Below are positions 1 to 64,000 of a stretch of DNA of 64,000 nucleotides, piece by piece (positions within the stretch are counted from its first letter, which is position 1; each line of letters starts with the position of its first letter). The stretch is from assembly GCA_004297765.1 (NCBI GenBank), contig SCTZ01000200.1:1-64000 (forward strand). The letters are read 5' to 3'. The translations under genes and the position numbers were made by a program. The notes beneath the pieces are model-generated. The model saw nothing but the letters and a program-made list of their open reading frames with translations. It was not told where the DNA came from and did no database searches. The DNA is from Chloroflexota bacterium (GTDB lineage: Bacteria > Chloroflexota > Dehalococcoidia > FW602-bin16).

Positions 1-2
1 AG

Positions 3-428
3 TTCTCCCAATGTCCACAGGAGCCGCCAGAGCGCTGGACAGAGAGCTATGATCGGCTGAATCTGGCAGCTCTTCCCAGTTGCGTCGCCGCGCCCCTGTC
101 CAATCCGAATGATTGGTTACTCAAACCGACCTTCGTGCAGGTGGTAGTGCGTGTATTGTGGGCGCTCGGCTGGGAACCGGGACACATCGCCGGACTGGTG
201 CGCTCGCGCTATGAACGAGGCAACTGGGGAGATACCTGGGATCAATACGACGCCGCTACCAGAGCAAGTTTCTGGGTTCGGCTCATGGCAGGGCTCATCG
301 TCGATGGCACCGACCAACTGGGGGACTTCAACTGCGTGTCCCAGAACGAGAAGGGATACTGTCCCCAGCCATACTGCGGTCACAATTTGGCCACATATCG
401 AGAGATGCTCGTGCGGAGGCTTGGATGA
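3..428 (+). CDS. 3' part of an unrecognised Cys-containing protein
   Basis: The reading frame is open from the window edge (frame begins at base 3) to a TGA at 426-428, so the listed ORF start at 135 is probably internal and the gene is truncated by the window. I do not recognise a named family with confidence. The C-terminal half has an Arg/Trp-rich stretch (SRYERGNWGDTW) followed by a cysteine cluster of the form DFNC-x8-C-x4-C near the end, with a further Cys in an upstream QCP motif. The spacing could bind a metal or an Fe-S cluster, but that is inference. The stop overlaps the start of the next gene (ATGA), so the two are probably co-translated. Confidence 0.55.
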   Translation, partial: FSQCPQEPPERWTESYDRLNLAALPSCVAAPLSNPNDWLLKPTFVQVVVRVLWALGWEPGHIAGLVRSRYERGNWGDTWDQYDAATRASFWVRLMAGLIVDGTDQLGDFNCVSQNEKGYCPQPYCGHNLATYREMLVRRLG

Positions 429-1246
429 CCTGGAGGATCGGATTCTCCACTGGCGCCTTCTACGAGCTTCCTATCCTCTCCGTCCTGCCGGCTATTCGCC
501 ATATCGGCTTCCAATACGTGGAGATCTGCAGCAACCAGGCGCACCTGGATTACCACGACCGGGTTGCGCTGGAGCAACTCCGAGGGACCCTGGACGGGCT
601 AGGACTACGCGTGTTCTCTCTCCACGCGCCGTTCGGAACCCACATCGATATCGCGTCGCCCGATGAGAAGGCCCGGGCCTCGGCGCTGGAGCAGACGGAA
701 GCGGCCATCCAGGCATTATACGTTCTGAATGGCGAGGTGCTGGTCGTCCATCCCGCGGGCGATAACCCGCCGGCGGAGCGAGATCGCACGATGCTGCTCG
801 CTCAGAGCCTTGACAGCCTGCACAGCATTCAAGCGCAGTGCGCCCAACTGGGGCTGAAGCTCGCGATCGAGACGATGCTGCCTCATCTGGTTGGTGGACG
901 CACGGCCGAGCTCCTGTGGCTGGCGGAGCATCTGCCCAGCGCTGGGGTTGGCTTCTGCCTGGACACGGGACACACATATCTGGGACGGAGCCTCGCGGAG
1001 AGCCTCACGCAGTTGAGTTCCCGACTGCTTCTGCTTCACGTGCACGACAATTCCGGACAGCACGACGATCACCTGCCACCAGGGCATGGACAGATCGATT
1101 GGGCATCCTGCGTGCGGACGTTGGCGCGCCACAGCTTTTCGGGCGCGCTGATTCTAGAAACTACCGCCTCCGGCTCTCCCGAGGAGCACCTACGCCAGGC
1201 CTGGGATAGCACGGCTACGGTCCAGTTCCCCGGTCTGCCCGATTGA
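425..1246 (+). CDS. Sugar phosphate isomerase/epimerase-like TIM-barrel protein
   Basis: This 273-residue protein fits the xylose-isomerase-like TIM-barrel family (AP endonuclease family 2), cytoplasmic enzymes that isomerise or epimerise sugars or cleave AP sites using divalent metals. Visible motifs fit metal ligands: HAPFG near residue 68, an HP in LVVHPAGD, IETM near 140, CLDTGH near 180 and LHVHDN-GQHDDHLPPGHG near 205-222, ending with LILETT. The ATG is preceded by GGAGG with 5-base spacing and overlaps the upstream stop. The substrate cannot be told from the sequence. DNA endonuclease IV is less likely because the protein is short and the motifs look like the generic isomerase group. 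Confidence 0.85.
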   Translation: MTWRIGFSTGAFYELPILSVLPAIRHIGFQYVEICSNQAHLDYHDRVALEQLRGTLDGLGLRVFSLHAPFGTHIDIASPDEKARASALEQTEAAIQALYVLNGEVLVVHPAGDNPPAERDRTMLLAQSLDSLHSIQAQCAQLGLKLAIETMLPHLVGGRTAELLWLAEHLPSAGVGFCLDTGHTYLGRSLAESLTQLSSRLLLLHVHDNSGQHDDHLPPGHGQIDWASCVRTLARHSFSGALILETTASGSPEEHLRQAWDSTATVQFPGLPD

Positions 1247-1251
1247 TAACA

Positions 1252-2541
1252 TCACGGCGTCTTTATCACCCGCACAAGGCGAATACGTCGACCATGCACC
1301 GAGAGAACCGTCATAACAGCGCCGTTGATCCGGACCTCCTCGTTCGGCGTAGGAAAACGGCCCAGATATGAGAGGATCAAGCCTCCCACTGTATCGACCC
1401 CCTCCGCTTGCAGATCCAGATCCAGGGCTTCGTTCAACTCGTCGACGGTCACTTTCCCGTTGACCAGGGCCTGGTTGGGCTCGATTAGCTCAATACGCTT
1501 CTCGACGACGTCGTACTCGTCGTGGATCTCTCCGACGATCTCTTCGAGGAGGTCCTCCAGCGTCACGATTCCCCCCGTTCCGCCGTATTCGTCGACCACG
1601 ATAGCCATATGGGTCTTGCTTCGCTGGAACTCTACCAGCAACTCGCTCACCATTTTGGATTCGGGCACGAACATTGCCGGGCGGACGAGATCCAGGACGT
1701 GCCGATCTCTCTCCGGAAGCCCAAGGCTCTTGAGAAGGTCCTTTGCGTATAGGACGCCGACGATGTCATCAAGCGAGTCGCGATACACCGGCATGCGAGA
1801 GTGTCCTGTATCAACGAACGCCCGCAGCGCGTCCTGCACGGAGGCGGTCGTCTCGATGGCGATCACGTCCGTGCGCGGCGTCATCACCTCGTGCACGCGC
1901 GTTTCGGTGAAATCAAAGACACCTTGAATCATCCGTCTCTCGAGCGGCTCGACAACCCCTTCTTCCTCGCCCGCCTCGATGATCGAGCGGATCTCTTCCT
2001 CAGTCACCTCGGGAATCTGGGCGCGCTCGCGGCTTCCGAGAAGAAAAAGAATCGCATCGGTCGAGGCCGTCACCACTACGATGAACGGTGACATGACGCG
2101 CGAGATCAAATCGATCGGCCAGGCCACGGCCAGGGCAACCCGTTCGGAATAAGTCACGGCAAGGTTCTTGGGAACGAGCTCGCCGATAACCAACGTCACG
2201 AAAGCTACTGCCACAGTGACAATGGCCAGGCCGAGTGGTCCAGCAGCGCCAGCTACGATGGGGATAGGAACAGTGGCCAGCATATCCGAAACATAGACGG
2301 CTGCACTGACGGCACCGATAGCGGAGATGAAGAACCCCGCGAGAGTAACGCCCACCTGAATAGTGGCCAGGAAGCGGGTGGGCCTCTTGAGCAGGCCAAG
2401 AGCGATGGAGGCGCGGGTGTTTGCCTCCTCCTCCGCGAGTTGTCGAAGCCTGGTCCGTCGGGCAGAGACGATAGCTATCTCCGAGGCGGCAAAGAAGGCA
2501 TTGATGAAGATAAACAGGACGATGAGCAATAACTCGAGCAT
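1252..2541 (-). CDS. CorC/HlyC-type transporter-associated protein (DUF21-CBS-CBS-CorC_HlyC)
   Basis: This 429-residue membrane protein has the full hemolysin-C/CNNM architecture. An N-terminal DUF21 domain with about four hydrophobic segments (residues 1-180) starts with the typical FINAFFAASEIAIVSARR. Two CBS domains follow (about 215-335; VMTPRTDV, MPVYRDSLDDIVGVLYAKDLL), with AIVVDEYGGTGGIVTLEDLL in the second, and then a C-terminal CorC_HlyC domain. Family members are linked to Mg/Co homeostasis or efflux; the old hemolysin name is misleading. The ORF could begin at a TTG one codon upstream, but ATG at 2541 is the likelier start. It lies downstream of the glycosyltransferase gene on the same strand, with a gap of about 50 bases. 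Confidence 0.9.
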   Translation of the reverse strand: MLELLLIVLFIFINAFFAASEIAIVSARRTRLRQLAEEEANTRASIALGLLKRPTRFLATIQVGVTLAGFFISAIGAVSAAVYVSDMLATVPIPIVAGAAGPLGLAIVTVAVAFVTLVIGELVPKNLAVTYSERVALAVAWPIDLISRVMSPFIVVVTASTDAILFLLGSRERAQIPEVTEEEIRSIIEAGEEEGVVEPLERRMIQGVFDFTETRVHEVMTPRTDVIAIETTASVQDALRAFVDTGHSRMPVYRDSLDDIVGVLYAKDLLKSLGLPERDRHVLDLVRPAMFVPESKMVSELLVEFQRSKTHMAIVVDEYGGTGGIVTLEDLLEEIVGEIHDEYDVVEKRIELIEPNQALVNGKVTVDELNEALDLDLQAEGVDTVGGLILSYLGRFPTPNEEVRINGAVMTVLSVHGRRIRLVRVIKTP

Positions 2542-2589
2542 CAAGTCGATATCGCCTCGTCCGAAAGGACAAATCTAGAGCAGCATGGA

Positions 2590-3654
2590 TCACGCTGCTT
2601 TGCCATACCGCTCTCGCGCCGCCCTATCTGCCGTCAAGATTAGCCTTCGATAGATATCTTCGTAACCCAGAGCCATTACACGAGCGGAGAAATTTGTCTC
2701 CACGTGATGACGACACTCACGCCGGTCGATCTCGTGTACGCGGCACACCGCTTGTACCATCGCCTCGTAGCTATCACAGACGAAGCCTGTCCTCCCGGAC
2801 GCAATGACCTCAGGCGCGGCTCCCATCGTCAGCGCAATGACCGGAGTACCGCACGCCATGGCCTCGATCATCACCAATCCAAATGGCTCCGGCCACCGGA
2901 TGGGAAACAACAGCGCGTAAGCGTTTCTCAGAAACTCGCTCTTCGCGGCCTGGTCGACTTCCCCGACAAACTCCACGTTGTCCGTCTCCAGGAGAGGAGC
3001 GATTACAGAGTCGTAGTATGCTTTGTCAGCCGCATCCACTTTGGCCGCGATTTTGAGAGGCATACCTACGTGCTGTGCTACTCGTATGGCCAGGTCTACT
3101 CCTTTCTCCGGTGAAATGCGACCGAGAAAGGCCAAGTAGTTGCCATCGCCAGCGCCAAACCTGTAATCCCCCAAGTCAATACCGTGGTAGACCGTTCCGA
3201 GCCAATTTGCGAACGGCAGTGGGTTTCTCTGGTTGTTACTGACCGATACCAGGTTCACTTCCGTGTACTCTCGAAAGATGGGCGCGATGTCAAACAGATC
3301 GAGCCTGCCATGGGGTGTCACCAGTGTGGGCGTGCGAACAAGCCTAGTAAAAGGAAACGTGAAGTAGTCGAGATGAGAATGGATGACGTCGAACTCGTCA
3401 GCGTGGTCGAAGACCCTTCCCAGTTGGAGCATAGCATAAGCGTAGGGGTCGTACACCGCCTCGTCGAGGCGCAGCGCCTTCGGACAGCCGGGAACAAGCC
3501 GGGCAGCAGTCCGCGAATCTCCGCTCGCGAAGAGAGTGACGTCGTGTCCCATCCTCATCAACTCTTGGGTCAGATAGTACACGACCCGCTCCGTCCCTCC
3601 ATATAGCAGGGGCGGGACAGATTCGGACAGAGGGGCTACCTGTGCTATCCTCAC
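2590..3654 (-). CDS. GT4-family glycosyltransferase
   Basis: This is a GT-B fold retaining glycosyltransferase. The N-terminal acceptor domain begins IAQVAPLSESVPP with the GGTERVV loop. The C-terminal donor domain carries FLGRISPEKGVDLAI, then PIRWPEPFGLVMIEAMACGTPVIA, the EX7E signature of GT4 enzymes, then GRTGFVCDS. The ORF track opens at 3741, but a GTG at 3654 has an excellent Shine-Dalgarno (GGAGGTGG, 6-base gap) and starts exactly at the conserved domain, so I chose it; the product is about 354 residues. Similar stand-alone enzymes in bacteria often make glycosylated small molecules or glycolipids; donor and acceptor are unknown. Confidence 0.88.
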   Translation of the reverse strand: MRIAQVAPLSESVPPLLYGGTERVVYYLTQELMRMGHDVTLFASGDSRTAARLVPGCPKALRLDEAVYDPYAYAMLQLGRVFDHADEFDVIHSHLDYFTFPFTRLVRTPTLVTPHGRLDLFDIAPIFREYTEVNLVSVSNNQRNPLPFANWLGTVYHGIDLGDYRFGAGDGNYLAFLGRISPEKGVDLAIRVAQHVGMPLKIAAKVDAADKAYYDSVIAPLLETDNVEFVGEVDQAAKSEFLRNAYALLFPIRWPEPFGLVMIEAMACGTPVIALTMGAAPEVIASGRTGFVCDSYEAMVQAVCRVHEIDRRECRHHVETNFSARVMALGYEDIYRRLILTADRAARERYGKAA

Positions 3655-4180
3655 GTCTGTCCACCTCCTCGTCTTCCCTCCTCTGATCTGGCTCAGCCGT
3701 CTGACTAAGCCGTGAGCCTCGGCCCATTCAGCCAGGACCACCTATAGCATGATAGGCTGCTCTTGGCCGGCTATTCGGCCAGAGGAGAACATCGAGCATG
3801 ACCCTGGTCTTTTACAAATGAGCATGTGGCATGCCACGTTACGAGAGTTGGCGCTGTGTGAATGACGCGTATCTGGCTGATCCGTCCTTCCGGGGAAGGA
3901 CTGATCCGACCGAACCGCACGTTCTCGCCTGGCGGATCCTGGCAGCATCGTCTCTCACAATTATGACCAGGTTTCAGCTAGTCGTGAATCATCCGGAAGC
4001 CAGAGGAGGTGCGTCAGAGGCGGCAAGGGCAAGCCGTCTACCTGGCCTGCCCTTACGATCGCAGAAACTGCGTGCACGTGAAGCGCGCGGTTAGCATCAC
4101 GCCTCAAACGCCGGATCGCATGCTCTTCGGAGCGAACTCGGCTGTTTGAGAGCCTGCAGCTACCGAGGCTGGTTGTCATC
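3655..4180. other. Intergenic region, no convincing gene
   Basis: About 525 bases between two minus-strand genes. Short ORFs on both strands (68-87 codons) show no recognisable domain or good ribosome site. A small inverted repeat (CTCTTGGCCG / CGGCCAGAG, about 3760-3784) lies upstream of the glycosyltransferase and could be part of its control region. I see no tRNA or terminator with a T tract. Confidence 0.5.
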
Positions 4181-4693
4181 CTATGTCGTTCGTTGTTGCT
4201 TGGTTCCTTGCTGTGGTGTTCCCTGAATCTGCCTTCCTCCCGCCTGGCCGATGCCTTTCACCTGGATCTTCTTTGGCTTCGTCTCCTCGGCCTTGGGCAA
4301 GCGAAGCGTCAGAATCCCGTGCTCGAAGGTGGCTTCGGACTGGTCCGCGTTCACCGTCATGGGCAGCGTCATCTCGCGGTAGAAGCGACCGGCCCCGATC
4401 TCGCGGCGCATGAAGTTCTCTCGTTTCACCTGCTCCTCCGCCCGACGCTCCGCGCGAATGCTCAGCAGGTTACCAGAGACATTGATGCTGATGTCCTCGG
4501 GTTTCACCCCTGGCACCAGAGCGCGAACGAAAATGTCGTTGTCGGTCTCATACATGTCGATAGGGATGGTGTGTACGGCCTCGAATTCGGCCGGTCGCCT
4601 AATAGCAGACCACAGCGGTTCTTCGAAAACTCTGTCCATCGCTTCTCGAATCGATTCCAGCTCTCGGAAGGGGTCCCACCTCATCATGGACAT
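4181..4693 (-). CDS. Small heat shock protein, Hsp20/alpha-crystallin family
   Basis: This 170-residue cytoplasmic chaperone holds unfolding proteins in an ATP-independent way. The N-terminus MMRWDPFRELESIREAMDRVF is typical of bacterial class A small Hsps. The alpha-crystallin domain spans about residues 45-145, with VPGVKPEDISINV and the C-terminal core FEHGILTLRLPKAE (the G-x-L motif). A Gln/Thr-rich tail follows. ATG at 4693 has a strong AGGAGGT seven bases upstream. I saw no CIRCE inverted repeat upstream, so HrcA control is not supported by the sequence. Confidence 0.93.
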   Translation of the reverse strand: MSMMRWDPFRELESIREAMDRVFEEPLWSAIRRPAEFEAVHTIPIDMYETDNDIFVRALVPGVKPEDISINVSGNLLSIRAERRAEEQVKRENFMRREIGAGRFYREMTLPMTVNADQSEATFEHGILTLRLPKAEETKPKKIQVKGIGQAGGRQIQGTPQQGTKQQRTT

Positions 4694-5009
4694 GCTACAT
4701 ACCTCCTCTAGATCGGTTCTCGGCCCGCGTCCCCGTGCGGCTCCGCCGCCGTATGAACGGTCGGCTTCCTCCCGGTCCTGCCCTGCTTTCGTTCCGGCAG
4801 CGCGGCCGGGCTTGCAGATGCCACTCGATACGGCGGGCCATCATCACATTCATCGCCAGCAATACTCGGATCCAAATCGGTCTACATCCGACCGGCTTGC
4901 CACATGGGAGCGACGGAACGGTGCAACACTTCACGGCCAAGAACGCGCGATTTCCCATACGTGTTGCTGGCGCACATCACCTCATCGCAGCAAGAAGCGT
5001 ACCATGCGT

Positions 5010-5040
5010 GGGGGCTGGGGATCGGGGGGCGGGGGTTGGG
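5010..5040 (+). repeat. G-rich tract, potential G-quadruplex
   Basis: Four or more runs of at least three G (GGGGGCTGGGGATCGG then a further G6 and G5 run, ending GTTGGG) meet the usual pattern for a G-quadruplex. Closely related G tracts containing GGGGCTGGGG or GGGGGTTGGG occur at 20377-20401 and, on the other strand, at 20661-20680. This looks like a dispersed intergenic motif rather than chance composition. Confidence 0.5.
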
Positions 5041-5115
5041 AAAAAAGGGCATAAGTTGCCCTGCCCACCGCTCCGACTGGTACGAGTTATGCGGTCCAAG
5101 AAGCGCGCATTCGTT

Positions 5116-5140
5116 GGCTCTGACTATGGGTGTCAGAGCC
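5116..5140 (+). promoter_or_regulatory. Perfect 9-bp inverted repeat abutting the sigma-factor ribosome site
   Basis: GGCTCTGAC and GTCAGAGCC flank a 7-base loop, and the 3' arm ends right at the Shine-Dalgarno GGAAGGA (5141-5147) of the sigma gene. It could be a repressor operator or a translational hairpin; no T tract follows, so it is not a terminator. Confidence 0.5.
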
Positions 5141-5157
5141 GGAAGGACGGTCAGCCG

Positions 5158-6378
5158 ATGACGAGACAGCTATACAGTGAAGATGACAGCCAGTGGCCGG
5201 TGACACCGTCCGCGTTCGTAGAGGCTGCACTAGCGCGCGGCTTCTTTACGCTCTTCCACGTCTTCGAGTCGGCAAGACAGTCGGACGAGGGTGATTCCAA
5301 CCTAGGTGGGGTGAAGAGTATCTTGCAGAAGATGGGTATACATATCACTCGCGGTGCCCTTGGCGAAGACCCCCAGCCTCAATGGACGGAGCCCGACGAG
5401 TCCGAGATCATGCCCCCGGAAGAGGAGGAAGAGACGCCCCGGGCTCCTGAGCGCGCACAGATCCAGTACGAGGAACTGGAAGGCCCGATCGCAATGTATC
5501 TGCGAGAGATTGACCGTGGACCTCTTCTCACCGCGGAGCAAGAGGTGGCGCTGGCCAAGCGAATCGAGCGGGAGAGAAAAGCGGTCGAGAAGCTGAAGGG
5601 TTCCGCGATCGATGCCGTTACACGGCAGCGGCTGGAGTCCGAGGTTAGGGACGGACGAGCGGCGGCCAGGGCTCTGACTGAAGCCAATCTTCGCCTGGTG
5701 GTTAGCATCGCAAAGAGATACATGGGACAAGGACTCCCGCTTCTGGATCTGATTCAGGAAGGCAACCTTGGGTTGGCCCACGCCGTCGAGAAGTTTGACT
5801 ATAGGAAAGGCTTCCGTTTCAGTACGTACGCGCACTGGTGGATCCGGCAGGCGGTCACCCGTGGTATCGCCAATCAGGCTCGCACAATTCGAGTGCCCGT
5901 CCATATGATCGATCTGATCGGAGACGTGCTGCGAACATCGCGCGAGCTTCAGCAGAGGATGGGACGCGAGCCAACCGACGAGGAGATCGCGAGGGAGTTG
6001 CAGGTGAGCCGGGAGCGCGTGCAGGAAATTCTCAGCGCCTCGAGGCAGCCCATCTCCCTTGAAACGCCTGTGGGTGAGGAAGAAGAGGAGAGCCTCTCGG
6101 ATCTGATCGCCGATCGAGTCACCGAATCCCCAACCGACTTCGCGGCACGGCGCCTGCTGCGCGATCACATCTCCGATGTGCTCGATGAGCTCTCTGACCG
6201 TGAACGGTCCGTGCTTCGCCTGAGATTCGGGCTGGACGACGGCCGTGCCAAGACGCTGGAGGAGATCGGAGAAACGCTAGGCGTCAGCCGGGAACGCGTG
6301 CGTCAGATCGAAGGCGAGGCCTTGGCCAAGCTCCGCACCCCTGAGTTGCGAGAGAAGTTGAAGGAGTACCTGGAGTAG
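5158..6378 (+). CDS. RNA polymerase sigma factor, SigA/RpoD family
   Basis: This sigma70-family factor (406 residues from the start I favour) directs core RNA polymerase to promoters. Region 1.2 (GPIAMYLREIDRGPLLTAEQE) starts near residue 100. Region 2 follows (ANLRLVVSIAKRYMGQGLPL, DLIQEGNLGLAHAVEKFDY, RFSTYAHWWIRQAVTRGI), then region 3 and region 4 (LRLRFGLDDGRAKTLEEIG, LGVSRERVRQIE). The first ~90 residues are acidic and not conserved. ATG at 5158 follows GGAAGGA; the ORF track start at 4735 adds a non-sigma-like extension. It could be the primary or an alternative group 2 factor; that depends on other rpoD-like genes outside the window. The gene is monocistronic as far as can be seen. Confidence 0.92.
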   Translation: MTRQLYSEDDSQWPVTPSAFVEAALARGFFTLFHVFESARQSDEGDSNLGGVKSILQKMGIHITRGALGEDPQPQWTEPDESEIMPPEEEEETPRAPERAQIQYEELEGPIAMYLREIDRGPLLTAEQEVALAKRIERERKAVEKLKGSAIDAVTRQRLESEVRDGRAAARALTEANLRLVVSIAKRYMGQGLPLLDLIQEGNLGLAHAVEKFDYRKGFRFSTYAHWWIRQAVTRGIANQARTIRVPVHMIDLIGDVLRTSRELQQRMGREPTDEEIARELQVSRERVQEILSASRQPISLETPVGEEEEESLSDLIADRVTESPTDFAARRLLRDHISDVLDELSDRERSVLRLRFGLDDGRAKTLEEIGETLGVSRERVRQIEGEALAKLRTPELREKLKEYLE

Positions 6379-6809
6379 ACTGGATCCTCTACGATTGCGG
6401 ACGGTAAAGCTGAGCAGGCTGAGCCCCACTGGCATGTTTCTTGCATCAAACGGACTGCGAGTGGTACTACGCTCCCGGTTCGGCGGACGAGCGGGAAGCT
6501 CTGATAGCATACAGAGCAACGTGCGAATTCGTGACCGAGCAGAGAGATAGTACCCTCGCAGATGATAGTGCAGAAGCGTGCACCACAGAAGTGCAATTCA
6601 CGCGACGCGCAGCATCTGACGATTTGACATAAGAACCAAAGACTGCTAAACTGTTCTTGGGTGGCTTGAGACCTTGTACGTGATCGGACTCAGCCGATGC
6701 GGCTCTCCGCAGAAGCGTTGTGGTCCGCGGCGGAATAGAGCCACAAGCCGACCAAGCCGGGCAAGGGTCTAGATTCAGAGGATTCCTTTCGGTGAGGAGG
6801 TGGAGTCAA
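6379..6809. other. Intergenic region with a promoter
   Basis: About 430 bases. A 63-codon ORF at 6441-6632 has no recognisable domain or ribosome site and is not called. The only clear signal is the promoter at 6624-6652, which leaves a leader of about 150 bases before the KGG-repeat gene. Confidence 0.5.
6624..6652 (+). promoter_or_regulatory. Sigma70-type promoter for the KGG-repeat gene
   Basis: A perfect -35 TTGACA is separated by 17 bases from a -10 TAAACT. Transcription would start near 6659 and give an untranslated leader of about 150 bases ahead of the KGG gene. Confidence 0.7.
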
Positions 6810-7130
6810 ATGCCCGAGGAGAAGGAACGCGAAATGACCGTTCGCGAGGCCGGCAAGAAGGGCGGCGAAACCGTCAAGAAGAAATACGGTCCGGAGTTCT
6901 ACTCCAGGATCGGTAAGAAGGGCGGCGAAACCGTCGCGGAGGAGCGCGGCCGAGCTTTCTACTCCGAGATCGGCAAGAAGGGCGGCGAAGCCGTCAAGGC
7001 AAAGCGCGGCCCCGAGTTCTACTCCGAGATCGGCCGCAGAGGCGGCGAGACCGTCAAGGAGAAGCATGGTCCTGAGTACTACTCCAGGATCGGCAAGAAG
7101 GGCGGACGCGCCAAGAAGCAGTCCACCTAG
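6810..7130 (+). CDS. KGG-repeat stress protein (YciG/LEA_5-like)
   Basis: This is a small hydrophilic protein of 106 residues made of five copies of a G(K/R)(K/R)GG(E/R) motif. Four full 20-residue units (core KGGETV, then a variable linker ending FYS-IG) are followed by a truncated fifth. The coding repeat has an exact 60-base period from 6852 to about 7110. Proteins with KGG motifs include the E. coli general-stress protein YciG and the desiccation-linked Em/LEA group 1-like proteins; they are cytoplasmic and probably disordered. The ATG at 6810 follows GAGGAGGTGG; the ORF-track start at 6720 lacks a ribosome site. A strong promoter precedes it and a long hairpin follows, so it is a single-gene unit. 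Confidence 0.88.
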   Translation: MPEEKEREMTVREAGKKGGETVKKKYGPEFYSRIGKKGGETVAEERGRAFYSEIGKKGGEAVKAKRGPEFYSEIGRRGGETVKEKHGPEYYSRIGKKGGRAKKQST

Positions 7131-7152
7131 CTGAGCTCTCGCCGTTGCGGTG

Positions 7153-7193
7153 GCGAAAGCCGCTCTGGAGTGACGCTCCTGAGCGGCTTTCGC
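7153..7193 (+). terminator. Long hairpin downstream of the KGG-repeat gene
   Basis: GCGAAAGCCGCTC pairs with GAGCGGCTTTCGC, and the stem continues as GGAG/CTCC after one T-T mismatch, with a 5-base loop. There is no T tract, so it may be a processing or stability hairpin or a weak terminator. It starts 23 bases after the stop codon. Confidence 0.6.
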
Positions 7194-7306
7194 AGTGATC
7201 GGCCCCAGGCAGGATCCCACATCGCGTGTCTTACGCCATGCGCAACGTTGTTGAGTCTGCCGGCGCTTCCCCTGTCCCCTATCGATCTTTCCAAACGTGC
7301 ATTCTG

Positions 7307-7336
7307 TTGCGTCCCGGCATCGTGGTCCATTACAAT
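7307..7336 (+). promoter_or_regulatory. Promoter for the ferritin-like gene
   Basis: TTGCGT, an 18-base spacer and TACAAT. The same -35/-10 pair and spacing recurs at 9615-9644. The leader to the ATG at 7383 would be about 40 bases. Confidence 0.5.
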
Positions 7337-7382
7337 GCCTAGAGAGGGGCCGTGCTATCTACTCCACGCATAGGAGGACGCC

Positions 7383-7802
7383 ATGCCCGAATTCGCGAAT
7401 CCGTTTGTGAACATCGTTCCGCGCATGTTGACCAAGGCCGAGCTCGTACAGGCCCTGCGAATCGACATCGCAGCCGAGATCGAGGCCATCAATGTTTACG
7501 AGGCCCACTTTGCCGCCACCGACGATGAAGGCGCTCGACGCGTGCTAGCTCACGTGATCGCCGAGGAGAAAGAACACCTGGCCGAGTTCCTCGAAGTTGT
7601 AAAGATGCTCGACCCGGAGCAGGTCCAATATCTGGAAGAGGCTCCCGCGGATGTGACCGCCATCATCGCGGGCCGCGTCAGCGCCGCGGATGACACCAGT
7701 CCGACCGCTGGGACGATCTCCGGGGGACCGCCCTCACCGCCTAGAACTGTCGGCAGCCTGATAGATCAGCAGCCGCCCGCGGCTCGGATCGAGGCCGGGT
7801 AG
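7383..7802 (+). CDS. Encapsulated-ferritin-like (EncFtn) protein with probable encapsulin cargo-loading tail
   Basis: This 139-residue protein resembles the encapsulin-associated ferritin-like family, half-ferritins that dimerise to make a ferroxidase site and act inside encapsulin shells. The two-helix core covers residues 18-85: AAEIEAINVYEAH supplies the first Glu and Tyr, and LAHVIAEEKEHLAEF supplies the second Glu/His pair, followed by LDPEQ. Residues ~100-139 form a Pro/Gly-rich linker and then RTVGSLID near the C-terminus, which closely resembles the (L)TVGSL cargo-loading peptide of type 1 encapsulin cargoes. The start has AGGAGG five bases upstream. No encapsulin shell gene lies in the window; a rubrerythrin-like role without a shell is the alternative. 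Confidence 0.8.
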   Translation: MPEFANPFVNIVPRMLTKAELVQALRIDIAAEIEAINVYEAHFAATDDEGARRVLAHVIAEEKEHLAEFLEVVKMLDPEQVQYLEEAPADVTAIIAGRVSAADDTSPTAGTISGGPPSPPRTVGSLIDQQPPAARIEAG

Positions 7803-7805
7803 TCG

Positions 7806-8213
7806 TCAGTCTATCTCTTGATACCCCTCACCATACGTTGTTCCGGACGGCCCGGTTCCTGTTTGCGTAGAACCAGAGCCAGTGTTGCCGGCATCCAGGC
7901 CGGAGCCAACGCCGTGGGTGAGATCGGGCACATGGAAAGATCGACCGGTCATGGCTTGACCCCAGGCGTCAGGTCCACCAAGTTCCTCCACGCCCTCCGG
8001 GGGAATCGTGTCAGCACGCAGCCGTGCTGCTACCACGATCAGGTATTGGATCAACCGTAGTGGGCTGGCGAACTTCTTCGTCCCGGGCAGATGGAGATAG
8101 ACTACTTCGGGGAAGTCAGTTATCTGCTCACGCAAGTCGTCCCTGGTAAGACCACCCGACCAATCGAGGCCTTCAAGCTTCTGCTTGAGCTCGCTCAACG
8201 CATCGTGCTGCAC
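7806..8213 (-). CDS. Hypothetical protein with a Gly/Thr/Ser-rich C-terminal tail
   Basis: I do not recognise this protein. It is convergent with the ferritin-like gene, with 3 bases between the stops. The start is uncertain. A GTG at 8213 has GAAAGGA nine bases upstream and gives 135 residues; the track ORF runs to 8363 without a good ribosome site. Residues 1-75 look folded (LKQKLEGLDW, LTRDDLREQITDFPEVVYL, then a hydrophobic LIQYLIVVAARL), faintly like small DUF2795-type domains. Residues 90-135 are Gly/Thr/Ser rich and probably disordered. Confidence 0.5.
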   Translation of the reverse strand: MQHDALSELKQKLEGLDWSGGLTRDDLREQITDFPEVVYLHLPGTKKFASPLRLIQYLIVVAARLRADTIPPEGVEELGGPDAWGQAMTGRSFHVPDLTHGVGSGLDAGNTGSGSTQTGTGPSGTTYGEGYQEID

Positions 8214-8336
8214 GCCGGTACGTCCTTTCTGTCCCGGCCGCTGCTCCAGACATCGGAGGAACACGCGCCGGTGATACTGGACAAATAGCATTGGGGTGTG
8301 GGCAAGAAACGTGCCCCGCGACGAGGTCGGTTCCAG

Positions 8337-8367
8337 GCTCTTGCGACGCCATGCGCGTCGCAAGAGC
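8337..8367 (+). promoter_or_regulatory. Perfect 12-bp stem hairpin upstream of the enoyl-CoA hydratase gene
   Basis: GCTCTTGCGACG and CGTCGCAAGAGC flank a 7-base loop. It ends 29 bases before the ATG and 15 bases before the ribosome site, a position suited to an operator or 5'-UTR hairpin. No T tract follows. Confidence 0.5.
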
Positions 8368-8396
8368 GCTCAAGAATAGATCAAGGGGAGAGAAAC

Positions 8397-9191
8397 ATGG
8401 AGTATCAGGAGCTACTACTGAAGCATGAGGGCGCGGTCGCAGTCGTGACTCTCAATCGACCGGATGTCCTCAACGCTCTCAGCCCGCGTCTCATGTTGGA
8501 GTTTGTCGACGTGTTGGAAACAACCGCCAAGGACAACGGCACGCGCGTGTTGGTGGTGACCGGCGCGGGGCGGGGTTTCTGCTCAGGGGCGGATCTGGCC
8601 GCGCTGGAGTCCGGAGGGCTGGATTCTGACCAGCGCTGGCTTAACCTTGAGCCGGTGTCGTACTTCGGATTGATCGCCAAGACTCTGGGCCAATACGACA
8701 AGCCCGTCATCGCGGCCGTGAACGGAGTGGCCGCTGGAGCCGGATTCGCGATCACCATGGGCTGTGACATTCGCATCGCCTCGGAGACGGCGCGCTTCTC
8801 CGCCATCTTCGTCAAGCGTGCCCTGGCTCCGGATACCGGCGCCAGCTACTACCTCCCACGCCTCGTCCCCATGAGCCGAGCGGCAGAAATGCTGTTGACC
8901 GGCGACTTGATCGATGTCCAGGAGGCCGAGCGCATCGGTCTGGTAAGCCGGATCGTGCCCGCGGATCAACTTCTCACCAGCGCGATGGACTTGGCCGGGC
9001 GCATAGCGGCCGAGGCGCCGCTGGCGGTTGAGTTAGCCAAGAAAGCCATGCGTCGCAGCCTATCCAATACCTTAGATGCACAACTCGACTACGAGGGCTG
9101 GGCGCAGGGTATCTGCCTGAACTCACGGGATGCTCAGGAAGGACGACGGGCTTTCCTCGAGAAGAGACCACCCCAATACGAAGGCAGGTAG
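8397..9191 (+). CDS. Enoyl-CoA hydratase/isomerase family protein
   Basis: This 264-residue crotonase-fold enzyme acts on acyl-CoA double bonds in fatty-acid or aromatic degradation. The oxyanion-hole segments are visible: the first around GRGFCSGADLAAL (residues 58-70) and the second as NGVAAGAGFAITMGCDIR (about 105-122). The helix with PDTGASYYLPRLV places Asp where PaaG/isomerase-like members have their catalytic acid; the classical hydratase Glu in the A-G-G-x-E pattern is not evident. That favours an isomerase (PaaG-like, 1,2-epoxyphenylacetyl-CoA or enoyl isomerase) over a standard hydratase. The C-terminal EGRRAFLEKRPPQYEGR is usual. The ATG follows AGGGGAGAG; the upstream ORF extension lacks a start signal. 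Confidence 0.9.
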   Translation: MEYQELLLKHEGAVAVVTLNRPDVLNALSPRLMLEFVDVLETTAKDNGTRVLVVTGAGRGFCSGADLAALESGGLDSDQRWLNLEPVSYFGLIAKTLGQYDKPVIAAVNGVAAGAGFAITMGCDIRIASETARFSAIFVKRALAPDTGASYYLPRLVPMSRAAEMLLTGDLIDVQEAERIGLVSRIVPADQLLTSAMDLAGRIAAEAPLAVELAKKAMRRSLSNTLDAQLDYEGWAQGICLNSRDAQEGRRAFLEKRPPQYEGR

Positions 9192-9704
9192 CCTTCGACC
9201 TATCGCTTGATCTACCTGTTTGAGGCGGGCATGTAGCGAAGGCGGCCGGATTCCCGTGAGCCTGGCCGCCGCACTCATCTCGCACGCAATCATCGCCGTG
9301 CGGTAATCCTCAGTCCACAACGATGTCGCTTTCCGCGATGCTTTCCCAGGGTATCGAGGCGTGGCTCTGTTTGCTTGACCACCTGGCACTCTCATGCTAC
9401 AGTTCAATTAGCAGCGTCCTACTTTCTTGGCCATCCCCATGGCCGACCGCGCAGGGTGTGTCTGCGATTCCGTAGTGGTGGCGGTCCTGATTCGTTCTGC
9501 GGAGCGGGATCCTGGGGACAATGGCGACTCATCGCTGACAGGTGTTTGACCTGGTGGCGGGTGTCTTTCTATTCTATCGACATAGTGAGCGGGCGACAGC
9601 AGTTTCGCCCTAGTTTGCGTTAGTTCTTCGTGTTTAGCTACAATGAAGGACAAATGCCGCGCTGACAGCGACTAGCCGTGGAGATGTCCAGTGGGAGATG
9701 TCCA
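9192..9704. other. Intergenic region with a promoter near its end
   Basis: About 510 bases. Short ORFs on both strands (82-103 codons) show no domain and are not called. The only signal is the promoter at 9615-9644. Confidence 0.5.
9615..9644 (+). promoter_or_regulatory. Promoter for the nucleotidyltransferase/phosphomutase gene
   Basis: TTGCGT, 18 bases, TACAAT: the same combination as at 7307-7336. The leader to the ATG at 9705 would be about 55 bases. Confidence 0.5.
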
Positions 9705-12203
9705 ATGAAAGCAGTTGTAATGGCCGGCGGCGAGGGATCCCGCCTTCGGCCGCTGACGATTGCCCGACCGAAACCCATGATTCCCATCGTGAACAAGCCG
9801 TGTATCGAGCACATTCTGCTGTTGCTCAAAAGGCATGGCATCCGCGAAGTGGTCATCACCGTTCAGTATCTGGCATCCTCGATCCAGGAGTACTTCGGTG
9901 ATGGTAGCAGTTGGGACATGGACATCACCTACAGCGTCGAGGATACGCCGCTGGGTACCGCGGGCAGTGTGAAGCATGCCGCCCGCAGTCTGACCGAGCC
10001 GTTCCTGGTTATAAGCGGCGACGCGCTGACGGATTTTGATCTAACCAAGGTCATTGCCTTCCATCAGGCCCGCAAGTCTATGGCTACCATCACCCTCTAC
10101 CGCGTGCCAAACCCCTTGGAGTATGGCGTGGTCATCATCAACGAAGAGGGGACCATTCGCCAGTTCTTGGAGAAGCCCAGTTGGGGAGAAGTGTTCAGCG
10201 ACACGGTGAACACTGGCATTTATGTCCTCGACCCGCGGGTGTTCGAGTACTATGAATCCGGACGACCGGTGGACTTCAGCCAGGATGTCTTCCCTGAGTT
10301 GCTGCGAGCGGGAGAGCCGATCTTCGGGTACGTCGCCGACGGGTACTGGTGCGACGTGGGGAACATCCAGGAATACATTCGTGCCTCCTGGGACGTTTTG
10401 TCGGGGAAGGTCAACGTTGGGTCGCTGGGCAAGCATCTGGGCGGTGACATCTGGTGTGAAAGTGACGAGATCTCCATCGCACCCGACGCCCAGCTCTTCG
10501 GACCGCTCTTCATCGGCGACGACTGCAAGATCCGCAGCGGCGCCATCGTGCACGGTCCCAGCGTCATTCGCCGCTCGACTGTGATCGACAAGGGCGCGCA
10601 TGTCGCTCGGACCATTATCTTCCGTGACTCCTACATCGGCGAGCGCGCGGAGCTGCGCGGGGCTATCGTGGGACGGCAATGCAGCATCAAGGCCCGCGCC
10701 ATGATCTTCGAGGGCGTGGTAGTTGGCGACTCGACCACGGTGGCCGAGGACTCCATCATCCAGCCGAACGTGAAGATTTGGCCCAACAAAGAGATCGAGC
10801 GCGGCGCGACCGTCTCTTCGAGCATCATCTGGGGTTCGCAGGGGCGCCGTGTGCTATTCGGTCGCTGGGGCGTGACAGGGCTGGCCAACATCGATCTGAC
10901 GCCGGAGTTCGCCGCCAAGCTGGGCGCCGCCTACGGCGGCACGCTGCCTAAGGGCTCAACCGTGATCGTGAACCGGGATCCCCACCGCACGCCGCGCATG
11001 ATCAAGCGTGCGATGATCTCCGGTCTGCCCTCCGCCGGCATCAACGTGCTCGACATAAAGACGGTGCCTTTGCCAGTGGCGCGGTATCTGACGAGAACCT
11101 CCGAGACGATGGGCGGCGTGCACGTGCAACTCTCGCCCTTTGACCCGCGCGTGGTCGATATCAAGTTCTTCGACAGCCGCGGCTTAGAGGTCGACAAGGC
11201 CAGCCAGCGCAAGATCGAAAACACGTTCTTCCGGGAGGATTTCCGGCGGGTCTATCTGGACGAGATAGGGAGCATCAACGAAGCTCCGACGCTCATCGAC
11301 AACTACCTGCTGAAATTCGTGGAAGCCCTGGGGATCGGGAAGAAGAATGGGCACGGCTCATCGCGCCCGCTGGTGGTCGACTATGCTAACGCCACCGCGG
11401 CGAACATTCTGCCCGGCCTCTTCAATCGCATGGGGCTGGACGTGGTCAGCCTGAACGCTGCCATAGATGAGAACAGGCTTGCTCGCTCGCCAGAGGAGTT
11501 CGACCAGGATATGCGGCAACTGGCCTCGGTGGTGGCAGCCCTGCGTGCCGAGTTGGGTGTGCGCATCGACGCGGGCGGGGAGCGCATCTACGTCGTCGAC
11601 GAGCGCGGCGAGATCGTGCCGGGCCCCACGCTCTTGGCAGCCATCGCCGCGCTGGAACTCAAAGCCAAGGGGGGAACCATAGCGGTCCCCGTCTCCGCCT
11701 CACGCGTCTTCGAGGAGATCGCTCAGACATATGGCGGCTCGGTGGTCCGGACGAAAGTGGATCCTCACGCCCTCATGCTGGCAGCCACACGTGAGGATGT
11801 GGTGCTCGCTGGGGATGGCGAGGGCGGATTCGCGTTCCCTCAGATCCAGCCGGCCTTTGATGGACTGTTCGCCATCGCCAATCTAGTCGAGCTACTGCGG
11901 GCGCAGGGAACGCGCCTATCGGATGTGATCGACTCACTGCCCAAGCATCACGTGGTACGTACTCGTGTCTCATGCCCCTGGGAGGCCAAAGGCAAGGTGA
12001 TGCGCCTTCTAAACGAGCAGTACCGCGACCGTCGAACCAGGCAGATCGACGGCGTGAAGGTTGACCTGGGGCGAGAGTGGGTGCTGGTCCTCCCGGACGC
12101 CGATCGACCACTTTTCCACGTCATCGCGGAGTCGACCTCGAGAGAAGGCGCCCAGGCGCTGGCCGACAAGTACACTGGTCTGATCAACGGACTGCAGCGG
12201 TAG
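9705..12203 (+). CDS. Sugar-1-phosphate nucleotidyltransferase fused to a degenerate phosphomannomutase-like domain
   Basis: This 832-residue, three-part cytoplasmic protein begins with a nucleotidyltransferase domain (residues 1-235): [16 protein letters not shown] is the NTP-binding loop, followed by [11 protein letters not shown] and [20 protein letters not shown] left-handed beta-helix of hexapeptide repeats spans about 250-375. The rest (about 380-832) is phosphohexomutase-like. The architecture is known from Chloroflexota and cyanobacteria, where it is annotated mannose-1-phosphate guanylyltransferase. The mutase half looks inactive: the phosphoserine loop reads [12 protein letters not shown], the metal loop reads DAGGER, the sugar loop [10 protein letters not shown], and the phosphate loop LPDADRP. 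It probably supplies GDP-mannose or a related NDP-sugar for the glycans encoded elsewhere in this window. The start was chosen at MKAVVMAGG with GGGAG upstream. Confidence 0.88.
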
Positions 12204-12336
12204 GCCGGCATAGTAGCGGTCTTCTTATGGCTCCTATGCTTGGCTGTATGTCAAACACTGGGTGACCCTGCCTCGGCAGCCGCGATGGTGATGGCATCGT
12301 GGCGCACATGGCGAATTCGTCAGTCTGAAAAAAGTA

Positions 12337-13230
12337 CTACGGCAGTGGCAAATCGATTCGGTACGCCCCCAGAGCGTCCACTATCTGGGCAGCCGTCTTG
12401 GCATCGGGCTCGAGCAGCGGCAGGCGCGGCTTGCCGACCTGGAACCCGAGATGGTTCAGCGCGTGCTTGACCGGGATAGGGTTGGAGACCAGGAACATGG
12501 CATTGACCAGCGGCAAGAGCCGGCGATGAGCGGCCGCGGCCTCGTCGCGCTCGCCGTGCAGAAAACCTTCCATCATGCCCTTGAGCTGCAATCCCACCAG
12601 GTGCGATATCACGCTGATCACGCCATAGCCACCCATGGCCAGCAAGGGCAGAGTGTCGCCGTCGTTTCCGCTGTAGACCAGGAACGGGCTCGGCGCGCCG
12701 TCGATGATCCTCGCGATCTGCTCGAAGTTGGCGCTGGCCTCTTTAACGCCCACGACGTTGTCGATCTCGGCCAGCCTCAAGACCGTCTCTGCCGATAGGT
12801 TAGTGATCGTTCGGCCGGGCACATTGTACAGGATGCACGGCAGGTGCGTACTGGAGGCGATGGCTTTGAAGTGCTGATAAAGCCCTTCCTGCGTCGGCTT
12901 GTTATAGTACGGCACAACGAGCAGGACGGCGTCTACCCCTAGCTTCTCGGCCTCGCGGGTTAGCTCGATACTCTCGGCGGTGCTATAGTTGCCCGTTCCC
13001 GCGATGACGCGGCCACGGTCGCCGACGGCTTCTTTTACCTCGGCGAAGAGGCGCAGTTTTTCCGCAGTCGATAGCGTCGGCGATTCTCCGGTCGTGCCCG
13101 AGACTACCAGACCATCGCTACCCGATGCGAGCAGCGCCAATGCCAGCTTCCTGGCCTGTATGTAGTCTACCTGGCCGTCCTGACCGAAGGGTGTGACCAT
13201 TGCGGTGATGAGACGCCCCAGGGTTACCAT
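12337..13230 (-). CDS. dapA: 4-hydroxy-tetrahydrodipicolinate synthase
   Basis: DapA condenses pyruvate with aspartate semialdehyde in the lysine/diaminopimelate pathway. The 297-residue TIM barrel carries GTTGESPTLS (residues ~45-54), the Tyr motif ILYNVPGRT (~130) and the Schiff-base Lys in VGVKEASANFEQ (~160), all as expected. The ATG follows GGGAGGT. It is the last gene of a minus-strand group dapB-asd-usp-dapA, with 5 bases separating it from the usp gene, so co-transcription is likely. Confidence 0.97.
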   Translation of the reverse strand: MVTLGRLITAMVTPFGQDGQVDYIQARKLALALLASGSDGLVVSGTTGESPTLSTAEKLRLFAEVKEAVGDRGRVIAGTGNYSTAESIELTREAEKLGVDAVLLVVPYYNKPTQEGLYQHFKAIASSTHLPCILYNVPGRTITNLSAETVLRLAEIDNVVGVKEASANFEQIARIIDGAPSPFLVYSGNDGDTLPLLAMGGYGVISVISHLVGLQLKGMMEGFLHGERDEAAAAHRRLLPLVNAMFLVSNPIPVKHALNHLGFQVGKPRLPLLEPDAKTAAQIVDALGAYRIDLPLP

Positions 13231-13235
13231 GCCAG

Positions 13236-13697
13236 CTACCTCCCTTGTGGTCTAATCAGCAGGATTGGCGTTCCGGCGTTCCGCAGAACCTCGTTGGCCA
13301 CGCTGCCGAACACGAGGCGGACCAGTCCCGATCTCCCATGCGTCGACATGGCGATCAGGTCCGCCGACCACTCCTTCGCATATCTGATGATCTCGTCCGC
13401 GGGGTCGCCGCGCTCAACTTTGTAAGTCGCGTTCAGTCCAGCCTTACGTAGCCGACCACGAAGGTTGGCCAGGTATTCGTCCGCTCGGAGTAGCTCGGCC
13501 TCGGCGGCTTCCTCGAGGACCTCAGGCTGGATCGGAGTCATGAGTCCAGGCTCAACTGGCAGCACCGCCGTGGCATAGTCGACCACCTGCAGCAGCGTGA
13601 TCGCCGAGCCAAACTTGTGCGCCAACTCCTGTACATAGGGAACAACGGTCTCGGCCAGCTCAGAACCGTCGAGCGGAATCAGAATCCTGTTGAACAT
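13236..13697 (-). CDS. Universal stress protein (UspA family)
   Basis: This single-domain UspA protein of 153 residues begins MFNRILIPLDGSELAE. It ends with the ATP-binding signature G-x2-G-x9-G(S) in STHGRSGLVRLVFGSVANEV, which marks an ATP-binding Usp. It probably modulates stress or metabolic responses in the cytoplasm by binding nucleotide; the partner is unknown. It sits between asd and dapA in a biosynthetic operon, an uncommon place. The start has GGAAGGAGC upstream. Confidence 0.93.
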   Translation of the reverse strand: MFNRILIPLDGSELAETVVPYVQELAHKFGSAITLLQVVDYATAVLPVEPGLMTPIQPEVLEEAAEAELLRADEYLANLRGRLRKAGLNATYKVERGDPADEIIRYAKEWSADLIAMSTHGRSGLVRLVFGSVANEVLRNAGTPILLIRPQGR

Positions 13698-13798
13698 GCT
13701 GCTCCTTCCCGGTCCAGTCTCTATAGCACCCTGGTCCGGTCAGTGCTGGTCACAGGCGATCTATCTCGCGCTCTCCACTCTTGCACGACGAGACAGTC

Positions 13799-14812
13799 CT
13801 ACAGCCAGCCTCTCTCCATCATAGCCTCAGCAATTTGCAGACCATTCAAGGCGGCCCCTTTGCGCACATTGTCGGCGCAGATCCACATGGCCAGGCCGTT
13901 GGGATGCGAAGCGTCTTCCCGGATCCGTCCCACAAAGGTGTCATCCTGACCGGCCGCGGTCCATGGCATCGGATAGACATGGGCGGTCGGCTCATCCTGG
14001 ACCTTGACCCCCGGAGCCTCTGTCAGAATCCGGCGGGCCTCGCCGGGAGACATGGGCCGCGTAAACTCGACGTGCACCGCCTCGCTGTGGCCGATGAGAG
14101 ACGGCACCCGGACGCAGGTGGCGGAGATGGCGATATCCGGCGCATGCATGATCTTCCGGGTCTCGGTGACCATCTTCCACTCTTCTTTGGTGTAGCCATT
14201 CTCCATGAAGACGTCGATTTCGGGCAACATGTTGAACGCTATTTGATGCGGGTAGACGTGCGGCTCAGCCGGCTTGCCATCCAGAACAGCTCGGCTGGTC
14301 GATTTCAGCTCCTCCACCGCCGGCAGTCCGGTGCCCGAGACAGATTGGTAGGTATCCACGATGACCCGCTTGATCGGATTGACCTTGTGAAGCGGATACA
14401 GGACCACGACCATCTGGATAGTCGAGCAGTTCGGATTGGCGATGATGCCGTGGTGGTGCTCGCAGTCCTCGGGATTGATCTCCGGTACCACCAGCGGCGT
14501 GTCTGGATCCATCCGGAACGCCGCGCTGTTGTCGACGACCACGGCGCCCGCGCGGGCGGCGAAGGGCGCGAAGTGCTTGCTCACGTCAGTGCCGGCGGAG
14601 AAGAAGACCAGATCCAACCCTTTGAAGGAGTCCTCGCTGGTCTCCTGGACTGTGAGCTTCTGCTGTCGCACCGTGACGCTCTTGCCGGCCGATTTATCCG
14701 AGGCGAAGAGATGGATCGAAGCCACCGGGAAGTGGCGCTGATCCAATATCTTGATGAACTCTTGGCCGACCATCCCGGTCGCCCCCACAATGCCCACATG
14801 CAGTTCCTTCAC
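13799..14812 (-). CDS. asd: Aspartate-semialdehyde dehydrogenase
   Basis: Asd makes aspartate semialdehyde from aspartyl phosphate with NADPH, the branch point for lysine, threonine and methionine. The 337-residue protein has the N-terminal nucleotide loop VGATGMVGQEFIK, the catalytic Cys in ANPNCSTIQM (~residue 130), SVSGTGLPAVEEL, and the C-terminal RVPSLIGHSEAVHVEF. The start codon is GTG with AGGAGG upstream, nine bases after the dapB stop on the minus strand. It supplies the substrate used by the DapA encoded two genes later. Confidence 0.97.
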   Translation of the reverse strand: MKELHVGIVGATGMVGQEFIKILDQRHFPVASIHLFASDKSAGKSVTVRQQKLTVQETSEDSFKGLDLVFFSAGTDVSKHFAPFAARAGAVVVDNSAAFRMDPDTPLVVPEINPEDCEHHHGIIANPNCSTIQMVVVLYPLHKVNPIKRVIVDTYQSVSGTGLPAVEELKSTSRAVLDGKPAEPHVYPHQIAFNMLPEIDVFMENGYTKEEWKMVTETRKIMHAPDIAISATCVRVPSLIGHSEAVHVEFTRPMSPGEARRILTEAPGVKVQDEPTAHVYPMPWTAAGQDDTFVGRIREDASHPNGLAMWICADNVRKGAALNGLQIAEAMMERGWL

Positions 14813-14821
14813 GGGGTCCTC

Positions 14822-15613
14822 CTACAAGGATAGTAGCTTCTCCAAGCCCAGCACGAACTCCTTGCGCGCGATGACCTCCCTGGCCGCAAGAAGAACGCCC
14901 GGCATGAACGATTCCCGTCCCATGGAATCATGTCTGATCGTCAGCGTCTGTCCCGTTCCACCGAAGATGACCTCCTGGTGAGCCACAAACCCGGGCAGGC
15001 GGACGCTATGTATAGCGATGCCGTCGAGGCTGCCGCCCCGGGTGCCGGCCAGCGTTTCTTTGCGCGTGCTGGCCTGCTCAAACGGTCCGCCCCGAGCCTG
15101 CACCATGGCCCGCGCCGTAGCGAGAGATGTGCCCGAGGGAGCATCGGCCTTCTGGTCGTGATGCAGCTCGATGATCTCTGCGTGCGAGAAGAACGGGGCC
15201 GCGATACGCGCCAGGTGCGTCATCAGCACTGCCCCCAGAGCGAAGTTCGACGCCACCACAACGCCCGTCCCGGTCGACCGAGACAGATCTCGTAACTCGG
15301 TTAGATCCGCTTCGCTGAGACCGGTCGAGCCAGTGACGATGGCCACTCCCTGCCCTAGGGCGATCCGGGCATACCGCATAGCGGCCTCGGCGTTCGTAAA
15401 ATCGATGACAACGTCCGGCTTGACGCGCTCCAATAGCTGGGCGCAATCGGTCGCCACAGGCACGCGGGCGGAGCCGGAGGGCAGGGCCAAATCGGATCCC
15501 TCCGAGCGTGATACCGCGCCCACGGGCTGAAACTCCGAGGCTCGCTCCACGGCGTTCAGCACCTCACGCGACATCTTCCCCGTGGCCCCTGTCACGACGA
15601 CCCGGATGGGCAT
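14822..15613 (-). CDS. dapB: 4-hydroxy-tetrahydrodipicolinate reductase
   Basis: DapB reduces the DapA product with NAD(P)H. Features of the 263-residue protein are the Rossmann loop VTGATGKMSREVL, DFTNAEAAM, VVASNFALGAVLM, the catalytic/substrate region ELHHDQKADAPSGTSLATA (about residues 150-168) and the C-terminal SFMPGVLLAAREV with the usual LGLEKLL ending. The ATG follows AAGGAGATG. It is the first gene of the dapB-asd-usp-dapA group; I see no convincing -35/-10 pair in the ~110 bases upstream. Confidence 0.97.
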   Translation of the reverse strand: MPIRVVVTGATGKMSREVLNAVERASEFQPVGAVSRSEGSDLALPSGSARVPVATDCAQLLERVKPDVVIDFTNAEAAMRYARIALGQGVAIVTGSTGLSEADLTELRDLSRSTGTGVVVASNFALGAVLMTHLARIAAPFFSHAEIIELHHDQKADAPSGTSLATARAMVQARGGPFEQASTRKETLAGTRGGSLDGIAIHSVRLPGFVAHQEVIFGGTGQTLTIRHDSMGRESFMPGVLLAAREVIARKEFVLGLEKLLSL

Positions 15614-15728
15614 AACTACATCTCCTTCCCCCTGGGTACTCCGAAAAGGACGCTAGCGCGCCAAAGCCTACCATAAACAGTCAGCCTTTGTCTACCCGAC
15701 TTGATACCACGTTGTAGTATTGATCCTG

Positions 15729-15769
15729 GAAAAAATAGAAATGCACTGGATAAATATCGTCCAGTGCAT
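15729..15769 (-). terminator. Intrinsic terminator of the rpsO-pnp unit
   Basis: On the minus strand ATGCACTGGA and TCCAGTGCAT form a perfect 10-bp stem with a 9-base loop, followed by TTCTATTTTTT. It lies about 35 bases after the pnp stop codon. Confidence 0.88.
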
Positions 15770-15802
15770 CACTATCTCAGCTAAGACGTGGCTGAAGGCA
15801 GC

Positions 15803-18076
15803 CTATGGATGGCGCTTAAAGGGCATTCCGCCGCCTGGCGGGCCTGAGCGCTGTTCACGCTGCCGTCCCTCGTGGGTCGGTCGATGCGGGTTGAGCCGGG
15901 AGCCCCCGCCCATGCCTCCACCACGTGGGCCGCCTCGTCCCTCTTCGCGGCGCTGTGGACCCCGATCGCCGTCCGGACGTCCGGCGCTGGGGGCCGGGCG
16001 CTGACCGGTGAAGGCCGCCTTGCGCGACAGGTTGACGCGTCCCATGCGGTCGATCTCGGTCACCATTACGGTGATTTCGTCGCCCACCTGGACCACGTCC
16101 TCGACGCGGTTCACATGATAGTCCGCTAGCTCGCTGATGTGGACGAGTCCTTCCTTGCCGGGAAGAATCTCCACAAAGGCGCCGAAGTTCATCAGCCGGG
16201 TGACTTTGCCCGTGTAGATCTGTCCGACCTCCGCCTCTTTGGTCAGACCTTCGACTGCACGAATGGCGCGCCGAGCGTTCTCGTCGTTGCTCGAGCCAAT
16301 GATCACCGTGCCGTCGTCCTCGACGTCGATGGTGACCTTGTACTCGTCAATCAGTCCGCGGATCGTCTTGCCGCCGGTGCCGATCACCTTCCCGATCTTC
16401 TCAGGGTTGATCGAGATCTTGTACATGCGCGGCGCGTACGGGCTGACCTCGGTCCGCGGCTCGCTGATGGCCTCCATCATCTTACCGAGAATGAAGAGCC
16501 GCCCCTCTCGGGCTTGAGAGAGAGCCTGCCGCAGGACCTCAGGTGTAATGCCCCTCACCTTGATGTCCATCTGCAGGGCCGTGATGCCCTCGGCGGTTCC
16601 GGCAACTTTGAAGTCCATGTCGCCCAGAGCGTCCTCGATGCCCTGGATATCGGTGAGGACCGCATAGCGTCCCTCTTCGCCGGCGATCAGTCCCATCGCG
16701 ACGCCCGCCACGGGAGCTTTGATCGGAACGCCGGCATCCATCAGGGACAGCGTGCTGCCACAGACGCTCCCCATCGAGGTGCTACCGTTCGATGAGAGGA
16801 CCTCGGACACCAGGCGGATGGTGTAAGGGAACTGATCCTGGCTAGGAATCACGGCCGAAATGGCGCGCTCAGCAAGAGCACCGTGTCCAATGGATCGTCG
16901 GCTGGGTGTCCCCAGTCGCCCGGTCTCTCCCACGCTGAACGGCGGGAAGTTGTAATGATGCAGGAAACGCTTGCTCTCCTCGAGCCCCAGGCCATCGATG
17001 ATCTGCTCATCTCCGGTCGAGCCCAACGTCGCGATGGTCAACACCTGGGTCTGACCGCGCGTGAACAGCCCGGAGCCGTGCGTTCTCGGGAGAATTCCGA
17101 CCTCGCAGGAGATCGGTCGTATTGTCGTAGTGTCGCGACCGTCAGGTCGGCGTGACTCCTGTAGGATCCCCGCCCGCACGACCTTCTTGGACACGGCCGT
17201 ATAGCCAGCGAGAACTTCCTTCTCGGTATAGATACCCTCGGCCTGCGCTACCAGATCTCGCTGTAACGCGGCCGCGGACTCTTCTCTGACCGACTTGTCA
17301 GTCTGGTAAATAGCTTCGGTGATCCTGTCGCCGGCGCGCTCGCGGACCCACTGCTCGACCTCCGGGTTCAGCACCTCGAGGGCTACTTCGCGCTTTGGCC
17401 GCCCAGCAGCTTCGGCCAGTTGCAGCTGTGTTTCGATCGCCTGCTGATTGGTCTCCTGGGCCAACTGGATAGCCTCGAGGACGGTCTCCTCGGGCACTTC
17501 TCTGGCTCCTGCCTCTACCATTACGACAGCGTCGCGCGTGCCCGACACCACCAGGTCGAGCTTGCTCTGCGTCAGCTGTGTCCCAGTGGGGTTCACCACG
17601 AGCTGTCCATCGATGTGGCCAATCCGTGTGGCCGCGATCGGACCGTCGAACGGAATGTCAGATATGGACAGCGCGGCGCTGGCCCCTACGATGGCCAGCA
17701 GATCCGGATCGTTCTCCTGATCGGCCGAGAGAACTGTGATCACGATTTGAACGTCGTTGCGCAAACCCTTGGGAAACAGAGGGCGAATAGACCGATCGGT
17801 TAGCCGTCCCGCGAGGACGGCGTCCTGGCTCGGTCGGCCTTCACGTTTGATGAATCCCCCTGGGATCTTGCCCGCGGCGTATAGCCGCTCCTCATAGTCA
17901 ACCGTTAACGGGAGGAAATCGATCCCCGGTCTGGGTTGGGCGCTCATGACGGCCGTGACGAGCACAATCGTGTCGCCATATCGAACCATCACCGCACCAT
18001 CGGCCAGTCCGGCAAGTTTGCCCGTCTCCAGGCTGAGAACCTGCCCGCCAATTGTGCTCTCTACTCTATGAACCAT
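15803..18076 (-). CDS. pnp: Polyribonucleotide nucleotidyltransferase (PNPase)
   Basis: PNPase degrades RNA 3'-5' by phosphorolysis and is a degradosome component. The 757-residue protein has two RNase PH domains: the first with [24 protein letters not shown] and [16 protein letters not shown], the second with RRPDGRD and [11 protein letters not shown], then [20 protein letters not shown] domain follows ([19 protein letters not shown]) and an S1 domain ([19 protein letters not shown]). A Gly/Arg-rich tail ends the protein. It lies downstream of rpsO on the same strand, a widespread arrangement, with a possible read-through of the rpsO terminator, and is closed by its own terminator. Confidence 0.97.
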
Positions 18077-18200
18077 TTACTACTTGACCTCCATCCTTGC
18101 GTCAGCCGCGCATCTGGTCTCAATGGTCGGCGCCCACTGACGCGACTCCCGATCTTGTCGGAAGCCTCTCTTTCTCTGCCCTGCGCCTGTGCATCCGCAG

Positions 18201-18233
18201 AACAACAAAAACCCAGGGTGTGACTCCTGGGTT
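18201..18233 (-). terminator. Intrinsic terminator/attenuator after rpsO
   Basis: On the minus strand AACCCAGG and CCTGGGTT form an 8-bp stem with an 8-base loop, then TTTGTTGTT. It sits between rpsO and pnp, so partial read-through would set their expression ratio. Confidence 0.8.
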
Positions 18234-18290
18234 CGCAATGAGAGGATCGTTTGTGGCATGCTGCCGACGATCCCCAAGTGAGCACAGGCC

Positions 18291-18557
18291 TTACTTGCGC
18301 AGGCCAAGCCTGGCGATGACCGCGCGATAGCGCGTGACATCCTTCTGGCTCAGATAGGCAAGCTGCCTCCGACGCTGTCCAACCAGCATCAGCAGCCCTC
18401 GCCGCGAATGGTGGTCGGACCGATGCACCTTCAAATGCTCGGTCAACTGATTGATCCGCTCCGTCAAGAGGGCAATCTGTACCTCGGGCGAGCCCGTATC
18501 CGAGGCGTGAGCCTGGAATTGCTGTATCAGCCCGGTCTTCTTGTCTTTGCTCAGCAA
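18291..18557 (-). CDS. rpsO: 30S ribosomal protein S15
   Basis: This 88-residue primary 16S rRNA-binding protein has the family signatures [25 protein letters not shown] and [22 protein letters not shown]. The start codon is TTG, supported by AGGAGG eight bases upstream and by alignment of the N-terminus ([13 protein letters not shown]) with other S15 proteins. It is transcribed from the promoter at 18668-18696 with a leader of about 100 bases, long enough for the autoregulatory structures known for rpsO in other bacteria. Confidence 0.97.
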
Positions 18558-18667
18558 CGAGTCGTCCTCCTACCTCCAACGTGTCTTCCGTTCCCTCTGG
18601 TATCGGCGCGGGCATTCAAGTCAGCGCTCGCGCACCCATAACTCATGCGCATACATAAATCGTCTGC

Positions 18668-18696
18668 ATTATAGCACACGGGTTGACCCTTCGCAA
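18668..18696 (-). promoter_or_regulatory. Sigma70-type promoter of rpsO-pnp
   Basis: On the minus strand TTGCGA, 17 bases, then a perfect TATAAT. The start would be near 18661, about 100 bases before the rpsO start codon. Confidence 0.75.
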
Positions 18697-18831
18697 ACCG
18701 TTCCTAGCGACCATTCAGGCCAACCTGAGGCTGTGGGAGCGCACTCAGGAACTATCGAAGAACCAGCGGTAGACTACCAACCACCCAAATATGTTAGAAT
18801 GAGGCCGACATTCGGACCATCTTGGGGACTA

Positions 18832-20385
18832 ATGGCTGCGCGCAAACTGTTGATTCTTGTGCTTCTCCTCACACTGATCTCGGCTGGGATCGGCATTCTC
18901 GGCTGTGGCGAAGCCCCTTTCAAGAGGCCCGAGGCGGCCGATCCGCGAGTGCCTGGACTGGATCCAGCCGCCGCGGTAACCGGAATCGTCCGCGACGACT
19001 ATGCTAACCAGCCGATCGAAGGTGCCGATGTTGCTCTGGGAGACAAGCGACTGACGACCGACGACCAAGGGAACTTCCCAGCGCGGAAGGCGGACGACGG
19101 TGCGGCTCTGACGATCAGCAGAGCTGGCTACGACAACCTGATCACGCTGTTTGATGGGAACGGGTCGCACGAGTACCGCCTGAGACCCAACCTCGTGCGT
19201 GGACGGGTCGTGGACGACGAGAACGGCCAGCCGCTGAGCGGCGTCTCCGTCTTCCACGGCGAGCGCTTCACGACTACCGACGCACAAGGCGAGTATAGCC
19301 TGGCGCCGGTGGGCGCAAACGCGCGCCTGATGTTGTTACTGTCCGGCTATGCCAGGGAGCGGATCGAGGTTGGACGTAGCACCACCGTGAATGTCAGGCT
19401 CAAACGCCAGATCATCAAAGGTGCTTACCTGAGCTTCTATGCCGCCGGCTGGCAGCCGCGGCGCGACCAGTTGCTTTCCCTGATCGACAACTCCGAACTG
19501 AATGCCGTGGTCATAGATGTGAAGGGCGATGTGGCCAAGGTACTGTACCCGACGAATGTGAGCTTGGCACGGGAGATCGGAGCGGATGAGAAGCTGGTCG
19601 ACGATATCGATGGTTTGCTCGCCGACTTGAAGAAGCGGCAGATCTACACCATCGCACGCATTGTGGTCTTCAAGGATGATCTGCTAGCAAAAGCTCGTCC
19701 GGAATGGGCCGTGCAGATGACCAATGGTGGTCCCTTCATCGACTGGGAGGATCTGCGCTGGACGGATCCATTCCGCCGTGAGGTTTGGGAATACAACATC
19801 GCCCTAGCCGAGGAGGCCGCGCGCCACGGCTTCGACGAGGTACAGTTCGACTACGTGCGCTTCCCAACCGACGGTGACGTGGGAAACGTCGTGTACTCGC
19901 AGCAGTCCACGGACGAGAACAGACAGGCCGCTCTGGAGGGATTCCTGGCCCTGGCGCGCGCCAGGCTGCGTCCGCTCGGTGTGTTCATCTCCGCCGATAC
20001 CTTCGGCTGGACTCTGATACGCCAGGACGACATGGGGATCGGGCAACATATCGAGGCGATGGCCCAGTATCTCGACTACCTCTCGCCGATGGTCTACCCG
20101 TCGACCTGGGGTCCTGGCTCGCTGGATGTGCCCTATCCGCCGGCGGCGCCAGGAGACATCGTGCAGAAGAGCGTGGGCTTCGGCGTGGAGAGGCTCAAGC
20201 CGATACCGACCATCAAAGTGCGCGCCTGGCTGCAAGACTTCGACGACTATGGACCGAGGAAGCTCTCGTACAACGCACCCGAAGTGCGCGCCCAGATCGA
20301 CGCCGCCACGGCCGCTGGAAGCTACGGCTGGCTCCTGTGGAACTCTGTGTCGCTGTATACGGGGGAGGCCCTGGGTGGGGACTAG
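18832..20385 (+). CDS. Lipoprotein with carboxypeptidase-regulatory-like repeats and a putative glycoside hydrolase (DUF4015) domain
   Basis: This is an exported lipoprotein of about 517 residues. The signal peptide ARKLLILVLLLTLISAGIGI ends at a lipobox LGC near residue 26. Two short beta-sandwich repeats of the carboxypeptidase-regulatory type follow (GIVRDDYANQPIEGADVAL; RGRVVDDENGQPLSGVSVF). The C-terminal ~320 residues form a TIM-barrel domain of the putative glycoside hydrolase family DUF4015: AVVIDVKGD, IARIVVFKDD, EVQFDYVRFPTDG, ISADTFGW, YLSPMVYPS. The probable acidic catalytic residues lie in FDEVQFDYVRFP. It acts outside the membrane on an unknown polysaccharide. The ORF track starts at 18541, but ATG at 18832 directly precedes the signal peptide. 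Confidence 0.85.
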   Translation: MAARKLLILVLLLTLISAGIGILGCGEAPFKRPEAADPRVPGLDPAAAVTGIVRDDYANQPIEGADVALGDKRLTTDDQGNFPARKADDGAALTISRAGYDNLITLFDGNGSHEYRLRPNLVRGRVVDDENGQPLSGVSVFHGERFTTTDAQGEYSLAPVGANARLMLLLSGYARERIEVGRSTTVNVRLKRQIIKGAYLSFYAAGWQPRRDQLLSLIDNSELNAVVIDVKGDVAKVLYPTNVSLAREIGADEKLVDDIDGLLADLKKRQIYTIARIVVFKDDLLAKARPEWAVQMTNGGPFIDWEDLRWTDPFRREVWEYNIALAEEAARHGFDEVQFDYVRFPTDGDVGNVVYSQQSTDENRQAALEGFLALARARLRPLGVFISADTFGWTLIRQDDMGIGQHIEAMAQYLDYLSPMVYPSTWGPGSLDVPYPPAAPGDIVQKSVGFGVERLKPIPTIKVRAWLQDFDDYGPRKLSYNAPEVRAQIDAATAAGSYGWLLWNSVSLYTGEALGGD

Positions 20386-20401
20386 GGGCTGGGGGTTGGG
20401 G
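20377..20401 (+). repeat. G-rich tract spanning a stop codon
   Basis: Four G4-5 runs separated by 2-4 bases (GGGGACTAGGGGCTGGGG, then GTTGGGG) meet the G-quadruplex pattern. The TAG stop of the glycoside-hydrolase gene (20383-20385) lies inside it. It is related to the tract at 5010-5040. Confidence 0.5.
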
Positions 20402-20461
20402 AAAGTGGCCGTCCGCTCTGCTGATCGACAACGATGGTTCTGACCTGCCGGACGGGATGCG

Positions 20462-20531
20462 CTCGCCGAGCTGGAGCTCGGCGTTCCTAGCAGGTCGGCC
20501 CCCTGGGAACGCCGAGCCCCAGCTCGGCGAG
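20462..20531. repeat. Palindromic repeat with 26-base arms
   Basis: CTCGCCGAGCTGGAGCTCGG plus CGTTCC is matched by its reverse complement with one mismatch across an 18-base loop. Its form is that of REP-like intergenic palindromes that are repeated in many bacterial genomes. It lies 76 bases downstream of a stop codon. Confidence 0.65.
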
Positions 20532-20636
20532 GACACTGTCGCGCGCCTGTGCAAGACCTCGTGAATTGCCATACAAAGCCCGGCTAAGTCGTCGGCGAAA
20601 AGCAGGCCACGAAGCCGGCCCTATGTAGTATAATTT

Positions 20637-20680
20637 GGGGGTTAGGGGACGGTGGACCAATCCCCAGCCCCTAGCCCTTA
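20637..20680. repeat. G-rich and C-rich tract pair
   Basis: GGGGGTTAGGGG on the plus strand (20637-20648) is followed by TCCCCAGCCCCTAGCCCTTA (20661-20680), whose reverse strand repeats the GGGGCTGGGG core seen at 5010 and 20377. A TATAAT sits just upstream (20629-20634) without a clear -35. Confidence 0.45.
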
Positions 20681-20683
20681 GCG

Positions 20684-20732
20684 GTACTTTGTCATTCTTC
20701 CTCGCCTTAGGCGAGTCAGAATGACAAAGTAC
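20684..20732. repeat. Palindromic TTTGTCATTCT repeat
   Basis: A perfect 15-bp stem (GTACTTTGTCATTCT / AGAATGACAAAGTAC) encloses a second 6-bp stem CTCGCC/GGCGAG. The TTTGTCATTCT arm and the CTCGCC/GGCGAG core recur at 60410-60520, so this is a dispersed repeat family. It lies just upstream of the DUF3501 gene. Confidence 0.7.
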
Positions 20733-20751
20733 GGTTAGGAAGGATCGATTA

Positions 20752-21330
20752 GTGAAGCGAATCCGCGTCGAGGATATCAAACTACCCGCCGAGTACGAGG
20801 GCACCCGCGAGGACATGCGCCGTGCCGTGGCCGACGTGCGGCGCTACCACCGCATTCAGGTGGGCGATCTGCTCTCCTTTGCCTTCGAGAACCGCGCGAC
20901 CGTGCTGTTTCAGATCCAGGAACTGATACGAGCCGAGAACATCACCGACGCCGAGAGGATCAAGCACGAGATTCAGTCATACTCTCGACTTCTCCCCTCC
21001 GAGGACGAGCTGATCGCCACAATGCTCATTCAATTCCGCGATCGGGACGAGATGGCTGACAGCCTGAGCAAGGTCGCCGGCATACAGGAGTCCGTCTGCA
21101 TTGTGATGGGACGGCGACGCGTCCGTGCAACAACCGAGCCCGGACCCTCACGCAACGACCGTGCCACTCAGGCCCACTACCTCCGATTCCGCTTTCCCCC
21201 TGTCGAGTTGGACACTTTCCTCGATTCAGAGCGGGATGCCTACCTGGTGGTCGATCATCCGAATTACTATGCCAGCGCCAAGATAGACGGTGAGACCCGC
21301 GCTTCTTTGATCAAGGATCTCACCGACTAA
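20752..21330 (+). CDS. DUF3501 family protein
   Basis: This 192-residue soluble protein matches the DUF3501 family, which has no established function. Typical features are the basic N-terminus (KRIRVEDIKLPAEYE), DVRRYHRIQVGDLLSFAFENR, then TVLFQIQELIRAENI, SELLP-type ISY region YSRLLPSEDELIATMLIQF, and the C-terminal HYLRFRF with VVDHPNYYA. In other bacteria DUF3501 genes sit beside rubrerythrin-like or heterodisulfide-reductase-like proteins; that is not the case here. The GTG start has AGGAAGGA upstream. It lies 18 bases before the GH18 gene on the same strand, so the two may be co-transcribed. Confidence 0.85.
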   Translation: MKRIRVEDIKLPAEYEGTREDMRRAVADVRRYHRIQVGDLLSFAFENRATVLFQIQELIRAENITDAERIKHEIQSYSRLLPSEDELIATMLIQFRDRDEMADSLSKVAGIQESVCIVMGRRRVRATTEPGPSRNDRATQAHYLRFRFPPVELDTFLDSERDAYLVVDHPNYYASAKIDGETRASLIKDLTD

Positions 21331-21348
21331 TCCCCATCACGAGGTTCC

Positions 21349-22953
21349 ATGCGCACAGCAACCATTATCTCGATCGTCTGCATGATCGTCTTACCGATAG
21401 CCTGGATACCCGTCCTGACCAGCGCCGCTCCGATCCCGCGTCTCCGAGTTCTCCCTGGCTCTGTCAAGGCTACGGTAGGACCAATCCGCTGGGGCTACTA
21501 CGTCGACTACGCTCGCTCCTCCTGGGAGACGCTTCAAGCGCATGTCGGCGATCTGGATATGGTCTCGGCGTACTACTACAAGATCGATGGCGCGGGACAG
21601 ATTAGCGGCGAGGACGACTCGCGGGCCACGGCTCTGGTGAAAAGCGCGGGAATTCCTCTGCTGCCCATGATCCAGAACAGCGACCGCTATGACCAGTTCA
21701 GCCCGGTACTGCAAGATCCCACGCTGCGTCGTCAGACTATCGACGATCTCACGGCCCTGGTCGTCAACCGAGGATACGATGGCATACACATCGACTTCGA
21801 GGCTTTGAACGGCGCCGATCGGCCCTTCCTAACGCGGTTCATGGCCGAATTGGCCGAGCGACTACGTCCACGTGGCAAACTGGTAACGATGGCGCTGGGA
21901 GCCAAGCCACGCGAGATGACCAGCGGATGGGCCGGGGCTTACGACTACGCGGGACTGGCCCCGTATCTCGACTACGCCGTGATCATGGCCTACGATTACA
22001 GCACCGGGACCGGCCGCCCCGGCTCGACCTCGCCAATTGAGTGGGTACTGCAAGTCGCCGATTACGCCGCCTCTCAGATCCCACCGAACAAGCTTCTACT
22101 CGGGTTGGCCCTGTGGGCCTACGATTGGAATGCCATGACGACAACCGATCCGGCCGAGAGCATGTCCTACACCGACGCCGCGGCGTTGCTCGCTCAGACG
22201 GGGGCCACCGGGGGCTACAGCGACATCGATCAATCGGCTTGGCTGCAGTACACGCGAGACGGTGCTCCACGGATCGTGTGGTACGAAAGTCGGCGCAGCG
22301 TCGAGTCCAAGATGAACGCGGCCCTGCGGCGTGGACTGGCAGGGGTGGCAATCTGGCGCCTGGGGCATGAGGACCCCGAGATCTGGCCGGTGTTCAAAGC
22401 TCATGCCGCGGTCGGAGGTCCCGCTATCAGCGCGCCGGGCGATTCCATGTATTTCGCCGCCACGCGCCACACGGTTCGCGGAGCCTTCCTCCAGTATTTC
22501 GCTACGCGGGGAGGACTGAATATCTTTGGCTTCCCGCGGACCGACGAGATCGTCGAGAACGGGCGAGTGGTTCAGTACTTCCAGCGAGCCAGGATGGAGT
22601 GGCACCCGGAAAGCCCGCCGGAGTGGCGCGTGCAATTGGGGCTCCTCGGCGACGAGATCGGCGGCCGTGGCACAGCGGCCAGCCCGAACATGTCTGCCCC
22701 CAACGTTCGGTACTTTCCCGAAACCGGGCACAACGTCGCAAATGCCTTCCTCACCTACTTCACGAGCAACGGAGGCGTAGACATCTTCGGCTACCCGAAA
22801 ACGGAGGAGATGTCCGAGGGAGGGCTCACGGTTCAGTACTTCCAGCGAGTCAGGATGGAGTGGCATCCGGAGAACCCGCCGGAGTGGCGCGTGCAATTGG
22901 GGTTGTTGGGCGACGAGCTTCTCATGAAGCGCGGCGTTGCTAGTGACCAGTGA
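21349..22953 (+). CDS. Secreted GH18 family glycoside hydrolase with C-terminal wall-type repeats
   Basis: This 534-residue exported protein has an N-terminal signal segment (IISIVCMIVLPIAWIPVL) and a GH18 catalytic domain (residues ~45-350) like those of spore-cortex or peptidoglycan hydrolases. The catalytic motif D-x-x-D-x-D-x-E is visible as YDGIHIDFE (~150), with IMAYDYS later. The C-terminal 170 residues contain two copies of a ~65-residue module (TRHTVRGAFLQYFATRGGLN; TGHNVANAFLTYFTSNGGVD, each followed by IFG(F/Y)P and MEWHPE-PPEWRVQLGLLGDE), a repeat found in Chloroflexota secreted proteins. Probable role: remodelling of N-acetylglucosamine-containing polymers outside the cell. It is convergent with the next gene. 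Confidence 0.88.
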   Translation: MRTATIISIVCMIVLPIAWIPVLTSAAPIPRLRVLPGSVKATVGPIRWGYYVDYARSSWETLQAHVGDLDMVSAYYYKIDGAGQISGEDDSRATALVKSAGIPLLPMIQNSDRYDQFSPVLQDPTLRRQTIDDLTALVVNRGYDGIHIDFEALNGADRPFLTRFMAELAERLRPRGKLVTMALGAKPREMTSGWAGAYDYAGLAPYLDYAVIMAYDYSTGTGRPGSTSPIEWVLQVADYAASQIPPNKLLLGLALWAYDWNAMTTTDPAESMSYTDAAALLAQTGATGGYSDIDQSAWLQYTRDGAPRIVWYESRRSVESKMNAALRRGLAGVAIWRLGHEDPEIWPVFKAHAAVGGPAISAPGDSMYFAATRHTVRGAFLQYFATRGGLNIFGFPRTDEIVENGRVVQYFQRARMEWHPESPPEWRVQLGLLGDEIGGRGTAASPNMSAPNVRYFPETGHNVANAFLTYFTSNGGVDIFGYPKTEEMSEGGLTVQYFQRVRMEWHPENPPEWRVQLGLLGDELLMKRGVASDQ

Positions 22954-22955
22954 GG

Positions 22956-23672
22956 CTAGCCGCACCAGGGCAGAGGATGATCGCCTCTGAGGGACCGCAA
23001 CTGGGCGATGGCCTTGCGTGTGTCGCTAGCCACACGGGCCTTATGCCCGCGCTTGACGCGATACTTGAAGAGCCAGTACGTGAACTCCTTGCGCTCCAGG
23101 ACATCCATGCAGTCCAGTTGCCGCGGCTCGGCTCGCTCTGTTCTGAACTGACCGAGCAACTCCAGCTCGGCTGACCCATAGATTCGCTGATAGGCGTCCT
23201 CGAAGATGCGTCGGTCCTGGTAAACGCGCGCTCGCTCCTCTTTCTCTACCTCTTGCTCCACGGCTAGAATGAGGCACTCTTCGAGCGTCACACCGTAGAA
23301 ATAGTTCAAGAAGGCCCGATACTTCGCTGCCCCGAGGAGCTGCTTGAACTCCCGACTCGACACGGGCGCGGGGAAACGGCCCTCGAAGAGCAGCGCCTCC
23401 AGCTCTTCGGAGGGAAGCACGTCACGGACAGCCTCGGTAAGCCGCTCAGCCAGCAGGAGCCAGTCAAAAGCCTCGTTGGCAACCAGATAGCGAAAGAGAC
23501 GCCCGCCGAGCCACTCCTCCGGTACGAGCCAATTCCCGATGGCCTCCAACAAAGCCACATGCCATGGCTGGCCGGCACGGATGGCCGTCCTCAGCTTAAA
23601 GATAATTTCGTTCGCGCACGCCCCGTCGACGACGGCGGTCGACGCATCCTCGATCTCAGTCAAGATATGCAC
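22956..23672 (-). CDS. Hypothetical protein, unrecognised family
   Basis: This 238-residue soluble, mostly helical protein belongs to no family I recognise. It is acidic in the N-terminal half and has a charged region (VEQEVEKEERARVYQDRR) followed by LERKEFTYWLFKYRVKRGHKARVA. There are no signal peptide, membrane segments or Cys motifs. The GTG start has AGGA upstream. The stop is two bases from that of the GH18 gene, which runs in the opposite direction. Confidence 0.7.
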   Translation of the reverse strand: MHILTEIEDASTAVVDGACANEIIFKLRTAIRAGQPWHVALLEAIGNWLVPEEWLGGRLFRYLVANEAFDWLLLAERLTEAVRDVLPSEELEALLFEGRFPAPVSSREFKQLLGAAKYRAFLNYFYGVTLEECLILAVEQEVEKEERARVYQDRRIFEDAYQRIYGSAELELLGQFRTERAEPRQLDCMDVLERKEFTYWLFKYRVKRGHKARVASDTRKAIAQLRSLRGDHPLPWCG

Positions 23673-23928
23673 GGCAGGTCCTGGTATACAATTGATTCCG
23701 AAGCAGTCCGGCTGGGCGGTTCTTGTCGTCCATCATCAGACTGCAAGAAGACTACCATTGAGATTAGCACCGCACGGCCAAAGGTGTCAAGCCAGCGAAA
23801 CAGGCTAACCCGATTGGCGGGCCGGTCTGGATTCGACCACGGCGAAATCGCACCTTGTCTGTCGTCGAGCTCTACTGTAATGGACGCGCCATTCCTGGTT
23901 GTTCGCGCTCTTGCTGGAAGGTTATGGG
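23673..23928. other. Intergenic region
   Basis: About 255 bases between two minus-strand genes. A TATACC hexamer on the minus strand just upstream of 23672 may be a -10 element. I see nothing else. Confidence 0.4.
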
Positions 23929-24444
23929 CTAAGGCAGCTCCTGCAACGCGCCGGGAACCTGATAGCGACGAGCCAGATTCTCGTAGTGATGATCCGGATC
24001 CTTGCTGCCTTGCATTTCCTCAGCCGTGAGACGACGGACTGGCTGCGCCGGAACGCCAATCATGACTGTGCCGGCGGGCACATGAGTGTTGGGGGCGAGG
24101 ACAGCGCCCATCGCGATTACGGCGCCGTCCTCGACCACGCAGCCATCGAAGACGATGGCGCCAGAGCCTATCAGCACGTTGTTGCCCACTCGACATCCAT
24201 GAACGATGGCGGAATGGCCCACGAGGCAGTCGTCCCCGATGATCGTGTGTTCGTGGATGACAACGCTATCTTGGATGCTCGTGCCAGCACCGATGGTTAT
24301 TGCGAAAACATCGCCGCGCAGCACTGCACCGAACCAGATGCTGCTGCGTGGGCCGATCGTGACGTCTCCGATCACAACCGCCGTCGGGGCGACGTAAGCA
24401 GTTGGATCGATCTCAGGAGCTTTGCCTTCGAATGCGTACTTCAT
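23929..24444 (-). CDS. Gamma-type carbonic anhydrase-like protein
   Basis: This 171-residue left-handed beta-helix protein belongs to the gamma-carbonic anhydrase/YrdA family. Hexapeptide repeats run from PTAYVAPTAVVIGDVTIG to GAVLAPNTHVPAGT. The three metal-binding His are present in VVIHEH, VGHSAIVHGC. After the helix, GVPAQPVRRLT and a C-terminal helix follow. The long acidic loop of the archaeal Cam enzyme is missing, as in most bacterial homologues, so hydration activity is likely but not certain. ATG at 24444 has GAGGAGG somewhat far upstream (13 bases); the track extension to 24588 has no homologous residues. Confidence 0.9.
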   Translation of the reverse strand: MKYAFEGKAPEIDPTAYVAPTAVVIGDVTIGPRSSIWFGAVLRGDVFAITIGAGTSIQDSVVIHEHTIIGDDCLVGHSAIVHGCRVGNNVLIGSGAIVFDGCVVEDGAVIAMGAVLAPNTHVPAGTVMIGVPAQPVRRLTAEEMQGSKDPDHHYENLARRYQVPGALQELP

Positions 24445-24506
24445 AGATGCTGCTCGTCCTCCTCGGGCTGGAAGCCCTTCAACCGGACTGCGCCCGCAAG
24501 GTATAG

Positions 24507-24512
24507 TATAAT
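24507..24512 (+). promoter_or_regulatory. Candidate -10 element of trmO flanked by direct repeats
   Basis: TATAAT lies about 48 bases before the trmO ATG without a recognisable -35. The 10-base sequence AACCGGACTG occurs on both sides, at 24481-24490 and 24531-24540, and could be a paired operator. Confidence 0.4.
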
Positions 24513-24559
24513 CACGGCAGAAAGCAGTCAAACCGGACTGGCAACGAAGGAGAAACGCC

Positions 24560-25024
24560 ATGACGCCAGAGGACCGCGGTGAGCTCATCTGTATGAGTCC
24601 GATCGGAACGGTGAAGAACGACGTGAACGAGCCCAGGCACGAGGGATGGTCCGAGGTTGTCTCACAGATCGTCCTCCGCTCGGAGCTAGAAGAGATGCTC
24701 GACGGCGTCGACCAGTTCTCTCATCTCGACATCCTCTTCTGGCTGGATCGTCTGCCCAAGCACCACTTCACCAAGCTCCATCCCCGTGACCGCCAGGACC
24801 TACCTCTGGTCGGCGTACTGGCCACCCGAACGCAGTACCGTCCGAATCCCATCGCAGTGACCACAGTGCGGCTCCTGGCCAGGCAAGGGACGACACTGAC
24901 CGTCAAAGGACTGGATGCCCTGAACGGCACGCCGGTTCTCGACATCAAGCCCTACGTGCCGCTCTACGAGCCGTCCGAAGGCGTCGTGGTCGCCGAGTGG
25001 GTCCACAGGATCCAACCGTACTAG
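24560..25024 (+). CDS. trmO: tRNA (N6-threonylcarbamoyladenosine37-N6)-methyltransferase TrmO
   Basis: TrmO (formerly TsaA/UPF0066) methylates t6A37 in tRNA-Thr. The 154-residue protein has the beta-barrel signatures PIGTV near residue 14, LDGVDQFSHLDILFWLDR, GVLATRTQYRPNPIAVTTVRLL (the conserved R-x-P-N-P-I) and GLDALNGTPVLDIKPYVP. The ATG follows GAAGGAG. It is slightly shorter than E. coli TrmO because it lacks the C-terminal extension, as in many bacteria. A dispersed hairpin element begins at its stop codon. Confidence 0.93.
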   Translation: MTPEDRGELICMSPIGTVKNDVNEPRHEGWSEVVSQIVLRSELEEMLDGVDQFSHLDILFWLDRLPKHHFTKLHPRDRQDLPLVGVLATRTQYRPNPIAVTTVRLLARQGTTLTVKGLDALNGTPVLDIKPYVPLYEPSEGVVVAEWVHRIQPY

Positions 25025-25132
25025 TGCTGTGTTGCTCGTGATCTGACGGGCAAAGACATGCGGATCGGTCGGATCGGTCCGATCGGACTGATCGGTCGGA
25101 TTCGCATCAGTTCAGCAGTCACAGAGCATTAA
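25025..25132. repeat. Hairpin repeat element, copy 1
   Basis: Arms GCTGTGTTGCTCGTG and CATCAGTTCA-CAGTCACAG flank an imperfectly palindromic core of GATCGG units (about 25057-25106). The same arms flank a different core at 49322-49448. Both copies begin directly at a TAG stop codon. The arms themselves are partly complementary, so the whole element can fold back. Confidence 0.75.
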
Positions 25133-25217
25133 TGTGCCACCAGTCCGGGGGTAGTGTAGGGATTTTTCACTACTCCAGCTAGGTTCTCATCCCGACAGAA
25201 ATCAGTTGTACACTGGA

Positions 25218-25246
25218 TTGACACCTGTTAGGTCCCATGGTACATT
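25218..25246 (+). promoter_or_regulatory. Strong sigma70-type promoter of the surface-glycan locus
   Basis: A perfect TTGACA, 17 bases, then TACATT. Transcription would start near 25253, giving a ~45-base leader to the regulator gene at 25297. Confidence 0.8.
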
Positions 25247-25296
25247 GGGTGGGTCAGCATTCGAGACTTGAATTTGATCATCGAACACACGGATAG

Positions 25297-25812
25297 ATGG
25301 AAGAGATGCAGTTCGGCACCACTGACAGCATGGCGCATACGCTCAAGCTGCTTGAACACATTCAGGACAACCCCGACATCACCCAGGCCGACCTGGCCGC
25401 CCGCGTGGGCATCGCTATCGGCACAGCAAACTGGTATCTAAAACGCTTGACCGCCAAGGGCTTTGTTAAGGTCAAGCAATTGCAGCGACGCCGTCTACGT
25501 TACATAATAACACCACAGGGGATCGCTGAGAGGTCCCGGTTGGCCGTGTCCTATCTGGAGGTGTCGATGCGGCTTTACCGAGAGACGCGCGCCGAGGCCC
25601 AGCGACTTCTCGCGCATGCACGCGCGTCCGGCTATGATAGCGTTCACCTCGAAGGTCAGAGTGATCTGATCGACATCTGCCGGCTCACTTGCCTCGAACA
25701 AGGCGTGACTGTGCAGGAGAGAAATCCCGACGGGCATCTGCCAGAGTTTCGCGTGGATGGCACGACGCTATCACTGATTTCACCCGAGAACACGAGCGAT
25801 CATAGAGACTAG
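25297..25812 (+). CDS. Winged-helix transcriptional regulator of the glycan locus
   Basis: This 171-residue DNA-binding protein has a MarR-like winged helix-turn-helix in residues 12-90 (LLEHIQDNPDITQADLAARV, GIAIGTANWYLKRLTAKGFV, then a basic wing QLQRRRLRYIITPQG). A long helix follows with a small C-terminal alpha/beta domain. The form is that of small winged-helix regulators found at the head of bacterial exopolysaccharide loci. It is first behind a strong promoter and 28 bases before pseB, so it probably controls its own operon. Effector and operator are not visible. Confidence 0.85.
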   Translation: MEEMQFGTTDSMAHTLKLLEHIQDNPDITQADLAARVGIAIGTANWYLKRLTAKGFVKVKQLQRRRLRYIITPQGIAERSRLAVSYLEVSMRLYRETRAEAQRLLAHARASGYDSVHLEGQSDLIDICRLTCLEQGVTVQERNPDGHLPEFRVDGTTLSLISPENTSDHRD

Positions 25813-25840
25813 GCAACCCAGGGACGAAAGGACAGGCGCC

Positions 25841-26812
25841 ATGAATTGGCAGGAAAGCAGCGTACTCATCACGGGCGGCACCGGCTCGTTCGGAAAGAAG
25901 TTCATTGAGGTCATGCTGAAAGACTACCATCCCAAGAGGCTGGTGGTCTTCAGTCGCGATGAGCTCAAACAGCATGAGATGCGGGTAGCGGGATTCAACC
26001 ACGAAAGCCTGCGCTACTTCATCGGGGACGTGCGTGACAAGGACCGGCTGTATCGCGCTTTCCGCGGGATCGACGTCGTTGTACACGCTGCCGCCTTGAA
26101 GCAGGTCCCGGCGTGTGAGTACAACCCGATCGAGGCCATCAACACCAACATCAATGGCGCCCGTAACATTGTGGACGCTGCGCTTGACTGCGGCGTGCGC
26201 CGAGTTCTGGCCATGAGCACCGACAAGGCCACGGCGCCTGTCAACTTATACGGAGCCACAAAAGCTGTGGCCGAGAAGCTCTTCGTACAGGCCAATTCCT
26301 ATCGCGGCATCGAGGGGGCGCGCTTCTCCTGCGTGCGCTATGGAAACGTTGTGGGAAGCCGGGGCAGCGTTGTTCCCCTCTTCAAGGAGCAGCGCAAAAC
26401 CGGCAAAGTGACGATCACCGACCCGCGCATGACGCGCTTCTGGATCACCCTGGAGCAGGGCGTGCGATTCGTCATCTCCTGCATCGACATCATGCACGGT
26501 GGGGAGGTCTTCGTCCCCAAGCTACCCAGCATGAATATCATGGACCTGGCCCGGGTCCTGGCTCCGAACTGCGACGTTGCCAAGATCGGCATCCGATCGG
26601 GCGAGAAGCTGCACGAGGCGATGGTCACTGAGGACGAGGCACGCCAAACCGTCGATCTTGGCGATCGCTACGTCATCCAACCAGCCCATCCGTGGTGGTC
26701 AGAGATCAACTGGGCGGAGGGCAAGAGGCTGCCCGATGGCTTCTCCTATGCAAGCAACACCAACGATTGGTGGCTGACCCCGGAGGGGCTGATGGAGATG
26801 ATCAATGCCTGA
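25841..26812 (+). CDS. pseB: UDP-N-acetylglucosamine 4,6-dehydratase (inverting)
   Basis: PseB performs the first step of pseudaminic-acid synthesis, converting UDP-GlcNAc to the 4-keto-6-deoxy-L-arabino sugar with bound NADP. The 323-residue short-chain dehydrogenase fold shows TGGTGSFGKKF (cofactor loop), GDVRDKDRL, VHAAALKQVPACEYNP, and the catalytic region STDKATAPVNLYGATKAVAEKL, in which the usual Tyr-x3-Lys is YGATK and the Asp/Lys of STDKA fit the family. GNVVGSRGSVVP and FWITLEQGV confirm the PseB/FnlA group. The C-terminal LPDGFSYASNTN is typical of PseB. The stop overlaps pseC. Confidence 0.95.
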   Translation: MNWQESSVLITGGTGSFGKKFIEVMLKDYHPKRLVVFSRDELKQHEMRVAGFNHESLRYFIGDVRDKDRLYRAFRGIDVVVHAAALKQVPACEYNPIEAINTNINGARNIVDAALDCGVRRVLAMSTDKATAPVNLYGATKAVAEKLFVQANSYRGIEGARFSCVRYGNVVGSRGSVVPLFKEQRKTGKVTITDPRMTRFWITLEQGVRFVISCIDIMHGGEVFVPKLPSMNIMDLARVLAPNCDVAKIGIRSGEKLHEAMVTEDEARQTVDLGDRYVIQPAHPWWSEINWAEGKRLPDGFSYASNTNDWWLTPEGLMEMINA

Positions 26813-27998
26813 CGAGCTGGCTATTCGCGGAGGCCGGCCGGTTCGATCGTCGGTCTTGCCCTACGGGCGGCAGTCGCTAGATGAGGAGGACATCGCGGCG
26901 GTCGCCGCCGTGCTGCGATCGGACTGGCTGACCACGGGACCCAAAGTGGGTGAGTTCGAACAAGCCTTCGCTCGCAGCGTCGGCGTCGAGCAGGCCGTGG
27001 CCGTCAGCAACGGCACCGCGGCTCTGCATGCCGCTATGTACGCGCTTGGCATCGGCCCCGGGGACGAGGTCATCGTCACGCCCATGACCTTCGCGGCCAG
27101 TGCGAACTGCGTCCTATATCAAGGCGGACGGCCCGTCTTTGTCGACGTTGAGCCTGGCACCCTTCTGCTCGACCCAGCGCAGGTCGAGGCGAAGATCACG
27201 CCCCGGACGAAGGCCATCGTTGCCGTGGACTACGCGGGTCAGCCGTGCGACTACGACGCCCTCATGTCCATCGCGCGGCAACATAACCTGGCGCTGGTCG
27301 ATGACGCCTGCCATGCCATCGGCGGCGCGTACCGTGGACGCCTCGTTGGCTCATTGGCGGATCTAAGCACCTGTAGCTTTCATCCCGTCAAGCACCTGAC
27401 CACAGGCGAGGGCGGTATGATCACGACCAATAGCGCCGAGCTTGCCCAGCGCATGCGGGTCTTCCGCAACCACGGCATTACCAGCGACCATCGCCAGCGG
27501 GCGCAGTCCGGTGGTTTTTACTACGAGATGGTCGAGCTAGGATACAACTACCGCATCACGGACATCCAGTGCGCGCTGGGTCTCAGCCAGTTGCGCCGAC
27601 TGCCGGAATTCGTGCGACGGCGTCGGCAGATCGCGACGCAGTATGACCAGGCGCTGTCAGACGTTCCGCACGTGAGACCTCTCTCCGTGCGCGACGATGT
27701 CTCCCACGCCTACCATCTGTACATGGTCCAGTTCGACACGGAGGCGCTCGGCGTCGATCGGGCTGCCATCTTCGCCGCCCTGCGGGCGGAGAACATCGGC
27801 GTCAACGTTCACTATGTTCCCGTGCACATCCACCCGTACTACCGTGAACGACTGGGTACCGGACCGGGGTTATGTCCGAACGCCGAGGCCGCCTACGAGC
27901 GACTGATCACTCTGCCGATATTCCCGGCCATGACGGACGCTGACGTGTCCGACGTCATGGCCGCGGTGAGAAAAGTAGTTGTGGGGATAACGCGATAG
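26805..27998 (+). CDS. pseC: UDP-4-amino-4,6-dideoxy-N-acetyl-beta-L-altrosamine transaminase
   Basis: PseC is the PLP-dependent aminotransferase acting on the PseB product. The 397-residue DegT/DnrJ/EryC1-type protein starts with LPYGRQSLDEEDIAAV and LRSDWLTTGP, has SNGTAALHAA, TPMTFAASANCVLYQGG, the PLP Asp in LVDDACHAIGG and the Schiff-base Lys in SFHPVKHLTTGEGGMI. The C-terminal NVHYVPVHIHPYY matches PseC. The start codon overlaps pseB by 8 bases. Confidence 0.95.
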   Translation: MPDELAIRGGRPVRSSVLPYGRQSLDEEDIAAVAAVLRSDWLTTGPKVGEFEQAFARSVGVEQAVAVSNGTAALHAAMYALGIGPGDEVIVTPMTFAASANCVLYQGGRPVFVDVEPGTLLLDPAQVEAKITPRTKAIVAVDYAGQPCDYDALMSIARQHNLALVDDACHAIGGAYRGRLVGSLADLSTCSFHPVKHLTTGEGGMITTNSAELAQRMRVFRNHGITSDHRQRAQSGGFYYEMVELGYNYRITDIQCALGLSQLRRLPEFVRRRRQIATQYDQALSDVPHVRPLSVRDDVSHAYHLYMVQFDTEALGVDRAAIFAALRAENIGVNVHYVPVHIHPYYRERLGTGPGLCPNAEAAYERLITLPIFPAMTDADVSDVMAAVRKVVVGITR

Positions 27999-28000
27999 AG

Positions 28001-28672
28001 ATGGCGAAGCAGGATGACGTCTTTCTCGCCGACGAGGGAGACGCGTGGTTCAAGAGGAATCGGTCCTATCTCGTCGAGACGACAAGCACAAAGACCGACT
28101 ATCCGTTGGCCCTGATAGCTCAGTACAACCTGCATCCGAAGAAAGTCCTGGAGGTGGGTTGCAGCAATGGCTGGCGACTCGACGCTATTCGACGACGCTA
28201 TGATTGCACGTGCGTGGGTATCGAGCCATCGGAGGCCGCGGCTCTTGCCGGACGAGAGCGGTTTCCCGGTCTGGATCTCCGAATCGGGCTAGCCTCCAGG
28301 CTACCCTGTCCCCCCGACGAGAGCTTCGATCTGGTGATCGTCAACTTTGTGCTGCACTGGGTGGATCGAAAGACGTTATTGGTCTCGCTGGCCGAGATTG
28401 ACCGGACCGTGGCCGACGGCGGCTATCTGATCCTCGGCGACTTCCTGCCCGACTGGCCGAAGCGGAACCGGTATCATCATCGAGACGACGTGGAGCTCTA
28501 TACCTACAAGCTCGATTACGCAGCCATCCTGCAGAGCACGGCACTGTACACCAACGTCGCACGCATCACCTTCGACCACGATCAGCATGCTCTATCCGGC
28601 GATGTTGGATCGTACGAGCGCGGTGTGTGTCAACTGCTACGCAAATCGACCAGCGAGTTCTATCAGCTATGA
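28001..28672 (+). CDS. SAM-dependent methyltransferase
   Basis: This 223-residue class I methyltransferase has motif I as VLEVGCSNGWRLDAI (residue ~48), an acidic GIEPSE loop, and FDLVIVNFVLHWVDR as motif IV. It resembles methyltransferases found in nonulosonate and flagellin-glycan clusters. The substrate is probably a sugar or lipid-linked intermediate, inferred from its place between pseC and the Gfo/Idh gene. It overlaps the next gene by ATGA. Confidence 0.85.
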   Translation: MAKQDDVFLADEGDAWFKRNRSYLVETTSTKTDYPLALIAQYNLHPKKVLEVGCSNGWRLDAIRRRYDCTCVGIEPSEAAALAGRERFPGLDLRIGLASRLPCPPDESFDLVIVNFVLHWVDRKTLLVSLAEIDRTVADGGYLILGDFLPDWPKRNRYHHRDDVELYTYKLDYAAILQSTALYTNVARITFDHDQHALSGDVGSYERGVCQLLRKSTSEFYQL

Positions 28673-29634
28673 CCAGGATCGCCATCGTCGGCTGCGGCTC
28701 CATCGGACGACGGCACCTGGCCAACCTGCATCAGCTCGGCTACCGGGACCTTCTCGTCTTCGACCCCCTCGATTCCGTCCGGGACATGGCCCGGCGCGAC
28801 TTCGGCGTCACGGCCTGTGATGACATGACAGAGGTCTGGGCGCGTGACCCGGATGTCTCCATCATCGCCACGCCTTCCAATCTGCACACGCCACTGGCCA
28901 TGGCAGCCGCCTCTGTCGGCTCGCACCTATTTGTGGAGAAGCCACTGGCTCATACTGTGGACAGGCTTGACTCTCTGCAGGATCTGGTAGTCGCCAAAGG
29001 ATTGGTGACCATGGTGGGCTGCAACATGCGCTTCCATCCGGGTCCCGTCCAGATCAAGCGCTGGCTGGATGAAGGCGCGATCGGTGGCGTGATCGCAGCG
29101 CGGATCAAGACCGGCTCCTATCTCCCAGGCTGGCGACCGCAGCAGGACTATCGACAGAGCTACAGCGCCTCACCCGAGTGGGGTGGCGCCATGCTGGACT
29201 GCATCCACGAGCTGGATCTAGCTGTATGGCTGCTCGGCGAAGCCGAGCTACGGGCCGCCGTGACCCGCCCGGCCACGAGTCTGGGGCTGGCAACGGACGG
29301 TCTGGCTGAGTTGATACTGGAGCACGCAACCGGCGCGCTCTCGAACGTCCACGTCAACTTCGTGCAGCGCAACTACCGTAGAAGCATAGAGATCATCGGA
29401 GAACTGGGAACGCTTCACTGGGACTTCACCACAGGGCGCGTGGATCTGTACGGGGCCGACGGCTCGCTCACGCGAAGCCTCGAGCAACCCACCGATTGGC
29501 AGGTCAATCAGATGTACGTGGACGAGTTGTGCTACTTCATGGAGTGCGTTCGAACGCGGACACAGACTTTCAATCCAATCGTGTCCGCCGCTAGGACGTT
29601 GCGCGTCGCGTTGGAAGCGAGGAATGGGCGATGA
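28669..29634 (+). CDS. Gfo/Idh/MocA family oxidoreductase
   Basis: This 321-residue NAD(P)-dependent sugar dehydrogenase-like enzyme has the Rossmann loop IAIVGCGSIGRRHLANL, IIATPSNLHTPLAM, the EKPLAHT motif with the conserved Lys and MVGCNMRFHPG, then a C-terminal substrate domain with GGAMLDCIHELDLAVWL, where the family has its catalytic His. Homologues are common in pseudaminic- and legionaminic-type loci, where they adjust a hydroxyl or keto group. The track start at 28627 is in a different place; ATG at 28669 overlaps the previous stop. Confidence 0.88.
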   Translation: MTRIAIVGCGSIGRRHLANLHQLGYRDLLVFDPLDSVRDMARRDFGVTACDDMTEVWARDPDVSIIATPSNLHTPLAMAAASVGSHLFVEKPLAHTVDRLDSLQDLVVAKGLVTMVGCNMRFHPGPVQIKRWLDEGAIGGVIAARIKTGSYLPGWRPQQDYRQSYSASPEWGGAMLDCIHELDLAVWLLGEAELRAAVTRPATSLGLATDGLAELILEHATGALSNVHVNFVQRNYRRSIEIIGELGTLHWDFTTGRVDLYGADGSLTRSLEQPTDWQVNQMYVDELCYFMECVRTRTQTFNPIVSAARTLRVALEARNGR

Positions 29635-30386
29635 AGAAGGTTATCGGCGTGATCCAGGCCCGCGTCGGATCGACGCGCCTGCCGGGTAAGGTTCTGATGG
29701 AAATCGCCGGACACCCTATGTTGTGGCACGTGGTGACGCGAGCACGACGGGCGAGCACGTTGGACGGTGTCGTGGTGGCAACGACCATGTCGCAGGGAGA
29801 TGATAGGCTGGCCGCATTCTGCGAGGCGCAGGGCATTCCCTGCTTCCGCGGCAGTGAATCAGATGTCCTGGACCGCTACTACCAGACCGCCTATCGTGAA
29901 TCTGCACAGATTGTGGCGCGCATCACGGCGGACTGCCCGCTGCTAGATCCAGGGGTTATCGATCGCGTTGTCACCCATTTCTTGACTGGCGGCTTCGACT
30001 ATGTCTCCAACACCGATCCACCGACCTTCCCTGATGGACTCGACGTCGAAGTCCTCACCTTCGCTGCCCTCGAGCGCGCGTGGAACGAGGCTCGCTGGCA
30101 GTCTGAGCGTGAGCACGTGACGCCCTACCTGCGCAATCATCCAGAATTGTTCCGCCTTGGAAACGTTGTCAACGACGAGGACCTGTCCGATCTGCGCTGG
30201 ACAGTGGATGAGCCGGAAGATCTGGAGATCGTACGCACGATTTACGACGCGCTAGGCATGACCGAGTTCGACATGCGCCACGTGCTCGATCTCCTGCGTC
30301 GCCAGCCGCGGTTGGGCACGATGAACGCTAGCTTCCAGCGCAACGCAGGCTATGACAAGTCGCTAGGGGAGGATCGTCTGCTATGA
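29631..30386 (+). CDS. SpsF-like cytidylyltransferase family protein
   Basis: This 251-residue nucleotidyltransferase related to CMP-nonulosonate synthetases (SpsF group) begins IGVIQARVGSTRLPGKVL, the CTP-binding signature, and has VVATTMSQGDDRLAAF, CFRGSESDVLDRYY, ARITADCPLLDPG, and LRWTVDEPEDLE. In pse clusters this type of gene stands in the place of pseF, so it may activate pseudaminic acid with CMP, although SpsF-type proteins have not all been shown to do so. It overlaps both neighbours by 4 bases. Confidence 0.85.
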   Translation: MKKVIGVIQARVGSTRLPGKVLMEIAGHPMLWHVVTRARRASTLDGVVVATTMSQGDDRLAAFCEAQGIPCFRGSESDVLDRYYQTAYRESAQIVARITADCPLLDPGVIDRVVTHFLTGGFDYVSNTDPPTFPDGLDVEVLTFAALERAWNEARWQSEREHVTPYLRNHPELFRLGNVVNDEDLSDLRWTVDEPEDLEIVRTIYDALGMTEFDMRHVLDLLRRQPRLGTMNASFQRNAGYDKSLGEDRLL

Positions 30387-31705
30387 CTACGACGAATACT
30401 ACCGGCCAGAAGTTGTACCAGTATGCGCGACGTCGCATCCCCGGGGGCACACAACTACTTTCTAAGCGTCCTGAGATGTTCCTGCCGGACCAATGGCCGA
30501 GCTACTACTCGCGCGCTCAGGGCGCCGAGGTGTGGGACCTGGACGGCAACCGCTACGTGGATATGAGCTACAACGGCATAGGCGCCTGCGTGTTGGGACA
30601 CGCCGACCCTGAGGTCAACGCGGCAGTCCACGCGGCCGTTGAGGCGGGTTCTATGTCTACCTTGAACTGTCCGGAGGAAGTCGAACTGGCGGATCTGATG
30701 TGCGAGCTGCACCCCTGGGCTGAGATGGTGAGATACGCACGATCGGGCGGCGAGGCGGTGGCGATCGCTGTGCGCATCGCCCGGGCAAGCACAGGTCGGT
30801 ATAAGATCGCCTTCTGTGGCTACCACGGCTGGCACGACTGGTATCTGGCCGCCAATCTGGCGTCTGATCATGCCCTGGACGGCCATCTGCTCAAGGGCCT
30901 CGACCCCAATGGTGTGCCGCGTGGACTCCAGAACAGCGCGTTGCCATTCCACTACAACCGACTGGACGAATTGAAGGACATTGTGGAGGCGCAACCGGGC
31001 GGGATAGCCGCGATCGTTATGGAGCCCTTGCGGGATAGTCCACCGGAAGCGGGCTTTCTTGAGGGGGTGCGAGAGATCGCCGATCGCATCGGTGCGGTGC
31101 TCGTATTCGACGAGGTAACGGCGGCTTTTCGCCTAAACAGTGGAGGCGCGCATCTCCTGTTCGGGGTGATGCCAGACATCGCGGTCTACGCCAAGGCCAT
31201 CAGCAACGGCTTTCCCATGGCGGTTGTCTTGGGACGTGAGCCCGTCATGCAAGCCGCGCAGAGCACTTTCATCAGCAGTACCAACTGGACAGAGCGCATC
31301 GGCCCCGTTGCCGCGCTAGCCACCATTCGGAAGCACCGACGAGAGAACGTGGCGGAGCACCTGATAGCCATTGGGAACCGCGTTAAGGAAGGCTGGCGGG
31401 TTGCAGCCGAGGGCGCGCACCTCAAGGTGCACGTCAGCGGCATTGCACCGCTGGGACACTTCGAGTTCGAATACGCGAATGGACAGGCCATGCGCACCCT
31501 CTTCACGCAGATGATGCTGGAGCGAGGATTCCTGGCCACCAACGCGTTCTATGCAACGTACGCGCACCAGGACAGTCACATCGACGCATACCTGGCCGCG
31601 GTCCGCGAGGTGTTTGGACTGGTGGCGCAGGCTGTGACGACTGGAACTATCGAAGAAGAACTCAAAGGTCCGGTCGCCCACTCCGGATTCCAACGGTTGA
31701 CCTAG
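30383..31705 (+). CDS. Class III PLP-dependent aminotransferase
   Basis: This 440-residue fold-type I enzyme resembles glutamate-1-semialdehyde aminomutase. RARIPGG-like start (ARRRIPGGTQLLSKRPEMF), ARSGGEAVAIAVRIAR, GYHGWHDWYLAANL, the PLP-binding VLVFDEVTAAFR and the Lys in AVYAKAISNGFPMAVV are visible. The housekeeping HemL motif is altered, and the genomic context argues for a sugar-pathway transaminase. Such a gene is regularly next to the SpsF-like gene in nonulosonate clusters; its precise substrate is not established. Confidence 0.85.
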   Translation: MTTTNTTGQKLYQYARRRIPGGTQLLSKRPEMFLPDQWPSYYSRAQGAEVWDLDGNRYVDMSYNGIGACVLGHADPEVNAAVHAAVEAGSMSTLNCPEEVELADLMCELHPWAEMVRYARSGGEAVAIAVRIARASTGRYKIAFCGYHGWHDWYLAANLASDHALDGHLLKGLDPNGVPRGLQNSALPFHYNRLDELKDIVEAQPGGIAAIVMEPLRDSPPEAGFLEGVREIADRIGAVLVFDEVTAAFRLNSGGAHLLFGVMPDIAVYAKAISNGFPMAVVLGREPVMQAAQSTFISSTNWTERIGPVAALATIRKHRRENVAEHLIAIGNRVKEGWRVAAEGAHLKVHVSGIAPLGHFEFEYANGQAMRTLFTQMMLERGFLATNAFYATYAHQDSHIDAYLAAVREVFGLVAQAVTTGTIEEELKGPVAHSGFQRLT

Positions 31706-31710
31706 ATTCG

Positions 31711-32805
31711 ATGGAACACTTGCTCATCCGAGCCGACGCTACTTCCCGCATAGGGACTGGGCACATGATGCGCTGCCTTGCCCTGGCGCAAGCCTGGCAA
31801 ACACACGGTGGCGGCGTGTCGTTCCTGAGTCACTGCGACAATGACGCATTGCGGCGGCGAGTTCGGGACGCCGGTATGAGCTTCATCTCGATCGGCAATC
31901 CTTATCCAGATGACGGAGACCTCCCGACCACGCTGTCTACGCTGAGTCAGTTGACGTCGATGGATCACGACGCCCCTCCTTGGTTGGTTCTCGACGGGTA
32001 CCACTTCGATCCTGTCTACCATCACGGTATCAGGGCAGCGGGCTTCCGACTTCTCGTGATGGACGATTGTGCTCACCTGCCGCGATACCACGCGGACGCA
32101 CTGCTGAACCAGAACGTGTATGCGGAGGATCTACGCTATCAGTGTGATCAGGACACGATACTTCTGCTTGGGACCCGCTATGTCCTCCTGCGTCCGGAGT
32201 TCTTGACCTGGCGTGGGTGGAAGCGGGACATACCCGACGCAGCTCGAAAGGTGCTGGTTACTTTGGGGGGCAGCGATCCTGACAACGTGACCCTCAAGGT
32301 GATCGAAGGACTACAACAGGTGGGGGTCAAGTCGCTTGAAGTGAAAGTAATCGTCGGCCCTGCCAATGCCCACCACGAATCCCTCCGCCGAGCGGCTGAG
32401 AAGGTGAGCTATGACCTACAATTGCTATCAGACGTCATGGACATGCCCGCGCTCATGGCTTGGTCCGATGTCGCGATTTCTGCCTGTGGCACAACTTCGT
32501 GGGAGCTGGCCTTCATGGGATTGCCCAGCATCGCCCTCGTTCTCGCTGACAACCAGGAGCTAGCCGCTCGTGTATTGAACGAGAGGCGGGTAGTGTTGTC
32601 CCTGGGCAATGGCGCAAGCCTGCAAGTCGAGTCCATTCGCGCCGCTGTTCTCCAATTGCTGACGGACCGTGCCACTCGGCAGGCGATGTCCGAAGGTGGA
32701 CAGTTGTTGGTAGATGGAAGGGGCGCCGAGCGTGTCGTCACGAAACTATCCCATAAGGATTTTGCCGACGCGTTCCTTATGCCTTGGGGCGACAGCGATG
32801 CATGA
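31711..32805 (+). CDS. pseG: UDP-2,4-diacetamido-2,4,6-trideoxy-beta-L-altropyranose hydrolase
   Basis: PseG removes UDP from the acetylated intermediate before condensation with PEP. The 364-residue GT-B-like hydrolase begins LIRADATSRIGTGHMMRCLA, including the catalytic His of GTGH, then LVLDGYHFD, MDDCAHLP, LLNQNV, and KVLVTLGGSDPDN; the UDP-binding segment AISACGTTSWELAFMGLPS ends the family pattern. It lies 5 bases after the aminotransferase gene. Confidence 0.93.
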   Translation: MEHLLIRADATSRIGTGHMMRCLALAQAWQTHGGGVSFLSHCDNDALRRRVRDAGMSFISIGNPYPDDGDLPTTLSTLSQLTSMDHDAPPWLVLDGYHFDPVYHHGIRAAGFRLLVMDDCAHLPRYHADALLNQNVYAEDLRYQCDQDTILLLGTRYVLLRPEFLTWRGWKRDIPDAARKVLVTLGGSDPDNVTLKVIEGLQQVGVKSLEVKVIVGPANAHHESLRRAAEKVSYDLQLLSDVMDMPALMAWSDVAISACGTTSWELAFMGLPSIALVLADNQELAARVLNERRVVLSLGNGASLQVESIRAAVLQLLTDRATRQAMSEGGQLLVDGRGAERVVTKLSHKDFADAFLMPWGDSDA

Positions 32806-32856
32806 AGATCCGTACTATCCACGGGAAGTAGAACATGGGACGCAAGGGAGTCAACG

Positions 32857-33903
32857 GTGGAGCAAGTGAAAATTGCTGATCGCTGGGTTGGCGACGGCGA
32901 GCGATGTCTGATCATAGCTGAGGCCGGCAGCAACCACAACGGTCGCCTGGACCAGGCGATACGACTCATTGATGTTGCCGCCGCTGCTGGTGCCGACTCG
33001 GTAAAGTTCCAATTTTTTCAAGCGAGCAAAGTGTACCCCAGGACAGCAGGTTCCAGTGACTACTTGAAGATGCCAAAGAGCATCTACGAGATCGTATCCG
33101 AACTGGAGATGCCGTACGATTGGCTGTCCGAGTTGAAATATCATTGTCAAGAGACAGGTGTTCTCTTCCTGGCTTCCGTGTTTGACGAGCAGTCGGTCGA
33201 CCTGCTGGATCCGTTCGTGGATGCTTTCAAGATAGCCTCCTACGAGATCACGCATGTCCCGCTTGTCCGACATGTTGCCAACAAAAGGAAGCCGGTGATC
33301 GTTTCTACCGGCGCATCCGACATCGATGAAGTGGCTGGGCTAGTTGACGAGTTCCGCAGATCCGGCAACGACGGACTGATACTGATGCAATGCACCGCCG
33401 CCTACCCTGCACCACTGCAATCGCTCAATGTGCGCTCGATTGCAACCATGAAATCGACGTTCGGCGTGCCGGTTGGCTTGTCGGACCATTCACGTGATCC
33501 GCTCGTTGGACCGCTAGCTGCGGTGGCCGTGGGCGCGAACCTGATCGAGAAGCACTTCACCCTGAGCAACGAACTCCCCGGGCCGGATCATCGCTTCGCG
33601 GTGGAGCCTCCTGAACTTCGGGTAATGGTTCAGAAGGTGCGCGAGGTGGAGGCGGCCCTAGGCAGTGCAGAGAAGGTGATAGATCCTGTAGAGGCTGAAC
33701 TAAGGCGATTTGCGCGGCGCAGTGTTTTTGCCATCCAGGACATCCCCGACGGAGCGGAGCTCACCAGCGAGAATATTGCCGTATTACGATGTGGCAAGCT
33801 GTCGCCGGGCGTCGCCCCCAAGCACTATCCTAATCTGCTAGGACGCAACGCGAAAAGAAACATATCGCTTAACACAGCGATACGCCCGGAGGATATTGAG
33901 TGA
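32857..33903 (+). CDS. pseI: Pseudaminic acid synthase
   Basis: PseI condenses the PseG product with phosphoenolpyruvate to form pseudaminic acid. The 348-residue NeuB-family enzyme has CLIIAEAGSNHNGRLDQAI, DSVKFQFF, KIASYEITHVPLVRHVA, VSTGASDIDEV, LMQCTAAYPAP, GLSDHSRD and LIEKHFTL of the TIM-barrel domain, then a C-terminal antifreeze-like (SAF) domain (RRSVFAIQDIPDGAELTSEN). KIASYEITH and LSDHS match PseI rather than NeuB or LegI. The GTG start has AAGGGAG upstream. Confidence 0.94.
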   Translation: MEQVKIADRWVGDGERCLIIAEAGSNHNGRLDQAIRLIDVAAAAGADSVKFQFFQASKVYPRTAGSSDYLKMPKSIYEIVSELEMPYDWLSELKYHCQETGVLFLASVFDEQSVDLLDPFVDAFKIASYEITHVPLVRHVANKRKPVIVSTGASDIDEVAGLVDEFRRSGNDGLILMQCTAAYPAPLQSLNVRSIATMKSTFGVPVGLSDHSRDPLVGPLAAVAVGANLIEKHFTLSNELPGPDHRFAVEPPELRVMVQKVREVEAALGSAEKVIDPVEAELRRFARRSVFAIQDIPDGAELTSENIAVLRCGKLSPGVAPKHYPNLLGRNAKRNISLNTAIRPEDIE

Positions 33904-33915
33904 GGCTTTCGACAG

Positions 33916-35379
33916 GTGCTTAGGATACGACCGGTTGCAGATGGAGATTGCAGAACGCTCTGGTACTGGGTGAATGACCCAGTCAGTAGAGCATCCGCAT
34001 TTCGATCTGCTCCCATCTCCTGGGACGAACACGTCACCTGGTTCGGCAAGGCGTCGATTGATCCAACCTGCCACATATACATTCTGCTGAGTCAAAACGA
34101 CCAACCTGTCGGACAGGTTCGATTTAACGTTGGAGTTGATCGCAGTGCGGAAGTGGATATCAGCCTTGCTCCAGAACGACGTGGAGAGGGGCTGGGAGCA
34201 GAAGGACTTCGCCTGGCGTGTGCCCACCTGTTCAAGGATGCGCAGATCTCGCGGATTGTGGCTCATATCAAACCCGACAACCTTGCGTCAATACGCACCT
34301 TCGAGAAGGCGGGGTTTGTTCGTCGAGGCGAGAGAGCCATGCGAGGTCATGCCAGTGTCCGACTCGAGTTGGACAACTCGTTTTGCAGCCAACCGCAACA
34401 CGGTTCCACGGCCAGCCAGCCAAAACCGGAGGAAAGTGAAATGTCCGATAATCTAGTGTTTCGCTTGGCAACACCGAGCGATGATGCCCGTATTCTGGAA
34501 CTGTTTCGGCTATCCTTTGGTCGAGAGCTACCTCTAGAATGGTGGAAATGGTTCAATTATCGATGCCCTTGTGGCGCAAACCGCACTTCGATAATTGAGG
34601 ATCTGGATACCGGCCAAGTGGTCGGCAGCTACAGCTTGCTGCCAATCAAACTACTTCTGAACGATAGCGAAGTCAGCGCATCGCTCTGCACAAACGTCAA
34701 CACACACCCGGATTATCAGAGGCGAGGTCTGTTCACTCGCATCAGCAACTATGCCCTCGGACGCGAGAAGGATTTCGGGACTCCGGTCTCCCTCGGAATG
34801 CCAAACCAGAAAGCGTATCCTGGGCATATGAAGGTCGGCTGGGAAGTTCTCTGTCCCCTGCCCTTCCTGGTCAAGCACGATTGTCGACAACGATCCCACG
34901 CCTGCCGCGAGGTTGACTCGTTTGACGAGCGCCTTGATCAGTTCCTCTCGCGCATTTCAAGTCGGTTCTCCTTCCTCGTACTGAAGGATCACCACTTCAT
35001 GAACTGGCGGGTCGTGACACGCCCCGACAAGGAGTACACGAAATACGTATGCGAAGAAGGATCAGACCTCAAAGGATACGTCGTCCTGAAGCATTTCGAT
35101 GACCAGGGCTACCGCAAGTCTCATATTCTGGACATCCAGGCGGAAACCGACGATATCCTCTGTGAACTGCTGGCAGCTGCGGAATCATTTGCGCACGGAC
35201 GGGACGAGTTGAACATGTGGACTAACCCCCACAATCCCTATGCCCACAGCATCCTGGCCCAAGGCTTCTATGAGCGGGAAAGCCAGGACCAGCTTATCAT
35301 TCACTTCAACTTTGGCGAAAGAACGCCGCTCCGCGAACAGGCATGGTGGTTTTGTCTGGCGGACAATGACGTTTACTAA
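33916..35379 (+). CDS. PseH-like acetyltransferase fused to a second GNAT-type acyltransferase
   Basis: This 487-residue protein has two GNAT-fold halves. Residues 1-160 look like PseH (LRIRPVADGDCRTLWYWVND, EVDISLAPERRGEGLGAEGL, then NLASIRTFEKAGFVRRG), the enzyme that N-acetylates the 4-amino sugar of the pseudaminic pathway. A low-complexity linker (~160-175) leads to a second GNAT-like domain (NTHPDYQRRGLFTRISNYAL with the acetyl-CoA loop) of ~310 residues, resembling larger sugar acyltransferases. An internal in-frame ATG at 34441 has its own GGAGGA seven bases upstream, so the second half may also be made alone. The GTG start at 33916 follows pseI by 12 bases. Confidence 0.85.
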   Translation: MLRIRPVADGDCRTLWYWVNDPVSRASAFRSAPISWDEHVTWFGKASIDPTCHIYILLSQNDQPVGQVRFNVGVDRSAEVDISLAPERRGEGLGAEGLRLACAHLFKDAQISRIVAHIKPDNLASIRTFEKAGFVRRGERAMRGHASVRLELDNSFCSQPQHGSTASQPKPEESEMSDNLVFRLATPSDDARILELFRLSFGRELPLEWWKWFNYRCPCGANRTSIIEDLDTGQVVGSYSLLPIKLLLNDSEVSASLCTNVNTHPDYQRRGLFTRISNYALGREKDFGTPVSLGMPNQKAYPGHMKVGWEVLCPLPFLVKHDCRQRSHACREVDSFDERLDQFLSRISSRFSFLVLKDHHFMNWRVVTRPDKEYTKYVCEEGSDLKGYVVLKHFDDQGYRKSHILDIQAETDDILCELLAAAESFAHGRDELNMWTNPHNPYAHSILAQGFYERESQDQLIIHFNFGERTPLREQAWWFCLADNDVY

Positions 35380-35440
35380 GTCGCGGTATGAGAACGGCAC
35401 GAGCCGGAACGGCCGCATTCTTACTGTGTGAGGCACTCCC

Positions 35441-36124
35441 GTGGAGAGTATTCTCGTCGTATGCGCGCATCCTGATGACGAAGTCCTGGGCTGCGGCAGC
35501 ACTATCGCCCGCCTTGCTCGCGAGCAGGAAGTACATGTCGTCATTTTGGGTGAGGGCATCAGTTCAAGGTACGACGGCAGACAGTCGGCACCCTCCGCCG
35601 GCTTGCTGCGTCTTCGAGAAGAGGCAAGTGCCGTGAGTAGGCTGCTCGCCGCAGCTTCCGTCCGATTCGGTGATCTACCGGACAACCGATTTGATGAGCT
35701 TCCGCTATTGGACGTAGTCAAGAGGGTCGAACGATGGGTCGAGGAGGTTCAGCCTCACGCAGTCTATACTCATCACCCCGGCGATCTGAACATGGACCAC
35801 GCCGTCACCTTCCGCGCCGTTCTCACGGCGACACGTCCTCTCGTGGGCTGTCCGGTCAGGGAGGTTTACGCTTTTGAGGTCCCATCCTCTACGGAATGGG
35901 CATTCCAACACCTTGAACCGCCCTTTCGCCCGAACGTGTTTGTGGACGTGACGACGACAATCGAGACGAAGATACAGGCGATGCAAACCTACACGAGTGA
36001 AGCGCGACCTTTTCCACATCCTCGCTCGCCCGAGGCGTTGCGCGCAATCGCTCAGCGGTGGGGTTCCGTTGTCGGCGTGAGCTACGCCGAGGCATTTGAG
36101 TTGATAAGATCCGTAATCAGGTAG
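35441..36124 (+). CDS. PIG-L (LmbE-like) family N-acetylglucosaminyl deacetylase
   Basis: This 227-residue zinc-dependent deacetylase starts VVCAHPDDEVLGCGS with the metal motif AHPDDE, and has THHPGDLNMDHAVT supplying the third metal His. Family members deacetylate N-acetyl sugars on lipids, mycothiol precursors or glycan intermediates. Its place among glycan genes suggests removal of an N-acetyl group from a nonulosonate or lipid-linked sugar. The start is GTG. The ribosome site is weak (GAGGCACTCCC). Confidence 0.9.
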   Translation: MESILVVCAHPDDEVLGCGSTIARLAREQEVHVVILGEGISSRYDGRQSAPSAGLLRLREEASAVSRLLAAASVRFGDLPDNRFDELPLLDVVKRVERWVEEVQPHAVYTHHPGDLNMDHAVTFRAVLTATRPLVGCPVREVYAFEVPSSTEWAFQHLEPPFRPNVFVDVTTTIETKIQAMQTYTSEARPFPHPRSPEALRAIAQRWGSVVGVSYAEAFELIRSVIR

Positions 36125-36130
36125 GACTGG

Positions 36131-37837
36131 GTGCAATCAATCCTTTCGGTGCAAGCGATTCTCGCCGGGCGCAGCCGCGGCACATATATCGCTCTGCGCA
36201 GCATGCGCGAAAGGGCGTGGCTATTGCCCGCCATAGGGCAATTGGTCTACCCCGTGCCCGAAATCAAGCAACTGCGCCGTATCGTCGAGCTGAGCCATCC
36301 CGGCAATCTGCAGATCAAGGCGGATGGTGAGCGCATCCTCTTTTTCAGCTTTAGAGGGGGATGGTCAACCAACCTGGCCCAGGACCTCGTCGTTGCGCAA
36401 GCCTTGCGGCAACGAGGGGCCAGCCCGTTTTTCGTAACGTGTGGGCTGCATCTGCCCATTTGTGACATCGCGAACCGCAACGTGGCGCCGCCGATGCCCT
36501 GCGATTTCTGCACTTCTTACTTTCGGCGGGTAATGCCGCTGCTTCGCTTCCCATGGGTGGGACTCGACACCTTGGTTTCGGCACAGGAACGGCAACAACT
36601 GGAGCGAGAGGCAGTGAGCCTCCCTCGGTCCTCGTTGGACAGCTACGAGGTGCAAGGGGTGCCCGTTGGTCAACTGGTGCGTATCTCAGCACCCCGCTTC
36701 CTTCTTCGTGGAAAGGTGGATGACTCCGCGTTTTCGCAAGACGTATTGAGGCGTTTCTTGGTCAGCGGAGCCATCCTGGTCCCTGCGCTCAAACGGCTTT
36801 TCGCCCAAGAACGTCCGGACAAGCTCTGGACAATGAATGGCCTATTCTTCTCCGAGCAGATACTGCACTGGCTGGCCAGAGACCTGGGAATCCCAGTCGT
36901 CAACTACGAGGCCGGGTTCGCCCCGCATAGCATAGTGGCGGCACGCGACCAGATCGCCAATTATTATGATTTGAACTCGCATTGGGACGCGGAGTCAGAT
37001 CAGCCTTTGAGCCCGAAGGAGGCGCAGTGGCTGGATGAGTATCTGGAGAGTCGCTTCGCTGGTACCGACCCAGCGGTGACAACTTATCTGTCTGGGATAC
37101 AGAAGCGGTCTGACGTGATCAGTCAAGAGCTGCAACTGGATTACACACGCCCGCTGGTTCTAATGCTGACCAATATTCTCTGGGATAGCGCTGTCATAGA
37201 TCGGAACACGATCTTTGACGACATGTTCCATTGGGTGGAAGCTACAATCAGCCACTTCATCGATCAGCCTGGATACCAATTGGTCATGAGAGTACACCCG
37301 GCCGAGATCAAGCTGACGATGCAGGAATCACATCAGCCTGTGCTAGATATGATCCGAGCGCGCTTTCCTCGCTTGCCGGGGCACATCAAGCTGGTGAGCC
37401 CCACCAGCGCGATCAGCTCGTATGCTCTTATGCGCATGGCCAAGTGCGGACTCGTCTACACGTCGACCACGGGGCTGGAGATGGCTCTTCAAGGCAAGCC
37501 AGTTGTCGTGGCAGGGAAGACACACTACGCCGGCAAGGGATTTACGACAGAGCCCGCCAGTGTGGCAGACTACCGGGAGTGGTTGTCGAAGCTTGACCAC
37601 GTGACACCGCTGACGGCGGTTCAGTTGGATTATGCACGGCGCTATGCCTCCATGTTTTTCGCCAGGATGATGATTCCTTTCCCTTATGTTAGTACGTTGA
37701 GTCAGCGTCGCATTCGTTTCAACTTCTCGCGCCTGGAGGAGCTTGCTCCTGGCCAAGACGCTGAGCTAGATAGACTCTGCGACAAGATCCTGCACTGCAC
37801 CGATCGGGGAATGTTCTTGCTGGAGCGCACAGCGTGA
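36131..37837 (+). CDS. KpsS/KpsC-like capsule-type protein
   Basis: This 568-residue cytoplasmic protein belongs to the capsule polysaccharide synthesis group related to KpsS and KpsC. Visible features are ILFFSFRGGWSTNLAQDLVV in the N-terminal region, then a Cys cluster (MPCDFC) and a GT-B-like C-terminal half with LVMRVHPAEIKL, LVSPTSAISSYALM, and STTGLEMALQGKPVVVAGKTHYAGKGFT, matching the KpsS-type sugar-binding loop. In classical systems such proteins build the Kdo linker on the lipid carrier; here Kdo is unlikely and a nonulosonate linker is a reasonable alternative. GTG start. It overlaps the next gene by 4 bases. Confidence 0.78.
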   Translation: MQSILSVQAILAGRSRGTYIALRSMRERAWLLPAIGQLVYPVPEIKQLRRIVELSHPGNLQIKADGERILFFSFRGGWSTNLAQDLVVAQALRQRGASPFFVTCGLHLPICDIANRNVAPPMPCDFCTSYFRRVMPLLRFPWVGLDTLVSAQERQQLEREAVSLPRSSLDSYEVQGVPVGQLVRISAPRFLLRGKVDDSAFSQDVLRRFLVSGAILVPALKRLFAQERPDKLWTMNGLFFSEQILHWLARDLGIPVVNYEAGFAPHSIVAARDQIANYYDLNSHWDAESDQPLSPKEAQWLDEYLESRFAGTDPAVTTYLSGIQKRSDVISQELQLDYTRPLVLMLTNILWDSAVIDRNTIFDDMFHWVEATISHFIDQPGYQLVMRVHPAEIKLTMQESHQPVLDMIRARFPRLPGHIKLVSPTSAISSYALMRMAKCGLVYTSTTGLEMALQGKPVVVAGKTHYAGKGFTTEPASVADYREWLSKLDHVTPLTAVQLDYARRYASMFFARMMIPFPYVSTLSQRRIRFNFSRLEELAPGQDAELDRLCDKILHCTDRGMFLLERTA

Positions 37838-39000
37838 GAATCGTCTTGATTGTCCCGGAGTACACCATCGGCATGCAGCGCAAGGTCGAGTATCTTTGCG
37901 CCGAGGGATGCGAGGTCCGGCAGGTCGTATCTATGCGCACGCATAGCATCCTCACCGCGCCAGCAAGTGATCGCCGTTTTGCCAATCATGCGTTGGTCCC
38001 GGTCAGAGTCTTGCGCCGCCAGGATCCTCATCGCTCTATGCTCGCCTCAACTCTGCACTGGATGCGAGCCTTCTCGCCCGACGTACTTGCCGTCGAGTGG
38101 GATCCGGATACACTTATGGCGCTACAAGCGTTGATCGTGCGCCGGATGTGGGCCCCGCGGGCCAAGCTCGTGCTGCACTCGTGGCAGAACATTCCCAGAG
38201 CCCTGAGCAGGCGTGTCCGTTTCATTCTGTCTCGAACTCTGCGTGCCGCGGACTGCATTCTTTGCGCAAATCGGGAAGGTGTGAGTGTGCTGCGTGGATG
38301 GGGTTATCGTGGGCGAATTGTGCATCAACCGTGGATAGGCGTAGATACGGCTCTGTTTTACCCACGCGAAAGGGCAGCTTTGCGCGACAAACTACGGTTG
38401 AGGGGTTTCCTGGTAGGCTATGTGGGCCGACTTGTGCCGGAGAAGGGCTTGGACCAGCTCATTCTCGCACTAGCACAACTGCCCGAAGATGTTCATTGCG
38501 TGCTCGTCGGAGGAGGCAACGAACGCGATCGTCTGAAAGGACTAGCCGCAACACGCGGACTGACGTCCCGCGTACATTTCGTTGGCGAGATCGATCATGA
38601 TAGCATGCCTGAATACCTGTCTATGTTCGATACGCTCGTCCTACCATCTCGGACGACCGCTGTGTGGAAGGAGCAGTTCGGCCGTGTGTTGATCGAAGGC
38701 ATGGCATGCCGTGTTCCTATCGTCGGAAGCGATTCCGGGGCGATTCCGGAAGTGATCGGTTCAGCTGGGCTGACTTTCCGAGAAGGCGATATCAACAATC
38801 TTGCCGAACGCCTCCACGCGTTGTATCGATCGCCCGAGCTGTGCGGTGAGCTTGCACAACGAGGTCTGGAGCAGGCCACCACGACATATTCGCAGGCGCA
38901 CATTGGAGCAAGGTTAGCCAGGGTGTACCGAGGGCTAGCATTCGTGCAACCGGATGAGGAGTGCTGCATGGATGCAAGCTCCCCTGGGAATCAGCCATGA
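37834..39000 (+). CDS. GT4-family glycosyltransferase
   Basis: This 388-residue GT-B enzyme has the donor-side motifs GYVGRLVPEKGLDQLI, VGGGNERDRLKGLA, and the EX7E region EQFGRVLIEGMACRVPIVGSD followed by GAIPEVIGSAGLTF. It probably adds a sugar to a lipid-linked chain made by this locus; donor unknown. It starts at GTG overlapping the previous stop and overlaps the Wzx gene by 4 bases. Confidence 0.88.
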   Translation: MRIVLIVPEYTIGMQRKVEYLCAEGCEVRQVVSMRTHSILTAPASDRRFANHALVPVRVLRRQDPHRSMLASTLHWMRAFSPDVLAVEWDPDTLMALQALIVRRMWAPRAKLVLHSWQNIPRALSRRVRFILSRTLRAADCILCANREGVSVLRGWGYRGRIVHQPWIGVDTALFYPRERAALRDKLRLRGFLVGYVGRLVPEKGLDQLILALAQLPEDVHCVLVGGGNERDRLKGLAATRGLTSRVHFVGEIDHDSMPEYLSMFDTLVLPSRTTAVWKEQFGRVLIEGMACRVPIVGSDSGAIPEVIGSAGLTFREGDINNLAERLHALYRSPELCGELAQRGLEQATTTYSQAHIGARLARVYRGLAFVQPDEECCMDASSPGNQP

Positions 39001-40514
39001 CGCCCAGCATTCAGAAGCGCGCTCTGTCCGCGATAGGGTACTCGTTTGTCGAGACGGGCACCACCAGTGTGGTAGGCTTTGCGCGCGCGATCTTACTGGC
39101 CCGGCTCCTCAGTCCGGATGACTTTGGCATCATTACGTTTGCGTTGTTCTTCGCCAACCTGATAGGAACGCTGACACCGTTCAGCTTGGACCAGGCCTTT
39201 ATTCAAGGCGATGTGGATGACGAAGAGAAAACGGCATCCACGGTCCTTGCGGTCGACGTGGTCTTGGCCGGTTGTCGCTTTGGGCTGATCCTTCTGCTGA
39301 GTCCACTCTTCGACCGTCTCTTTCCCAGCTATCCACTCCTACCCGTGATCATGCCGGTCCTTTTTGCCGCGTACATTCTTGGTGCCGCGTGCAATACTCC
39401 ACTGGCACTCTTGAAACGGCGCATAGTCTATCGGCGCATCGCCGCCATGAATATCGCCATCTCGATCAGTTTGACCGTCGTCACAGTACTGATGGCCTCG
39501 GCAGGTTTCGGACTGTGGAGTCTGGTAGCCGAGCAAGTATTGGGACGAGTAATGATGTTTGTGGCGTTGTTTCTGATCAGACCGCCATGGCGCTTACGGT
39601 GGGGTTTGGACCGCAGTCTGGTTCGCCGTTTCAGAGGATTCAGCTTAGCCGTTTCGGCCACGGATTTGCTGAGCTTTCTCATCGATCGCTTCGACGATTT
39701 CTGGACCGGCGCGTTCCTGGGCAAGCAGTCCCTCGGCTTCTACTCCAAGGCTTACGAATTCGCGGGCTACCCCAGGCGTGCGCTGTCCGATCCGATTGGC
39801 AGTGTCTCGTTTCCGCTCTTTTCGCGTTTGCAGCACAGCCGCGCCGAGTTGTCTCAAGGCTTTACGCGAACCCTGGGGTTTCTGGTTCGAGCCGGCTTCC
39901 TGGTGGCTATCCTGCTGTTTCTGCTCGCACCGCAATTCATTGAGCTCCTGCTTGGTTCCAAGTGGCTGTCTATGGTTGCGGTATTCCAGTTGATGGTCAT
40001 CTATACTCTTGTCGATCCCCTCATGGGGACAGTAGGTGGGCTTTTCGTGGCAGTGGGTAAGCCCGCTGTTCTAACGAAAGTCCGATTGCTACAGATGCTA
40101 ACGTTCGTGCCCGCGGTGGTGGTTCTAGGTAGCCGCCTGGACATCGAAGGTGTAGCCATGGCAGCGGACCTTATGGCTATTGTGGGTTTTGTTGTCCTGC
40201 TGTGGCAGGTCAGAGGACACGTGGACTTTTCGCTCCGTCGGATGTTCCTGACACCGATCCTGGCGGCCGTTGTCGCTGGACTGGTTGTGTATGAGATAGG
40301 CATAGCGGTTCCATTGGCTGATAGCATCCCACTGCAACTGGCCGTCAAGTCTGCCGCTGCGGCCCTTGTCTATGGCATGATTCTCGTCGCTTTCGAGCGC
40401 ACGATGTACCGCGAGTACGCCGCCTATCTCAAGACAGTGGTAGGTGAAAGGGCTCCTTTCCTCAAGTCGAGGAGAAGCAGGAGTTCGGCTGAGCTACCCC
40501 ATGTCGCAGATTGA
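38997..40514 (+). CDS. Wzx-type oligosaccharide flippase
   Basis: This 505-residue integral membrane protein of the polysaccharide-transport (MOP/RfbX) family has about 12-14 hydrophobic segments. Characteristic segments are ALSAIGYSFVETGTTSVVG, ARLLSPDDFGIITFALFFAN, and the cytoplasmic GPFLGKQSLGFYSKAYEF-like loop (FLGKQSLGFYSKAYEFAGYP). It moves lipid-linked oligosaccharide across the membrane. ATG at 38997 overlaps the previous stop; the track start at 38961 is less likely. Confidence 0.9.
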   Translation: MTPSIQKRALSAIGYSFVETGTTSVVGFARAILLARLLSPDDFGIITFALFFANLIGTLTPFSLDQAFIQGDVDDEEKTASTVLAVDVVLAGCRFGLILLLSPLFDRLFPSYPLLPVIMPVLFAAYILGAACNTPLALLKRRIVYRRIAAMNIAISISLTVVTVLMASAGFGLWSLVAEQVLGRVMMFVALFLIRPPWRLRWGLDRSLVRRFRGFSLAVSATDLLSFLIDRFDDFWTGAFLGKQSLGFYSKAYEFAGYPRRALSDPIGSVSFPLFSRLQHSRAELSQGFTRTLGFLVRAGFLVAILLFLLAPQFIELLLGSKWLSMVAVFQLMVIYTLVDPLMGTVGGLFVAVGKPAVLTKVRLLQMLTFVPAVVVLGSRLDIEGVAMAADLMAIVGFVVLLWQVRGHVDFSLRRMFLTPILAAVVAGLVVYEIGIAVPLADSIPLQLAVKSAAAALVYGMILVAFERTMYREYAAYLKTVVGERAPFLKSRRSRSSAELPHVAD

Positions 40515-40529
40515 TCCGGAGTGTGTGCA

Positions 40530-42008
40530 GTGAAGCTCGGATTCTTCTTTCGGAACAAAGCCGTGTATTGGCTGGCCGCATTGGTTCGGACGCTGGAGAC
40601 GAACTACGATGTCAGTGCCAATAGCGGTGCGATAGCCAACGCATGGACGCTGGATGTGCTACGACAGGATTTCGCTGGCCGCTGTGATGGCTTCCACTAC
40701 CTGCTTGAGTTTCTGCAGCGGAATTGGAGCACGTTCGATATCAGTGCACCCAACTTAGAGCGTCTCGAAGCGATGTATGGCGGGCCAAACCTGTGGCTCG
40801 ACCTCATGTCGGATCGGTATCTTTCCTCACGTCCCTATCACGACGCGCTGCGTATGATAGTGGGTCACCTGACATTTTGGGAAAGATACTACGACACAAC
40901 AGGAGTCGAGGCCTTCCTGATGGAAGCCAATGACATGCTGTCGACCTTAACTGCGTATCGCGTCGCTATGCAGCGAGGAATCGACTGCCTGACCTGGGTC
41001 AGCCTCCCCACCAATCCTCAGCGAGTGGGGTTCGCGCACAACCTCTACTACAAGCCGGACAGTGTGACAAGATGCTTCCATCGTTTGCAGGAGAGCCAAC
41101 TTTCGATCGAGCAGCACCAGCGCGCGGACGAGCACGTGAATGCGTTTCGCGCTCAGGCAGCCCGACCGATTTGGAATGAGGAGCACCTGAGAGCACCGAA
41201 TCGGCCGACCGTTCGTGCCAGCAACCTACGCAGCTTCGCTTGCCGGCTGCCCGCATACTACTTGCGAAATGGTAAGCTGGACTATACGGATCAAGGTCCA
41301 TTTGCAGACGCCATCGATAGGCTCAAGTTCGTGCTGCGGGCCCGACGTCTGCACAGCAGCGATCTTTTTGATCGACCAAGCCGTGATGATCGTTTCGTCT
41401 ATTTCCCACTCCATTTTCAGCCCGAAGCAACGACGCTCGTCTGTGCCCCGTTCCACGTCGACCAACTCAACCTGATCGAGCAACTCGCGCGCTCCCTGCC
41501 CGTGAACATGCTGCTCTACGTCAAGGAGCACCCAGTTTCTCTCGGTAGGCGACCTATCTCTTACTATCAGCGCATCAAGAAGCTGTCCAACGTTCGGCTG
41601 ATCAACGCGTCCGTGGACAGCCACGAGCTCATCCGCCAGGCCGCAGCGACCATTACCATCACTGGAACCGCTGGCTGGGAAGCGCTACTGTACGAACGCC
41701 CGGTGATATACTTCGGGAACGCCTTCTGGGATATCTTTCCGCTGGCGAAGCGGGTGACCGACATCGCGCAGTTGCCCTATGTCTTTCGTGATTGGCTTCC
41801 CACCTATCAGCCTGACTACGAGTTGTTGTTGAAACTGGTGACTGCACTGTTCCAAGGGTCGTATCCTATTGAGGGAGGCTCACAGCCTGACGACCCCGAC
41901 ATGCCTGATGACGAAAGGATCGATGGCGTCGCCCGTGCAATCGCAGCGGAATTGAACCTCCAACCGAGAGGCAGGACTATAAGCGCCAGTGGCCTTCATA
42001 GCCATTAG
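40530..42008 (+). CDS. Capsule-type (KpsS/KpsC-like) polysaccharide biosynthesis protein
   Basis: This 492-residue soluble protein has a C-terminal part resembling the KpsS family: FVYFPLHFQPEATTL, LPVNMLLYVKEHPVSLGRR, LSNVRLINASVDSHELI, ITITGTAGWEALLYERPVIYFG. The N-terminal ~230 residues show no recognised domain. GTG at 40530 has CCGGAG eight bases upstream; the track starts three codons earlier at another GTG. It is the second such protein in the cluster. Confidence 0.75.
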   Translation: MKLGFFFRNKAVYWLAALVRTLETNYDVSANSGAIANAWTLDVLRQDFAGRCDGFHYLLEFLQRNWSTFDISAPNLERLEAMYGGPNLWLDLMSDRYLSSRPYHDALRMIVGHLTFWERYYDTTGVEAFLMEANDMLSTLTAYRVAMQRGIDCLTWVSLPTNPQRVGFAHNLYYKPDSVTRCFHRLQESQLSIEQHQRADEHVNAFRAQAARPIWNEEHLRAPNRPTVRASNLRSFACRLPAYYLRNGKLDYTDQGPFADAIDRLKFVLRARRLHSSDLFDRPSRDDRFVYFPLHFQPEATTLVCAPFHVDQLNLIEQLARSLPVNMLLYVKEHPVSLGRRPISYYQRIKKLSNVRLINASVDSHELIRQAAATITITGTAGWEALLYERPVIYFGNAFWDIFPLAKRVTDIAQLPYVFRDWLPTYQPDYELLLKLVTALFQGSYPIEGGSQPDDPDMPDDERIDGVARAIAAELNLQPRGRTISASGLHSH

Positions 42009-42062
42009 ACTGCCAACGCAACAGCCAGAGAGACCAGCCAATCTACGTGCGGCAGATTAGGC

Positions 42063-43019
42063 ATGGGAAGTAGGAGGATCGTCAACGTGGACGAAGAACG
42101 GTTTCCGAATGCTGCACCGGAGTTCGGCTGCCCCATCTGCGGGCATTCGACCCCCGTGCCCGTTCTTGCCAAGAATGGTTATACAATCGCGTGCTGCGCG
42201 GCTTGCAGTGTTTTGCACGTGAGCCCGATTCCGTCCAATGAGATGTTACAGGCTCACTATCAGGACCCCAGCTACTTCAGCGGTCCGGAGGAGCAAGGTT
42301 ATCAGAGCTACTCCGCTATGCGAAAGGCTCTGATACCCCACTTCAAACGCCGTCTGGCCGTGGTCCGCAGTCAGGTTCCCACAGGAGGACGCCTGTTAGA
42401 CTTTGGCTGTGCGGCCGGGTACTTCCTCGATGTTGCGCGGTCTGAAGGCTGGCAGATCGCTGGAGTTGAGCTGTCCCAGGAGATGGCTCGACGAGCATCT
42501 GACATGCTGAGCATTCCTATCGCTTCATCTTTGGACTCTCTGCCTGACGGGGATTTCGATGCGATCTGCTTATGGGAGGTGATCGAGCACCTACCCCGTC
42601 CCATCGCTGAGTTGCGCCTCCTCCGCGATCGCTTGCGTCCCGGCGGATTGCTTATGCTATCGACTCCCAATACGGGACATTGGCAGGCGAAGCGCCAACC
42701 GGATGGATGGATTGGTTATCGTCCTCCCTCCCACCTCGTCTTCTTCGACGAGCGAACGTTGGCAGATGCCCTCGCTCGGGCCGGATTCGACCGTGTGACA
42801 ATCACTCGGGTTTCCCCTTTGCCACCATTGCCCAACTGGTTGCGCGATCTGACTGCCCCATTGCAGCGCGGCCTCAGCACAGGGCAGGCCAGAGCGTGGC
42901 CGGTGGCACTGATGGCATGGCGTGCCACCCGCCTTCTGGGCTGGGGATGGCAAATGCTACGGCATCCCGGTGACGATATCTTCGCAACCCTTGAAGCCGT
43001 CGCTTTTCGATCGGCATGA
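42063..43019 (+). CDS. Class I methyltransferase with N-terminal zinc ribbon
   Basis: This 318-residue protein has an N-terminal Cys4 motif (CPICG near residue 23, then CCAACSVLHV) that probably binds zinc. A class I methyltransferase domain follows with motif I LLDFGCAAGYFLDVA and EVIEHLPRPIAELRLLRDRLRPGGLLMLSTPN. This architecture is common in sugar-methylating enzymes of antibiotic and LPS pathways. The C-terminal ~60 residues are hydrophobic/basic and could touch the membrane. Weak ribosome site. Confidence 0.87.
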   Translation: MGSRRIVNVDEERFPNAAPEFGCPICGHSTPVPVLAKNGYTIACCAACSVLHVSPIPSNEMLQAHYQDPSYFSGPEEQGYQSYSAMRKALIPHFKRRLAVVRSQVPTGGRLLDFGCAAGYFLDVARSEGWQIAGVELSQEMARRASDMLSIPIASSLDSLPDGDFDAICLWEVIEHLPRPIAELRLLRDRLRPGGLLMLSTPNTGHWQAKRQPDGWIGYRPPSHLVFFDERTLADALARAGFDRVTITRVSPLPPLPNWLRDLTAPLQRGLSTGQARAWPVALMAWRATRLLGWGWQMLRHPGDDIFATLEAVAFRSA

Positions 43020-43040
43020 TTCGAAACTGGTGAGTGAAAC

Positions 43041-43844
43041 GTGGATCTTAGCATCATCGTAGTCTCATGGAACGTCGCTCCGCTGCTAGCCAATTGCCTG
43101 CGCTCTATCGCCGCTGGCGCGCAGGGGCTGGAGTACGAAGTTATCGTCATCGACAATGCTTCGACTGATGGCACCGCGGAGATGGTTCAGCGGGAGTTCC
43201 CCGAAGCACGGCTGACCCGCAACACGGAGAACATTGGCTTCGCGCGGGCCAACAACCAGGGAATCCGCGTCAGTCAGGGACGTTACGTTCTCCTGCTAAA
43301 CTGCGACACGATCGTCCCCCTGCACGGGCTGTCCGAACTTGTCCGGTTTATGAACGAGCATCCAGATGCAGGAGCTTGCGGGCCACGTCTTGTGCGTTCG
43401 GATGGCACCCCCCAGCCCTATTGTTTTGGCGGAGATCCGACCCTGCGCTACCTCGTGGCACGCGGATTGAACCAGATCCTGTTCCATCGCTACCTGCACG
43501 ACTGGGGCACGGACAGGATACAGAGGGTGGACTGGGTTTCCGGAGCCTGCCTGTTGCTTCGTCAGGAAGCGCTCAGCCTGACCGGCGCGCTGGACGAGAA
43601 CATCTTCATGTATTTCGAGGACAACGACCTCTGTCTGCGCTTGCGCAAGCAGAGATGGGGGGTCTATCTCTGTCCTCAGGTGTCTGTGACACACTTGGGT
43701 GGACAGAGCCTGGGGCAGAACCCGTGGGCGCGCGAGGAATACTATCGCAGTCTCGACTACTTCTTTGCCAAGCACTACGCGGTCACCTCTCGCACGCTGA
43801 TGCGCCCCGCGCTCAAGGTGTATAGGCTGCTGGTTGGCCGTTAA
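43041..43844 (+). CDS. GT2-family glycosyltransferase
   Basis: This 267-residue GT-A enzyme has LSIIVVSWNVAPLLANCLRS, VIVIDNASTDGTAEMV, NTENIGFARANNQGI, the metal motif LLNCDTIVP, and the acceptor motif VDWVSGACLLLRQEAL followed by FMYFEDNDLCLRLRK. It resembles rhamnosyltransferase-like (WbbL type) enzymes. GTG start. It ends 130 bases before the Dpm1-like gene. Confidence 0.9.
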   Translation: MDLSIIVVSWNVAPLLANCLRSIAAGAQGLEYEVIVIDNASTDGTAEMVQREFPEARLTRNTENIGFARANNQGIRVSQGRYVLLLNCDTIVPLHGLSELVRFMNEHPDAGACGPRLVRSDGTPQPYCFGGDPTLRYLVARGLNQILFHRYLHDWGTDRIQRVDWVSGACLLLRQEALSLTGALDENIFMYFEDNDLCLRLRKQRWGVYLCPQVSVTHLGGQSLGQNPWAREEYYRSLDYFFAKHYAVTSRTLMRPALKVYRLLVGR

Positions 43845-43976
43845 CTAGCCATCTGTTCCACACCCGTGTACAATGCAATATAGATCACCCATTAGAGGTG
43901 CCTCTCATCTGGGCCCGACCGGCGTGATCTGGTATCCCTCGGTAATTGCGACCTGCTTTAGCCATGGGAGGCGATT

Positions 43977-44702
43977 GTGACGCTGCAGCAGAAAGTCATC
44001 GTCATCATGCCCACCTATAACGAAGCGAAAAACCTACCCTTGATGATCGAGGAGTTGTTGGCGCTGCCGCTCGAAGGGTACGAGCTGTCTGTCCTTGTCG
44101 TGGATGACAACTCGCCGGATGGCACCGGTCAGATCGCGGACGAGATCGCTCGGAACCGATCGGGGCGGGTACAGGTCATGCACCGCGCCGGCAAACAAGG
44201 TCTGGGCACGGCCTACGTAGCGGGTTACAAGCGGGCTCTGGCGCTGGACGCCGATATCGTGGTCCAGATGGACGCTGATTTCTCTCACTCCCCCTCGTAC
44301 GTGCCCGGCCTGATTAAATTGCTCTCGACACACGACGTGGCCGTTGGCTCTCGCTACGTGTCCGGCGGCGGTCTCGACGAACGCTGGGGGCTCTCTCGAC
44401 GCGTGCTCAGCAAGGGCGGGAACATGTACGCCCGCTTCATCACCGGGCTCGGACCACGCGACGTCACGGCGGGTTTCAAGGCCTTCCGCCGGACCTCGCT
44501 GGCTGCGCTCGACCTCGATCGCCTCAAGAGCGACGGCTATGCATTCCAGATCGAGGTCGCCTACGCCTGTCACAAGAAAGGCTTGCGCATCGCGGAGTTA
44601 CCGATCACTTTCATGGATCGCACCTATGGCACGTCCAAGATGTCCCCGGCCATCGTGCTAGAAGCGATGTGGCGGACCTGGCAAATCAAGTGGCGGTACT
44701 GA
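43977..44702 (+). CDS. Polyprenol monophosphomannose synthase (Dpm1-like)
   Basis: This 241-residue GT2 enzyme transfers mannose (or another hexose) from GDP-sugar to polyprenyl phosphate. VIVIMPTYNEAKNLPLMIEEL and VLVVDDNSPDGTGQIADEIA lead the protein, with QMDADFSHSPSYVPGLI as the metal-binding segment, SRYVSGGGLDERWGLSRRVLSKGGN, DVTAGFKAFRR and ITFMDRTYGTSKMSP at the end. It lacks the C-terminal membrane segments of longer homologues, like the shorter Dpm1 type. GTG start. It overlaps the next gene. Confidence 0.93.
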   Translation: MTLQQKVIVIMPTYNEAKNLPLMIEELLALPLEGYELSVLVVDDNSPDGTGQIADEIARNRSGRVQVMHRAGKQGLGTAYVAGYKRALALDADIVVQMDADFSHSPSYVPGLIKLLSTHDVAVGSRYVSGGGLDERWGLSRRVLSKGGNMYARFITGLGPRDVTAGFKAFRRTSLAALDLDRLKSDGYAFQIEVAYACHKKGLRIAELPITFMDRTYGTSKMSPAIVLEAMWRTWQIKWRY

Positions 44703-47700
44703 GTCTCTCCCGCCCTATCCTTTCCAGACTCGCGCAGCACGGTGACGCGCGAGCCGTGGCATGCCTGTTGTTACTTCCCCTGGTCTTCCTGTGGGCCTCA
44801 TTGTTTGGGGGCAAGGTCCTCCTACCCATCGATAACCTGTACTCCGCGCCTCCCTGGACCGCCGGAGCGGAGGCGATGGGAGTGGGGACTCCGCATAACC
44901 ATCTTATCGGCGACATGATCTTTCAGAATTTTGGCTGGAAGAGCTTCGCGCGCGATTCGTTCGCACGTGGCGACGTCCCGTTGTGGAACCCCAACATCTT
45001 TGGCGGCATGCCGTTTCTGGCTGGCGGGCAGTCCGGCTCGATCTATCCTCCTGGCGTGGTGTTCTACATACTGCCGGTAGAGCAGGCCTACGGCTGGTTT
45101 ACGGCCCTCCATCTCTTCCTGGCCGGTCTTTTCACTTACTTCTTGCTGCGCGTCATCGGCAGCAGACCGCTGGGAGCCCTCATCGCGGGGATCACTTTCG
45201 CCTATAGTGGCTTCCTGGTGGTCAGCTTCCTGTGGCCCATGATACTCAGCGCCGCCGTCTGGCTGCCCCTCTTTCTCGCGCTGATCGAGCTCACCGCTCG
45301 ACGCGCCGAAGGGGCTGGTCGAGGCTGGCTGAGCCCATGGCTTCTCGTACCGGCGGGCGGGCTGACCGTCGGTCTACAACTCCTGGCCGGTCATCTGGAG
45401 ATCAGCTTCTACTTCCTGTTCAGCGCGATGATCTTCGCCGTATGCCGCCTGGCGCTGCTTCTCTGGCGCACAAAACGCCCGCTCCAGGTCATACCAGTGG
45501 GATCGCTCTTGCTCGCGATGGTCGTCCTGGGAGCCGGAATTGCGCTGGTCCAGTTGTGGCCGTTCTACGATCTGATCAAGGAGAACTTCCGGTCGGGGCT
45601 GGTCAGCTATCAAGACGTGGTCGGCTGGGCTCTGCCGAAGTCACGGCTCATCACCTTCCTGGTGCCCGACTTTTTCGGCAACCCTGCGGTTCACGACTAT
45701 CTGAGCCTGGTGGACGGGACGATCAAGTCGATCGCCGTCACTACGCCCAACGGCAGTCAGCAGGCCTTCATCGAAGTGAACCCAGCCCGCTTCAAGAACT
45801 ACGTGGAGGGGGCCAGCTACGTGGGCGTGCTACCGCTCCTCCTGGCCGTGCTCGCCCTTTGGCGACGTAAGCCTCAGGCGTGGATCTTCGCTGGCTACGC
45901 GGCTCTCTGTCTACTGCTCGCCTTCGGAGCGCCGATCTACCGACTGTTCTGGGTCTTGCCAGGTATCGACCAACTGCACTCGACATTCCGCTGGATCTAT
46001 CCCTATACTTTGTGCGTGGCCGTGCTGGCCGGCCTGGGGGCGGACGCGCTCGCCCGCGGTCTCGTGCCCCGCCGTGTCGCCACGGCGCTGGGAAGCCTGA
46101 CCCTGGGCGCTGGCGCAATTCTTATGCTGGGGCTCGCGGGGAGTCGGGTGCTCTTCGAGCCCACGCTCTATTTAATCGACACGTTCTTCGCTCAGTTTCG
46201 GTCATTCGCCATGGCTTTCGGGGACGCCACGCTCTTCTACTCCTTCGAGACACGCAACCTGGCCGTCTTCGGAGCCATGCTGGCCCTGTCCGGCTTGCTC
46301 ATCGTGGTCAGGCGCCCTATCCGTTGGTATGGCCTGCTAGCCGGCCTTGTGGTCGTTGATCTGTTCCTGTTCGGATTTGTGTTCAACTCCTCCGTCGATG
46401 AGAAGCTGCTGGGCTACGTTCCGGGCAGCGTAGCCTTCTTGCGCTCAGACCCGGAGCCCTATCGCGTGGTGAGCTTCGACCAGGGAGGGGCTCTTCAACC
46501 CAACACGGCCATGCTGGCCGGCATCCAGGACGTGCGCGGCTACGACACCGTGATTCCCAGACAGTACGTCGAGTACTGGTCACTGCTCGAGAAGCCCAGC
46601 GGGCTGCTCTATAGCCAGATCGATAGGCTCATGGACCCACGCTCCCTTCAATCGCCTTTGCTCGACCTCTTGAACGTCAAGTATGTGCTAACTACAGCGA
46701 GCATCGGTCTTCCCAACCTGGAGGAGGTCTACCGCGGCGAGATCAGCATTTATCGCAATACCCGCGTTCTGCCGCGCGCCTTTATGATAGACGATCCCGC
46801 CGGGGTCACGGTCGCACGGGACAAGGAGCAAGCCTTGGGACTCCTGTCAAAGCCAAGCTTCGATCCGCGCCGATCTCTCATCCTGGAAGGGGACGTTCCC
46901 TTCCGTTCCTGGGAGAAGCAGTTGGGACAACCTGCTCCAACCGTGGATCTGGAGTACCAGGGATCGAATCGCGTCATACTGCATACGTCGGCAGCGTCTG
47001 ACGGGTACCTGGTGCTGAGCGACAGTTACTTCCCGGGCTGGAGAGCGTTGTTGGATGGGGCCGAGGCGCCGGTGCTGCGGGCGAACCGCATTTTCCGGGG
47101 CGTGTTCGTGCCGGCTGGCGACCACGAGGTACAGCTGCGCTACGATCCACTCAGCTTCCGGGTGGGCTCATACATCTCGCTCCTCTTCGCACTGGCGGCC
47201 GGTCTGTCGCTGGCCGTTGGGCTCCGCAAAGTTCTTCCGTGGGGCCGAGGAGAGACATCCACGATCCAGCGGATCATGAAGAACAGCCTGATGCCCATGG
47301 CGGCGCAACTACTAAACAAGGCCATGGATTTCGGCTTCGCCGTGTATATGGCCTGGCTGCTCGGGCCGGAAGGTGTGGGCAAGTATACCCTGGCCGTCGT
47401 CCTGATTGGGTACTTCTATATCTTCACCGACTTCGGGCTGGGGACCTTGCTCACCAGGGAGGTTGCCAAGGATCGTGCGGTGGCCCGCGGTCTCCTCGGC
47501 CACACCCTCGCCCTCCGGCTGTGGTTGGTGATCGCCTGCACGCCGATCTTACTGGCCGTCGTGGGCGTCTACCGTTGGCAGCTTGGCATGACGAATGATA
47601 CGGCCCTAGCCGTGCTGCTTCTAGCGGCGTCGATGTTGCCCAGCGGCGCCAATAGTGCCCTGAGCGCCGCGTTCAACGGGTTTGAGAAGATGGAGTTCCC

Positions 47701-48736
47701 GGCCTTCGTCACCATCTTGACGAACGTGCTACGCGTGGGGTTAGGCGTGGCCGCTTTGGTGGCCGGTTATGGGATCGTTGGGCTAGCCGCGACCACTATT
47801 GTCGTGAACTTATCGACGACGATCACGCTCTACATTCTGGTTCGACGCGAGCTATTCACGCCGGGCTGGCGGCACAATCGCCGTGCCGAATGGTCGATGG
47901 TACGAACGGCCTTCCCGCTGATGATCAACAACTTCTTGAGCACCATCTTCTTCCGCATCGACGTCTTGCTTCTGAGTGTCCTTTCCGGGGCTGGCGCCAA
48001 CGTGGCCATCGGCTGGTACTCCACGGCCTATAAGTTCATCGATGGGCTCAACTTCATTCCATCACTGTTCACGCTGGCTCTCTTCCCAGTGATGTCGCGC
48101 TATGCGGACTCGGCCCCGGATTCGCTACTCCGCACCTACCGAGTCGCTCTCAAAGTGCTCCTGATTATCGGTCTGCCGATAACCATCGGCACGACAGTCA
48201 CCGCGGACAAGATCATCCTGTTAGTGTTCGGTCAGGAGTATGCGCCATCCGCGCTTGCATTGCAGGTGCTGATCTGGTTCCTGCCGTTCAGCTTTGTCAA
48301 TAGTGTGACACAGTACGTCCTTATCGCAGTCAACCGGCAGCGCTTTCTGACGGGGGCTTTCGTGATCGGGGCCGCGTTCAACATCCTCGCAAACGCCATC
48401 GCCATTCCGCTGTTCGGCTATCTCGGTGCCGCGGTCGTCACGATCCTGTCTGAGATCGTGCTCATGGTCCCCTTCATGTACGCCGTGCACAAGCACGTGG
48501 GCGTCATCTCGCTGCCATCCCTCGCCGCCCGGCCAATCATCGCGGCGGCCGTCATGGGTGCGGCGGTCTGGTGGCTGCGTGCTGAGAGTCTCCCCATTCT
48601 TCTGCTCGCATCGGCTGTGGTCTACACGGCGGCCTTGCTTGCTGTTGGAATCCTGCGGGATGATGACATGGCCCTACTGGCCGAGCTCATGCCTCGCCGA
48701 TGGAGGGTCCGCAGGCCAATCCCTCTCTCTGAATAG
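44669..48736 (+). CDS. YfhO-like membrane protein fused to a Wzx-type flippase
   Basis: This is a very large (1355-residue) integral membrane protein. Residues 1-865 resemble YfhO-type bacterial membrane proteins: many hydrophobic segments, GDVPLWNPNIFGGMPFLAGG, a GT-C-like first loop with acidic residues (LLPIDNLYSAPPW) and a long soluble part with RVLPRAFMIDD and SYFPGWRALLDGAEAP. From residue ~870 (MKNSLMPMAAQLLNKAMDFG) a complete MOP-type flippase follows, with LLGPEGVGKYTLAVVL, AIGWYSTAYKF, and IITVTADKIILLVFGQEYAPS-like segments. No ribosome site is visible at the internal Met, so I read it as a true fusion. It starts at GTG within the Dpm1 gene; another GTG at 44690 is possible. Confidence 0.85.
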   Translation: MADLANQVAVLSLSRPILSRLAQHGDARAVACLLLLPLVFLWASLFGGKVLLPIDNLYSAPPWTAGAEAMGVGTPHNHLIGDMIFQNFGWKSFARDSFARGDVPLWNPNIFGGMPFLAGGQSGSIYPPGVVFYILPVEQAYGWFTALHLFLAGLFTYFLLRVIGSRPLGALIAGITFAYSGFLVVSFLWPMILSAAVWLPLFLALIELTARRAEGAGRGWLSPWLLVPAGGLTVGLQLLAGHLEISFYFLFSAMIFAVCRLALLLWRTKRPLQVIPVGSLLLAMVVLGAGIALVQLWPFYDLIKENFRSGLVSYQDVVGWALPKSRLITFLVPDFFGNPAVHDYLSLVDGTIKSIAVTTPNGSQQAFIEVNPARFKNYVEGASYVGVLPLLLAVLALWRRKPQAWIFAGYAALCLLLAFGAPIYRLFWVLPGIDQLHSTFRWIYPYTLCVAVLAGLGADALARGLVPRRVATALGSLTLGAGAILMLGLAGSRVLFEPTLYLIDTFFAQFRSFAMAFGDATLFYSFETRNLAVFGAMLALSGLLIVVRRPIRWYGLLAGLVVVDLFLFGFVFNSSVDEKLLGYVPGSVAFLRSDPEPYRVVSFDQGGALQPNTAMLAGIQDVRGYDTVIPRQYVEYWSLLEKPSGLLYSQIDRLMDPRSLQSPLLDLLNVKYVLTTASIGLPNLEEVYRGEISIYRNTRVLPRAFMIDDPAGVTVARDKEQALGLLSKPSFDPRRSLILEGDVPFRSWEKQLGQPAPTVDLEYQGSNRVILHTSAASDGYLVLSDSYFPGWRALLDGAEAPVLRANRIFRGVFVPAGDHEVQLRYDPLSFRVGSYISLLFALAAGLSLAVGLRKVLPWGRGETSTIQRIMKNSLMPMAAQLLNKAMDFGFAVYMAWLLGPEGVGKYTLAVVLIGYFYIFTDFGLGTLLTREVAKDRAVARGLLGHTLALRLWLVIACTPILLAVVGVYRWQLGMTNDTALAVLLLAASMLPSGANSALSAAFNGFEKMEFPAFVTILTNVLRVGLGVAALVAGYGIVGLAATTIVVNLSTTITLYILVRRELFTPGWRHNRRAEWSMVRTAFPLMINNFLSTIFFRIDVLLLSVLSGAGANVAIGWYSTAYKFIDGLNFIPSLFTLALFPVMSRYADSAPDSLLRTYRVALKVLLIIGLPITIGTTVTADKIILLVFGQEYAPSALALQVLIWFLPFSFVNSVTQYVLIAVNRQRFLTGAFVIGAAFNILANAIAIPLFGYLGAAVVTILSEIVLMVPFMYAVHKHVGVISLPSLAARPIIAAAVMGAAVWWLRAESLPILLLASAVVYTAALLAVGILRDDDMALLAELMPRRWRVRRPIPLSE

Positions 48737-48910
48737 TCACCTCCCTCCCCCCACGAGTAGTACGGTTGCCCCATGACTCAATACCCATTGTGATCCCACC
48801 AACTTGACGATAGGATTGGAGAGACAAGCTATCATCTGAGCGCCGTCTGCGGCGAAAGCAAATGCGCGCGGGGCAGGGGCACCCACAAAGGCCACTGATC
48901 GGGGAATCCT
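48737..48910. other. Intergenic region before the TadE-like genes
   Basis: About 175 bases separating the glycan genes from the Tad-like genes. I see no clear promoter or terminator. Confidence 0.35.
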
Positions 48911-49321
48911 ATGTTCAGACGTTTCTTGCGACGATCGAGGCAGCAGCGCGGACAGAGCCTGGTCGAGTTCACTCTGGTTGTCCCCTTGTTGCTGCTATCG
49001 TTAGTTGGGATTAGCGATCTGGGGCGAGTGATGTACTACTACGTCGCTATCTCCAACGCCTCGGTGGAGGGCTCGCGGCAGGCTAGCAATCCCCTAAGCA
49101 CCGACACGGATATTCGCAACGCGGTGCACGACGAAGCCTCGCCCCTGATCGAGATCGCCTTCGGCGATATCATGATCACGCCCACTCCGATCCGCACAGA
49201 GGGCCAGCCCGTCTCCGTGACGGTAGTCTATCGCTTTGCCGCCGTGACTCCGCTCGTCAACCGGATGTGGAGCGGAGGATCGCTGAACATCCAGAGCTCT
49301 ACCACAATGATGGTGCAGTAG
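48911..49321 (+). CDS. TadE-like pseudopilin
   Basis: This 136-residue protein has a short basic N-terminus and the prepilin-like QRGQSLVEFTLVVPLLLLSLVGI, followed by DLGRVMYYYVAISNASVEGSR, the TadE-like signature (PF07811). TadE/F are minor pseudopilins of Flp/Tad type IV pili, processed at G|xxxxE by a prepilin peptidase. The remainder is a small extracellular beta domain. No Tad ATPase or secretin is in the window, so the assembly genes must lie elsewhere, or the protein has a different role. The ATG follows GGGAA. Confidence 0.87.
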   Translation: MFRRFLRRSRQQRGQSLVEFTLVVPLLLLSLVGISDLGRVMYYYVAISNASVEGSRQASNPLSTDTDIRNAVHDEASPLIEIAFGDIMITPTPIRTEGQPVSVTVVYRFAAVTPLVNRMWSGGSLNIQSSTTMMVQ

Positions 49322-49448
49322 CGCTGTGTTGCTCGTGCCCTGACAGGCGAAAACGTGTGCACCCCCCCGAATCCGACCGATCGGTCCGATCGGACCGATC
49401 GGTCGGATTCGGGGGGTGCACATCAGTTCATCAGTCACAGGGCAATAG
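49322..49448. repeat. Hairpin repeat element, copy 2
   Basis: The same arms as copy 1 (25025-25132) flank a different core: a near-perfect 67-base palindrome (49356-49422) made of TGTGCAC, a C7/G6 run and GATCGG units. It starts directly at the TAG of the TadE gene and ends before the next TadE-like gene. Confidence 0.8.
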
Positions 49449-49460
49449 TTGAGAGGTAGG

Positions 49461-49922
49461 ATGAGACCACCGACGTTACGATCAGGTGCATTAGGCGACC
49501 GATCAGCACGGCGCGCAAGAAGCGGTTGGGCTGGTATGGGGCAGGAGGGGCAGAACATCGTGGAATTCGCCTTGGTTGTGCCCCTGATCGTGCTGATGCT
49601 GGTGGGAATCGTGGAGTTTGGCCGCGGTATGAACGCGTTCGTCACGCTCAGCGAGGCCGCCCGAGAGGGGGCGCGAGCTGGCATCTATACCACCGCGACC
49701 GACGTCGCGATCCGCACCGCGGTGCGCAGCCAAACGGCCGCGACGCTGGGACAGATTCCGGACGCGGATATCGCGATCAGTCCAGGTGAGCCACGCACGT
49801 CCGGCGATCGGCTGTCCGTGACGGTCAACTATGATTTCGTGCCGGCCACGCCGATCTTCAGTACCATCCTGGGAGGGGGCGTGCTCAACTTGCGCGCACA
49901 GGCGAAGATGAAGGTGCAATAG
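49461..49922 (+). CDS. TadE-like pseudopilin, second copy
   Basis: About 153 residues. A basic leader precedes GQNIVEFALVVPLIVLMLVGI, then VEFGRGMNAFVTLSEAAREGARA, the usual TadE motif. It is about as long as its neighbour, to which it is related, and the C-terminal domain has the same arrangement (GDRLSVTVNYDFVPATP against QPVSVTVVYRFAAVTP). The start is uncertain: ATG at 49461 has AGAGG very close; ATG at 49535 would delete the basic leader. It lies four bases before the TadG-like gene. Confidence 0.83.
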   Translation: MRPPTLRSGALGDRSARRARSGWAGMGQEGQNIVEFALVVPLIVLMLVGIVEFGRGMNAFVTLSEAAREGARAGIYTTATDVAIRTAVRSQTAATLGQIPDADIAISPGEPRTSGDRLSVTVNYDFVPATPIFSTILGGGVLNLRAQAKMKVQ

Positions 49923-49925
49923 GTC

Positions 49926-51644
49926 ATGCGGATAGCCGCACGACTTCAGCGAGAGAGAGGGAAGCTATCAGAACGGCTTCGCGAGCAGCGGGGGCAGGCC
50001 ATCGTGCTGTTGGCCGTGGCTCTTGTCTTCGTTCTGGGATTCCTGGCATTGACGCTCGACGTTGGTTATGCCTACGTGCAGCGACGGCTGGGACAAAACG
50101 CGGCAGACGCCGCCACAGCGGCCGCAGCCTATGTCATCGCCTCGAACACCCCGTGTTCGGGCACCTGCGCCGACGTAGATACGCGGGTTAGGAACGCCAT
50201 CGACACCTACGCCCGTGCCAACTTCACTGGCGAACCCGATAGCCACCAGCCAGTCGATTGGTCTGGCGACCCTCCCGTCTACGTGGACTCCGGCGGACAG
50301 TATGCGGGGGTCGTCGGTGCGGGCTCCCTGCCCAGTACGGCAACTGGGGTGGTGATAACAACCACCAACACTATTGCTTCTTTCTTCGCCGCCGTCCTGG
50401 GACACAGCACGATTCCTGTACAGGCCACCGGGAGCGCGGTCATGGTTGGTGTCCAGATGTCTTCAGTCGCGGGACAGGGAGGTCTTATTCCTGTGGTGGT
50501 GCCCCAGTTGGATTTTCAAGAAAGTGGGCAAATCCTCTATGATCTGTGGGGCCCACACTACGGGCAGACCTACGGCGTAGGATCCCAGTACAAGGGGCTG
50601 GCGGATTACAGCGACGCCAGCGGGCCGGGATACGTGCCAAGCCCGACCTGCAATGATGGCAGCCAAACGTGTGTGGGGCAATGGGCCCTATATGGCTTCG
50701 ACGGTGTCATCGGCCTGGGCGACAATGTTGCGCTGATCAACGGCAACAAGACCGGCTGGGTCACCTCTGGCTTCCAAGCCTTCTGCAGTCGGCAGGGCAC
50801 CTCTGATGCTGGCGGGGCATATGGCATCTTCAAGGTGCCGATCTACGACAGCTTCAATGATCCATACGTCCACGTGGCAGGATTCGGGGCGTTCAAGGTG
50901 TACTGCAATGATATTGGCAACAGCATGTGGGGCAAGTTTGTTTCGTACGTGGCGCCGAACGGGTCCATAGACTTTGGGGCAAATCTTACGTTGCCCGGAC
51001 CCCGGGTCATGAGGTACGTCCAGCCGTTTACCGGCGTCTCAGCGGGAGGACAGTCCACCGCAACGAGGACGCCCACCACGGCTCTCACTCCAACCCGAAC
51101 GTCCACGCCGCCCGGCGCCACCGCGACAGCCACTGGCACACCTATCGGAGTCGGTCCGACTTCGACATCGACGGCCACACCCGCCGGATCGACACCCACG
51201 CCGACTCGAACGTCGACCGCCACGGTGCCCGCGACTGCCACGACAACCGCGACTGCCACCGCGACCGTGACTGCCACGGCAACACGCACCGCGACTACTG
51301 CACCGATGTTAACGCCCACACCTCATACCATCACCGTGAATGGGTGGAACGCCGCGCATGAAGTCGTTAGTAGGAGCACGACAACCTTCACCTGCGGCGC
51401 GGGTACCGCTACGGTTGGCCCGATCAACTGGAGCTCTCATGCTTCGACCACGCTCTACTTCGTGATCTGGTCTACCAACCAGGCGGCCCCGTCGAGTGGA
51501 CAGGTGACACATCAGGTTGCCACGGGCAACGGTTTCACCCAGACTCTACCTGGAGCGGGTACCTATACGGTCTATGCCTACGATTCAGGTAACAACTCCA
51601 ACAAAGATGCGACCATCTCCTCCTTTGCGGTGAGATGCCAGTAG
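49926..51644 (+). CDS. TadG-like protein with Thr/Pro-rich stalk
   Basis: This 572-residue protein has a basic N-terminus and the prepilin-like transmembrane helix QRGQAIVLLAVALVFVLGFLALTLDVGYAYVQRR, typical of TadG N-terminal domains, with NAADAATAAAA after it. The extracellular part holds a beta-rich domain with paired Cys (CNDGSQTC; AFCSRQ; VYCND), a Thr/Pro/Ala-rich stalk (residues ~375-455) and a C-terminal ~110-residue module (VGPINWSSH, LYFVIWSTNQAAPSS, GAGTYTVYAYDSGNNSNKD). The stalk is a likely O-glycosylation target. It and the next gene are tandem paralogues. Confidence 0.85.
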   Translation: MRIAARLQRERGKLSERLREQRGQAIVLLAVALVFVLGFLALTLDVGYAYVQRRLGQNAADAATAAAAYVIASNTPCSGTCADVDTRVRNAIDTYARANFTGEPDSHQPVDWSGDPPVYVDSGGQYAGVVGAGSLPSTATGVVITTTNTIASFFAAVLGHSTIPVQATGSAVMVGVQMSSVAGQGGLIPVVVPQLDFQESGQILYDLWGPHYGQTYGVGSQYKGLADYSDASGPGYVPSPTCNDGSQTCVGQWALYGFDGVIGLGDNVALINGNKTGWVTSGFQAFCSRQGTSDAGGAYGIFKVPIYDSFNDPYVHVAGFGAFKVYCNDIGNSMWGKFVSYVAPNGSIDFGANLTLPGPRVMRYVQPFTGVSAGGQSTATRTPTTALTPTRTSTPPGATATATGTPIGVGPTSTSTATPAGSTPTPTRTSTATVPATATTTATATATVTATATRTATTAPMLTPTPHTITVNGWNAAHEVVSRSTTTFTCGAGTATVGPINWSSHASTTLYFVIWSTNQAAPSSGQVTHQVATGNGFTQTLPGAGTYTVYAYDSGNNSNKDATISSFAVRCQ

Positions 51645-51670
51645 TTGAAGGGAGTATGGTGGAGGCCGCC

Positions 51671-53452
51671 ATGCGGTTGCTTAATCGAGTTCTGGTCGTG
51701 ATTCTGGGAGGGCGCCTCCTGGGAGCGCGGGCGTCTCGCCCGCGCGAAACTCGCGCGGGCCAGACGCCCGCGCTCCCAGGGCCGGCCGCGGTCTGCGAGC
51801 ACGTATGGTTTGGTCGGCTTCTGCGACAATCGACGAGACCGGTCCAACACCTCCGCCAGCAGCCAGGGCAGGCCATTGTAATGGTCGCCTTGTCCATGGT
51901 CTTCATCGCTGGATTTTTGGCCCTAACCCTGGATGCCGGGTACGCGTACTCCCAGCGGCGGAAGATGCAGAACGCGGCCGACGCGGCAGCGCAGGCGGCA
52001 GCGCGCTTACTGGCGCTCAACTCGGCTTGCTACGGAACACCATGCCCGCCATACAGCGACGGCGACATAACAGACGCCATCACGTCCTACGTCTCTCAGA
52101 ATCAGGGCTCTGTAGATTTCACAAACGATCCGCCTGTGTATGTCGATTCGAGTGGGCACCTACTGACCGCGGTCGGAACAGGAACGATACCTTCGGCCGC
52201 GGCGGGGACCGTGATCACAACCACATCTACCTTCCCCTCCTTTTTCGCGGCTGTCCTGAGTCATACCAATCTGTCGGTCCAAGGACGCTCCAGCGCTCTG
52301 TTGGCTGTATCACAGATGCAATCGGTAACCAGACCGCGGGATCTGGTGCCGTTGGTGGTGCCCTTACAGGATTTTCTTGCTAACCAGACGGCGGAATGGA
52401 ATCTCTGGGGTCCACAATACGGGCAGGGCTACAACTTGCCCGCCAACTACAAGGCGCTGGTGAATCTGAACCTGGGCAGCGGGCCTGGGTACACGCCAGG
52501 GGTGTCCTGCCCTAACGTCAATGCGTGCCTGGAGCAGTGGTCCCAGTTCGGCTTCGACGGTACCGTCGGAAACGACAACATCATCCCCATAGTAAACGGC
52601 GATAGAAGCCTGATAACCGACGAGCTAATAGTCTACTGCCAGAGCCAGCTTCGAAGTGATGCGGGCGGCAGCTACGGTCTGTTCAAAATGGGGATCTTCA
52701 ATAGCTTTGACCCGGCGAGCGGCAATGTCCACATCTCGGGCTTCGCCCAGTTCAAGGTGTATTGCAGTACCATCGGCAACAGCATGTCCGGGCGATTCGA
52801 GTCGTACATCGCTCCTGGGAGCCGGATCGTCGAGGGGGGGGACGTCAGTGTGCCCGGCCCCAGAGTGGTCGTGTTTGTCGACCCGTTCAGCGGGTTGCCC
52901 GGCGGTCCGCTATTGACCGCGACGGCCACACCGCCTGGCGGCGCACCCACGGCGACACGCACGGCCACGCCCACCACAACGTCAACTAGCGTGCCGACCG
53001 GCACGCCGATCAGCACGAGCACCCCAACAGCCACTCCAGTCAGCGGGACTCCAACGGCGACGCCATCCGGGCCGACGGCAACCCCCACGATCACGAACAC
53101 GCCGGGTCCGACCGCCACGGCGACACCACGGGCGTACACGGTTGTGTGGTGGGGGGACGCTCAGTACTCGACGGTCAGCAGAGGTGCGACCAACTTTGCC
53201 TGCGCAGCAGGTAACGCCACGGCCGGACCGATAAACTGGACATCCCATTCTCCCACGTCGCTGTATTTCGTGATCTGGCCGGCCGATCAGCCTGCCCCGA
53301 CCAGTAGCGAAGTAACGCATCTTGTCGACTCGGGCGAGAGCTTCGGTCAGTTCTTGCCCAGCGCCGGCACCTACACGGTCTACGCCTACGACGCCGGCAC
53401 CAACTCGAACAAGAACGCGACGATCTCGGCCTTCACGGTGACTTGCAGGTAG
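51671..53452 (+). CDS. TadG-like protein with Thr/Pro-rich stalk, second copy
   Basis: This 593-residue paralogue of the preceding gene has a transmembrane helix in GQAIVMVALSMVFIAGFLALTLDAGYAYSQRR, then NAADAAAQAAARLL, a matching beta domain, a Thr/Pro stalk (residues ~410-480) and the C-terminal module (AGPINWTSHSPTSLYFVIW, AGTYTVYAYDAGTNSNKN). ATG at 51671 has GGAGG five bases upstream; the track start at 51635 has none and overlaps the previous gene. The N-terminal leader of ~65 residues is unusually long and includes 21 residues (about 16-37) encoded by a palindromic repeat, which has no counterpart in the paralogue. Confidence 0.83.
   Translation: MRLLNRVLVVILGGRLLGARASRPRETRAGQTPALPGPAAVCEHVWFGRLLRQSTRPVQHLRQQPGQAIVMVALSMVFIAGFLALTLDAGYAYSQRRKMQNAADAAAQAAARLLALNSACYGTPCPPYSDGDITDAITSYVSQNQGSVDFTNDPPVYVDSSGHLLTAVGTGTIPSAAAGTVITTTSTFPSFFAAVLSHTNLSVQGRSSALLAVSQMQSVTRPRDLVPLVVPLQDFLANQTAEWNLWGPQYGQGYNLPANYKALVNLNLGSGPGYTPGVSCPNVNACLEQWSQFGFDGTVGNDNIIPIVNGDRSLITDELIVYCQSQLRSDAGGSYGLFKMGIFNSFDPASGNVHISGFAQFKVYCSTIGNSMSGRFESYIAPGSRIVEGGDVSVPGPRVVVFVDPFSGLPGGPLLTATATPPGGAPTATRTATPTTTSTSVPTGTPISTSTPTATPVSGTPTATPSGPTATPTITNTPGPTATATPRAYTVVWWGDAQYSTVSRGATNFACAAGNATAGPINWTSHSPTSLYFVIWPADQPAPTSSEVTHLVDSGESFGQFLPSAGTYTVYAYDAGTNSNKNATISAFTVTCR
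51718..51780. repeat. REP-like palindrome inside a coding sequence
   Basis: Arms of 30 bases (CCTGGGAGCGCGGGCGTCT...) are reverse complements with one mismatch, around a 3-base loop. The sequence is read in frame by the TadG-like gene as GARASRPRETRAGQTPALPG, a peptide string produced by dispersed palindromes in other bacterial genomes. Confidence 0.85.
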
Positions 53453-53636
53453 CCTATTCTCTGATGGTTTCGTCACCCCCAGCCACAACGACCATGTCGC
53501 GGTTGTCCTCCACCGCGCTCCTGTCCAGATGTGTGCTCGCACATTGTGGGAAGGTGTGGATCTTGTGGTAACATTCCTCTTGAAGGACCGTTTGAAGGAC
53601 CGTGAGCAGAACCGACGACAATAGGAGCCCTACTAG
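53453..53636. other. Intergenic region with tandem 12-base repeat
   Basis: About 185 bases. TTGAAGGACCGT is repeated twice back to back (53580-53603), 34 bases before the start of the next gene; it may be a binding site. No clear promoter is visible. Confidence 0.4.
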
Positions 53637-56300
53637 ATGGCGATGAAGCCCTCGAGTCATAGGATGTCGACCCTAACAGCCGAAGAGACCTTCGGACTTC
53701 AGCATGAGAGCGCAGGGCGCATTGACCGCCTGCGACTTGATTCCGGCGCCTGGATCAGCACAAATCGCGACTTCGTTCTCCTGCTGATCCTCTTCTTCAC
53801 CTTTCGCCTGATGTCGCTGGCCTTTACCAGTCAGGAGGGATATCTATCCGACAGTAGAGCTCACGACTTCTGGTTCTACCGAGATTTCGCCGAGCTGTCA
53901 CTGCACGGGTACTACCCTTTTGTGCAGTATTGGTTGGAGTACCCGCCGCTCTTCGCGTGGGTCGTCATCGGTATCTACAACTTATCGCTTCTTATACCGG
54001 CCTTTCGAGATTCACTGTTTCCGTTCTACTTCGCCCTGGGCGGATTTCTGCTTCTGGCGGAGACCGGTAGCTTTGTCCTGATCTACTTGATCGCCTCACG
54101 CTTGCACGGTCCAACTGGGGGCATGCGCGTAGCCTACATGTACGCCGGGCTATTCCTCCCCGTGTATGTCCTGGTCGGATGGTTTGATAGCTTGCCACTC
54201 TTCTTCATGCTCCTTGCCCTGTACGCCCTCATCCGCGAGCGTCCAGTGCTCAGCGCGGCCGCGGTCGGGATCGGCTTCATGACTAAGATCATTCCTGGGA
54301 TACTGGTCGTCGTAGCGGTTCGGTCGTTCGCGAGATGGCGCTATCGTCTGCTTTACCCTCTGGTTGCTGCCACTACGGCCGGGTTGATTGCACTGCCGTT
54401 TATCTTCCTGAACGCGCGGATGCTGTGGGCCAGCTTTCACGCCACCATGGCTCGATCCTCGTGGGAAACGATCTGGGCCGTCCTGGAGAACTACTACGAG
54501 TTCGGTGCGGTCGCTCCTCTCGCGGAGCGTTTCTGGCCAGAAAGTGCCGAGTGGCAAAGTCACCCACCCACGCTGCCATGGTTCTGGATCAACCTGGCTT
54601 TTGCCATTAGCTTCCTGATCATCTATGCCCTACGCCTGAACTGGCGTGGTCCCAAGGCCTTAGTGGCATCCACGGCCTTTGCCGTCAGTTTCCTATTCAT
54701 CGCGTCGAAGGGTTACAGCCCGCAGTTCGTGGTGTACTGGCTGCCATTCGTCTTTTTCTTGCTGCCAAGCGCGTGGGGATTGGTCCTGGCCCTTATCTAC
54801 AGCGCGGCCAATCTGCTGGAGTATCCGGTGTACGCTCTCGTCTTCCCCGAGGAGCACTGGGTCCTCTGGCTGACCACCATCGTGCGCACGACGCTGTTCG
54901 TCGTCCTGGCCGTCGAGGCGCTTGGTCAGCTCTCCGATCCACTGGACGCTCTGCTGACGCGGATCAAGCGAAGGGCGCTCCGTCCTGCCACCATCGGGCT
55001 CGTCCTGGTCCTCGTGATCACAGGAGGCGCGCTGGCGCAGAGGTTTTTCGAGCGGAGCGAGTTCTTCCTACTTAGCCACTTCATCAAACCGATCTCCGCG
55101 CCAGGGCAGGCCACGGTCGTATCGACCAGAGAGCTGTTCTACTACGTGCACCCTTATCTGCGCGGGTTCAGCGACTTCTACGTTGTCGACGACGATTGGG
55201 CCTCGCGGCAGGACGAAGTGGTAGATCAATTGGAGCAGTTTCTGCGCGATCGTCCCCAGGTCTGGCTGGTGATGGAGCCATATCGCCCGGATGATGGTCG
55301 AAACGGGTTCCTTCAACAGTTGTTGCGAAGACAGGGCACAGAATCTACCAATAGGCTTTTCGATCGCTTTCAATTGGTAGGATTCGTCCCGCCCGAGAAA
55401 GCTATACCACTAGGGAAAGCGTGGAAAACCATCGGCGCGGATTTCGCGGACCAATTGCGGCTCGAAAGCTATCAGGCGAGCGCCGATTCGGTGATGCCCG
55501 GTCAGCCCATCCGTCTAGCCCTCCGATGGCGTGCTTTGCAGCAGATGCCACAGGACTACACCGTGTTCGTCCATCTGCGCAACCAGGCCTACAGCATCTG
55601 GGGGCAGCAGGATAAGCTTCTGACCAACGTGGCAACGCCCACATCCAAGTGGAAGTCGGGCGACACGGTCGACGACATCTACGACCTGCTGGTGCTTCCA
55701 GGAACACCGCCCGGCCGTTATCAGCTCTCGGTGGGAGTCTACGTGCTGAAGACCGGCAAGCGCCTGCCCGTGGCCGCCGGACCGAAGGATGGACCGGACT
55801 GGGTCACCTTTCAAGACATCACTATCGAGAAGGGACCGTACGTGGGCGAGCTGCGCTTCCAGCATCAACGAGCGCTCAACTTCGACAACAGAATTCGATT
55901 GCTGGGATACGAGGTGAATCAGTGGCTGATGCCCGGTGAGACCGTGAACGCAACCCTGTTTTGGCGTTCGTCGCAGCGCATTCCCGAAGATTACGTCATC
56001 TCTATGCAACTCCTCGACCGGGACAAGCGGGTAATCACTAGCGTGGAAGGGCAGCCAGCGGACGGGACGTATCCGACCAGCCGTTGGTCCAGAGGGGAGA
56101 TCGTCCGGGATCAGTATCATCTTCTGGTGGGAAACGACACGCCCCCGGGCGATTACCAGGTGATCTTCCGCGTCCTGGATGGTCCGGATGGCAGCCCGCT
56201 CGGGCTAATAGGCAATACGACAGCGCAGTTCGACGGCTGGGCATCGATGGGCTGGGTGCGCATCCTGGATCGGTCAGAATCCGAGACGACCACACGCTAG
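53637..56300 (+). CDS. GT-C type membrane glycosyltransferase with two C-terminal beta domains
   Basis: This 887-residue protein has roughly 12 hydrophobic segments in the first 450 residues (VLLLILFFTFRLMSLAF onward). The first extracytoplasmic loop carries Asp/Glu residues (SRAHDFWFYRDFAEL), fitting GT-C enzymes that use polyprenyl-phosphate sugars; the GT87/DUF2029-like mannosyltransferases are the closest type I can name. Two ~110-residue C-terminal domains follow (RLALRWRALQQMPQDYTVFV; NATLFWRSSQRIPEDYVISM), each ending near PPGRYQLSVG or PPGDYQVIF. The same domain ends the next protein. ATG at 53637 follows GGAG with 9-base spacing. Confidence 0.8.
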   Translation: MAMKPSSHRMSTLTAEETFGLQHESAGRIDRLRLDSGAWISTNRDFVLLLILFFTFRLMSLAFTSQEGYLSDSRAHDFWFYRDFAELSLHGYYPFVQYWLEYPPLFAWVVIGIYNLSLLIPAFRDSLFPFYFALGGFLLLAETGSFVLIYLIASRLHGPTGGMRVAYMYAGLFLPVYVLVGWFDSLPLFFMLLALYALIRERPVLSAAAVGIGFMTKIIPGILVVVAVRSFARWRYRLLYPLVAATTAGLIALPFIFLNARMLWASFHATMARSSWETIWAVLENYYEFGAVAPLAERFWPESAEWQSHPPTLPWFWINLAFAISFLIIYALRLNWRGPKALVASTAFAVSFLFIASKGYSPQFVVYWLPFVFFLLPSAWGLVLALIYSAANLLEYPVYALVFPEEHWVLWLTTIVRTTLFVVLAVEALGQLSDPLDALLTRIKRRALRPATIGLVLVLVITGGALAQRFFERSEFFLLSHFIKPISAPGQATVVSTRELFYYVHPYLRGFSDFYVVDDDWASRQDEVVDQLEQFLRDRPQVWLVMEPYRPDDGRNGFLQQLLRRQGTESTNRLFDRFQLVGFVPPEKAIPLGKAWKTIGADFADQLRLESYQASADSVMPGQPIRLALRWRALQQMPQDYTVFVHLRNQAYSIWGQQDKLLTNVATPTSKWKSGDTVDDIYDLLVLPGTPPGRYQLSVGVYVLKTGKRLPVAAGPKDGPDWVTFQDITIEKGPYVGELRFQHQRALNFDNRIRLLGYEVNQWLMPGETVNATLFWRSSQRIPEDYVISMQLLDRDKRVITSVEGQPADGTYPTSRWSRGEIVRDQYHLLVGNDTPPGDYQVIFRVLDGPDGSPLGLIGNTTAQFDGWASMGWVRILDRSESETTTR

Positions 56301-56385
56301 CTCTCGGGTCCTCGTCGGCTGGCATTTCCCCACTTCTTCCGGTATAGTGTTGCCGCCTACTTTCACCACTGCAACGGAGGAGCGT

Positions 56386-58341
56386 GTGCCCAAGAACCAG
56401 CGGAACATGCAGATCCGCGACGCCGTGGTGGTCTCAGCTTTACTGTTGCTGGCATTCGGGCTACGCGTCTACCGTCTTGATGGGCAAAGCCTGTGGCACG
56501 ACGAAGGGTTGAGCCTCGATTTGGCCTCCCAAAGCGTGCGGACCCTGCTCTCCACCGGCTCGTCGCTGGATCATCCCCCGCTGTATTTCCTGATCTTGCA
56601 CTTCTGGCTCAGGCTAGTCGGGAGCAGCGATTTCTCTATCCGGGCCCTCTCGTTATTTATGAGTCTACCCGTGGTTCCCCTCCTGTACATCCTGGCGCGA
56701 CGATGGACCGGTCGCTGGGCCGCGACCGCCACCGCGCTGCTGGCCGCGGTCTCTCCGCTGTATCTCTACTATGCACAGGAGGCGCGCATGTACGCGCTGG
56801 CCACCACGCTCACTATGGGCGCGACGGTTATCCTCCTGTCCAAGCCGACCTCATCTTGGAAAGAGCGCTGGCTGCGGTGGCTTGCCTATGGGCTGTGCGC
56901 GGCGGGCGCACTGCTCAGCCATTACACGGCCGCGCTGGTCCTGGGCGTCCATTTCGCCTATGTCGCGGCAGGAGCCGTGCGGTCGCGACGAGAGTGGAAT
57001 ACCCTCTCCTTCCCGACAACTCACCTGCGCGGCTGGCTAGCAGTCGAGGCCGTGCTGATGGTCGGAGGCGGACTGTGGCTCGCGCTCACCAACGCCTCCT
57101 CGTCGATCTATCCCCGCTCCGCCAGCGGCAGCTCGCTCCCCGAAATCGCCAGATCGACCCTGGTCTCTTACATCTCGGGACACGGGCTGGAGCCAATCGT
57201 GGACCACGTGCGTCCGACTGCGTTGAATCTGGACGCCGCCAACTGGGCGGCCGTGGGGAGTATCGCTCTCGCGGCGCTCGGTCTTATCGCCATCCTGCGC
57301 ACCAACATCCGCTATGCCGGTTTCCTGCTGGCATACGTCTTGCTGCCAGTGGTGGGAATCTACGTGCTAGCGGCGGGGCGACACGATTTCACTCCCCGCT
57401 ACCTGATGGTGTCCAGTCCGGCGTATATGCTGCTCCTGGGAGCGACGCTGGCCTTCGGGAAACGTACACGGGTTCTTGCGTGCGTGCTGCTGGCACCTTT
57501 GCTCGGCATCGCCGCCTGGTCCATGGTCAACTACTACACGGATGCAGCCTATCAGCGAGATGACTTTCGAGCTCTGACGCGTTACATCCTGGACCAGAGC
57601 TTTCCGGGCGACCTGGTAGTCCTGAACGCGGGCTATACATATCCCGTTGTGACACACTACCTGGGCTACGTGGGACAGAGCATGCCCTGGGTTGGGCTGC
57701 CGGTGGGACTTCCGCCGGACCAGGCCGCCACAGAACGACAACTGGAAGAGGTCGCGGCCCGATACCATCGAGCCTGGCTCGTCTTGTGGCAGGACTACTA
57801 CACCGACCCAACCGGAATCGTGAAAGGATGGCTCGAAAAGAACGGGTGGCAGCGTGACGCACATAGCTTCCCCGGTTTGAGCTTGTATATGTACACTCTC
57901 GACAAACCTGTGCTCTCCGCTCCACCGGCACCTCAACACGCCCTATCGGCCGACCTTGGGCAGACTGTAGAGCTGCTGGGCTACGACCTGGACGAGAGTG
58001 CGATGGCAACGCAAGGGCGGCTACGCGCCACCCTGTACTGGCGCGCCCTGACCGCTCCGAAAGCGAGCTTAAACGTCTTCGTTCATCTGGTGAACGGCGA
58101 ATATCGACCGGTCGGCGCGACCGATCATCGACCGGCCGGCGATCGGCTGCCGACCGATGTCTGGGAGCCAGGAATGCTGGTCAGAGACGAGTACGAGCTG
58201 CAAGTGGCCGCGGGGACCGCTCCCGGCGATTACCGGTTGATAGTAGGAATGTACGATCCTACCAACTGGCAGTACCTGAAAGTCAATGGAACCGAGCACA
58301 CCAGCCTGACGCTTCAGACCGTCAAAGTGGACGGTAGGTAA
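56386..58341 (+). CDS. GT39-like membrane mannosyltransferase with C-terminal beta domain
   Basis: This 651-residue GT-C enzyme of the PMT_2/ArnT-like group has LWHDEGLSLDLA in the first loop (the catalytic Asp-Glu pair), LDHPPLYFLILHFWLRLVG and YYAQEARMYALAT, all typical of the family. About ten to twelve hydrophobic segments precede a soluble part with a C-terminal domain (VELLGYDLDESA, LRATLYWRALTAPKASLNVF, APGDYRLIVGMYD) shared with the previous protein. GTG at 56386 has GGAGG upstream and is preferred over the track start at 56347. It probably transfers a sugar from a lipid carrier to an extracytoplasmic acceptor. Confidence 0.87.
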   Translation: MPKNQRNMQIRDAVVVSALLLLAFGLRVYRLDGQSLWHDEGLSLDLASQSVRTLLSTGSSLDHPPLYFLILHFWLRLVGSSDFSIRALSLFMSLPVVPLLYILARRWTGRWAATATALLAAVSPLYLYYAQEARMYALATTLTMGATVILLSKPTSSWKERWLRWLAYGLCAAGALLSHYTAALVLGVHFAYVAAGAVRSRREWNTLSFPTTHLRGWLAVEAVLMVGGGLWLALTNASSSIYPRSASGSSLPEIARSTLVSYISGHGLEPIVDHVRPTALNLDAANWAAVGSIALAALGLIAILRTNIRYAGFLLAYVLLPVVGIYVLAAGRHDFTPRYLMVSSPAYMLLLGATLAFGKRTRVLACVLLAPLLGIAAWSMVNYYTDAAYQRDDFRALTRYILDQSFPGDLVVLNAGYTYPVVTHYLGYVGQSMPWVGLPVGLPPDQAATERQLEEVAARYHRAWLVLWQDYYTDPTGIVKGWLEKNGWQRDAHSFPGLSLYMYTLDKPVLSAPPAPQHALSADLGQTVELLGYDLDESAMATQGRLRATLYWRALTAPKASLNVFVHLVNGEYRPVGATDHRPAGDRLPTDVWEPGMLVRDEYELQVAAGTAPGDYRLIVGMYDPTNWQYLKVNGTEHTSLTLQTVKVDGR

Positions 58342-58348
58342 TGTACCA

Positions 58349-59974
58349 ATGCCGGATGTCTTCGCCCAACTCGGAGTGCTCCTGACCGTGGCATGGGCCG
58401 CCGCAGCTCTGGCGGTCGTACTGCGCGTTCGGCTCCCATCCGTTCCTGCTCGAGCGGCAGACGCGGTCTTCCACTTGGCGGCCATTGGCTACTGCATCAT
58501 GCTCGCCACACTGGCTATCATGCGGCACGATAGCCTGCACAGCCACGCCTTCGACCTGGGCATCTTCGACCAGATCCTCTGGAACTCCGCCCGCGGCCAC
58601 GTGATGGAGGCGTCCCTGATCTGGGATAAGGCAACCTTTCTTGGCAACCACATCTCACCAACTTTGCTGCTCTTCGTCCCGGCTTACTGGCTGGTCTCCG
58701 ATCCACGCGTCCTCCTGATAGGCCAGGCCATCGCCCTGACGTCGGGCGCATTGCCGATCTACTGGTACGCTCGACGCGAATCGAGCAATCGGAGTTTGGC
58801 GCTCGTTCTCGCTCTCAGCTACTTCACGTATCCAGCGACCCTGTACGTCAATCTGTTCGATTTCCATGAGTTCGCCCTCGCCGTGCCTTTCATGTCCTTC
58901 TCCATCTACTTCATGCTCACAGGACGCTTTCTTGCCTTCGCGGTTTGTGCGCTACTCCTGCTGGCGACAAAAGAGGATCTGGGCGTCCTCGTCTCAATGT
59001 TGGGGCTGCGCGCGCTCTTGTTCCACCGGCAGTGGCTGGTGGGGCTGCCGCTCGCCATCGGCGGTGTGGTGTGGACGGCCCTGGCGATCTCGACGCTCAT
59101 TCCAGCCAAGAATCCATCCGGCATCTATCCCTTTGAAGCATTGTATGCGTATCTAGGGGCCAGCCAACTAGACATCCTGGTGAATCTGATCACGCATCCC
59201 ATGCGCTCTCTGCAAATCATCTTCGAGATGCCGAAGATCGAATACGTGCTGCGCCTGCTCGTCCCGCTGGGTTTGCTTCCGCTGGCAGGACTCACCATGT
59301 GGCCCCTGGCACTGCCGACACTGGCGTATCTGCTGCTTAGCGCCGATCCCGGTCGGTACTCCATCACGACGCAGTACAGCGCCCCATTGGTACCGCTCTT
59401 CTTCTTCGCCGCCGTGGAGGGATGCAGGCGAATCATCCAACGCGATTTCGTGGCACAACGGGCCGTCACTCTCTCCTCGCTCGGAGATCAGCCTCACCCA
59501 TCCACCGCTCGCCGTGTGAGGCTAATCACTCGCGTGGACAACCGCAGAACCCTAACCGCCGGAATAGCCGCTATCATCGCCATTAGCGCCCTGGGCAGCT
59601 ACGTGTTGCACGGACCAGGTCTCTTCGCCCAGGGCTTCGACCCCAAAGAGTTCCAACTGACCGACCACGCTCGCACCGGACTGCAGCTCATGAAGGAGAT
59701 CCCCGCCGACGCCAGTGTGATCGCCCAGGGCGATCTCGTTCCACAGCTATCCGGTCGTCGCGTCATCTATATGTGGCCATGGATCGGAGAGCTATCGACG
59801 ATCGACTACATCCTGTTGGATCAGCAGGGCAACAAGTATCCGCTGGATGATCCAGAGGAGAACTACTTCCGGTCTGTCGAGGAGATGCGAGCTAACACCG
59901 ACTTCGTGGTCGAGCGCGAAGAAGATGGCTACCTTCTCTTGCGGAACATCCAGACATCCAAACCCGCGAAGTAG
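58349..59974 (+). CDS. DUF2079 family membrane protein
   Basis: This 541-residue polytopic membrane protein matches the DUF2079 family seen mostly in Actinobacteria and Chloroflexota: SHAFDLGIFDQILWNSARGH, FLGNHISPTLLLFVPAYWL, YVNLFDFHEFALAVPF, LLLLATKEDLGVLVSMLG. The fold is GT-C-like, with an Asp in FDLGIFDQ on the first loop. Function is not established; an extracytoplasmic glycosyltransferase is the likeliest guess. It lies seven bases after the GT39-like gene. Confidence 0.85.
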   Translation: MPDVFAQLGVLLTVAWAAAALAVVLRVRLPSVPARAADAVFHLAAIGYCIMLATLAIMRHDSLHSHAFDLGIFDQILWNSARGHVMEASLIWDKATFLGNHISPTLLLFVPAYWLVSDPRVLLIGQAIALTSGALPIYWYARRESSNRSLALVLALSYFTYPATLYVNLFDFHEFALAVPFMSFSIYFMLTGRFLAFAVCALLLLATKEDLGVLVSMLGLRALLFHRQWLVGLPLAIGGVVWTALAISTLIPAKNPSGIYPFEALYAYLGASQLDILVNLITHPMRSLQIIFEMPKIEYVLRLLVPLGLLPLAGLTMWPLALPTLAYLLLSADPGRYSITTQYSAPLVPLFFFAAVEGCRRIIQRDFVAQRAVTLSSLGDQPHPSTARRVRLITRVDNRRTLTAGIAAIIAISALGSYVLHGPGLFAQGFDPKEFQLTDHARTGLQLMKEIPADASVIAQGDLVPQLSGRRVIYMWPWIGELSTIDYILLDQQGNKYPLDDPEENYFRSVEEMRANTDFVVEREEDGYLLLRNIQTSKPAK

Positions 59975-60169
59975 AGTCCAACTTCGGCGGCATCAGTCGG
60001 TTGGTCGGCATCGACTTGGCGACCATGAACCGCACGCCCATTCTGAACGATCAAAGCGCTCGAATGGATACTCGCGTCAAGATCGAGGGTGTGGAGCTTG
60101 CATTTTGAGCGTCTTCCTTTTCACGAGCCGTCAGCAAATCGATGGGGCAAGGGCATCGTCCGAAACATG
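59975..60169. other. Intergenic region downstream of the DUF2079 gene
   Basis: About 195 bases with no convincing gene or terminator. It ends at the strong orphan promoter of the candidate RNA. Confidence 0.4.
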
Positions 60170-60198
60170 TTGACCGGTCGCGCCTATGAGGATATAAT
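60170..60198 (+). promoter_or_regulatory. Strong orphan sigma70-type promoter
   Basis: TTGACC, 17 bases, perfect TATAAT. It is followed by a region without ORF and a strong intrinsic terminator. Confidence 0.78.
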
Positions 60199-60204
60199 CA
60201 GTCC

Positions 60205-60352
60205 GTGTATGGTTCCCTGACGCAGTCGACCCGTTGGTTTTCAGGAACGCGGCTCGCAATCGTGTTGGCGCGTGGAAAGGGACAGCTAGCAACATGTCGG
60301 AACCAGAGCAGCCGCCCTCTGAACACACATATAGAGGGCGGCTTTCTTTGTG
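60205..60352 (+). ncRNA. Candidate small RNA or attenuated leader
   Basis: The segment between the promoter at 60170-60198 and the terminator at 60311-60349 predicts a transcript of about 148 bases with no credible coding region. GTTCCCTGA at the 5' end can pair with TCAGGAAC (about 60240-60247) or, through GGTTCC, with GGAACC (about 60299-60304); the two pairings exclude each other. I do not recognise it as SRP RNA, 6S RNA, tmRNA or a known riboswitch. purF begins about 200 bases later. Confidence 0.55.
60311..60349 (+). terminator. Intrinsic terminator of the candidate RNA
   Basis: GCCGCCCTCT and AGAGGGCGGC form a perfect 10-bp stem with a 12-base loop, followed directly by TTTCTTT. Confidence 0.88.
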
Positions 60353-60409
60353 TATCAGGCTGAGCTAGTGATCTATCACATGGCGTCAGGGTGTTCTGAA
60401 AGCCGGTTC

Positions 60410-60520
60410 TTTGTCATTCTGAGAGCCGCAGCGCGAAGAATCCGCACCCCACGACCCGCGTGCTGTACGGGGTCCGGATCTTTCGACCTGCTCGCCTCAC
60501 AGTAATGGCGAGGGGTGCGG
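60410..60520. repeat. TTTGTCATTCT-family repeat element
   Basis: It begins TTTGTCATTCTGAGAGCCGC and includes GCGCGAAGAATCC, with internal inverted pairs CCGCACCCC/GGGGTGCGG and CTCGCC/GGCGAG. The start sequence and the CTCGCC/GGCGAG core are shared with the palindrome at 20684-20732. It lies between the candidate RNA and purF. Confidence 0.6.
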
Positions 60521-60558
60521 GTGTGGATAACTGCCCGCGCTACAGGGTGAGGTGACGG

Positions 60559-61953
60559 TTGATCGACCAATTGCATGAGGCCTGCGGTATCTTTGGCATT
60601 TACGCGCCCGGAGTAGACGTGGCGCGCACTACCTTCTTTGGGCTGTTCGCCCTGCAACATCGCGGGCAAGAGAGCGCGGGCATCGCCGTGGCGGGGGACG
60701 GAGTGCGCGTGCACAAGGGCATGGGACTGGTGTCCCAAGTTTTCACAGAAGACTCGCTGGCCGGACTACGTGGGATCAGCGCGATTGGACACAACCGCTA
60801 TTCCACGACAGGCTCCTCACGCTACGCCAACGCCCAACCGATCCTGACAGAAAGCCACCTGGGCCGCTTCGCCCTGGCCCACAATGGCAATATCTTCAAC
60901 GCCGGCTACCTGCGCAACCGGCTTTCGGGCAACGGCTGCGAGTTCAGCTCCACTAGCGATTCAGAGGTCATCGCTCTGCTGATCGCGGCCTCCTACGGCC
61001 ACGATTGGGTGAGCAAGATCCAGCATACTATGCCGCAACTGGCCGGGGCGTACAGCCTGGTTCTCTTAACCGATCGAGAGTTGATCGGTGTGCGCGACCC
61101 GTTAGGCGTGCGCCCCCTGTGCATTGGCCGTCACGAGGCCGGTTGGGTGCTGGCTTCGGAGAGCTGCGCCCTGGATACTATCGGCGCGCATCTGGTGCGC
61201 GAGGTGGAGCCCGGCGAGATCGTTATCATCGACGAGAATGGTCTGCACAGCGTCCTTGGTCAACAAAGCGAGCGTAAGGCTCTCTGTATCTTCGAGTACA
61301 TTTACTTCGCACGACCGGACAGCCAGATCAACGGACGTCTGCTCTACGAGACGCGAGAAGCCATGGGTGCGGCGCTGGCTAGAGAGTACCCGGTGCCTGC
61401 GGATATCGTGATGGATATTCCCGACTCGGCCACCGCGGCCGGGATTGGCTATGCCCGGCAATCGGGCGTGCCGTTCAGCACCGGTCTGATCAAGAACCGC
61501 TACATCGGTCGCACCTTCATCCAGCCGGACCAGCGTATCCGAAAGATGGGGGTCGAGCTAAAGTTCAATCCGTTGCCGGGCGTCCTATCGGGCAAGCGCG
61601 TCGTGGTGGTAGACGATAGCATCGTGCGCGGCACGACGACCTTGCCGGTGATCAACCTGCTGCGCAAGGCTGGGGTCAAAGAGGTTCACCTGCGCATCTG
61701 CGCTCCTCCGATCACGCATCCCTGCTATTTCGGCGTGGATATGGCCACGCGGGCCGAGCTTATCGCCGCGCGCCACAGCGTCGAGGAGATCGCTCGGCAC
61801 GTGGGTGCCGACAGCCTGGGCTACCTCAGCCTGGAGGGCCTAATACAAAGCGTCTCCTTGCCCCAGGAGGTGTTCTGTCTGGCCTGCTTCACGGGGCAGT
61901 ATCCGATTCCGGTCCAGCTAGAGATGGACAAGTTGGCCTTTGAGCATGTGTAG
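60559..61953 (+). CDS. purF: Amidophosphoribosyltransferase
   Basis: PurF makes phosphoribosylamine from PRPP and glutamine, the first committed step of purine synthesis. The catalytic Cys follows a short propeptide (MIDQLHEA then CGIFGIYAP), as in the processed, Bacillus-type enzyme. The glutaminase domain has LQHRGQESAGIAV and GHNRYSTTG; the transferase domain has the PRPP loop VVVVDDSIVRGTT, and ICAPPITHPCYFGVDM. Cys in the last ~20 residues (VFCLACFTGQYP) fit the Fe-S-containing type. The TTG start is supported by GAGGTG upstream and by the exact propeptide length. It leads purN and purH. Confidence 0.96.
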   Translation: MIDQLHEACGIFGIYAPGVDVARTTFFGLFALQHRGQESAGIAVAGDGVRVHKGMGLVSQVFTEDSLAGLRGISAIGHNRYSTTGSSRYANAQPILTESHLGRFALAHNGNIFNAGYLRNRLSGNGCEFSSTSDSEVIALLIAASYGHDWVSKIQHTMPQLAGAYSLVLLTDRELIGVRDPLGVRPLCIGRHEAGWVLASESCALDTIGAHLVREVEPGEIVIIDENGLHSVLGQQSERKALCIFEYIYFARPDSQINGRLLYETREAMGAALAREYPVPADIVMDIPDSATAAGIGYARQSGVPFSTGLIKNRYIGRTFIQPDQRIRKMGVELKFNPLPGVLSGKRVVVVDDSIVRGTTTLPVINLLRKAGVKEVHLRICAPPITHPCYFGVDMATRAELIAARHSVEEIARHVGADSLGYLSLEGLIQSVSLPQEVFCLACFTGQYPIPVQLEMDKLAFEHV

Positions 61954-61956
61954 AGG

Positions 61957-62595
61957 ATGGACGTTGTGACCGTCGAACAGTTCCCCATCGGCGTCCTGAT
62001 CTCCGGACGCGGCTCGAACCTGCAGGCGATCCTTGACGCGACGGAACGGGGCGAGGTAGCCGCGCGCGTGGTGGCGGTCATCAGCAATCGCGAGGACGCT
62101 TTCGGCCTGGAGCGTGCGCGTTGCCGCGGCATCCCGGCGGTAACTTTCCCGCGACGCGACTATGCCACACGCCAGGAGCAGCAGGCCGCCATGGCCGCCG
62201 AGCTACAGCGCCGTGGGGTACGGCTCGTGGTTCTGGCAGGATTCGATCAGGTCGTTGGAACCGCTCTCCTGCGGTCGTTCCCCAACGCCATCATCAACGT
62301 CCATCCTTCCCTTCTGCCAGCCTTCGGGGGTGGGCTGCATGCGCAGCGTGAGGCGCTGGATCACGGCGTGAAAGTCAGCGGCTGCACCGTGCATTTCGTC
62401 AGCCAGGACGTCGACGCTGGACCCATCATTCTGCAGGCGGCCGTGGAGGTTCGCGACGACGATACGGAGGAGAGCCTCTCCAACCGCATCCTCGCCCGGG
62501 AGCATCGGCTGTTGCCCAGGGCCGTCGACCTGATCGCGCGGAACCGAGTGCGCGTGGAGGGTCGGCGCGTCTTGATTGCACCCAACCAAGACTGA
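61957..62595 (+). CDS. purN: Phosphoribosylglycinamide formyltransferase
   Basis: PurN formylates GAR using 10-formyl-tetrahydrofolate. The 212-residue protein has GVLISGRGSNLQAILDAT, VISNREDAFGLERA, LVVLAGFDQVVG, the catalytic Asn/His in AIINVHPSLLPAFGG, and GCTVHFVSQDVDAGPIILQAAV with the catalytic Asp. The family usually has AGF-M(R) at LAGFDQVV; the substitution is small. It lies 3 bases after purF. Confidence 0.95.
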   Translation: MDVVTVEQFPIGVLISGRGSNLQAILDATERGEVAARVVAVISNREDAFGLERARCRGIPAVTFPRRDYATRQEQQAAMAAELQRRGVRLVVLAGFDQVVGTALLRSFPNAIINVHPSLLPAFGGGLHAQREALDHGVKVSGCTVHFVSQDVDAGPIILQAAVEVRDDDTEESLSNRILAREHRLLPRAVDLIARNRVRVEGRRVLIAPNQD

Positions 62596-62663
62596 AAGAA
62601 CATAATGTATAATAGCCGTCGATATGACAGCACAAGGCTTGACACGCGACCATGGAGGTTTGA

Positions 62664-64000
62664 ATGCGAGCCATCATCAGCGTATCCGACAAGACGGGTC
62701 TCATCGACCTGGCCAGCGGACTGGCCAATGAGGGATGGGAGATATTCTCCACGGGCGGCACGAAGAAGGCCCTGGTCGACGCCGGGGTAGCCGTCCACAG
62801 CGTCAGCGACGTGACCGGGTTTCCCGAGATCCTCGAGGGGCGCGTGAAGACGCTACATCCCCACATTCACGGGGGCATCCTGGCCAAAAAGGACGATGCC
62901 GAACATGTCCGCCAACTGGCGGAGCACGGCATCGAAGCCATCGATCTGGTGGTAGTCAACCTTTATCCCTTCGCTCAGACCGTAGCCAGGCCCGACGCGA
63001 CCCTGAGCGACGCGCTGGAGAACATCGACATCGGCGGACCAACCATGATTCGGGCGGCCGCCAAGAACTTCCCCTCGGTCCTGATCGTGGTCGATCCGGC
63101 CGACTACCCCGAGGTTCTGCGCCGCATCACAGAGGGCAGCGTGGATCTCGAGATGCGCAAGATACTGGCGCAGAAGGCGTTTCAGCACACGGCGACCTAC
63201 GATACTGCCATCGCTCACTACCTGCGGCCCGCGCAGCAGTTGTTCCCGCCTGAGCTAACCTTAGCCATGTCCAAAGTGACGGACCTGCGCTACGGTGAGA
63301 ACCCGCATCAGTCCGCTGCGTTTTACCGTGAGAAGGGACGACCGGTCACAGGATTGAGCGTGGCCGCCGCGACCCAACTGCACGGCAAGGAACTGTCGTA
63401 CAATAACATTCTGGATCTGGACGCCGCCATCGGCATCGTGAACGACTTCGGCGCACCCACGGTGGTTGTGGTCAAGCACCACAACCCCTGCGGACTGGCC
63501 AGCAACGCCGACCTGACCGAAGCGTACCGACGCGCACTGGCCGGCGATCCCATCTCAGCTTTCGGCGGCATCGTGGGATTCAACCGCGTAGTCGATGCTG
63601 TGACGGCCGAAGAGATCGCCCGCACCCACTACGACGTGCTGATCGCGCCGGGTTACGAAGAGGCCGCTCTGGAGCGGCTGAAGCGCAAGCGCGACATGCG
63701 CATTCTGGCCGTGGGCGATGGCGTGACCGTGCAAGAGCCGAACGAGTCCACACCGCGGCTGGAGGTCCGTCAGGTCTCCGGTGGGTACCTCATCCAAACC
63801 CGCGACGAGATCTCGGACGACGACATTCAACTCCAGCCCGTGACCGCGCGGCGGCCCACGCTCGAGGAGATCACCGACCTGATCTTCGCCTGGCGGTCTG
63901 TGAAGCACGTGAAATCCAACGCCATCGTGCTGGTCAAAGAGGGCGCCCTGGTCGGCGTAGGAGCCGGTCAGCCCAACCGTGCGCTGAGCGTCGAGATCGC
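62664..64000 (+). CDS. purH: Bifunctional AICAR formyltransferase/IMP cyclohydrolase, 3'-truncated by window
   Basis: PurH performs the last two steps of IMP synthesis. This gene is absent from the ORF track because it has no stop in the window. It starts ATGCGAGCC with GGAGG five bases upstream. The IMP cyclohydrolase/MGS-like domain shows IISVSDKTGLIDLASGLA, STGGTKKALVDAGV, GRVKTLHPHIHGGIL and IDLVVVNLYPF; the formyltransferase domain has DLRYGENPHQSAAFYR, ELSYNNILDLDAA, VVVKHHNPCGLA (catalytic Lys-His) and FGGIVGFNR. The frame stays open to the last base at AGQPNRALSVEI, so roughly 70-80 residues remain outside. Confidence 0.96.
   Translation, partial: MRAIISVSDKTGLIDLASGLANEGWEIFSTGGTKKALVDAGVAVHSVSDVTGFPEILEGRVKTLHPHIHGGILAKKDDAEHVRQLAEHGIEAIDLVVVNLYPFAQTVARPDATLSDALENIDIGGPTMIRAAAKNFPSVLIVVDPADYPEVLRRITEGSVDLEMRKILAQKAFQHTATYDTAIAHYLRPAQQLFPPELTLAMSKVTDLRYGENPHQSAAFYREKGRPVTGLSVAAATQLHGKELSYNNILDLDAAIGIVNDFGAPTVVVVKHHNPCGLASNADLTEAYRRALAGDPISAFGGIVGFNRVVDAVTAEEIARTHYDVLIAPGYEEAALERLKRKRDMRILAVGDGVTVQEPNESTPRLEVRQVSGGYLIQTRDEISDDDIQLQPVTARRPTLEEITDLIFAWRSVKHVKSNAIVLVKEGALVGVGAGQPNRALSVEI

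What the first reader, a model, noticed from the sequence alone, without database searches (positions are those of the whole stretch)
7383..7802. EncFtn-like ferroxidase carries a C-terminal motif matching encapsulin cargo-loading peptides
The core (EIEAINVYEAH, EEKEHLAEF) resembles encapsulated ferritins, and the disordered tail ends with RTVGSLID, close to the TVGSL cargo-loading core of type 1 encapsulin cargoes. No shell gene follows, so the shell must be elsewhere in the genome or the tail has another role. That makes it an orphan cargo and hints at an encapsulin nanocompartment in this lineage. It sits between a KGG stress protein and an unknown protein with a disordered tail.
Basis: partly seen in the sequence, partly recalled or inferred. 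Interest (0 to 1): 0.62.

Follow-up and report, generated by a model that had tools for sequence, protein, structure and literature searches.

The report
Encapsulin ferritin cargo, shell gene elsewhere
The gene makes a small iron-oxidising ferritin-like protein whose tail carries the address label for a virus-like protein shell, and the shell gene is in the same genome on another contig; this is a new example of a known iron-storage compartment rather than a new kind of system.

Summary
Observation confirmed and interpretation largely right. The 139-aa ORF at 7383-7802 is an EncB/EncC-family ferritin-like encapsulin cargo (NCBIfam NF058679, 6.7e-32, over cut-off, matched through the tail; best solved relative M. 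xanthus EncC, 1e-23). Its tail holds TVGSLI, the core of known type 1 cargo-loading peptides, after a linker predicted to be disordered. It is not a true orphan: the same assembly encodes a type 1 encapsulin shell on another contig (G000:C28, PF04454 1.9e-67), closest to M. xanthus EncA (4e-86). The nearest relative, G020 (a Chloroflexi groundwater MAG), has the same split: cargo and shell on different contigs, tail LTVGSLIGEDQAT. In 30 inspected class genomes with an EncB-family protein, tail peptide and shell coincide perfectly (9 both, 21 neither; Fisher P = 7e-8). In 63 named loci, 38 of 39 peptide-bearing cargoes sit beside a shell; the exception is G020. Distant cargo and shell genes are known for M. 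xanthus EncC. I read this as an EncA/EncC-type iron-storage encapsulin in a Chloroflexota (Dehalococcoidia-like) lineage: a new member of a known kind. Open points: packaging is untested, the MAG has 8.95% contamination, and the peptide is sub-terminal without M. xanthus's basic residues.

The parts
7372..7377 (+). Shine-Dalgarno AGGAGG, 5 nt before the ATG
   Evidence: direct reading of the sequence
7383..7802 (+). EncB/EncC-family ferritin-like encapsulin cargo, 139 aa plus stop
   Evidence: NF058679 6.7e-32; PF22277 1.3e-7; PDB best M. xanthus EncC 7s8t 1e-23
7383..7688 (+). helical ferritin-like core, residues 1-102, with invariant E32, E34, E61, E62, H65 (ferroxidase-type ligands)
   Evidence: AlphaFold2 helices 18-45, 49-76, 78-102; Foldseek to 5n5e and 7s8t; invariant columns in 26 sequences
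7689..7742 (+). flexible Gly/Pro/Ser/Thr-rich linker, residues 103-120
   Evidence: pLDDT below 50 at residues 105-115
7746..7763 (+). TVGSLI cargo-loading (targeting) peptide core, residues 122-127
   Evidence: conserved in G020; tail peptide and shell coincide in 9/9 and are both absent in 21/21; matches published TPs TVGSLIQ and RLTVGSLRR
7767..7799 (+). 11 residues QQPPAARIEAG after RTVGSLID; the peptide is sub-terminal
   Evidence: translation; G020 also has residues after the core, GEDQAT
7153..7193 (+). strong hairpin between the KGG gene and the cargo gene, no T-run; may separate the two transcripts (inference)
   Evidence: RNA fold of 7128-7230, -49.5 kcal/mol, z -3.5

Best explanation
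The ORF is an EncC-like ferritin-like cargo (FLP with targeting peptide) of a Family 1 encapsulin whose shell gene lies elsewhere in the same genome (G000:C28:5099-5890). The helical core oligomerises, probably as a D5 decamer, and oxidises Fe(II) at Glu/His sites formed between subunits. The flexible tail docks TVGSLI into the luminal groove of the EncA-like shell as it assembles, so the enzyme is packaged and ferric iron mineralises inside the shell. Shown here: family membership, predicted fold, conserved ligands, tail motif, presence of the shell in the assembly, and co-occurrence of tail and shell in relatives. Inferred: decamer formation, ferroxidase activity, docking, iron storage, and a T=3 shell by analogy with M. 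xanthus EncA.
For: NF058679 over cut-off across nearly the whole protein including the tail. PDB best match M. xanthus EncC; model matches 5n5e and 7s8t. Type 1 shell in the same assembly, 1.9e-67, best PDB match M. xanthus EncA 4e-86. The shell tree places G000 with G020 (99/93) inside a 100/100 clade with EncA and G024; the cargo tree places G000 with G020 and EncC (99/91, long branches). Among 30 class genomes with an inspected EncB-family protein, 9 have tail and shell and 21 have neither. Among 63 named loci, 38 have peptide and adjacent shell, 1 has peptide without adjacent shell (G020), 2 have shell without peptide, 22 have neither, P = 1e-13. The shell contig resembles the window in GC and tetranucleotides, and its tgt gene has G020 as best relative.
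Against: No packaging, activity or expression data. The assembly is a MAG with 8.95% contamination, so the shell contig could in principle come from another organism. The peptide lacks the basic residue after GSL found in M. xanthus (LTVGSLRR), and 11 residues follow RTVGSLID. The cargo tree has long branches.
Confidence: 0.9

Rival explanations
1. It is a free EncFtn-like or rubrerythrin-type ferroxidase, and the TVGSLI string is a leftover or coincidental feature; the protein acts unencapsulated.
For: Many relatives in the class are such tail-less proteins. The peptide here is not at the very C-terminus.
Against: The tail-less relatives inspected in the class occur in shell-less genomes, while this genome has a shell and a tail matching G020's. 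TVGSL arises in about 1 in 10,000 shuffled tails.
Confidence: 0.06
2. The shell contig is a binning contaminant, so the cargo is a true orphan in this organism.
For: MAG with 8.95% contamination and 256 contigs; cargo and shell are on different contigs.
Against: Same GC (0.598 against 0.578-0.609) and a tetranucleotide profile within the window's own spread. Both shell and cargo have G020 as closest relative within the class searched, and G020 itself has both genes. The tgt gene near the shell is also closest to G020.
Confidence: 0.04

Closest known systems
Myxococcus xanthus EncA shell with EncC (MXAN_4464) and EncB (MXAN_3557) ferritin-like cargoes
   Same: Closest solved relatives of both the shell (4e-86) and the cargo (1e-23); EncC is likewise encoded away from the shell (EncB and EncC locus tags in PMC11202242; the EncA tag MXAN_3556 is from my own knowledge); TVGSL core in the targeting peptide.
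   Different: Targeting peptide TVGSLID plus 11 residues in place of RLTVGSLRR; only one TVGSL-tailed cargo found here against three cargoes (EncB, EncC, EncD); shell carries an extra Pro/Arg-rich C-terminal extension of about 27 residues; host is Chloroflexota.
Operon-type EncB_fam cargo and shell pairs of Chloroflexota, Methanoregula and others (G026, G008, L096-L152)
   Same: Same cargo family, tail peptide of the same kind (TIGSLKE and similar), cargo gene immediately before the shell gene.
   Different: Shell about 31-35% identical to this one and in a separate clade; peptide usually followed by a basic residue and at or near the end; genes adjacent.
Quasibacillus thermotolerans IMEF encapsulin
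   Same: Targeting peptide TVGSLIQ, very close to TVGSLID (PMC10960027).
   Different: Cargo is the IMEF four-helix family in a T=4 shell, not an EncFtn-type protein.
R. rubrum and H. ochraceum EncFtn
   Same: EncFtn fold and Glu/Glu/His metal ligands.
   Different: Weaker sequence match (6.2e-5 and 0.17) and a different peptide, SLGIGSLK.

Membership tests
Family 1 encapsulin FLP-TP cargo (EncB/EncC, NCBIfam NF058679) | Match to the family model over its curated cut-off | tested here: met
   109.9 bits against a cut-off of 90, residues 1-126, model 1-117
Family 1 encapsulin FLP-TP cargo (EncB/EncC, NCBIfam NF058679) | Two-long-helix EncFtn fold with Glu/Glu/His ligands | tested here: met
   AlphaFold2 core pLDDT above 90; Foldseek to 5n5e and 7s8t; E32, E34, E61, E62, H65 invariant in 26 sequences
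Family 1 encapsulin FLP-TP cargo (EncB/EncC, NCBIfam NF058679) | C-terminal targeting peptide after a disordered linker | tested here: met
   TVGSLI at residues 122-127 after a segment of pLDDT below 50; sub-terminal, 12 residues follow TVGSLI
Family 1 encapsulin FLP-TP cargo (EncB/EncC, NCBIfam NF058679) | Family 1 shell encoded in the same genome | tested here: met
   G000:C28:5099-5890, PF04454 1.9e-67; nearest structure EncA; caveat of MAG contamination addressed
Family 1 encapsulin FLP-TP cargo (EncB/EncC, NCBIfam NF058679) | Shell gene adjacent (usual, not required) | tested here: not met
   Cargo on contig C1, shell on contig C28; same split in G020
Family 1 encapsulin FLP-TP cargo (EncB/EncC, NCBIfam NF058679) | Packaging into the shell, decamer formation, ferroxidase activity | not testable with these tools
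   needs experiments
TIGR04535 ferrit_encaps (encapsulin-associated ferritin-like protein) | Score over the curated cut-off | tested here: not met
   70.8 bits against a cut-off of 125

The most novel reading that the evidence does not exclude
In this class, EncA-type shells have been paired with different, separately encoded cargoes: an EncC-like ferritin in G000 and G020, and in G024 an unknown protein (weakly DUF7482-like) divergently transcribed from the shell with FTVGSLIPGW near its N-terminus. That would be a new Family 1 cargo type with an N-terminal loading peptide.
Probability: 0.3. Interest if true: 0.5.

Novelty: new member of a known kind. Interest (0 to 1): 0.28.

Why it matters
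It places a Myxococcus-type EncA/EncC encapsulin in a Chloroflexota lineage and gives another clear case of a ferritin cargo encoded far from its shell. The large encapsulin survey looked for Family 1 cargo within 5 kb of shell genes (PMC8346489), so split systems like this are missed by that method. The tail/shell coincidence gives a simple way to find others: look for EncB-family proteins with a TVGSL-type tail and then search the genome for the shell. The PF00210 search of the genome found only rubrerythrin-like proteins, so this may be its main iron store; that is inference.

Tried and rejected
Other TVGSL-tailed cargoes in the genome: 58 hits to a degenerate TVGSL pattern against 77 for the reversed control; among in-frame TVGSL hits only this gene has the motif near the end of a credible ORF, the other long credible ORF being transporter-like with an internal match. 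Variants such as TIGSL were not searched genome-wide. DyP peroxidase as an alternative cargo: none found. Classical ferritin: only rubrerythrin-like hits, without a loading peptide. Co-variation between the basic residue of the peptide and the acidic shell residue that pairs with it in K. pneumoniae (Asp38; position mapped by eye from the GRR motif): this clade has P or Q there, but operon-type shells with basic peptides also lack Asp, so there is no clean pattern. G283's weak PF04454 hit (1.7e-7, 537-aa frame) was treated as phage-like and not counted as a shell.

Full report
What is there. The ORF at 7383-7802 (+) encodes 139 aa with a good ribosome-binding site. It matches the NCBIfam model for EncB-family encapsulin ferritin cargo over residues 1-126 at 6.7e-32, over the curated cut-off, and the Pfam EncFtn-like model over its gathering score. 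The best solved relative is M. xanthus EncC (7s8t, 1e-23), then the ferritin domain of the P. furiosus fusion encapsulin. AlphaFold2 with 26 aligned sequences gives confident helices at 18-45 and 49-76, a third at 78-102, a low-confidence linker at 105-115 and a short helix at 124-127 within the TVGSLI region. Foldseek returns 5n5e and 7s8t first. E32, E34, E61, E62 and H65 are invariant in the alignment; R. rubrum EncFtn variants E32A, E62A and H65A are among the solved structures listed.

The tail. RTVGSLID is present, followed by 11 residues. Published targeting peptides include RLTVGSLRR (M. xanthus) and TVGSLIQ (Q. thermotolerans IMEF) (PMC10960027; PMC11202242). The nearest relative, G020, ends LTVGSLIGEDQAT. 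A shuffle test gives TVGSL in about 1 in 10,000 shuffled tails.

The shell. A search of the window's own assembly finds one Linocin_M18/encapsulin gene, at G000:C28:5099-5890 (1.9e-67). Its best solved relatives are M. xanthus EncA structures (4e-86). In a maximum-likelihood tree it is sister to the G020 shell (99/93) inside a 100/100 clade with EncA and the G024 shell, apart from the Chloroflexota operon-type shells. Identity is 62.5% to G020, 49.8% to EncA and about 31-35% to the operon type. The shell lies between pyrimidine-biosynthesis genes and a LysM/M23-type peptidase gene, with no cargo beside it (gene names are my reading of the sequences).

Is the shell from the same organism? The assembly has 8.95% contamination, so this matters. 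The first 15 kb of C28 agree with the window in GC and tetranucleotide usage within the window's own variation. The tgt gene near the shell has its best relative in G020 (65%). Shell and cargo both have G020 as closest relative in the class, and G020 carries both genes, also on separate contigs. In G020 no shell lies within roughly 10 kb either side of the cargo. A DapA control from the window could not be compared with G020, whose 64%-complete assembly lacks that gene.

Tail and shell go together. Of 393 class genomes, 10 have a clear Family 1 shell (an eleventh weak hit in G283 looks phage-like). Of 30 genomes whose over-cut-off EncB-family protein was inspected, 9 have both a tail peptide and a shell and 21 have neither (P = 7e-8). 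G024 has a shell but no EncB-family cargo over the cut-off. In 63 named loci from GTDB genomes, 38 have peptide and adjacent shell, 1 has peptide without adjacent shell (G020), 2 have shell without peptide and 22 have neither. The looser peptide pattern was set after viewing the tails, and the loci are not independent, so the P values are descriptive.

How it most likely works. By analogy with M. xanthus EncA/EncC, the core forms decamers that oxidise Fe(II), the tail docks in the luminal groove of the shell, and iron is stored inside. Sequence, predicted fold, ligands, shell presence and co-occurrence are shown here; assembly, loading and activity are inferred. The only other PF00210 matches in the genome are rubrerythrin-like.

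Lineage. I therefore call it Chloroflexota, probably Dehalococcoidia in the GTDB sense.

Novelty. The cargo family, the shell family, the peptide and the split arrangement are all known. What is new to me is the EncA/EncC type in this lineage, the sub-terminal non-basic peptide shared with G020, and the G024 candidate cargo; one library search for encapsulin with Chloroflexota found no relevant paper. I score it as a new member of a known kind.

Noticed in passing
L161:5575-6183 (G024:C89, + strand), shell at L161:4607-5470 (- strand): Protein with FTVGSLIPGW near its N-terminus, divergently transcribed from the G024 encapsulin shell; weak DUF7482 match (0.041). G024 has no EncB-family cargo over the cut-off, so this may be a new cargo with an N-terminal loading peptide, as known for IMEF ferredoxins.
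   Followed up: partly
L001:2338-2418 (C-terminus of the G000 shell) and the G020 shell in L018: Both shells carry a Pro/Arg-rich C-terminal extension beyond the EncA fold (for example GARGRRGRRPRAGEGEQEGV). Its role is unknown.
   Followed up: no
window 7153-7193: Very stable hairpin between the KGG gene and the cargo gene without a T-run; possible transcription boundary or processing signal (z -3.5).
   Followed up: partly
window 6810-7130: KGG-repeat stress protein with five KGG/LEA_5-like repeats (PF10685 8.9e-20) directly upstream of the cargo.
   Followed up: no
window 7806-8363 (- strand): 185-aa ORF with a Gly/Ser/Thr-rich tail and no convincing family match.
   Followed up: no
L163:1369-1821 and following ORF (G000:C115): Rubrerythrin-like protein followed by a Fur/PerR-like regulator ORF; possible iron or peroxide stress locus.
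   Followed up: no
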